Shown here one piece after another: positions 1 through 27,524 of a stretch of DNA of 27,524 nt (position 1 is its first letter; each line of letters begins with the position of its first letter). The notes below the pieces were generated by a model. That model searched no databases, had not been told where the DNA came from, and saw nothing but the letters and a program-made list of their open reading frames with translations. The stretch is from a virus. Location: positions 1 through 27,524 of IMG/VR virus record IMGVR_UViG_3300006904_000020, one strand, 5' to 3'. Position numbers and translations under genes: made by a program.

Positions 1-47
1 GTTGAGAAGTCAAGAAGCGCAGACTCCCCAACCGGCAGTAGACGCGG

Positions 48-2474
48 TTATTGCCTGCCGCGTTTTCTCTTTGTAGGTTTGGGTTCGTAGTTCTGGACAC
101 CTATCCCAACTGCACCGGGCAGAGTTTTAACGGCCCCACCTAGCCCTTCCTGAATATAACTGTCAACGAAGTCCGCCCACTGCATGGGTGCGGCCAAGTC
201 TGCGGCTGTCCGTCCTGCGGTAAAGGGCTTCTTGTCCGGCGTCCGCTGGTTGATGAAGTTCCTGAATGCGGCGGCAGGCGGCGACAGCTTGTAGCTTAGG
301 AACGTCTCGCCAATGTCTATGGCGGTTTTGCCGGGCTGGGGCTTCTCGCCACGTCCGGCGCGCATCAAGTCCTCACCAACGCGGTAGTAGAGGCGCATAA
401 CCTGGGAGAGTCCTGCGCCGATGTCGTACCTGTACTGTCCGAAACGTATCTTGCCAAAGTCGGGGCTTTCAGGGTTCAGTGTCACGTCTGCCCCTGCCGC
501 CTTGAACAGGGCAAGCGTGGCGGCGGCGGTTCCAGCGTACTGCGCCAAGTCTGCCATTTGGCCTTTGAGGACTGCCCGGCCTGCCGGGGTTGCGGCGTTC
601 CGCAGGTACATTACCGGGTTCAGGATATTCAACCTGCTGGCGACGAAACGGGGAGAGAACAGAAAGTAGTTTAGCGCCTCGAATGACTTGTCTATCTTTT
701 GTCCTAGACTGCCGCGCCCGGTTGCGATATTCACCGCCTGCGCCGCCGCCTTGTAGCCCTTCATCGCCTCCCGTGGGTCGAGCCCTAGCTTGTCTATTGA
801 CTTCTTGTACTGAAGAAACCTCTGGACGCGCTGACTGTCCATCATGGTCGTGAACATTTGGTCCGATTGCTTAACGCCGGGCAGATTGCTGACTTTTTGA
901 CTTATCCACGAACCCTCGCGCTTCGCGTATGCTTCTTCGCCCCGCTTTATCAGTCCTCCCGGCCCGGTCAGTTCAAGCCCCGCCTCTCTCATTATCGGCG
1001 CGTCAGGATGTCGAGCGAAGGCTTCATTGATGGCCTTAAAGTCCTTCGTTCTAAAGGCGCGAAACATATCCCCTAACGCCTTCCCGCTCTGTCTCCATTG
1101 AAGCGGGCGGGCTAGAAGCAATAGCCCCTGTCTGCCCGGCGCGGAAATATCGAAGCTTGACTTTAGGGTTTTAAGCGCGCCCAGCGTGCCTAAAAACTCA
1201 TCCTTGATGCGCTGCATGATAGGCGTCGGCAAGCCGCGTGCGCCCTCGAATAGCGCCGCCTGTAGCGGGTCGCCTGCGAACGGCTCAACACCTGTGAACT
1301 CTACCGGCGGCTGCGGGAATATAGGCTGCTGTCTAGGGTCGCGCAGCCACGAGGGTTCAAACGGGGCATTAATGTCGGCTGGCGGAACAGCGCCACGGGT
1401 GGCCCCATACGGGCCAATGTCCATCGCCGCAGACTCACCGACGCGCGGCCCTACGGTTTCGGTGTAGCCCTCCCCGGCGCTAACCTTGAACCTTTCGGGG
1501 GCCATTTGGGCGCTTAGACGTGGCGGGCCAGCTTCCATGGGAGCGATGTCGGCAGGGCCGCGCATCGAAGCGCCGCGGGCTATAGCCGCGCCCTCTCCCG
1601 GCAGGATGCCCGCTTGCTGTATCGCGTTCGGGTTCTCTGGAAATTCCATTAACGGCGGGTATCCCGCGCGCGACTGGGGCGAAACGGGGCGAATATCTGA
1701 CGCTTCACGCCCAATTCGCTGAACGGCATCATTAAACGCTTTTGTTTTTTCTTTGGGCGACAGTTTTGCGGCCTTTATATCGTCAATAACTTGTTCAAAC
1801 TGGCTGATTGCGCGCTGTACCGTCGGTGTAGCCTGTCCGCCTGAGGCTTCAACCGCCTCTTGAATGACTTGCCGGGCTTCAACCGCAGCCTTTGGGCTGA
1901 TTGTGCCGCGAATCCGGCTCAGGATTGGCGCGGCAACCCTGCCTACCGTTTTCAATGCGGCCCCGGCGAACGGGGCCGTGACGATATTTGCCACTGCGCT
2001 TTCAGGCGCGGTCGGAAATGCGACTTCGCCAGCTACACGGCCAACCGCGCCAGCTATACGCCCTGCGCGTGTTTTAGGTTTAGCTTCCTCTTGTTGCATT
2101 CCGAGTTCCATCAGTTTGAGAGTTTCGGGACGCTCCGCCGCCGCGCGCGCTCTCAGTTCTTGCAATCGTGGCTCTTGACTGGCGACAGTTGGCTGGTATG
2201 CGTTGCCGGCAGGGTCGAATGCGGAAGCAAACTCTAGCGCTGCTCGCCCCGCCCGTTCCAATGTCTCCCCCGGTCGGTTGTAGATGTCAGCGGCGGTATT
2301 AAGCACATTTCTGAGTAGCGGCCCGGCTACGCCTGTTTGAAAACTGCTGAATGCGCCCTCCGGTTCCTGCGGCGGCTGTTGTTGCGCCCTGAGTGCGGCA
2401 AGTCGCTCTTCGATAGACTGCCCGCTTCGCTGCGCCCTGAGTCTCCTTAGCCTCTCTTCTATGGTGTCTGGCAT
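48..2474 (-). CDS. Large virion protein, probable internal/ejection protein (808 aa)
   Basis: The protein is long and mostly helical. Its N-terminus is charged, with a repeated IEERL(R/A)xLRAQ motif at about residues 5-31. The first half is rich in Ala and Pro. The C-terminal third (about residues 520-780) has hydrophobic helices, including FLFSPRFVASRLNIL and YLRNAATPAGRAVL. That C-terminal block resembles the large polyvalent protein domains of short-tailed phages, where such proteins are usually carried in the virion and ejected with DNA; this is my inference. It is the last of three consecutive Q/A-rich helical proteins downstream of the fibre-like genes, the position where T7- and P22-type phages keep internal virion proteins. 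Its ATG lies 11 bases beyond the previous stop. A peptidoglycan-cleaving domain is not apparent. Confidence 0.8.
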   Translation of the reverse strand: MPDTIEERLRRLRAQRSGQSIEERLAALRAQQQPPQEPEGAFSSFQTGVAGPLLRNVLNTAADIYNRPGETLERAGRAALEFASAFDPAGNAYQPTVASQEPRLQELRARAAAERPETLKLMELGMQQEEAKPKTRAGRIAGAVGRVAGEVAFPTAPESAVANIVTAPFAGAALKTVGRVAAPILSRIRGTISPKAAVEARQVIQEAVEASGGQATPTVQRAISQFEQVIDDIKAAKLSPKEKTKAFNDAVQRIGREASDIRPVSPQSRAGYPPLMEFPENPNAIQQAGILPGEGAAIARGASMRGPADIAPMEAGPPRLSAQMAPERFKVSAGEGYTETVGPRVGESAAMDIGPYGATRGAVPPADINAPFEPSWLRDPRQQPIFPQPPVEFTGVEPFAGDPLQAALFEGARGLPTPIMQRIKDEFLGTLGALKTLKSSFDISAPGRQGLLLLARPLQWRQSGKALGDMFRAFRTKDFKAINEAFARHPDAPIMREAGLELTGPGGLIKRGEEAYAKREGSWISQKVSNLPGVKQSDQMFTTMMDSQRVQRFLQYKKSIDKLGLDPREAMKGYKAAAQAVNIATGRGSLGQKIDKSFEALNYFLFSPRFVASRLNILNPVMYLRNAATPAGRAVLKGQMADLAQYAGTAAATLALFKAAGADVTLNPESPDFGKIRFGQYRYDIGAGLSQVMRLYYRVGEDLMRAGRGEKPQPGKTAIDIGETFLSYKLSPPAAAFRNFINQRTPDKKPFTAGRTAADLAAPMQWADFVDSYIQEGLGGAVKTLPGAVGIGVQNYEPKPTKRKRGRQ

Positions 2475-2484
2475 TTAGCTGCTC

Positions 2485-3636
2485 CTAAGGAGTAATCGTG
2501 TAACCTTCCGCTTTTACCTGCGCCTCTGTAACTCCGAGCGCCTGCATTTCAGCGCGTGTGATGGTTTTAGCCTGCGCCTGCGGTCGCTGCCCCCCAGAGG
2601 GCTGAGAACTGCGCGGCCTGAGTCGCGCAAATGGCCAGTTGTTATGTTCCCCGACTTCCAACACTTCTGGGAATTGCGCTTGCAGGGTCGCCGCCATTGA
2701 GCGCATCTGATTGAGTATCGGCGGGCGCTCCGCTTCGGGGCTTTCTATCGCTTGCCTGGCCAACTTCTCCATAGCGGCAACGCCTGCCGCCGCCTGCGCT
2801 GTTCGTCTTTGCAAGTCTTGCGTTTCACGTCTCGACGCCGCGCCACCTCCACCGACGCCGTTGAGTCTTGCTAGCTGCGTGGTTAGTTTTTGCTCCTTTA
2901 CGCTGCGCCACTTTTCCGTCGATGCAGACATCGGCTTGCCGTGTACAATGTTGTCGGCTAACTCGCTAGCGACTTTTGCGGGCGCGAAGTTCTCGCTTAT
3001 CAGCTTCTGATAGATGCTATTCCGCTGCGTCTCCTTAGCCGCCCTGTCTTTCTGCTCCGCCAGTTTCGCCGCGCGTTCGTCGTCTTCGCGTTGACGCCTG
3101 GCTAGCAGCGCGTCCTGAAATAGCGCCAGTTCGCGCTGGTCTGTCAGCTTGAGCCGACGGGCCTCCCGGTCCACCTCGGCGGCAAATTCCCGGTCGGATA
3201 CCTGTTGCGCGCGTTGCGTTTCCTTCTCTTGCTTTCTCTGCGCCGTTTCAAGCCCGCGGATTCCCAATTCCGTCCCCAGGTTGTTGTACGCCTGCTGCTG
3301 CGCCTCATATCGCCGCTGCGGTTCCTGCAATTGCTGTAAAAACTGTCCCCCGCGCCCCTCAAGTCCCGCCCCGAACCCCATCAGCGCATTGGCTATCCTC
3401 TGTCCGCGTGACAATGGCGCTGGCGCCGTGGGAGCCTGCCCGCGCAGCGCTAGCATCTGCTGAATGATGCGCGTGTCCAGCGGGGCTTGCGGCGGTTCGG
3501 TAACTTGTGACGGCCCACCGTACTCAGGGACATTACCCGTCGGCGCGGGGGCCATCGGCACAGGACTAGCTGGCGCTGGAACCGGGGGCAGTTCGTCGCG
3601 GTTCAAAGCCATTAGTAAGTCCAAGATGGTAGCCAT
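2485..3636 (-). CDS. Helical virion-associated protein, probable internal protein (383 aa)
   Basis: Residues 15-60 are Pro-rich. They are followed by a long charged helical region (about 110-240) rich in Q, E, R and A that should form coiled coil, then an Ala-rich segment and a basic, Pro/Gln-rich tail. An upstream in-frame start would add 18 residues, but the ATG at 3636 is preferred because an AAGGGGGA ribosome site sits just before it and it starts one base after the stop of the preceding gene. I recognise no enzymatic motif. Composition and place between two similar genes suggest an internal or ejected virion component; this is inference. Confidence 0.75.
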   Translation of the reverse strand: MATILDLLMALNRDELPPVPAPASPVPMAPAPTGNVPEYGGPSQVTEPPQAPLDTRIIQQMLALRGQAPTAPAPLSRGQRIANALMGFGAGLEGRGGQFLQQLQEPQRRYEAQQQAYNNLGTELGIRGLETAQRKQEKETQRAQQVSDREFAAEVDREARRLKLTDQRELALFQDALLARRQREDDERAAKLAEQKDRAAKETQRNSIYQKLISENFAPAKVASELADNIVHGKPMSASTEKWRSVKEQKLTTQLARLNGVGGGGAASRRETQDLQRRTAQAAAGVAAMEKLARQAIESPEAERPPILNQMRSMAATLQAQFPEVLEVGEHNNWPFARLRPRSSQPSGGQRPQAQAKTITRAEMQALGVTEAQVKAEGYTITP

Positions 3637-3637
3637 A

Positions 3638-4582
3638 TCATCCCCCTTTGTATGCGGCATAGCCGGTACCGAGGCCCTGCGCAAGTCCACTTGTCGCGCT
3701 CAGTACTTTGAGAAACTTGTTGAATGGGCTGTTGGCCTGGTCTTGCCCTTGTTTTTGAAGTTCCAGCCCGACTTGCTGCAGGCCGTAAGTCTTATTGAAC
3801 TCTTTCATAGCCTCATCCAGCTTTTGCTGGTCTAAGCCCAGTCCCGCGCCCGCAATGTCACGCTGGTTCTGCTGTCCGCTTAGGTTCGCCAGCAAGCTAG
3901 CAAGGTCCTGGTTCTGCTGCAGGCCCGCATTGGTGAGATATTGTCGGACTCCTAACGCCCGCGCCGCCGCATCGCTGGATTGTTGCTGGTTCACAAGCCC
4001 TAATTGCTGCGCGAACCTTGCCGCAGCGTCGTTCGCAATGGAACTCTGGTTGACGCGGTTCCCGTACAACTGGGCAACTAACTGCCCGCGTGTGTCCTCA
4101 GCCGCCTGTGCGTTTCGTGCTTTCTCAGCGTCCGATATGGCCTGTAGCTGCTGCGCCACCTCAGGCGGCAGCTCGGCTAGTTTTGTCGGGTCTAGCGACT
4201 GCTGCAACCGTGACTGCAACTGACTGATAAAGTCCTGCTGTCCCTTATTCGGGAGAATGTTCGGCCTGTCCGTCTGCTTTGAAAGCTGCCCGCTTGCCGC
4301 CTCCGCGCCCGCGCGCGTGAGCGTGTGGGTATAGCCCTCCGCGTCCTTGTATTCAAGCTTAAACGGCGTTGAGTTGACTATCTGCGAACCCGGTGGAACC
4401 TGACTCATCAAGTCGCCATACCGCGTATCCAGCCACCGCGCGTACTCAGGCGACTTAAAGAATATGTCCGGCGTGATGCGATGCCCGCGCGTGTCTATCT
4501 GGTCGTAGAGCTTCTCAAGCTCATACTGCTCAGGTGTGAGTGTTTTAGTGTCCCTGCCGGGAAAAAGGTAGCTGCGCCCCAC
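3638..4582 (-). CDS. Gln/Ala-rich helical virion protein, probable internal protein (314 aa)
   Basis: The N-terminal 90 residues look globular (Tyr-rich, with PEYARWLDTRYGDL). The rest is strikingly rich in Gln, Ala, Leu and Asn in heptad-like runs, ending in a small Gly/Ala segment. Such Q-rich helical proteins are typical of phage internal virion or ejection proteins, but no specific family is clear. The start is a GTG with AGGAGG four bases upstream; an overlapping ATG two bases earlier is in another frame. The stop (TGA) lies one base before the next ATG, so the pair is probably translationally coupled. Confidence 0.75.
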   Translation of the reverse strand: MGRSYLFPGRDTKTLTPEQYELEKLYDQIDTRGHRITPDIFFKSPEYARWLDTRYGDLMSQVPPGSQIVNSTPFKLEYKDAEGYTHTLTRAGAEAASGQLSKQTDRPNILPNKGQQDFISQLQSRLQQSLDPTKLAELPPEVAQQLQAISDAEKARNAQAAEDTRGQLVAQLYGNRVNQSSIANDAAARFAQQLGLVNQQQSSDAAARALGVRQYLTNAGLQQNQDLASLLANLSGQQNQRDIAGAGLGLDQQKLDEAMKEFNKTYGLQQVGLELQKQGQDQANSPFNKFLKVLSATSGLAQGLGTGYAAYKGG

Positions 4583-4591
4583 ATGTCCTCC

Positions 4592-5233
4592 TTACTGCTG
4601 CGTCAGTTCGATAATGCTTAGGTTTTGAAATACGTCCGCCGCCGCCGCCCCTGCCGCGACTACCGAACGGACGCGCATCGTCACCGCGTTTGAGTTTAAG
4701 TTCGCCGTGGCGATGGATGCGCTGTTGCGGGTAATAATAAAGCCGCCGATGTTTTGAGATGACGCCACGTTCGCGGAGTTTACCGACACTAAATTAGCTA
4801 TCAAGACGTTGGACACCCTGACGTGCGTTGAGTCCAGACGGATAATTCGGTTAAACATCGCCCATCCCGTACTGGCGTCGAAGTCGAAGACCCCGCCGTT
4901 CTCATAGTCCGTGCCGTCAAACTGCGCCTGTACGAATTTATCTCTGTTGCTGACAGAAAACGCCCCGGCATACCAGACGGATAGATAGTCGCCGTCTGTC
5001 TGCAGACTGTTGGCGGGCAGGGAAAACGTGTGCAGGACATCCGGCCCGACGCCCGCGCTATCTACTTTCGTGGTGTCCCGCTTGATGCATCGCGGAGACG
5101 CTTTCGCCCACGCGATAATGTTGTCTAGCTCTTGTGAGACTCTATCTGTCGGAGGCCCGCCCACGTCGCCAAGTTGACGGATAATCAATTGGCCCAGTCC
5201 CGTCGCCCCTGAAAATAAGCGCGCCAGACTCAT
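4592..5233 (-). CDS. Beta-rich structural protein, fibre- or spike-like (213 aa)
   Basis: After a short helical N-terminus the sequence alternates hydrophobic and polar residues with many Asn, Ser, Thr and Val, as expected of a beta-sandwich. The stretch LHTFSLPANSLQTDGDY reads like the jelly-roll domains of phage fibres and appendages. The start chosen is the ATG at 5233, with AAGGAG upstream and a 4-base ATGA overlap with the preceding gene; a start 13 codons earlier would overlap far more. It lies in a block with two other beta-rich proteins, consistent with a tail-fibre or capsid-fibre set. The receptor or ligand is unknown. Confidence 0.7.
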   Translation of the reverse strand: MSLARLFSGATGLGQLIIRQLGDVGGPPTDRVSQELDNIIAWAKASPRCIKRDTTKVDSAGVGPDVLHTFSLPANSLQTDGDYLSVWYAGAFSVSNRDKFVQAQFDGTDYENGGVFDFDASTGWAMFNRIIRLDSTHVRVSNVLIANLVSVNSANVASSQNIGGFIITRNSASIATANLNSNAVTMRVRSVVAAGAAAADVFQNLSIIELTQQ

Positions 5234-5493
5234 TGATGCTCCTTGTCCAGGGCGTGGCTTGCCGCACCCCAACGCCAGGTGCGCCCTTGTTCCAGCATTG
5301 CTTTTAAAAGTTCCACGTCTTTCGACAGTTCAGAAAACCGCCGCTCCCAGTCCCGCGTCATCCCCTCCATCAATTGTCGCATCAGCTTTACGTCCCCGCT
5401 CAGACGCCAGAACGCCGCGCCGACGGCGATGAGAAACGCGCCGACGACAGTTGCGCCCACGGTTGTAATAAAATTCAGAAGAGTCATGTCCAT
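5230..5493 (-). CDS. Small membrane-anchored coiled-coil protein (87 aa)
   Basis: One clear transmembrane helix covers about residues 5-30 (GATVVGAFLIAVGAAFW). It is followed by a charged amphipathic helix (about 33-70) that should form a coiled coil. One membrane span plus a coiled coil resembles XhlA-type holin-associated proteins, and a holin or lysis accessory role is possible, though no endolysin is nearby. It sits between fibre-like genes, so a virion role is not excluded. No convincing SD is seen at the ATG or at the second Met two codons later. Its stop overlaps the next start by four bases. Confidence 0.65.
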   Translation of the reverse strand: MDMTLLNFITTVGATVVGAFLIAVGAAFWRLSGDVKLMRQLMEGMTRDWERRFSELSKDVELLKAMLEQGRTWRWGAASHALDKEHQ

Positions 5494-5526
5494 AATTGCG
5501 GGAGAGTATTGGTTTATTGCCTGGCG

Positions 5527-6033
5527 CTACATTATCAGAACTGCGGTTGCATCTAGAGTCACCACCTCCAACTTGATATTGGCAATCGTTACCGTGGTAG
5601 ACGCCGAATCCCCAGGCCCGCCAGTCGTCACGCGCTGCAGGGTTCGGACTTGAACCTGCGAAATATCCTGCCCCGCAGACAGCGGGACGCTAACCGTCGT
5701 CGGGCCTACGCTGGCAGTAAAGCCATTTCTTGTTAACGCATTCGTCCAACTACTGCCATTATTCAAGCTGTAGTCAACCTGATACGTATTGTCCGGGAAC
5801 CCGCCAACCAAAGTACCGCTTGAAGTGCTGTCGAACTTCAGCGTCACGCTGGTTTTCTGCCCGCCCGGTACGGTGAAAGTGAACCACCTGGCTGACTTCG
5901 TCTGGTTGTTGCCGTCAACTGCGGCTGTCGTCGTGCTGGCGTGTCCGGTATTAGACACGCCCGTTACCGCCAGCCCGCCAAGTGTGACGTCCGGCGTCTG
6001 GTTCGCCGTGGGGTTTACTGTGAGTAGTCCCAT
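5527..6033 (-). CDS. Beta-sandwich structural protein, possible fibre/decoration protein (168 aa)
   Basis: The protein is rich in Thr, Ser, Val, Gly and Asn with regular alternation of hydrophobic residues, pointing to an all-beta, immunoglobulin- or carbohydrate-binding-like fold. WFTFTVPGG and LKFDSTSSGTLVGG are typical strands of such modules. It follows a larger fibre-like gene separated by only two bases. No good SD is seen, so translation is probably coupled to that gene. A role in host attachment or virion decoration is inferred from fold and position only. Confidence 0.65.
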   Translation of the reverse strand: MGLLTVNPTANQTPDVTLGGLAVTGVSNTGHASTTTAAVDGNNQTKSARWFTFTVPGGQKTSVTLKFDSTSSGTLVGGFPDNTYQVDYSLNNGSSWTNALTRNGFTASVGPTTVSVPLSAGQDISQVQVRTLQRVTTGGPGDSASTTVTIANIKLEVVTLDATAVLIM

Positions 6034-6035
6034 TA

Positions 6036-6794
6036 TTAAATCACCGTCCTGAAGCCCTCTATAATCGCCATCACGTTTTGTTCCGTTATGGTTCCACTTC
6101 TAGTAGTGAGACGGACGGAAAATATCTCGTTCGCAGAGGGGGTGATGTCGGCAATGTTGTTTGTGTAGACGACGCCAGCCGTGTTGTTAGTGTTATCAAG
6201 GTTCAGTGTTCCAATGTCCCCCGACCCCGACCTGTCGAACGTAAACGTGAGGGTAGCGCCCGCCGTGTGAGAACCCTCGCGGAACATCACCTTTAACAGA
6301 GTGATGGTGTAAGTCCCGCCAGCCGGAATTATCAGCGAGCCGAACTGTCGAGTGTTGAGGGTCACCGTGGAGGGGTCAACTATGCTGAACCCGGCAGAGA
6401 ACGACACCGTCTTGCCGTCAACATACGCCTTGCGCGCTAGCTGGTTGGCGGTCGTCGGGTCGGATGCTGGACCGACGGGAATAGAACCAAACGTATACAC
6501 CCCCGCCGCCCCGGTCAGCCCGTTCGCGGTTAGCGAACCGTCGTTCGTGATAGTCGCCTTGCTTGAGCCGTTCTGCTTCCAGCGCGCGAGAAGCCCCGCG
6601 CCTATTTGGTCCTGGTCAACCGGAGGGTCGGTAGCGTCAGATGCCTTCACGAGTAGTTTTGTCGCCGTCGTCCCGCCGTTGAATATGCCGGAAGCGCCTA
6701 CGTACTGGTTAAACTCGTTGTCGAGCAAAACCAGACTGGACACCGGCTTTATCGCGTCGAATGACGCCGTAGTTCTGGTCGGTAAACTTGCCAT
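6036..6794 (-). CDS. Tail-fibre-like protein (252 aa)
   Basis: Residues 105-125 contain the phrase PTTANQLARKAYVDGK, a motif common in phage tail-fibre and collar proteins where a short trimeric stalk precedes the C-terminal module. The C-terminal 120 residues are strand-rich (FGSLIIPAGGTYTITLLKV, TLTFTFDRSGSGDIGTLNL), suggesting a jelly-roll tip domain. GAGGAA lies at proper distance before the ATG. It directly follows the nozzle gene and leads the fibre block. The receptor is unknown; no enzymatic spike signature is seen. Confidence 0.7.
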   Translation of the reverse strand: MASLPTRTTASFDAIKPVSSLVLLDNEFNQYVGASGIFNGGTTATKLLVKASDATDPPVDQDQIGAGLLARWKQNGSSKATITNDGSLTANGLTGAAGVYTFGSIPVGPASDPTTANQLARKAYVDGKTVSFSAGFSIVDPSTVTLNTRQFGSLIIPAGGTYTITLLKVMFREGSHTAGATLTFTFDRSGSGDIGTLNLDNTNNTAGVVYTNNIADITPSANEIFSVRLTTRSGTITEQNVMAIIEGFRTVI

Positions 6795-6801
6795 AAGTTC
6801 C

Positions 6802-8430
6802 TCACACGTCGGTGACGCGCTTGTTGTTCATAATCGTGTAGTCCAACGCGAAGTCCTGTATGGTGAAACCTTCACCCGCCTGTGAATTGCTCACGTTGAA
6901 AGTGATGTCCTGGCTTTCTCGCCCGATACTGTTCGACTTCAGTTGTCTTACGATGTCGTTCTGCCCGGTGAAAGTGGTTCCCCATAGTCCCGCGCCCCAC
7001 AGGCCCCCGGCCCACAGCGCCCCGGTTTGTATGCCGGTTAGCCCAAATGAATAGCTATCGGTCCGCAGTATGTTTTGGTCGAAGTAGTACGCGATATTTA
7101 TCCCCGCCGTGGCGCTTAGTAGATTCAGCCCTATTCCCCATTCAACCCACGCTTTTTTCAATAACTGCGCGTCCCCGTTGAAACTCTTCATCGTCATGGC
7201 TTTGGTGTACCCGCTGCCCTGGTCGGAGAAAGCTGCGCTTGTAGCGCGCGGTTGGTAAGTGAATAGCTGATAATTGCTGCCGCCGCTGTTCAACGCGCCG
7301 ATGACGTAAACCTTGCCGGATGCGCCGGGAAAGCTTGTATACGCCGTCCCCGCAACCATACCGTCGAACCGCGTCCACCTGACAATGCCCTCGTCTATCC
7401 GCAGATAGTCGAGAACGTAAACCATCTTGTTGCCGTTAGGCGCGACTGACGTGGGGAGAGATATCCAGTATTGCGCGCCGGTGTCGCAGAACAGGGAGGG
7501 AATTTCAAGTGTCGTCTTCGGGAAATTCGTCAACTCTTTGACGTTCCGGCTGTAGAATGCGGTTCTGAAGTCCTCAGCGGTTTGGACTAGCGAGAGAGAC
7601 GCAATGCCCTGGTCGGAGAGGAAGACAACGTCGTTCGGAATTTGCTGGATGCTGTACGGCCCCGCGCAGCCGATATCCTTCGTCACGACTTCCCGGCGTA
7701 TGTTGTTCACGTCCGTGTTCGGGTCCGCGAACGCGACAAGACGGTGGATGCTGTGGCGTTTGAATATGTATAGCGCGTCGCGGGTGGAAAACAGCCCCGT
7801 TATGGGGTCGCCGTCGTTCGTGTCAACGTCAAGGTCAATCTTTCCCGACGCTCCCGTCGCCGTCCAGTCTTCCGGCAAGCCCAGGGCAGAACCGTGGATG
7901 CGACTATTCGCGCTAGCCGACGCTATCCACACTCGACTATTCCACACTGCGATGTACTTGCCGCGTGGCGGACTGCCGCCTAGCGCCGCCGCTGTGCTTG
8001 TGCCGTCTACTTTTACAGGATTAGTCCCACTTGTCGCGCCGTTGACGCCGATAGCAAGCCCTCCGAACGTTACCCACTGCCAAAATGTGTTGTTGGGGAA
8101 CGTCAGCGCGCCGGTAAGGTTTGTGAGTCCTGTCCCGTTCGTCTCGATTATCTGTAGCTTTGTCCCCTCAGTTATGAGTATCCCAATCTCGCCGCTATCT
8201 ATCGTGAAGTAGTGCAGGGAAGTGATGCGAGAGAACGTGTCGGCGGATAGCTGAGTCACGCCGCGCCGGGTGGACAGGTTGCCGTTGTCGTCAACCTCGA
8301 AGTTGAGCGCGTCTTGTAGTTCGCTGTTCTGTATCTCGTTCGGAGGGGTAGCCGTGTTTATCCCAAGGCGCCAATCCGGCACCCTCAGCGGTTGGATTCC
8401 AATATTGTCGAGATTGCTGGACGCCGCCAT
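6802..8430 (-). CDS. Tail nozzle/hub protein, P22 gp10- or T7 gp12-like (542 aa)
   Basis: The N-terminal region has the typical phrase ELQDALNFEVDDNGNLSTR, followed by repeated strand-rich units with NSRVWIAS and LPEDWTATG, as in beta-propeller nozzle proteins of short-tailed phages (packaged-DNA stabilisation or tail tubular protein B families). The protein would close the distal tail and contact fibres. It lies directly between the adaptor gene and fibre-like genes, the expected order. Its ATG is three bases after the adaptor stop and lacks an SD, suggesting coupling. Family assignment is from motif reading; fold-level comparison would settle which nozzle family it is. Confidence 0.75.
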   Translation of the reverse strand: MAASSNLDNIGIQPLRVPDWRLGINTATPPNEIQNSELQDALNFEVDDNGNLSTRRGVTQLSADTFSRITSLHYFTIDSGEIGILITEGTKLQIIETNGTGLTNLTGALTFPNNTFWQWVTFGGLAIGVNGATSGTNPVKVDGTSTAAALGGSPPRGKYIAVWNSRVWIASASANSRIHGSALGLPEDWTATGASGKIDLDVDTNDGDPITGLFSTRDALYIFKRHSIHRLVAFADPNTDVNNIRREVVTKDIGCAGPYSIQQIPNDVVFLSDQGIASLSLVQTAEDFRTAFYSRNVKELTNFPKTTLEIPSLFCDTGAQYWISLPTSVAPNGNKMVYVLDYLRIDEGIVRWTRFDGMVAGTAYTSFPGASGKVYVIGALNSGGSNYQLFTYQPRATSAAFSDQGSGYTKAMTMKSFNGDAQLLKKAWVEWGIGLNLLSATAGINIAYYFDQNILRTDSYSFGLTGIQTGALWAGGLWGAGLWGTTFTGQNDIVRQLKSNSIGRESQDITFNVSNSQAGEGFTIQDFALDYTIMNNKRVTDV

Positions 8431-8433
8431 AAA

Positions 8434-9141
8434 TCATACAAACGGATTCTTAAAGTGACTGGGGTCGAATATCGCCTGCGCTCTGCCGCCGCCACTCGGT
8501 AAATCATTCCACCTCTGTTGAGTGGTCGCCGCCACTTTGCGCTTTTCCTGCTTCACTAGCCTATCAAGTAAGGTGCTGTAGATGCCGCGCTGCTCTTTGG
8601 CCCGGTCAAGCATTCCGTCAAGCTCGTACAGCCCGGCTTTCACATAGCAGCGCACCAGTGGTAAATACTGGTCTTGAATCGGTATCGTCGCCGACGTGGC
8701 TATCTCGGACGGGTAATAGAAGAATGTGCGCTCTATCGTCAGAACCGAATTAGGAACGGGCGCAAGCCGGAACTGATAGAGGGTATTTGAACCGGAGACT
8801 AAAACCCCATCTTCAATCCAGACGCGCGCCCTACCTGAGTCTTCCAGTTTCGCCATATAGCGCGCCGCTTCCTGCGTTCCCCATAGCCAGATAGGTTCCC
8901 CGGTGTCGGTGTAACGCAGTTGTTCTATCTCGCGTCCACCAACGGGAAGTTGGTAGATGGCGGTTCCGGCCACGGTTGAGAAAGTGGAGCGAGTACGGAA
9001 CATGTTGTAATTCGTGGCAACAGCAATCTCATCAAGCGCGTCGTTAATGCGCTTCTCAACCCTCTGGACAAAGCCAGCGTCATCCGTGGCCTTCTCCATT
9101 GATTGCAGGATTGCGGTTGCTTCTGAATTGGGCGTTGCCAT
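8434..9141 (-). CDS. Head-tail adaptor, T7 gp11/P22 gp4-like (235 aa)
   Basis: The N-terminal half is helical (KRINDALDEIAVATNYNMF). A strand-rich part follows with YQLPVGGREIEQL, and a C-terminal helix holds LYELDGMLDRAKEQR. This layout matches the tail-tubular-protein-A/gp4-type adaptors that bind the portal ring and carry the nozzle. It sits immediately before the nozzle gene. Its SD (GAGGAGA) touches the right arm of a short hairpin (9150-9172), so access to the start may depend on that hairpin. The tail end of the protein is Gly/Arg-rich and may be flexible. Confidence 0.75.
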   Translation of the reverse strand: MATPNSEATAILQSMEKATDDAGFVQRVEKRINDALDEIAVATNYNMFRTRSTFSTVAGTAIYQLPVGGREIEQLRYTDTGEPIWLWGTQEAARYMAKLEDSGRARVWIEDGVLVSGSNTLYQFRLAPVPNSVLTIERTFFYYPSEIATSATIPIQDQYLPLVRCYVKAGLYELDGMLDRAKEQRGIYSTLLDRLVKQEKRKVAATTQQRWNDLPSGGGRAQAIFDPSHFKNPFV

Positions 9142-9163
9142 CTACTCTCCTCGGGTCTATAAT
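9135..9163 (+). promoter_or_regulatory. Candidate plus-strand sigma70-like promoter
   Basis: On the plus strand, TTGCCA at 9135-9140 is separated by 17 bases from a perfect TATAAT at 9158-9163. It points away from the direction of all genes. The -10 box lies inside the loop of a 7-bp dyad (9150-9172). Transcription would begin near 9170 and run into the strong hairpin at 9208-9242. A chance match is possible; no protein-coding gene follows. Confidence 0.4.
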
Positions 9164-9172
9164 TCACCCGAG
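9150..9172. promoter_or_regulatory. 7-bp inverted repeat upstream of the adaptor gene
   Basis: CTCGGGT and ACCCGAG flank a 9-base centre. In minus-strand RNA the right arm abuts the adaptor gene's GAGGAGA ribosome site. In DNA the dyad encloses the candidate plus-strand -10 box. It could be an operator, an RNA hairpin that tunes adaptor translation, or both. Confidence 0.45.
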
Positions 9173-9207
9173 CGGAGATGGTCGCCGCTTCCTTTCTTTT
9201 GAGGATG

Positions 9208-9242
9208 CACCCGGGCCTGTACTCGAATTACAGGCCCGGGTG
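9208..9242. other. Strong intergenic hairpin, 14-bp stem and 7-base loop
   Basis: A perfect 14-bp stem (CACCCGGGCCTGTA and its complement) surrounds the loop CTCGAAT in the gap between head and tail genes. Neither strand has a T-run after it, so it is not a canonical terminator. It may act as a pause, a processing site or a 3'-end stabiliser, or as the end of a short plus-strand RNA started at about 9170. Confidence 0.65.
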
Positions 9243-9256
9243 TTCGGCTGTTAGGC

Positions 9257-9442
9257 TTAGTGTTTCCTTCTGCGCCCAGCCGCTGCCATTGACGCCATTT
9301 TCTTCGCGCCGTATTTAGCCCGGCCCGCGCTGGCCATTATCGCGTCGGCGCTTGCTTTACTAAGCCCTTCGCGCTTCTGAATAGCTTTGGAACCGGCAGC
9401 AAAGCGGCCCCCGCCGCCAAGCTTCATGCTTTTCTTAGCCAT
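9257..9442 (-). CDS. Small basic Gly/Ala-rich protein (61 aa)
   Basis: The protein is strongly basic (KKSMKLGGGGRF at the start, AAAGRRRKH at the end), with a helical middle including SADAIMASAGRAKYGAKKM. Short proteins with a GGGGRF start are common among phage head genes next to coat and adaptor genes. They are probably virion components or DNA-contacting peptides, but no function is established to my knowledge. The ATG lies two bases after the previous stop, with GAGG eight bases upstream. The strong hairpin at 9208-9242 follows it. Confidence 0.6.
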   Translation of the reverse strand: MAKKSMKLGGGGRFAAGSKAIQKREGLSKASADAIMASAGRAKYGAKKMASMAAAGRRRKH

Positions 9443-9444
9443 AA

Positions 9445-9969
9445 TTACAGCCTCGGATTCTCGATAAAGGTTTCCGGCAAGAGTCTCTCATCTCTCGCCA
9501 CTTTCACCTGCTCAGGCGTGCGGACGTGAGACGGCCCTGTAGTCGCGTGTTTCACGGCTATATGCCGCGCCAACGTATTCTCCGCATGCCACCGCGCCGT
9601 TTTACCGTTCCACGGTAGAATTAAGTCCTCCGGTATGGAGTCGTAGCCATTCGCCCAACCGGTAGCCTCGGCCCCGTCGAAACTGCATCTAGGGTCGGCC
9701 TGGCACATTGACGGCGTAAGCGTCACCCATCCGATAGGTGTCGTGGTAGCGAGCCGCCCTTCCTGCGGGTCAATAACCTTGGAGCGGTGAATCTGGCCAC
9801 GGTCAATGTGGCTTACCTTAACCTCCCTTGCCGCCTTCGCCTCCTGCTCTTGCAGGTAGTCGGCCATCAGCTTTTTCGTCCGCTGCTGTTCTTCTTCCAG
9901 CGACAGTTCAATGGCAGCCGCCTCCGCGTCCGCCCGTTCCTTCAGTGTTGTGTAACTGATTTTGGCCAT
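9445..9969 (-). CDS. Head-region protein with possible Cys2His2 zinc site (174 aa)
   Basis: Residues 8-52 form a charged helix, possibly coiled coil. A compact C-terminal part has Cys89, Cys95, His136 and His141, spaced as C-x5-C and H-x4-H, which could bind zinc. The segment GWVTLTPSMCQADPRC carries both Cys. AAGGGGGAA precedes the ATG. It lies between two short basic proteins in the gap between decoration and adaptor genes, so a role in head completion or in the virion is possible. I recognise no named family. Confidence 0.6.
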   Translation of the reverse strand: MAKISYTTLKERADAEAAAIELSLEEEQQRTKKLMADYLQEQEAKAAREVKVSHIDRGQIHRSKVIDPQEGRLATTTPIGWVTLTPSMCQADPRCSFDGAEATGWANGYDSIPEDLILPWNGKTARWHAENTLARHIAVKHATTGPSHVRTPEQVKVARDERLLPETFIENPRL

Positions 9970-9977
9970 ATTCCCCC

Positions 9978-10172
9978 TTAGTACATTTTCTTACCGCGCG
10001 CTTTTCCCATAATGCCGCGAACAGCGGTTATAGGGTGATTGGTGGCGATACTGCCCTTAACGCTAGGCTTCTGCACCATCGCGCCCCTTGCGACGGTTCG
10101 CAGCCCCGGCTTGAATCCAGTCTTTAGATTATTAGCGCCTAGGTTTGGCTTTCCTATGTTTTTCATTGGCAT
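9978..10172 (-). CDS. Small basic head-region protein (64 aa)
   Basis: This basic, Gly/Asn/Lys-rich peptide has low predicted order (NIGKPNLGANNLKTGFKPG near the start, GKARGKKMY at the end). AAGGAG is placed eight bases before the ATG. It is the first gene after the hairpin that follows the decoration gene. Basic composition would suit contact with packaged DNA or with the acidic capsid interior, but that is speculation; no family is recognised. Confidence 0.6.
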   Translation of the reverse strand: MPMKNIGKPNLGANNLKTGFKPGLRTVARGAMVQKPSVKGSIATNHPITAVRGIMGKARGKKMY

Positions 10173-10193
10173 GAATATTCTCCTTGTGAGAGA

Positions 10194-10213
10194 GGGGCCG
10201 AATTAACGGCCCC
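10194..10213. other. GC-rich hairpin after the decoration gene
   Basis: GGGGCCG and CGGCCCC form a perfect 7-bp stem with a 6-base loop, directly downstream (minus direction) of the decoration-protein stop. The minus strand continues TCTCTCAC, not a real U-tract. It may lower expression of the genes that follow relative to the coat genes, or protect the 3' end of the coat message. Confidence 0.5.
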
Positions 10214-10220
10214 CATGTGT

Positions 10221-10736
10221 TTAGCTCAACAGCACGAACGACTGTCCGGCTACGGGTGTCCCGGTGTCAGTCATCGCTTTTGCGCCCTTGCCCGCTGCTG
10301 AGGCGATAACCGCGATGACTTCAGCGTTACTCGGAGTCGCCGCCGTGATGGTTACCAACGTTCCCGCCGTGCCCGACGTCCCAAGTCCGACTGAAGTCGA
10401 AGCGGTCACAGCCGATGTCTTCACCTGGGCGCGCCCTTTGATGGTGCCCCAGAAAAAGCTGTTCGCCGCGACTGTCGCGCCTGTGATGTCGTTAACGCCT
10501 TCGATTGACTGTGAAACTGCCGAAGAGTTAACCACTGTAGCGTGGCGCTCTGTGGTGGTCGCAAACGACACGTCGCAAATGAACGCATTATTTGCCGCGA
10601 TTGAGCCGTTAGCCCGAAAGTATTTAATCCGGTTGCCAGTGAAACCGTTGCGCGGGTCATCGGCTTCCGTCCCAACCGGAAATTGGGCCACGGTGTCTAC
10701 TTGTGTTGGAGTTATTCCCTGTCTGATATCTGCCAT
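10221..10736 (-). CDS. Probable capsid decoration protein (171 aa)
   Basis: The protein is Ala/Thr/Val-rich and strand-rich, with a short ordered N-terminus (PVGTEADDPRNGFTGNRIKY) and repeated TVAANSFFWGTIKG-like strands. Size, composition and position right after the coat gene match head decoration (cement) proteins of tailed phages. A strong AAGGAGG site precedes the ATG, in keeping with the high amounts needed. Residual doubt is whether it is a decoration protein or another abundant virion protein. Confidence 0.7.
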   Translation of the reverse strand: MADIRQGITPTQVDTVAQFPVGTEADDPRNGFTGNRIKYFRANGSIAANNAFICDVSFATTTERHATVVNSSAVSQSIEGVNDITGATVAANSFFWGTIKGRAQVKTSAVTASTSVGLGTSGTAGTLVTITAATPSNAEVIAVIASAAGKGAKAMTDTGTPVAGQSFVLLS

Positions 10737-10745
10737 GTTTCCTCC

Positions 10746-11825
10746 TTACGCACCGGCGAAGTTAACGCGCCCCTGACGGCGACGGTTGGACAACACAAGG
10801 TTGCCGTACATCAAGCATTTGATTGACGCCGAGTCCTGATTGTCGGGCTGGATTGGGTCAGTGAATGTGAACTCGTAACCCTCACCAAACACCATCTTGG
10901 CGTAGTCTAGATTGAGAGCGACGCAACCGAAGCCCGCAGTGTTCGAGACTGAACCGGCGGCAACCGACGTGTTGGGCTGCATATCCTCGTCCCACACGTG
11001 GGGAACGCCCATATAGACGACGTTCTTGAATCCCGCCTGCCCAAGCGCCGCGTCCGTACTGTCCGGCCCACGAACTAGTTGCTGCTTGGCTTCCAGCCCT
11101 TGGAGCAGTATCAGATAGGCGGTACGAACCATCACCACCAGATGCGGACTGTCCGAACCAGCCATGCAGGCGACAATCAGGGCGCGCAGTCCGTCGAATA
11201 GGTTGTTAGAGCCAGTCGGTGAAGCGGCGTTGATATTCGCCCCGCCCGTCGCCGTACCCGACAAGCCAACCCCGGTTGTCGTGAAGAACTGATTGCGCCA
11301 GGTGGTATTGAGCGCGGAATCAAGCGTCCCGTATGTTCCAGTCTGCGGGTCGAACGGAATGGCTGACTGATAGCCAATCAACGCTTTACCGCCATCCGCT
11401 GAACCGTCGGACGGTAGCGCCTGATTGACTTTGCGTTTCATCGTAATCGCAAGTCTCTGCCCCATCGCGTCCCACAGGTCAATGATTTGGCCCGGGCCGC
11501 TGTTCTGGAATTTCTCGAAGCCGCTGATTTGTTCGACGCCAGCAAGTTGCTTGAACGCGTATTCCGCGCCCGTCGCAACTTCAGTGCGGGTCATATCGAG
11601 AGGGTCATAACCGGAGTACCACTTGGCGCTAGCGGCGTCATCCAGCATGATGGGTTCGAAGATTGTTTTGCCCTGCCGCGTGACTATCCCGCCAAGTTGG
11701 CCCAACATCCATAAAACCACCTGGTTGCTTGTAATGTTGTCAGTGAGTACGCGGCTGAAATCCGTGAGAGATGTTGCGTCCACTTGCGCCCAAGTGGTGC
11801 GAAGCATCGTTCCTGGTACTGCCAT
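10746..11825 (-). CDS. Major capsid protein, HK97-fold (359 aa)
   Basis: Size, position between scaffold and decoration genes and sequence style fit a major coat protein of the HK97 fold. Features include LDDAASAKWYSGYDPLDMT near the E-loop region, a helix ALIVACMAGSDSPHLVVMV that suits the spine/A-domain, and a C-terminal strand motif GNLVLSNRRRQGRVNF. GGGAGA lies before the ATG. The gene would be transcribed with its scaffold from the promoter at 12769-12798. I cannot tell by eye whether it belongs to the N4 gp56-like or P22-like coat group. Confidence 0.85.
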   Translation of the reverse strand: MAVPGTMLRTTWAQVDATSLTDFSRVLTDNITSNQVVLWMLGQLGGIVTRQGKTIFEPIMLDDAASAKWYSGYDPLDMTRTEVATGAEYAFKQLAGVEQISGFEKFQNSGPGQIIDLWDAMGQRLAITMKRKVNQALPSDGSADGGKALIGYQSAIPFDPQTGTYGTLDSALNTTWRNQFFTTTGVGLSGTATGGANINAASPTGSNNLFDGLRALIVACMAGSDSPHLVVMVRTAYLILLQGLEAKQQLVRGPDSTDAALGQAGFKNVVYMGVPHVWDEDMQPNTSVAAGSVSNTAGFGCVALNLDYAKMVFGEGYEFTFTDPIQPDNQDSASIKCLMYGNLVLSNRRRQGRVNFAGA

Positions 11826-11839
11826 TGTGTCTCCCTAGA

Positions 11840-12742
11840 CTAGATAGGACGCGCCCGTCCAGTCTGTTGGTTATGGAGCATAATCCGGCCCAGCGCGCCA
11901 ACGTTCATAAGGCTGGCGGGCAATGCCGGTTCTCCTGCGCCACTGACACCATTACGCGGTGGCAGGCTGTGCGCCTGCGCTGCTTTCTGCGCCGCTTCTT
12001 GCGCGGTAAGTGTGCGTTGGCCTGTTCTGGCGCTTTGTGAGGGCGCCGCTGGTTGAGAGGTAATCTGACTGTCGGCTACTAAATCGTAAGCCGCTGGGAT
12101 GGAAAATTGTCCGCCGGACTTCGCTACAAGTTGCAGCGCCTTGTCCATAAACGGCTTGAAATTCGGGTCGTTGACGTGGTCGGCTAACACGCTATTGTAT
12201 TGCCGCGTGTATTCCGCTGCTTGCATTGCGCCCTCGTGTGGGGCTAGCGCGGACTGTACCGACTGCTGAACTGTGGCCTGAATATAGGCGTTGTTCTGCT
12301 TGTGAAACTCTTTCACCTGCGCCGGGTCGTAGAAGTCGAACTCTGCCGGGTCTGGCGGTTGCGGGCCTTGGGGTTGCTGTGGTTGCTGCATCTGCCCCTG
12401 CGCCATCATCTGCATTGTCTGTTTCAGCTCAGCTATTTCCCGGTGCAGCGCGTCATAGGGTTGCGATGTTTGCTGCTCGCCTGTATACGAAGCGGCGCGG
12501 CTGTCGTCGGCGGGCTGTTCCTGTACCACCGGCTCTTCTACCGCTGCTTGCTGCGGAACCCATTTAAGCTGGCCGTTCTCTTTCCATTCCGGCACATATT
12601 CCGGCGCACTTGGCGCTGCCAGACGCACAGTGTGCAATGATTTACGCTGCGCCAGCGTGCTTGGCGCGCCGTTATTATCCCGCGACGGCCCTTCGCCCTC
12701 TGATACTACATTTGTTCCGCCAACCGGCACTGTGATTTGCAT
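11840..12742 (-). CDS. Scaffolding protein (300 aa)
   Basis: The protein is hydrophilic, with a disordered Pro/Gln-rich first half, a helical region around IAELKQTMQMMAQGQMQQ and a helical, basic C-terminal part, the usual make-up of phage scaffolds whose C-terminus touches the coat. It lies just upstream of the coat gene, the canonical position. AGGGA precedes the ATG at 12742. A good promoter sits 27-56 bases upstream. No maturation-protease signature is seen, so the scaffold probably leaves intact or is cut by another protease. Confidence 0.8.
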   Translation of the reverse strand: MQITVPVGGTNVVSEGEGPSRDNNGAPSTLAQRKSLHTVRLAAPSAPEYVPEWKENGQLKWVPQQAAVEEPVVQEQPADDSRAASYTGEQQTSQPYDALHREIAELKQTMQMMAQGQMQQPQQPQGPQPPDPAEFDFYDPAQVKEFHKQNNAYIQATVQQSVQSALAPHEGAMQAAEYTRQYNSVLADHVNDPNFKPFMDKALQLVAKSGGQFSIPAAYDLVADSQITSQPAAPSQSARTGQRTLTAQEAAQKAAQAHSLPPRNGVSGAGEPALPASLMNVGALGRIMLHNQQTGRARPI

Positions 12743-12768
12743 AACTCTAATCCCTGCTGTGAAAATTC

Positions 12769-12798
12769 ATTCTAAGTATGAAACAGGCCAGGCGTCAA
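12769..12798 (-). promoter_or_regulatory. Sigma70-like promoter for scaffold and capsid genes
   Basis: On the minus strand, TTGACG (12798-12793) and TAGAAT (12774-12769) are 18 bases apart, each matching five of six consensus bases. The site lies in the short gap before the scaffold gene. It would raise expression of scaffold, coat and decoration genes above that of the packaging genes. A small GTGTC/GACAC hairpin at 12806-12820 lies just upstream. Confidence 0.55.
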
Positions 12799-12829
12799 CT
12801 TAAATGTGTCTTTCTGACACGCGCCCAGT

Positions 12830-12961
12830 CTATTTCCTAGAAAACATTGCTTTAAACGCGGCGAGTATTAGCGCCTGTTGTCCAACCACGGTTAAGTCCT
12901 GCGTGGCAAGGACGGTTTCAAGCGCCGTCAATATCTTCAATATCTCGTCGAGTGGCCTCAC
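12830..12961 (-). CDS. Small helical peptide (43 aa, GTG start)
   Basis: An upstream ATG in the same frame would overlap the previous gene by 82 bases. The GTG at 12961 has AAAGGA six bases upstream and forms a 4-base GTGA overlap with the preceding stop, so it is chosen. The peptide is a single leucine-rich amphipathic helix (EILKILTALETVLATQDL) with a basic end. Its place between the zinc-ribbon protein and the scaffold suggests an assembly role, but nothing is recognised. Confidence 0.5.
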   Translation of the reverse strand: MRPLDEILKILTALETVLATQDLTVVGQQALILAAFKAMFSRK

Positions 12962-13368
12962 GTGTTGTCCTTTATGAACTTCTCGCCGTCTGCGCCGCCA
13001 AGTCCTAAACCGGACGGCCCGAATGTTTTTACGTTCCATTCATGCACGTCCTTGGCAAGTTTTTCCTTCTTAGCGTCCTGCGCTTTGTCGGCTATTTTGT
13101 CCCACGCTTCCCGGTCGGTTCTGTCGCCAACCGGGACGTGGTTGCGTCGCGCCATTTCAGCTTTGAGTTGCGATGCCGATGTCACGTAGCCGTAGTTCGT
13201 AGTTTTGACGCCGTGCCAATAGGTATCGGGACGCATCACGGTAAGAGAGAAGACACGAGGCGCTGGCACATCGCACGTCGGGCAAGGTTGGTATTCGACG
13301 CCCACCACGCGCGGGAACAGCGCCTCGAACTTGCCGTGTTCCTCACAAAGAAACTCGTAAATCGGCAT
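12958..13368 (-). CDS. FmdB-type zinc-ribbon protein (136 aa)
   Basis: The start MPIYEFLCEEHG is the hallmark of the FmdB zinc-ribbon family (normally C-x2-C). Here the first pair is Cys8 and His11 and the second is Cys29 and Cys32, so the site is Cys3His. The rest is a charged helical tail. The ATG at 13368 follows the upstream stop by one base; a start 26 codons earlier would run into that gene. Such small zinc ribbons occur near portal and coat genes in phages, with no settled function. Regulation or assembly are both open. Confidence 0.7.
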   Translation of the reverse strand: MPIYEFLCEEHGKFEALFPRVVGVEYQPCPTCDVPAPRVFSLTVMRPDTYWHGVKTTNYGYVTSASQLKAEMARRNHVPVGDRTDREAWDKIADKAQDAKKEKLAKDVHEWNVKTFGPSGLGLGGADGEKFIKDNT

Positions 13369-13369
13369 A

Positions 13370-13948
13370 CTAGAACCTGAACCCGGCCCCCGCGCCATAC
13401 TTGTGAGTCGAGGGGCCAGCGAACCCCGCAGTAAATTCGTACTCAAGAAAGAACGGACGGACGAAGAAGTGGCCTAAGCCGATATCAACGCCAGCTTGAT
13501 AGCGCCGGACGAAATGACGGGTAGCCACGTCAGTTGGGTTTCTGAACCCGAACAGCGCCGTAGCGAACGGCTCAACCGGGCCAGCCTTATAGCTGAGTCG
13601 CGGGCCGAATGAGAGCGTGTCCGTATCGCGCTTGACTACATCGAACATCGCCACCGATGTCGCCATCATCGCGGGCGGAAGCGGGTCTTTCGGATAGGTC
13701 ATCGGGTCAAGCATCGTCACGTCAAACGTGCGCTGAAAGTTGAACACCCCGCCGAGACGAAACCCGCCCTTGCTGACTATCTTCCCGTCAACGTCCAGCC
13801 ACAGGCCATTCAAGTATTCCGCCTGCTCGTTCGGGTCGAACTTAAATTCATTGCCGACGTAGCCGACGGCAAGCTTTACTTTGTCCTGCGCCATCGTCGT
13901 GGCGACGAACACAAGTAGAAACGTGAGTGTGTAAATTACTTTTCTCAT
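13370..13948 (-). CDS. Outer-membrane beta-barrel protein with signal peptide (192 aa)
   Basis: The N-terminus (MRKVIYTLTFLLVFVATTMA then Q) is a textbook signal peptide with likely cleavage after residue 20. The mature part is made of alternating amphipathic strands separated by turns (VKLAVGYVGNEF, FRLGGVFNFQ, VRPFFLEYEF) and ends in GAGFRF with a terminal Phe, the signature used by the BAM machinery. Size fits an eight-stranded barrel (OmpA/OmpW/Lom-like). AGGAGA precedes the ATG. It lies within the late operon between portal and coat genes. Likely roles, by analogy with Lom, are host-surface alteration or superinfection exclusion. Function is inferred. Confidence 0.75.
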   Translation of the reverse strand: MRKVIYTLTFLLVFVATTMAQDKVKLAVGYVGNEFKFDPNEQAEYLNGLWLDVDGKIVSKGGFRLGGVFNFQRTFDVTMLDPMTYPKDPLPPAMMATSVAMFDVVKRDTDTLSFGPRLSYKAGPVEPFATALFGFRNPTDVATRHFVRRYQAGVDIGLGHFFVRPFFLEYEFTAGFAGPSTHKYGAGAGFRF

Positions 13949-13974
13949 TCCTTCTCCTGTTAAGTGTTAAGCGG

Positions 13975-15867
13975 CTACTGCATGAAGCCGCGCATTGATT
14001 GCATCAAGTCCGACTGTGAAAGCCCTTCGCCCGGCGCACCCATGCCCGGCGTCTGTCCCACCGGCGATGGCGCATTTGCCCCGCCTATCTCCGGCGTCAT
14101 CCCTACGCCTTCTGCTGGCATAGGCGTACGGGACGAACGGAAAAACCTGCTCTTATCCTTCACGCCGAACTTATCCAGAACCCAGCCGACAAGCGCGGGC
14201 ATGTCGAACGTGTCAGGCGCGCCGGTTTGTGCCAAAGCGGGTAGCGACTGCACGGCAAGTTGAAATATCTGTAGCGCCTGCTGTTTCTCCAAGTCGGGGT
14301 CGGTCTTCGGCGCCGCGAAGTAGTTCACCTCAACGTCAACGCCCGCCTGTATGTCCTCGTTGGTGTACTCCTTCCACTCCGCACCCTCTGCGCCGACAAC
14401 CTCTATGACATCGGCTGTGGTGCGAAACTTCTTGAGATGCCCAAGTATCTGAGTCGCCACGTCCTCAACGAACTCTTCAAAGTCTTCCACGTGCTGGTCT
14501 AGCTTTAGCCCAGTAAGTCTGGCGCGCGTCCCAACCTCACCCGCTGTCGTTCGAGATGGGAGCGCCTTACCTTGAAGTAGCGCGTCGGCCCCGGTCATCT
14601 CTTCGATGGCGCGCTCTAGGTTCTGCTTGTAAATCTGGAACATCTGCGACAGGTCGGCGGGCTGGATAGCCTTAAAGTCCCCGACTACCACGTCGTCGCC
14701 GTTTGCGAACTTAACAACCTCTTCGGGGTTTGTGCCTTCACTCGCCGCTGTGCGTGGGCGCGACTTCCGCATCACATCCTGCTCAAGCGTCGCCGCGCGG
14801 TTTATCTGGACTTGCTGGTCTTCAATCCAGCGGGGAAGTCCTATCCCATATGGCTGGTTGGGCGCTTCAATGTACTTCGCCATTACGTAGGGGAAGCCGT
14901 CCAGATAGTCGTATGGCCAGTCTTCGGACACTAGCGGATGCGGGCAACCGTCGGCGTAAACCATCCGTTTCTGGTATTTCTTGTCCCAAATTTCAATCAG
15001 CGTAACCAAGTTGTCCTCGGGTAGCGCAAATGACTGAAGCCCCTTCATCGCTTTAGGGTCAACGCCCAGTGACGCCCAGTTTGTCTGGGTCGTCGGTGAG
15101 TATTCGCCGCTGTAGAGCATTCCCAGAGCTTCCCGGTCGTACTCCTTGTTGGCCAGCACGTCGGCGTAGGGGACGAAGAAGACTTCGCCGCACCAGCGCG
15201 CCGTCCGAAGGGTTCTGTCTCTGCCTCCCCAGTCGAAGACGAAGTTGAGCGGGTTGACGCGTTCGACGTATGGCGCATCCTGCTTTACATAGTCGGCGTA
15301 GTTGATAACGCCGTCGTCTTTAGGTTTCTTGCTTTCGTCTACCTCCACCGTATAGCCCGGTTTGGCGATGCAGTGCCCGATAATCACCATGTCCCGCGCG
15401 CAAACTTTTATGGCGTTCGTCATCTTCCGCTTGCGCCATTCATAGTTGAGTAGCGCCTGCTGAATCATTGCCGACTGGTCGTCGTCTGGACGCTGCGGCT
15501 TCAGCAGGAACTTAATTTCATCGTTGATGAGGAAGGGAACTATCGAGTTGATGATACTGCCCGTCTTGTTGATGGTCGCAGTGTCGCGCGGGTTGTCGGA
15601 ATTGACTTGTCCGCCCTGTCCGCCCCTATCGTCCCACTGTTCGCCTTCGTACCAGCGGTAGTATCTGCGCCAGCTTCTTTCGCCATTTTTCAGCATCAAC
15701 CGGGCCTGCCGCGTCATCGCTATACGGGAAAGCCATATCTCCCCATCAATTTTAGGGTCGCCCGTTTCGCTTCGGACGCTGGCGATAGCTTTTCTCCCGC
15801 GGCTGCGGCGCGTCGCCACCGGGCCGTCGGGGAAGACAATTGGGACTGTGAGTTTCTTACGTGGCAT
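13975..15867 (-). CDS. Portal protein (630 aa)
   Basis: The portal forms the dodecameric ring through which DNA is packaged and leaves. The gene directly follows the large terminase, one base after its stop, with AGGA upstream. Visible features: an N-terminal helix with Arg-rich wing (ERSWRRYYRWYEGEQW, near residue 62), strand-rich clip/wing parts with YVERVNPLNFVFDWG, and a C-terminal helical region containing VDVEVNYFAAPKTDP. The length is typical of podovirus portals. The final 60 residues are Gly/Pro/Met-rich and probably flexible. Confidence 0.85.
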   Translation of the reverse strand: MPRKKLTVPIVFPDGPVATRRSRGRKAIASVRSETGDPKIDGEIWLSRIAMTRQARLMLKNGERSWRRYYRWYEGEQWDDRGGQGGQVNSDNPRDTATINKTGSIINSIVPFLINDEIKFLLKPQRPDDDQSAMIQQALLNYEWRKRKMTNAIKVCARDMVIIGHCIAKPGYTVEVDESKKPKDDGVINYADYVKQDAPYVERVNPLNFVFDWGGRDRTLRTARWCGEVFFVPYADVLANKEYDREALGMLYSGEYSPTTQTNWASLGVDPKAMKGLQSFALPEDNLVTLIEIWDKKYQKRMVYADGCPHPLVSEDWPYDYLDGFPYVMAKYIEAPNQPYGIGLPRWIEDQQVQINRAATLEQDVMRKSRPRTAASEGTNPEEVVKFANGDDVVVGDFKAIQPADLSQMFQIYKQNLERAIEEMTGADALLQGKALPSRTTAGEVGTRARLTGLKLDQHVEDFEEFVEDVATQILGHLKKFRTTADVIEVVGAEGAEWKEYTNEDIQAGVDVEVNYFAAPKTDPDLEKQQALQIFQLAVQSLPALAQTGAPDTFDMPALVGWVLDKFGVKDKSRFFRSSRTPMPAEGVGMTPEIGGANAPSPVGQTPGMGAPGEGLSQSDLMQSMRGFMQ

Positions 15868-15868
15868 T

Positions 15869-17809
15869 TCAATGTCCTGGGACTCGTAAACCGCGTTGTC
15901 TAGCTAGCCTGTGCGCTTCCCAGGCGAAGGAGCCACGCGGTATCGCTTCGCGCGGCGGTGAAAAACGGTGGATGTGTTTCTTGAGAAAGCGAGCAATCAT
16001 CGCGGCGGATACAAAGTCATCTTTCGTCCCCGGCGCGCCGCCCAGTTTGTTGTTCTTTAACACCTGATAAGTCTTCAACTGGTCTATCAACTTGATGCTG
16101 CGGAATAAAATGGTGCGGTTTACTATCTCTTCCGCCAAGTCCGATACGAGCTTCGACTTTCCGTCGGCTGTCACGTTCACGCCGGGGACGGTATCGCGCC
16201 GGGTCTTACCGGTGAACATATCGCGGGGGAAGTACAGTCTCGGATACCGCCATACCTTGTGCAGATAGTCGTTGACTACCGCGCCGCCCCGTTCATTGTG
16301 TTCGACGCCGAGTAATGCGTCATCGTAGAGACGGCCTAGCCAGTTCAGCAATTCTGCGAAGTCGTGCGGCGCAATGACGGCGTTGAATGAAGCCACTTCC
16401 TCAGTCTCGTCGGCAGAAACAGCGAGAACCACAGCTGCGGAGGGGTCGGCGTCCGCTGACATCCCCATAGAAGTATCCGCGCCAATGACGAAAGACGTAT
16501 GCTCACGCTGGAACTCTCCCGGCAAGCGATAAAAGTAGACTTTTCCGTATCCGTCGGCCCGGTGGAATTTGCGGTTGGGGTGTATCTCATCATCGTTTTG
16601 TATCAACTTGCAGCGTATCGGCGTGTAGCCTTCGCGCTGGACGTACGCGCGCATGTCTTCCAGACTTTCGTGGTTGAACAGGTTCTTAGCGCCGGTGGCA
16701 AAGCTGTCAGCAGGCGTCAGCGGATACTCGTGCCGGAATATCTGCAAGTCGCCCATACAATCCGTGTCAATCTTCCTGCGGCGCCAGTGAAGCCGTAGAC
16801 GAATTTCCTTTTCCGTCCATTCGTCCCCACCTTCGCCCACTTCCTCTGGATACCAGATAGGCAACGCTTCACGAATGTGGCGGCTGGCCTCTATCTCGTC
16901 GCCGTAGCGCGAATCTGGGTCGGCGGACAGTTCGCCTAATTTGTCGTAGGTAAGTTTCGGAGTCCGGTATTCGTCGAACGCGCACCACGGAATGAATACT
17001 TTCCGGTAGCCGTTCTTTGTATCCGTCCACCATAGCGTGGCTTCGTTCTCACCCTTCGCCGTGGACTCCATGATGAGTATCGTCCCGGCCTCATTCGCCA
17101 TCACCTGAAGCAAGCCGCCCATCTGGTCTTTTACGTCAATGCCCAGTCCCGGCCAGAGGGCGAATTCCGACAAGTGAACAGCGTGGAAGTTGTAACTTCG
17201 CCCCAGTTCGCCGCTCGCTGCCGTGATGAATACGAGCTTGCTTTCAAGTCCCACATCCGCGCCGCGCCGACGTTCGTGCGTATTGCTGCCGAAGTACATC
17301 AGGTCGCGCCTGTTGGTATGAGTGCCAGGCTTGAGCATCGGATGCAACTGCGTATACATCGAACGGACACGATTGTTGAAGTCGAAAGTATTGGCTTCCT
17401 TGTGGGCGCATATCAGGGCTTCGCGGTTCGGGCGCAGGGAAGTCAGCCACAGGAAGAATGCAAGCCAGAATGTGGAGACGCCTTCTTGTCTCGCTTTCAG
17501 AATGAACCAGCGGACGGGACGCTTTGCCGCTAAGTCTTCCACCAGCCATTCCCACATTCGCCGCTGAATGCGGTTAAGCCGCAAGGGAATGCGCTGGCCT
17601 TTTTTGGTTTTGATAAAGACGTTGATAGCCGCCCAAACAGGGAAGTCCCATTCAGCCAGTTCTGTGAACCGACGGGCTATGTACGCTTCGGGGTCTTTCT
17701 GATATTCAGATACTTCCCGTTCCACCCGCGCCGGGTCTGGCGTGGCAAGCCTGATGGCGTCAGCTACGGCCAGGCCGTCATTCGGTTGTGTCGCTACGCT
17801 CTGCTGCAT
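15869..17809 (-). CDS. Terminase large subunit (646 aa)
   Basis: This ATP-driven packaging motor and nuclease carries, in numbering from the ATG at 17809, a Walker A-like motif KARQEGVST (105-113), a Walker B-like AVHLSE (210-215) and the coupling motif ESTAKGE (248-254). The RNase H-type nuclease has acidic residues Asp445 (in GADTSMG), Glu503 (in GVEHNERG) and Asp597/598 (in TKDDFVSAA). A TTG start 16 codons earlier is possible but has no SD and overlaps the regulator gene more. The portal follows. The Walker A lacks the usual Gly-Lys-Ser/Thr pattern, as in many terminases. Confidence 0.9.
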   Translation of the reverse strand: MQQSVATQPNDGLAVADAIRLATPDPARVEREVSEYQKDPEAYIARRFTELAEWDFPVWAAINVFIKTKKGQRIPLRLNRIQRRMWEWLVEDLAAKRPVRWFILKARQEGVSTFWLAFFLWLTSLRPNREALICAHKEANTFDFNNRVRSMYTQLHPMLKPGTHTNRRDLMYFGSNTHERRRGADVGLESKLVFITAASGELGRSYNFHAVHLSEFALWPGLGIDVKDQMGGLLQVMANEAGTILIMESTAKGENEATLWWTDTKNGYRKVFIPWCAFDEYRTPKLTYDKLGELSADPDSRYGDEIEASRHIREALPIWYPEEVGEGGDEWTEKEIRLRLHWRRRKIDTDCMGDLQIFRHEYPLTPADSFATGAKNLFNHESLEDMRAYVQREGYTPIRCKLIQNDDEIHPNRKFHRADGYGKVYFYRLPGEFQREHTSFVIGADTSMGMSADADPSAAVVLAVSADETEEVASFNAVIAPHDFAELLNWLGRLYDDALLGVEHNERGGAVVNDYLHKVWRYPRLYFPRDMFTGKTRRDTVPGVNVTADGKSKLVSDLAEEIVNRTILFRSIKLIDQLKTYQVLKNNKLGGAPGTKDDFVSAAMIARFLKKHIHRFSPPREAIPRGSFAWEAHRLARQRGLRVPGH

Positions 17810-18170
17810 ACGGTGGAACTTGTTTCCGCTCCATGCTGAAACTGCGAGTATGTTCAATAAATTCGTCGAAGCTGACGAATTTAAACACGTAGGCTATATC
17901 GAACGCTTTAGCCAGCTTCTCTATACTGCGTTTAGTGGGAAACTCGTCTCGCGCTTCCAGACGCGACACTGACGACTGCTTCAGTCCGGCGCGTTCGGCT
18001 AGTTCCTCCTGTGTCCAGCCCCTTGACGCGCGAAGTGCGCGAAGTTGGAACGCGAAATCAAGGTCTAAATTTGTCGCTACGGCAGCATGGCGGTACTCGA
18101 AGTCGTCAAGATATTTACGACGGGTTAGCCACCGCTTCTCGTCCCCACTATTCGCTTGTGTCGTCGCCAT
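17778..18170 (-). CDS. XRE-family helix-turn-helix regulator (130 aa)
   Basis: Residues 40-95 form a clear XRE/Cro-cI helix-turn-helix: LRASRGWTQEELAERAG, then KQSSVSRLEAR, then a scaffold helix. An N-terminal extension is basic. The C-terminus has a short acidic/aromatic part. The chosen ATG has GGAGGAAG just upstream; an earlier in-frame start would add 11 residues. The gene lies between a possible small terminase and the large terminase, overlapping both. It might regulate late genes, or bind DNA for packaging; position makes a small-terminase role conceivable. Confidence 0.75.
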   Translation of the reverse strand: MATTQANSGDEKRWLTRRKYLDDFEYRHAAVATNLDLDFAFQLRALRASRGWTQEELAERAGLKQSSVSRLEARDEFPTKRSIEKLAKAFDIAYVFKFVSFDEFIEHTRSFSMERKQVPPYAAERSDTTE

Positions 18171-18480
18171 CTTCCTCCGCGTCAATAACTGAGGCTTCCG
18201 CAATTTGAGTCAGCCCGCTTAGCGGCCCCGCTTCTACTGCTGGCTGCTTCATTAGTTCGTCAAAGGTGTGATGAACCTTCATTGTCCGTTCTTTCATGCT
18301 GCCGCCAATCTTGAGAATCAGTCCCGCCGCCGTCAGCGCCGTCTTGTCGTCCTCGCCGTTAAGAATGGTTTCCAGCCTGTCCATCAACGCGCCGTGCAGG
18401 GCCAATGCGCGGGCTTTAGTCGTCTCCTGAATAAGCCGCACCATGTCCTTGTCGAGTTGTGGGATTAACGCTTCGCTCAT
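18148..18480 (-). CDS. Helical acidic protein, possible terminase small subunit (110 aa)
   Basis: The protein is mostly helical, with Leu/Ala-rich segments (LIQETTKARALALHGALMDRL, then TALTAAGLILKIGGSMKER split over two helices) and a strongly acidic C-terminus. Its position upstream of the large terminase gene and its size suit a small terminase subunit, but I see no DNA-binding helix-turn-helix, so this is a weak inference. Its ATG overlaps the stop of the preceding Cro-like gene by four bases (ATGA), and it overlaps the XRE gene by 23 bases. Confidence 0.5.
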   Translation of the reverse strand: MSEALIPQLDKDMVRLIQETTKARALALHGALMDRLETILNGEDDKTALTAAGLILKIGGSMKERTMKVHHTFDELMKQPAVEAGPLSGLTQIAEASVIDAEEDGDDTSE

Positions 18481-18755
18481 TCGCCGTCCACGTCAATTTC
18501 AATCATTACCCGCTTGCGCGCGCCGATAGCTTTGAGCATCTTCTTTCCCGGCGTCCGCTTCCCAGCAATCAGTAAGTCAATAAACTGCCCCGTAACTTTC
18601 AGGCGTCGGCCAAGCTCCGCCTTGCTCCCCACGTCGCGCGCAAGCCGCGCTAAATGTTCTTGAAACTGCTCCAAACCGAGCAGGAAAGTCCGTTTTTCTG
18701 CCGTTGGGGGCAACTGCGGGGTTGGAACGCCGGGTTCGCGTGTCGTTTCGCTCAT
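18477..18755 (-). CDS. Cro-like helix-turn-helix protein, paralogue A (92 aa)
   Basis: Residues 43-76 form a Cro/YdaS-type helix-turn-helix (SKAELGRRLKVTGQFIDLLI). The following phrase KRTPGKKMLKAIGARKRV matches, position by position, the end of the second Cro-like protein at 19706-19912. The ATG at 18755 has no SD; a GTG 8 codons earlier is possible. A TTGACT-N17-CAATAT element ends six bases upstream, so the message may be leaderless. It probably represses a promoter in this zone; the operator is not identified. Confidence 0.7.
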   Translation of the reverse strand: MSETTREPGVPTPQLPPTAEKRTFLLGLEQFQEHLARLARDVGSKAELGRRLKVTGQFIDLLIAGKRTPGKKMLKAIGARKRVMIEIDVDGE

Positions 18756-18761
18756 GGCGCC

Positions 18762-18790
18762 ATATTGCATAAACAACACGGATGAGTCAA
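18762..18790 (-). promoter_or_regulatory. Candidate promoter of the first Cro-like gene
   Basis: On the minus strand, TTGACT (18790-18785) and CAATAT (18767-18762) are 17 bases apart. The -10 match is weak (three of six). The expected start of transcription falls on or within a base or two of the ATG at 18755. The -35 box lies in TGACTCA, a short palindrome, and related TGACT words recur at 18814 and 18862. Confidence 0.35.
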
Positions 18791-18921
18791 ATAGATACAG
18801 GAGATGTGTCGGAATGACTTGCGGGATAGGGTAGGGAATTGGTAGGATGGCGGCAGGTTAAGTGACTCTACTGTATTTCGTTTCTTTGAACCTCCATTTG
18901 GATAGGGCTAAGTGCTTCTGT

Positions 18922-18953
18922 GGCCCGGCAGTTTGTTGCTGCCGGGCCTTTTT
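18922..18953 (+). terminator. Rho-independent terminator, plus-strand orientation
   Basis: GGCCCGGCAG and CTGCCGGGCC form a perfect 10-bp stem with loop TTTGTTG, followed on the plus strand by five T. On the minus strand the hairpin is preceded by A and followed by ACAGAAGC, so it is not canonical for the genes here. It implies a plus-strand transcript ending in this gap, or else it acts only as a hairpin. The gap 18756-18993 holds no convincing gene on either strand. Confidence 0.7.
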
Positions 18954-18993
18954 GTTCACCACGCGCCGCGCCGTGGCGACTACGCGGCGGGGG

Positions 18994-19248
18994 TTATTGC
19001 TTCAGCCATTCAGTGACCGACTCAGCCGCATCGTCGGCTTTATCAATGATTGGCCCGAACGCTGCTTCCCATTCTGGGTCGCATATCGCCGCAAGCTCGC
19101 TGTCTAAATGGTCACGGATTTCGCGCAAGGCCAATAGTAGACTGGCTACAATTTGATTCGGCGGTTCTGGCGGTTTGTGCGCAGGCCATTTGCCACGCAG
19201 TCCGGCGGCGTAGCCTCGCTGATATGCTCGCTTTTCTTCGTTGGTCAT
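18994..19248 (-). CDS. Hypothetical protein with RGYAAGLRGKWP motif (84 aa)
   Basis: The N-terminal helix EEKRAYQRGYAAGLRGKWP resembles a motif seen in many small phage proteins of unknown function. A Pro-rich linker and a helical acidic C-terminus (IVASLLLALREIRDHL) follow. The ATG at 19248 has GAGGTGAAAGG upstream and is preferred to a start nine codons earlier. A 6-bp hairpin (19265-19281) sits just before the ribosome site. No function is recognised. Confidence 0.6.
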   Translation of the reverse strand: MTNEEKRAYQRGYAAGLRGKWPAHKPPEPPNQIVASLLLALREIRDHLDSELAAICDPEWEAAFGPIIDKADDAAESVTEWLKQ

Positions 19249-19264
19249 CCTTTCACCTCGTTTA

Positions 19265-19281
19265 CCACTCGACAAGAGTGG
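19265..19281. other. Small hairpin upstream of the 84-aa gene
   Basis: CCACTC and GAGTGG form a 6-bp stem with a 5-base loop, in the gap between the interrupted zinc-ribbon ORF and the next gene. No U-tract follows on the minus strand. It could influence ribosome access, since the SD begins eight bases later. Confidence 0.3.
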
Positions 19282-19307
19282 CGGCTATGCGGCGGCGGGG
19301 AGGGTGG

Positions 19308-19478
19308 TTAATCTGGGCATTCGACCAAGAATTTCTTCCCACAGTCCTCGCATTCATATCAATCACAGCATCCGTTCGAGCAATCTTCGCCAGTGAGTTT
19401 TGCGTTGCGATGCGGACAATTCTCCGTGTCGCTGATTGAGCCTAGATACTCCCCGCTTGGAGATGAGTAAGGTTCCAT
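19308..19478 (-). pseudogene. Zinc-ribbon micro-ORF interrupted by an in-frame TGA (56 codons)
   Basis: From the ATG at 19478 (with ACGGGG eight bases upstream) the frame reads 39 residues to a TGA at 19361-19359. The same frame then continues for 16 more codons to TAA at 19308. The two parts together make one cysteine-rich unit: Cys21-Pro-His, Cys33, Cys37, Cys38 before the TGA, and YECEDCGKKFLVECPD after it. The second part has its own C-x2-C zinc-ribbon style, so the whole looks like a single small zinc protein. It could be a recent nonsense mutation (TGG to TGA), readthrough or recoding, or a sequence error. TGA serves as a normal stop elsewhere here. Confidence 0.55.
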
Positions 19479-19499
19479 ACTTAACCCCGTAAATTTCTC

Positions 19500-19709
19500 C
19501 TAGACGTAGCACGTTAATCCGCGTTTCTGAATCTCCCTCCATACCTCCGGGGCGACTGGTCGCTGCTTAGCCACGGCAATCAGCGCGCGGTCATCTTCAG
19601 ACAGAGAATCAGGCATCGGCTGTGCTGCGAGTGGCGTGGATGTGGCGGTTTTTCGCGTATAGCGAGTCCACCGATTCGGCATTCGGCGGATATTAGGTTT
19701 TGCTGTCAT
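19500..19709 (-). CDS. Small hypothetical protein (69 aa)
   Basis: The N-terminus is basic (KPNIRRMPNRWTRYTRK). A helical C-terminal half follows with SEDDRALIAVAKQRP and PEVWREIQKRG. The ATG overlaps the stop of the Cro-like gene by four bases (ATGA), with GAGGTGAAAC upstream, so the two genes should be translated together. Co-expression suggests a partner or modulator of that regulator, but nothing more can be said. Confidence 0.55.
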   Translation of the reverse strand: MTAKPNIRRMPNRWTRYTRKTATSTPLAAQPMPDSLSEDDRALIAVAKQRPVAPEVWREIQKRGLTCYV

Positions 19710-19912
19710 TGTTTCACCTCGTATGTGACAACCTTACGCAGTCCAAGCGCGTCAAGAACCATCTGGCCTGGCTCGCGTTTACGTCTCAACACGTCGGTTA
19801 TGTATTGTGGTGAGATATTGCTATCCAGCGCGAAAGCCCGCTGCGAGCCGAACTCTTCACATCGCCTTCTCAGCAGGGCAATCACCTCGTTTAGGGTTAG
19901 TTGCTTCTTCAT
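19706..19912 (-). CDS. Cro-like helix-turn-helix protein, paralogue B (68 aa)
   Basis: A short Cro/YdaS-type DNA-binding protein: SQRAFALDSNISPQYITDVL (residues 23-42) is the helix-turn-helix, followed by KREPGQMVLDALGLRKVV, which aligns with the C-terminal part of the protein at 18477-18755. It is probably a repressor. A good promoter (TTGACT-N17-TACAAT) ends eight bases before the ATG and no SD is present, so translation is probably from a leaderless or near-leaderless message. The next gene overlaps by four bases. Confidence 0.75.
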   Translation of the reverse strand: MKKQLTLNEVIALLRRRCEEFGSQRAFALDSNISPQYITDVLRRKREPGQMVLDALGLRKVVTYEVKQ

Positions 19913-19920
19913 GGCAGGGG

Positions 19921-19949
19921 ATTGTATGCCTGTTCTGCCTGAAAGTCAA
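19921..19949 (-). promoter_or_regulatory. Sigma70-like promoter of the second Cro-like gene
   Basis: On the minus strand, TTGACT (19949-19944) and TACAAT (19926-19921) are 17 bases apart, each five of six to consensus. The expected transcription start is at about 19914, within two bases of the ATG at 19912. CAGGCA occurs twice, nine bases apart, inside the spacer and could be an operator repeat. An AT-rich stretch lies upstream (about 19965-20000). Confidence 0.6.
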
Positions 19950-20027
19950 CAAATAAGCGGATACGCGTTGCGTCTGATAATAGTTATTAAGTAATTAGTA
20001 GGGAACTCTGCCATCGAAATAAAGGGT

Positions 20028-20753
20028 TTACAGCGTACACGCGCGACACATGCCGTCGCGTTCTTCCAATATTCCCAACTGCCCGGCATGCTTCGGCCTG
20101 CTGCCGCCTTCAAACTTCTGTCGCATATCTTTCAACGCCGTGGGCCAACTATCTTTCCCCGGCGTCCTGAACGTGTGGCCTACTTCAAGTTCTATCTCTT
20201 CGGCCTGCCTGAATATCTCGGGATAGTCTTTCCACAGGTTCCACCATTCGCCAATGCGCTGAAAGAAACACCATGCGCAATCGGTGCGCGCTGGAATTTT
20301 GACGCCTTTGCATTCCAGATAATTCAACACGTCGGCCAGTTTCCAGCCCCACTCCCGCAGCGGATACCGTTTCTCTACGTCGGCAATGACGCCGTACATT
20401 CCCTCTCGTTCCTCTTCGTCGGCCCGCAGTCCGACGTAGCTAACTGCTGGCGCGATGGCGCACAGATATTGCTCTGCGACTTCAATCTTAAGAATGCGCG
20501 TACACCAGCGGGCGCGAAAGTTTGGAATCATTCGCATATCGGCTATCAACCGCTGCAAGCTCTTGCCGCACGTCAGTACCGTCAGCGGTTTGCCAAACTG
20601 GAGGGCCAACCGCTTCCAATGCTCGAACATTTCCGGCAGTTCGTTCCCCGTTGGCGTTATCAAGTATTCATACTCGCGCGGTTCGACTTCGGCCAGCCGC
20701 AACGCCATTGCCGTTGAGTCTTTTCCGCCTGACAGTGAAATTATGTGTCGCAT
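20028..20753 (-). CDS. PP-loop ATPase of the PAPS-reductase type (241 aa)
   Basis: Right at the N-terminus (MRHIISLSGGKDST) lies the N-type ATP pyrophosphatase loop SGGKDST. RWCTRILK (Cys84) is the usual PAPS-reductase-family phrase. Two further pairs, Cys159-x2-Cys162 and Cys236-x2-Cys239, could hold an iron-sulfur cluster or zinc. The fold activates a substrate by adenylation. In phages such proteins are annotated as PAPS reductase or sulfotransferase; relatives act in DNA phosphorothioation (DndC) and nucleobase modification (QueC). No Dnd or queuosine partners are visible here. A start eight codons earlier is possible; the Met before the loop fits the family better. Confidence 0.75.
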   Translation of the reverse strand: MRHIISLSGGKDSTAMALRLAEVEPREYEYLITPTGNELPEMFEHWKRLALQFGKPLTVLTCGKSLQRLIADMRMIPNFRARWCTRILKIEVAEQYLCAIAPAVSYVGLRADEEEREGMYGVIADVEKRYPLREWGWKLADVLNYLECKGVKIPARTDCAWCFFQRIGEWWNLWKDYPEIFRQAEEIELEVGHTFRTPGKDSWPTALKDMRQKFEGGSRPKHAGQLGILEERDGMCRACTL

Positions 20754-20803
20754 ATGCCGCCCAACAGCCGCCGCCATGCCCAGTCGCGTTTACGTTTGGT
20801 CAT
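20741..20803 (-). CDS. Possible 20-residue peptide before the PP-loop gene
   Basis: MTKRKRDWAWRRLLGGICDT reads from an ATG that overlaps the previous stop by one base (TAATG) and ends inside the first codons of the PP-loop gene. It is basic and Trp-rich. Without it there would be a 49-base gap in otherwise tightly packed genes. The ribosome site is poor, so it may merely carry ribosomes to the next start. Confidence 0.3.
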   Translation of the reverse strand: MTKRKRDWAWRRLLGGICDT

Positions 20804-21036
20804 TATCTTGCCGCCACTAGAAGCCGCCGAGACTGCTCGGTCGCCTCGATTCCTGAGCCATCCATCAACCCCTGGAAGTAGCAGGAGCGGAGCAGTTCTT
20901 GAAGGTTCATATCTCCCACTTTCTTCCACGTCTCAATCACGGCTTCCAGTCGCTCATCAATCACTGCGGCGTTCTCCGGTGGAAATTGCAAGGTTAGCGT
21001 TTCGCGCTTCCTTGTTCGTCTAACGTCTTCTCTCAT
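20803..21036 (-). CDS. Small protein, possibly ribbon-helix-helix (77 aa)
   Basis: A basic start (MREDVRRTRKRE) is followed by a short strand (TLTLQFPPENAAV) and two helices (DERLEAVIETWKKVG, LQELLRSCYFQGLM), the order of a ribbon-helix-helix DNA-binding protein; this is a weak structural reading. The ATG at 21036 makes an ATGA overlap with the previous gene and has GGAGG ten bases upstream; the longer ORF start is rejected. It may regulate early genes. Confidence 0.55.
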   Translation of the reverse strand: MREDVRRTRKRETLTLQFPPENAAVIDERLEAVIETWKKVGDMNLQELLRSCYFQGLMDGSGIEATEQSRRLLVAAR

Positions 21037-21236
21037 CCCCTCAATCCTCCCTCCGTCCCGCGTCGGCGGAATACAATTAACGTCAAGGGCCATACGTTGA
21101 TTTCATAAGCGCCCGGCAGAACAAGAACGCGCGGACGCCGCAAATTCATTTGCCAATCTACGCGACGATAAAGAATGTCGGTGAACCAGCACCAACGCCA
21201 ATGCAAACTGAACCACTTATTAAACATTAGACTCAC
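21033..21236 (-). CDS. Small Trp/Arg-rich protein (67 aa)
   Basis: The sequence is unusually rich in Trp, Arg and Leu (FNKWFSLHWRWCWFTDILYRR). The GTG at 21236 forms a GTGA overlap with the preceding stop; an ATG three codons later is an alternative, with GGGGGAG upstream of both. No family is recognised. The tight ATGA and GTGA junctions on both sides support it as a gene despite odd composition. Confidence 0.45.
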   Translation of the reverse strand: MSLMFNKWFSLHWRWCWFTDILYRRVDWQMNLRRPRVLVLPGAYEINVWPLTLIVFRRRGTEGGLRG

Positions 21237-21511
21237 TTCTCCCCCTTGTACTCATCCACCGCCCGCTTCGCGTCCAGCATCGCAGGCGTCGGCAACACCG
21301 GCGTCGGTTCGGCGGGCTCAACAAGTGCAAAGCCACCCTCCACCGTGCCATGCTGCGTGTGAAAATACTCGAATAGATTGGCGATAATTTGAGTGCTTTG
21401 ATTCAAATCGCCGTCGCGCTGTTCGCGCTCCGTAAGTTCCAATCGTTGTCCTCTACCGCAAGAACAAGTCAAGACATATTCAACTGGCATTTCTTCAGTT
21501 CGTGCGCTCAT
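21233..21511 (-). CDS. Hypothetical protein with CxCG motif (92 aa)
   Basis: The N-terminal part has VLTCSCGRGQRLELTE, a C-x-C that could be half of a metal site, followed by helices and a Pro-rich linker (EPTPVLPTPAM) and a charged tail. AAGGAAAATAA precedes an ATG that overlaps the cupin gene's stop by four bases, so the two should be co-translated. Function unknown. Confidence 0.6.
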   Translation of the reverse strand: MSARTEEMPVEYVLTCSCGRGQRLELTEREQRDGDLNQSTQIIANLFEYFHTQHGTVEGGFALVEPAEPTPVLPTPAMLDAKRAVDEYKGEK

Positions 21512-22089
21512 TTATTTTCCTTGCCAAGATAATAATTTAAATCTTCGCGTGACAACGGGTCCCATCCGTAGCCTTCTTCTTCTGCCGGTTCGGCTGGCGT
21601 GGGCCTTAGCCATTCGTTTAACGCCCAAAGTCTCCCCATAAAGTCCGGCTCTTTTTCCGCGTCCGCATAAACGCCCGTCGCTGCGTCCAGATAGCCCCAC
21701 CTATTGCCCTCGGTCGCCTCGAAGCACTCCATGCGTGTCACGGTTCCTGGCATCACTTCCGTGACGACGTGGAAGACATCTATGGGCATATCGTTCACGT
21801 CGCCCTGGCGATATGTCCGCTGTTCGCGCTTTACCTGGCCATCTTCAAGCCAATAGCGCATCTCGGTATATCCGCCATACAGAATCGTTGACTGAAACGG
21901 CCAGGGATGATTGTGCGGCAATCTGTCATCGTCGGGCAGATGCCACCAATTATATTTCCGCGTGTATTGCGGCGAGCGCACCTCAATCCATTCTGTCTTG
22001 AACGGTTGTCCCTTGCTGTTCGGTATTTGCCGGGGCGGTTCTGAGAATGGCCCGTGTTGTAAGACCATGCCTGATGTGGTTGTTTTCAT
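21508..22089 (-). CDS. Cupin-fold protein (193 aa)
   Basis: Residues 55-110 carry a cupin layout: His59-x-His61 in LPHNHPWPFQS, Glu76 in GGYTEMRYW and His107 in a GDVNDMPIDVFH block, which is the second cupin motif (Gly, Pro, His). These could hold an iron or other metal ion. Cupins include oxygenases, epimerases and sensors; no substrate can be read from the sequence. GAGGTGAAGGA lies before the ATG. The C-terminal part is Trp- and acid-rich. It sits in the accessory block with other uncharacterised small genes. Confidence 0.6.
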   Translation of the reverse strand: MKTTTSGMVLQHGPFSEPPRQIPNSKGQPFKTEWIEVRSPQYTRKYNWWHLPDDDRLPHNHPWPFQSTILYGGYTEMRYWLEDGQVKREQRTYRQGDVNDMPIDVFHVVTEVMPGTVTRMECFEATEGNRWGYLDAATGVYADAEKEPDFMGRLWALNEWLRPTPAEPAEEEGYGWDPLSREDLNYYLGKENK

Positions 22090-22304
22090 TCCTTCACCTC
22101 ACTTTCGGCGGGTGTGGGCTTCAGCGCTATATCCGCAATTACAAACGCTACGTAACTAGCGTTGCAACCCTCGTGCTGGCAGGTAGCGTACTCGGCGCAC
22201 ACCTGCGGAAAGCGTCCGTCCCGTATCTCTTCCAGCGCCACGCGTAGCTTGGCGTTCTCGTTCTTTAAGCGCCAAATCTCAGTGCTCATATCCATCAGTC
22301 TCAT
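22086..22304 (-). CDS. Small coiled-coil protein with Cys pair (72 aa)
   Basis: The N-terminal part is a leucine-zipper-like helix (IWRLKNENAKLRVALEEI). The middle has Cys36, Cys42 and Cys47 with His43. The end is VIADIALKPTPAESE, similar to the ends of the two following coiled-coil proteins. AAAGGAG lies nine bases before the ATG. It overlaps both neighbours by four bases. Function unknown; it may oligomerise with its neighbours. Confidence 0.55.
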   Translation of the reverse strand: MRLMDMSTEIWRLKNENAKLRVALEEIRDGRFPQVCAEYATCQHEGCNASYVAFVIADIALKPTPAESEVKE

Positions 22305-22795
22305 TGCGTTTGCTCCTTTGCTTTGGGCGCGAGGGCGGCCTCAACTATAAGTCTCGCCTCGTGCGATAAGTGAAATTTGGCCTCTTCCAGCGCCGCGCGC
22401 AGTTTACAAACCCACGCATTCGCCTCATCAAGCTCAGCCGCAGCCCTCAATTGCTCGTCCTCCGCTATTCGCTTGGCGTCCTGTGCGACGCGGTACTGCT
22501 CTTTCGCCCGCAAGATTACGCCTACAGCATCGTCAATTTGTCCTTCCAGTTTGAGCTTGAGCGAAGAAGCCGCGCATCGCTCTTCTTCGCGCTCGCGGGT
22601 CGCTTCCTCCGCTTGCCGCCTTAACGCTTGGTTCCCTCTCAGGCATTCGCTATATAGGCCGTTCGCCTTCGCTAGTTCTTCGCGCAGTTTTGCAATCTCG
22701 TCCAGCATGGCTTGCGCCTCTGACAATGATAAAATGACCACATTGAGCGTGTTGCTGGTTTGGTCTAATTCTCTTTGTAATATCTCAATACTCAT
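22301..22795 (-). CDS. Coiled-coil protein A (164 aa)
   Basis: This long helical protein has heptads of Leu, Ala and Glu (LREELAKANGLYSECLRG and further) and only a few Cys. Its end, LIVEAALAPKAKEQ, resembles the ends of the neighbouring 72-aa and 148-aa proteins. AAGGGGAAAG precedes the ATG, which overlaps the preceding gene by 11 bases. Probably an accessory protein that oligomerises; function unknown. Confidence 0.55.
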   Translation of the reverse strand: MSIEILQRELDQTSNTLNVVILSLSEAQAMLDEIAKLREELAKANGLYSECLRGNQALRRQAEEATREREEERCAASSLKLKLEGQIDDAVGVILRAKEQYRVAQDAKRIAEDEQLRAAAELDEANAWVCKLRAALEEAKFHLSHEARLIVEAALAPKAKEQTQ

Positions 22796-23231
22796 TTGCT
22801 TTCCCCTTTTTCAGTGCGGCTAAAATCGTGCGATAGATAGCTACCGCCTGCCATTTCACGCCCATGCCGATATCTAATTCGGTCATCTGGAAGTTTTCCA
22901 GGTCTCCAAGGTCTTCTAAAACGTGTTCCCATTTCTCACGCGGATTGTCGTCCCACGAGCAAATGTCGCCGTTCTCCCACAGGCTGTAGAGTGGCGATTC
23001 TTCGCTGGCGAAATACTTTTCCACCTTTTCTAGCGCCTTCCGCATCGCCTCTGCCCGCGCTTCGGCTGCTTCGACACGGCTATACCAAGCGTTTGGGTTC
23101 GAGTCGAAAAGGTTGCGCATTGTTTGATAGTCGCGCTCCGCCTCCTCCAACTGCGCTTCGAGTTCGCGTATCCGCTTCTCGAGTTTTGGTATAAGCGGTT
23201 GGTCATGCAGTCTAGAATCAGCCATTGTCAT
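22785..23231 (-). CDS. Coiled-coil protein B (148 aa)
   Basis: The protein begins with a coiled coil (LEKRIRELEAQLEEAERDY), has a Trp/Asp-rich central part (SLWENGDICSWDDNPREKW) and ends in TILAALKKGKANEY. The pattern of a coiled coil at the N-terminus and a short hydrophobic helix at the C-terminus recurs in three adjacent genes. AAGGAGAAG precedes the first ATG. Function unknown. Confidence 0.55.
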   Translation of the reverse strand: MTMADSRLHDQPLIPKLEKRIRELEAQLEEAERDYQTMRNLFDSNPNAWYSRVEAAEARAEAMRKALEKVEKYFASEESPLYSLWENGDICSWDDNPREKWEHVLEDLGDLENFQMTELDIGMGVKWQAVAIYRTILAALKKGKANEY

Positions 23232-23252
23232 TTCGCTTCTCCTTCCCTCTCG

Positions 23253-23345
23253 TTAGCGAGTAAAGCTCATTACAATCCCTATAAGCGTCGCCACGACCAG
23301 CGCGGCGCACAGAAGTTTGTCCATCAAATCGCTTTTTTTCTTCAT
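23253..23345 (-). CDS. 30-residue single-span membrane peptide
   Basis: The peptide begins MKKKSDLMDK, then runs LLCAALVVATLIGIVMSF, a single membrane helix, and stops after TR. It fits no neighbour's frame. A perfect AAGGAGGT site sits five bases before the ATG, and the ATG overlaps the stop of the preceding gene by four bases. It is thus a convincing short gene. It could be a lysis-type, inhibitor or toxin-like peptide; function unknown. Confidence 0.65.
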   Translation of the reverse strand: MKKKSDLMDKLLCAALVVATLIGIVMSFTR

Positions 23346-23980
23346 GCTGTACCTCCTTCCTTTGCTTCGGCTATCTCGGCGCGTTTGCGCAGTTCACATA
23401 TCTCCGTAACTAATTTATGTCGGCAACCGTGACAGTAGCGCGGTGGCCAGCAATTATTGACTTCTAGTTTGGCATCTTCTTCGCCGCAGTCTTCACAGAT
23501 AGTCAATTCTTCGATGTCATCTTTCGCCTCCGCCAACTTCGCCTCTGCATTCGCGGCATGCTGGCGCTCGCTTGCCGCTTGCCGCATCGCCTCTGCCAAC
23601 TGTACTTTCACTTCGTCGCACTTCTGTTGGTGATAGTCCACGATATTACCGATTACGGCTTCGGGAATGGTGGGGTCGAAAGCCCAGCCATTCATTGGGT
23701 AGTACTTGAGAGCCGTCGTAGTCCAGCGGCCTGCATATTCCCGCGTCTCCGCCAACTGCGCCTTCAACTCTTCCTGCTGCCTGTTCGCCTCTTCAGCCGC
23801 AATCTTCGGCGCGCGGCTGTAGGCGAGGTCGCGCAGGTCGGCATTCTGCGCTTCTAGTTCAGCTATCCGCCGCTTAGCATCCTCGTACAGCCGCGCCATA
23901 TTGTCGGCTCCGGTGCGCCACTTGTTTACTTCCTCTTGCGCGAGTTCCCCGGTGTTGTCTTCGATAAATTCAATTCTCAT
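23342..23980 (-). CDS. Coiled-coil protein with zinc ribbon (212 aa)
   Basis: Two coiled-coil regions (about 20-85 and 115-160) flank a short central domain (PMNGWAFDPTIPEAVIGN). At the C-terminus Cys162-x2-Cys165 (ICEDCG) and Cys183-x2-Cys186 (YCHGC) make a four-Cys zinc ribbon. Composition is close to the two other coiled-coil proteins downstream. The ATG overlaps the preceding gene by four bases, but no strong SD is seen. Function unknown; nucleic-acid or protein binding is possible. Confidence 0.6.
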   Translation of the reverse strand: MRIEFIEDNTGELAQEEVNKWRTGADNMARLYEDAKRRIAELEAQNADLRDLAYSRAPKIAAEEANRQQEELKAQLAETREYAGRWTTTALKYYPMNGWAFDPTIPEAVIGNIVDYHQQKCDEVKVQLAEAMRQAASERQHAANAEAKLAEAKDDIEELTICEDCGEEDAKLEVNNCWPPRYCHGCRHKLVTEICELRKRAEIAEAKEGGTA

Positions 23981-24222
23981 GCAACCTCCTCTGCTAGTGC
24001 CGCCACGTCATCACGGCCCATTGCCCGAATCGAACGTGACAGCAAGTCAATTATCTTCTGCGCCGACGCTTGAACCGTTTCGTCAGGATGCTTCAGCAAT
24101 GTGTAGGCTTCGGCTCTTGCGTCCAGATTCGCACCCGGCACATCGTAAATCGTGAAGTCGTCCGTCAATGTCTCGCTGCTTTTTCCGGAGGATATTCCGG
24201 ATAATCCCGACTTTCGTTTCAT
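23977..24222 (-). CDS. Small hypothetical protein overlapping the zinc-ribbon gene (81 aa)
   Basis: A basic Ser-rich start (KRKSGLSGISSGKSSET) is followed by DDFTIYDVPGANLDARAEAY and a helical C-terminus. It overlaps the gene at 24083-24640 by 140 bases in another frame, and no good SD precedes the ATG. A later non-ATG start would shorten the overlap. The C-terminal half looks like real protein. Its stop overlaps the next ATG by four bases. Confidence 0.5.
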   Translation of the reverse strand: MKRKSGLSGISSGKSSETLTDDFTIYDVPGANLDARAEAYTLLKHPDETVQASAQKIIDLLSRSIRAMGRDDVAALAEEVA

Positions 24223-24640
24223 AGTCTTCGCGCTCCAATTCGATAAGTTGAGTGGCGCTAATGTAGCCCGCTGTCAGCCGGGTTTCGTCGCCACATTCCA
24301 CGCATTTAGCCCGCCTGAGTATCTCAAACCCCGTTCGCGTTTTACGCCCAACTTTCCGCTTTCCGGATGGGTTTACGGCGTGCAGTTCCGGGGCCGGAAC
24401 CAGCCCCTTGCCGAGTCGTTTCCACGTCCGGATGTCGCTATTGATAAGCGATAGCTGCGAAACGACTTCGGGTGAATTTTTAGTACTAAAACCTGTATCC
24501 GGAACCAGCCTAAAAACCGGGCGCTCTTTAGTACTAAAAGCCTCCGCCGATTTAGGGGCTTGCGTTGGCTCCGGATTTAGTGTTTTATGTTCCGGCTTGG
24601 GGGCAGCGATAATAGCCTCCGGGGTTTGGACTTCCGCCAC
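24083..24640 (-). CDS. Zinc-ribbon protein with FSTK repeats (185 aa)
   Basis: The N-terminal 100 residues are Pro/Lys-rich and probably disordered, with two FSTK repeats (AFSTKERPVF and GFSTKNSPEV) and two LVP phrases. The C-terminal half has Cys113-x2-Cys116 (KCVECGDE) and Cys167-x2-Cys170 (LRCAGC), a split zinc ribbon. It begins with GTG two bases after the membrane-protein stop, inside a hairpin (24629-24657), so translation is probably by reinitiation. Function unknown. Confidence 0.55.
   Translation of the reverse strand: MAEVQTPEAIIAAPKPEHKTLNPEPTQAPKSAEAFSTKERPVFRLVPDTGFSTKNSPEVVSQLSLINSDIRTWKRLGKGLVPAPELHAVNPSGKRKVGRKTRTGFEILRRAKCVECGDETRLTAGYISATQLIELEREDYETKVGIIRNILRKKQRDIDGRLHDLRCAGCESGRKSRSLHIAEAS
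24478..24538. repeat. Two copies of the palindrome TTTAGTACTAAA inside the zinc-ribbon gene
   Basis: TTTTAGTACTAAAA (24478-24491) and TTTAGTACTAAA (24527-24538) are 48 bases apart, centre to centre. They encode FSTK both times. A second repeat, CCGGAACCAGCC, occurs at 24394-24405 and 24499-24510. They could be protein-binding sites or just an internal duplication of the gene. Confidence 0.6.
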
Positions 24641-24657
24641 TTCTACTGGCGGAAGTC
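24629..24657 (-). promoter_or_regulatory. Stop-start hairpin between membrane and zinc-ribbon genes
   Basis: GACTTCCGCCA and TGGCGGAAGTC form a perfect 11-bp stem with a 7-base loop. In the minus-strand RNA the TAG stop of the membrane protein lies in the loop, and the GTG start of the next gene straddles loop and stem. A ribosome finishing the first gene would open it, so the second gene is probably coupled. Confidence 0.6.
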
Positions 24658-25263
24658 TTTTCCCACCGACTGCTCTAACCTGCCCGTCGCCGGGACTTCA
24701 TGCACGGTATCGAAATACTCTTCCTTCTTTGCCGGTTGTCGGACTTCCATGCTCTGCTTCTTCAGTCGACGTGACGATAGGGCGAATATCATTAGCGAAC
24801 TGGCCAGTTCAAGAAACGCCAGAATTGCGACAATAACCGCCACGCCGTCGCTGAACGCGAGCTCTAACCTTGACGAACTCTCAGCGCCGAGTCTCAATTC
24901 CCTTGCAATCCGTCGGCTTGTGGCCTTCCCTGCTTCCGCCATCCCTTTTTCGTACTTTTCCACCTGAGCGGCGTTGTAGCCTTCAATCCCGATGTTGCGC
25001 GCCCCGTTGTGGACGAGATACCCGGCGTTCAGCGCCACGCACAGATACAGCCAGCATTTCATTAGAGTCTCGCCGGGGACATCTTTAGCGAACAGGTAAC
25101 AGGACGCGAACCCGGCAACGGTGGCTGACGCTGCTACCCATAGGCCGAGTCTCACGCCGTATACTTGAACCCCCGCGTAGCCGATGGCCCCGATGATAAC
25201 CAGGTGAATAAGTGTCCATATCAGCCAGTCGAAAATACTTCTTTCGTCGTTTTGGTTTTGCAT
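24643..25263 (-). CDS. Four-helix membrane protein (206 aa)
   Basis: Probable membrane helices: residues 12-32 (WLIWTLIHLVIIGAIGYAG), 38-59, 69-86 (CWLYLCVALNAGYL) and 138-163 (VAVIVAILAFLELASSLMIF). Between the third and fourth lies a charged helix of about 50 residues, and a charged, soluble tail follows. The ATG has AAGGGGAG upstream within a structured leader. I recognise no family. Membrane proteins in such an early position may affect host physiology or exclude other phages; this is speculation. Confidence 0.65.
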   Translation of the reverse strand: MQNQNDERSIFDWLIWTLIHLVIIGAIGYAGVQVYGVRLGLWVAASATVAGFASCYLFAKDVPGETLMKCWLYLCVALNAGYLVHNGARNIGIEGYNAAQVEKYEKGMAEAGKATSRRIARELRLGAESSSRLELAFSDGVAVIVAILAFLELASSLMIFALSSRRLKKQSMEVRQPAKKEEYFDTVHEVPATGRLEQSVGKDFRQ

Positions 25264-25342
25264 GTGTCTCCCCTTCCCTATTTTGGGAAGACACGGTTAA
25301 ATGTTGGCGCAGTCCGAAGACTGCCGCCGTCAACCGTGTCTT
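25264..25342 (-). promoter_or_regulatory. Structured 5' leader with alternative pairings
   Basis: In the minus-strand RNA, AAGACACGGTT (25342-25332) pairs over 11 bp with AACCGTGTCTT (25298-25288), enclosing a smaller GCAGTC/GACTGC hairpin with a CGAA loop. GTGTCTTCCC from the second arm can instead pair with GGGAAG and AGACAC (25279-25264), which lie on and beside the ribosome site of the membrane-protein gene. The two folds exclude each other. The arrangement is that of a riboswitch-like or attenuator leader; no ligand is identified. Confidence 0.5.
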
Positions 25343-25365
25343 AAACTGTTCGGTTGATGTGTGAA

Positions 25366-25396
25366 CCCTAGTCCTCGCTTTCGACGAGGACTAGGG
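25366..25396. other. Intergenic hairpin, 12-bp stem and 7-base loop
   Basis: CCCTAGTCCTCG and CGAGGACTAGGG form a perfect stem around CTTTCGA, six bases beyond the stop of the 77-aa gene. Neither strand has a T-run after it. It separates the upstream gene from the structured leader, and may be a processing or pause site. Confidence 0.6.
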
Positions 25397-25402
25397 CGCT
25401 CG

Positions 25403-25636
25403 TTATAGTTCGTCGGGCCATTCTTCGCGCTCATCTGCCAACCTGCGCACGCCACGCATTACGCGCGAGTTGGTGTCGTAGGCGTCGCGGTAGAGAACCT
25501 GAAGCCAGGCGCGCGCCCTCTCAATAGCTGCGTCCCTATCGTCGCCGTCCAGAATAGAGAACAGGTGTTCAAACGCCGTTATCCGCATGAACGTTTCCCG
25601 GCCTTCACTGTCGCTCAAATCCATCGGCCTAGCCAT
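25403..25636 (-). CDS. Small helical acidic protein (77 aa)
   Basis: This helical, Asp/Glu/Arg-rich protein contains RITAFEHLFSILDGDDRDAA and a C-terminal RRLADEREEWPDEL. The ATG overlaps the previous stop by one base (TAATG), with GGAGGAAACTACGC upstream at some distance. It is the last gene of a tightly packed set before a hairpin. Function unknown. Confidence 0.55.
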   Translation of the reverse strand: MARPMDLSDSEGRETFMRITAFEHLFSILDGDDRDAAIERARAWLQVLYRDAYDTNSRVMRGVRRLADEREEWPDEL

Positions 25637-25932
25637 TAGCGTAGTTTCCTCCCCATGCTGGCGCTGTAGAAGTCTAATTTCTGTTCTTCCTTCGTCGGTT
25701 CGATATATGCTGGATACTTCTGAAAAGCGACATAGGGTTCCAGTTCCGTGATGGCTAACATATCAGCGCGAACACCATCTGTTATGCCCTCATCCATAAC
25801 CTCATCAATGAACTTCTGGAATGGCACTATCAAGTCTTCGCAGTCCAGTTTCTTGCAGACTTTTAGGTGCAAGTCATACCTGCTCACCGTCGGCTGATAC
25901 CATTTCGTCTTTTTGAAGTCTTTGAGTGTCAT
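25636..25932 (-). CDS. Hypothetical protein (98 aa)
   Basis: The protein is mixed helical/strand, with KKTKWYQPTVSRYDLHLKVC and a helix FQKFIDEVMDEGITD, and ends in a basic tail. The ATG at 25932 is favoured over a GTG one codon earlier, because AAAGGAG is five bases away. It overlaps the nuclease-like gene's stop by one base (TGATG). No family is recognised. Confidence 0.55.
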   Translation of the reverse strand: MTLKDFKKTKWYQPTVSRYDLHLKVCKKLDCEDLIVPFQKFIDEVMDEGITDGVRADMLAITELEPYVAFQKYPAYIEPTKEEQKLDFYSASMGRKLR

Positions 25933-26249
25933 CACGTCTCCTTTATCTCGATACCGTGGATGGCAAGCATGAGTTTCTTCCTCAGCGCGTAGTCGCGCGC
26001 TTTCTTCGTGGCGGGACTCTTCACGTCCTCAACGACGTGGCACCCGTTCTCTTCGTATTCAAAGTCTGAGGTGTAGCGCCCTATCTTCACGCCATTCACC
26101 ACTAGCGGATATTTCACCTGCATGCGCAAGTCTTGAATTTGCCCAGCCTTCACCAGTATCCGCAGTTCACGGTATCTTGCGGCTTCACGCTTTGAGGGGA
26201 ACTCTATGCCGTCCACAATGGTTTTAATTGCGCCATACTTGTTACGCAT
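25932..26249 (-). CDS. DUF1064-like, PD-(D/E)XK nuclease-fold protein (105 aa)
   Basis: The opening KYGAIKTIVDGIEFPSKREAARY is typical of DUF1064 phage proteins, split here as KYGAIKTIVDG and FPSKREAARY. Asp62 (in YTSDFEYEENG) and Asp75-Val-Lys77 (in EDVKS), with Glu23, fit a PD-(D/E)XK nuclease core. These proteins are thought to be small phage nucleases, possibly for recombination or junction processing. GGAGGTAGTTA precedes the ATG, which overlaps the HicB-like gene by eight bases. It sits in the presumed replication region. Confidence 0.75.
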   Translation of the reverse strand: MRNKYGAIKTIVDGIEFPSKREAARYRELRILVKAGQIQDLRMQVKYPLVVNGVKIGRYTSDFEYEENGCHVVEDVKSPATKKARDYALRKKLMLAIHGIEIKET

Positions 26250-26457
26250 TAACTACCTCCGCTTTCGTGGCCGCTTCCGCTATCCGCAGGCGCAAATTCG
26301 TTACGGCTTCGCGCGCGGTGTCGCCGCATCCGAAATGAAGCGCCTCCCCTGGAACGTCCGCATACCATTTGCCGTCTTTGCGGTTGAAGATAACCCACAC
26401 TTTCAACCTCTCCACTTCTTCCCACGCCTCACCGGGCGAGATAATTTTCGTTTCCAT
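26242..26457 (-). CDS. HicB-like protein (71 aa)
   Basis: The pattern VIFNRKDGKWYADVPG, then GCGDTAREAVTNLRLRI, matches the partial RNase H-like fold of HicB antitoxins (strand, DGxWYAxVPG, GDTxxEAxxN helix). No HicA toxin gene is adjacent. The ATG at 26457 with GGAGGACTT is chosen; the longer form would run back to the previous gene. Phages carry lone HicB-like proteins, whose role may be antitoxin or regulation; function is inferred. Confidence 0.55.
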   Translation of the reverse strand: METKIISPGEAWEEVERLKVWVIFNRKDGKWYADVPGEALHFGCGDTAREAVTNLRLRIAEAATKAEVVNA

Positions 26458-26467
26458 AAGTCCTCCG

Positions 26468-27103
26468 TTATTTGCTTGAAATTGCGTCCTTGAAACTGCT
26501 ATTCGGGACGCCGTATTTCTCAATGTCGGTGCGGCTCACATAGAGGCCGTAGCGGTTGCAAAACCACACAGTTTCGTCAAGCGGAAATTGCTGGCGCTGG
26601 TTTGCTGGCGCGGCTTCGCAGCAGCAGGGACGTTGGGACGAATACCAGAGTCCGTGCTGATAGGTGTAAAGCCCCTGATAGCCCATGTCCTGGCAGTGAT
26701 AGCAGCGGTACGTGTCGGGGTTCCGACGGGCGGCGTTGCGTTTTTCGGCTTCGACCCGCTGTCTGTCCTCGACGAGAAGTATCTTGTAGGACTCGGCCAC
26801 GGCGTCCGGCAGAAAGTCTTTTCTGTCCGTCCAGGGCCAATTGTCGGCGGCGCGGTTGTAGGCGCGGGTTAGGTATTCGTCGGGTACGTTCTGTACCGCG
26901 TCGCCCCAAGCCCTTAGCGCGTTCTGTAGTTCAAACCCCGCCGACTTCAATGGCAGGCCACGGCGTTCCTGTGTCCGCTGTATCAGGGCCGCTATCGCCA
27001 GTTGTCGGGGCGTAAGCGTCGGCTGAGAGCCGGGCGAGTTCTTCCATTTGTCTGCCGACTCGTTCGCCGTATGTTTCGTTACGAGGGACTTGAGTTCGTC
27101 CAT
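26468..27103 (-). CDS. Possible replication protein with zinc ribbon (211 aa)
   Basis: The N-terminal 110 residues are helical (TPRQLAIAALIQRTQERRG, NRAADNWPWTDRKDFLPDAV). A charged linker leads to Cys134-x2-Cys137 in YRCYHCQDMGYQG and a Cys160-162 triplet, a zinc-ribbon phrase seen in phage replication-loader and initiator proteins. GGAGG lies eight bases before the ATG, so the start is credible even though it overlaps the previous gene by 173 bases. A helicase loader or replisome organiser is possible; this is weak. Confidence 0.55.
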   Translation of the reverse strand: MDELKSLVTKHTANESADKWKNSPGSQPTLTPRQLAIAALIQRTQERRGLPLKSAGFELQNALRAWGDAVQNVPDEYLTRAYNRAADNWPWTDRKDFLPDAVAESYKILLVEDRQRVEAEKRNAARRNPDTYRCYHCQDMGYQGLYTYQHGLWYSSQRPCCCEAAPANQRQQFPLDETVWFCNRYGLYVSRTDIEKYGVPNSSFKDAISSK

Positions 27104-27515
27104 TGCCGTTTTCCTCCACTGGTTTACCGAATCTGTCCAATGCGTGTTTGAAAAAGTCGCTGAAGTGTGCGGCCAAGTCTGCCAGCGTGTGAGAACTCCG
27201 TGGCGTAACGAAGTAGTTTCGGGCCGCCTGGGTGAAGCGTTCCGCCGTCAACGTCCAGTTGGTTCTCTCGCAAGTCTTCAGCAACCTGGCGAGCTGGACG
27301 AAATCTTTCGCGCCGTTCTGGTAGGGAACTTCATAGCCGCCTGTAGCCGTCCGAAGTTCGACGAACAACGCGTAACAGTCCTTGCTGCTGAGTCCGCCTA
27401 CCGGAGCGACAGCGACGGGTGGCTCCTGGTTCCATGATGGTTCCATGATGGTTAATGATGGTTCTTCCTTATATGCAAAACCACTTTTGTCACCCTTTAC
27501 TACCAGTTCTGTCAC
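26931..27515 (-). CDS. Possible replication-region protein, start near window edge (at least 194 aa)
   Basis: The central part reads LLKTCERTNWTLTAERFTQA then YFVTPRSSHTLADLAAHF, all helical, with SSKDCYALFVEL before it. Similar stretches occur in phage proteins near replication genes, but I cannot name the family. The GTG at 27515 is only nine bases from the window edge and the frame stays open beyond it, so the true start may be outside. The last third overlaps the following gene by 173 bases and is Thr/Gly-rich. Short repeats lie in its 5' part. Confidence 0.5.
   Translation of the reverse strand: MTELVVKGDKSGFAYKEEPSLTIMEPSWNQEPPVAVAPVGGLSSKDCYALFVELRTATGGYEVPYQNGAKDFVQLARLLKTCERTNWTLTAERFTQAARNYFVTPRSSHTLADLAAHFSDFFKHALDRFGKPVEENGNGRTQVPRNETYGERVGRQMEELARLSADAYAPTTGDSGPDTADTGTPWPAIEVGGV
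27428..27460. repeat. Tandem 11-base repeat, three copies
   Basis: GGTTCCATGAT occurs twice in direct tandem (27428-27438 and 27439-27449). A third copy lacks one base (GGTTAATGAT, 27450-27459). Eleven is not a multiple of three, so the repeat is not explained by the protein frame it lies in. The period equals about one helical turn, as in iterons. Confidence 0.6.
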
Positions 27516-27520
27516 CCTTT
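27488..27520. repeat. Direct repeat TGTCACCCTTT, two copies 22 bases apart
   Basis: The 11-base word is found at 27488-27498 and 27510-27520. The 22-base period puts both on one face of the helix. The second copy covers the possible GTG start of the gene at 26931-27515. More copies may lie outside the window. It may be a binding site for an initiator or repressor. Confidence 0.55.
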
Positions 27521-27524
27521 CTTG

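Follow-up and report, generated by a model that had tools for sequence, protein, structure and literature searches.

A phage leader RNA, conserved in a sister phage, with two balanced and mutually exclusive predicted folds, one of which hides the Shine-Dalgarno region of a membrane-protein gene

Leaders of the ermC-type attenuator consist of four segments: pairing of the first with the second and of the third with the fourth gives the OFF state, pairing of the second with the third gives the ON state, and the Shine-Dalgarno (SD) sequence lies in the last segment. Translational riboswitches likewise place an anti-SD and an anti-anti-SD in their expression platform and couple it to an aptamer. 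In the type I toxin mRNA aapA3 of Helicobacter pylori, the SD of the growing transcript is masked by metastable hairpins, which later give way to a long-distance fold (eLife 2019, PMC6733600). The 5' UTR of MS2 is a named example of metastable structure (PMC6733600). Bistable leaders of DNA phages with evidence from a relative are rarely documented.

The DNA analysed here (the window) is a virus record of 27,524 bases, in which the genes for terminase, portal, and major head protein all lie on the minus strand. A 139-nt gap (25264-25402) between a gene for a 77-aa protein and the gene for a 206-aa membrane protein is the site of the leader (Table 1). With a mean pLDDT of 51, the predicted structure of this protein was too poor for a fold search, and relatives of its gene were found neither in two scans of bacterial genomes nor among the plasmids scanned. 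For comparison, a colinear sister phage of 39 kb (L002) with a terminase of 90% identity was available.

The first-pass annotation had described three complementary words before the ATG, an inner hairpin with CGAA, and a further 12-bp hairpin upstream. All of them are there. The loop of the inner hairpin reads UUCG on the mRNA strand and CGAA on the plus strand, and the arms of the upstream hairpin (H1) are at 25396-25385 and 25377-25366. On the minus-strand mRNA, word 2 (GUGUCUUCCC) forms 11 bp with word 1 or 10 bp with word 3, which contains the SD and lies immediately before the ATG at 25263. A further segment, word 0, had been overlooked; while word 2 is engaged by word 3, it pairs with CGGTTGA (25336-25330) of word 1. 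The two states are 0:1 together with 2:3, in which the SD is hidden (OFF), versus 1:2, in which the SD is free (ON). The 1:2 hairpin has stems of 11 and 9 bp with a 3/7-nt internal loop between them.

Table 1 Features of the leader, of the gene behind it, and of related loci
Feature	Position	Strand	Remark
Gene of the 206-aa membrane protein	24643..25263	-	Presumably controlled gene; matches no known family, helical in a low-confidence model
Upstream hairpin H1, 12-13 bp, no U-tract	25366..25396	-	Common to both folds
Word 0 (UCAACCG; DNA TCAACCG)	25351..25357	-	Pairs with word 1 when OFF, as seen in the minimum-energy fold
Word 1, full (AAGACACGGUUGA)	25330..25342	-	Partner is word 0 or word 2
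Word 1, 11-bp arm (AAGACACGGTT)	25342-25332	-	Pairs with word 2
Inner hairpin GGCG(G)CAGUC-UUCG-GACUGCGCC	25306..25328	-	Common to both folds
Word 2, full (AACCGUGUCUUCCC)	25285..25298	-	Partner is word 1 (ON) or word 3 (OFF)
Word 2, 11-bp arm (AACCGTGTCTT)	25298-25288	-	33 nt separate the two arms
Word 3 (GGGGAGACAC), SD region	25264..25273	-	Hidden in the OFF fold
Slippery heptamer G_GGA_AAA, zero frame, 22 nt before the stop	24658..24664	-	Conserved in L002
Stem-loop behind the heptamer	24629..24657	-	11-bp arms 24657-24647 and 24639-24629
Putative -1 frame extension, 193 codons	24083..24664	-	Runs into the next ORF
Putative -1 extension, L002	3603-4139
Putative -1 extension, L039	3347-3961
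Putative -1 extension, L040	5495-6469
Putative -1 extension, L043	7314-7733	-
Putative -1 extension, L044	2169-3143	-
Putative -1 extension, L045			Tail
Putative -1 extension, L080
Putative -1 extension, L081	2925-3270
184-nt structured leader of the 225-aa gene, L080	1250..1066	-
184-nt structured leader of the 225-aa gene, L081	2073-2256
184-nt structured leader of the 225-aa gene, L082	1199..1015

With the ermC-type attenuator, the leader has in common the four alternatively pairing segments and the position of the SD in the last of them. That attenuator has a leader peptide, whereas the phage leader has none in either the window or L002, so stalling cannot be the trigger. A ribosome-stalling attenuator was excluded because, in both phages, the segment from the stop codon of the preceding gene (25403-25405) to word 1 is free of ATG, GTG, and TTG. 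The sole ORF running through the leader has its TTG start within word 1, is only 10 codons long in L002, and was rejected as a leader peptide.

The structure exceeds chance expectation. The 146-nt leader folds with -67.8 kcal/mol against a mean of -36.2 for shuffled sequences (z = -8.7), and z is about -5 for the 106-nt core without the upstream hairpin. A middle word engaged in two helices (at least 10 bp in the window, at least 9 bp in L002) was obtained in 0 of 1000 dinucleotide shuffles of each sequence. Among 562 ORF starts (ORFs of at least 120 aa across all loci compared), only two, the start behind the leader in the window and its counterpart in L002, have this arrangement with helices of 9 bp or longer and a third arm that covers the SD. 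Opening the SD region of the leader's gene costs 15.5 kcal/mol, the second highest value among the 43 gene starts in the window.

We folded the minus-strand RNA thermodynamically, and neither fold dominates. The mutually exclusive folds proposed in the first-pass annotation are thus borne out, with balanced energies in two phages and the SD hidden or freed. With the respective helix enforced on the core plus 17 nt of coding sequence, the constrained ensembles have -41.47 (ON, 1:2) and -41.43 kcal/mol (OFF, 2:3) in the window and -39.69 (ON) and -40.12 kcal/mol (OFF) in L002; these are equilibrium estimates, and their error is of the same order as the ON-OFF difference. Under four parameter sets (Turner 2004, Turner 1999, Andronescu, and Langdon), the difference ranges from 0.34 to -1.49 kcal/mol over the two phages. 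When the folded segment is extended by the upstream hairpin or by a further 60 nt of coding sequence, it lies between -2.2 and +1.9 kcal/mol. Because of this dependence on flanks and parameters, near balance can be stated and absolute populations cannot. On the opposite strand, the equivalent of 1:2 dominates with a probability of 0.93-0.97; hence, the balance is a property of the mRNA strand. Between 15 and 50 °C, the probability of 2:3 rises from 0.04 to 0.45 in the window and changes little in L002 (from 0.72 to 0.54). As no opening trend is common to the two phages in this range, an RNA thermometer was rejected.

Covariation was searched for in related phages, and compensatory changes are present in L002. 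Its leader is 83% identical to that of the window over 134 aligned columns; fourfold sites of the two phages are 63% identical. Three pairs carry double compensatory changes, all in the two hairpins common to both folds, where no pair is broken: U-A to C-G and C-G to U-A in H1, and A-U to U-A in the inner hairpin, whose loop changes from UUCG to AGAA. When the 23 substitutions were placed randomly, at least three doubled pairs and no singly changed pair occurred in 14 of 200,000 trials, with complementarity not yet required. This is good evidence that the leader is a conserved structured RNA. As the compensatory changes are confined to the common hairpins, they demonstrate structured RNA and do not by themselves prove switching.

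The competing words are identical at 37 of 42 positions, versus 63% identity at fourfold sites. Helix 1:2 keeps 9 of its 11 pairs in L002 (two terminal pairs are broken), and helix 0:1 keeps six of seven, with one terminal pair broken. Helix 2:3 shows two one-sided consistent changes, and its register survives a 2-nt deletion (AC), the AU of the start codon taking over two pairs. No double compensatory change occurs in the competing helices, for which L002 is the one leader-bearing relative. The conservation of the exclusivity itself is therefore suggestive, coming from a single relative. At the leader, homology begins at the stop codon of the upstream gene, and the upstream genes are unrelated. 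Hence, the leader belongs to the downstream gene and travels with it.

A sigma-70 promoter was not found by consensus on the minus strand at the leader. The hexamer TATAAC at 25407-25402 (-) opens the conserved unit in the window and in L002 (near 2863), and occurs also in the leaders of L080-L082; L002 and L080-L082 have GCTTATAACC in common. It may serve as a weak lead for a -10 promoter element, without a clear -35; if it were used, the transcript start would fall at the upstream hairpin. H1 did not score as an intrinsic terminator; it is possibly a 5' stem-loop that resembles a terminator or protects the mRNA.

To date, the two-fold switch is known from the window and L002 only. Leader DNA was not found in annotated phages. 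Pattern scans of IMG/VR returned 32 and 22 stretches, of which only L002 was real; the others were repeats arising by chance or coding sequence with no relation to the leader. Five sister phages identified through their capsid protein gave no match to the leader, a negative result of little weight. More distant homologues of the membrane protein (L039, 58% identity; L043 and L045, 59%; L040, 52%; L044/L046, 47%) lack the leader. Their genes lie directly behind another gene (L043-L046) or behind an integrase (L039 and L040), and in L039 the SD is in a hairpin of CUCCC with GGGAG. In three sister phages (L080-L082), an unrelated 225-aa membrane protein occupies the slot of the window's gene. Its own structured leader (z -4.85 in L081) holds the SD in a simple hairpin (GUUCCCUU/AAGGGGAC). 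Hence, SD-hiding before a membrane protein seems to recur in this slot with different sequences. The same leader also has an 11-bp hairpin (CCGCUCUGCAC/GUGCAGAGCGG).

We read the leader as a two-state translational switch of the phage membrane-protein mRNA and put the probability of this reading at roughly 60%. The pairings, their balance, and their conservation in one sister phage are observed, and from them we infer that translation follows the fold. In the OFF state, word 0 would pair with word 1 and word 2 with word 3, hiding the SD. In the ON state, words 1 and 2 would form the long hairpin capped by the inner hairpin, leaving word 3 free. As the two folds are nearly equal in energy, a factor that binds or disturbs word 0, 1, or 2, or a ribosome at the free SD, could tip the balance. 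As trigger, a metabolite is less likely than a protein, than an antisense RNA, or than folding kinetics during transcription.

Folding of the growing chain, calculated as the equilibrium at each length and not as a kinetic simulation, passes from 0:1 to 1:2 on completion of word 2 and ends with 0:1 plus 2:3 on completion of word 3. This order suggests an early ON window. During transcription, 0:1 would thus form first, 1:2 would replace it once word 2 is made and leave the SD briefly accessible, and 2:3 would become possible once word 3 has emerged. Successive alternative hairpins that gate the SD during transcription are also the principle of aapA3 and hok; there, the early fold hides the SD, whereas in the phage leader the early fold is predicted to expose it and neither fold has an energetic advantage. 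The leader of the MS2 maturation gene is a phage leader in which the folding order may likewise open a brief translation window, but MS2 is an RNA phage and the fold differs.

The main rival is a plain hairpin in which 2:3 hides the SD, 1:2 is a by-product, and expression is weak or depends on melting, with no regulated switching. The strongly hidden SD region of the gene fits such a hairpin, as do the simple SD hairpins of the L080-L082 slot gene and of L039. As word 1 is not part of 2:3, however, this hairpin would put no constraint on it; nevertheless, the 9 bp by which it complements word 2 are unchanged in L002. Word 0 is likewise conserved, and the two folds remain balanced. We regard the plain hairpin as unlikely. 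Processing by RNase III, with cleavage and not refolding setting expression, is less probable still. RNase III sites are known from the early mRNA of T7 and the N leader of lambda, and the 1:2 hairpin, with its two stems and asymmetric internal loop just 5' of the SD, would suit the enzyme. A cut in the internal loop would nevertheless let word 2 pair with word 3, and neither word 0 nor the preserved balance would be explained.

The first-pass annotation had spoken of a riboswitch or a translational attenuator. An attenuator-like switch agrees with the data; a riboswitch is unsupported because there is no Rfam match and no conserved unpaired aptamer-like core. The exclusive pairing does resemble the expression platform of a translational riboswitch. 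A search of the window, L002, and L081 against Rfam 15 gave no match at the gathering score and nothing relevant at a permissive threshold (E up to 5). The tetraloop is not conserved, and the 3' strand of the internal loop differs in length between the two phages. A metabolite riboswitch is thus highly improbable. An equally small chance is left for the words being operator half-sites or other DNA elements with incidental RNA pairing. Words 1 and 2 do form a perfect 11-bp inverted repeat, which such an element might have, but the compensatory changes alter the sequence in the two common hairpins, G-U pairs work on the mRNA strand only, the third word touches the SD, and the repeat has no other copy in the window.

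The 3' end of the same gene carries a -1 frameshift signal of textbook form. The gene ends with GTG GGA AAA GAC TTC CGC CAG TAG, in which G_GGA_AAA in the zero frame is followed by a 5-nt spacer and a stem-loop. An in-frame X_XXY_YYZ, a spacer within 5-9 nt, a downstream structure, and an open -1 frame are all present. The window has only 9 such in-frame heptamers in 8962 codons. The -1 frame enters the next ORF, which lacks an SD and whose start at 24640 is the most deeply hidden of the 43 (19.2 kcal/mol). In L002, G_GGA_AAA again stands 22 nt before the stop, the upper pair of the stem-loop changes from A-U to G-C in a compensatory manner, and around the junction the -1 frame is devoid of the usual start codons. 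C_CCA_AAA is found 13-25 nt before the stop in L039, L040, L043, L044, and L045; a stem-loop follows it in each of the four folded (L039, L040, L043, and L044) and is weakest in L039. Altogether, the in-frame heptamer precedes the stop in 7/7 loci of the membrane-protein family and in the unrelated slot gene of L080/L081, where G_GGA_AAA is 10 nt from the stop; the -1 frames stay open over long distances. Judged from sequence, the simplest account is a programmed -1 frameshift, conserved among these loci, that would yield the membrane protein and a longer fusion.

In the window, the 193-codon extension is probably fused to the membrane protein in this way. The extensions comprise at least 121 codons in the loci where they are readable, are homologous within subgroups only, and share no common Pfam domain. 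In MW202444, each of the two parts is annotated as a hypothetical protein of its own. In the excerpts of PMC5009743, PMC10885494, and PMC3711429 that deal with phage frameshift genes, this kind of membrane protein is not mentioned. A more far-reaching proposal, which we hold tentatively and consider rather doubtful, is a new class of phage translational switch with a near-zero energy difference and neither a leader peptide nor a ligand core, after which the ribosomes of the gene would frameshift and add a large, variable C-terminal domain. If this were true, RNA structure would govern how translation of one early phage gene initiates and also which product it gives.

Several extensions contain short repeated motifs (NVGK / STGK), encoded by DNA such as GCCAACGTTGGCAAA with a palindrome, at L002:3690-3760, at L039:3460-3620, and in the extension of L080. 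They look like coding palindromic repeats.

Other gaps in the window are also structured. A second strongly structured leader (9142-9256, -) precedes the gene 8434-9141, which has the third highest opening energy; the leader contains a 14-bp hairpin (CACCCGGGCCTGTA) and also an SD-hiding hairpin. The sister phage lacks this segment together with ORF 9257-9442. In the gaps 10173-10220 and 18780-18993 (-), there are strong GC-rich hairpins with no U-tract, for example GGCCCGGCAG/CTGCCGGGCC, which are possibly non-canonical terminators or processing sites.
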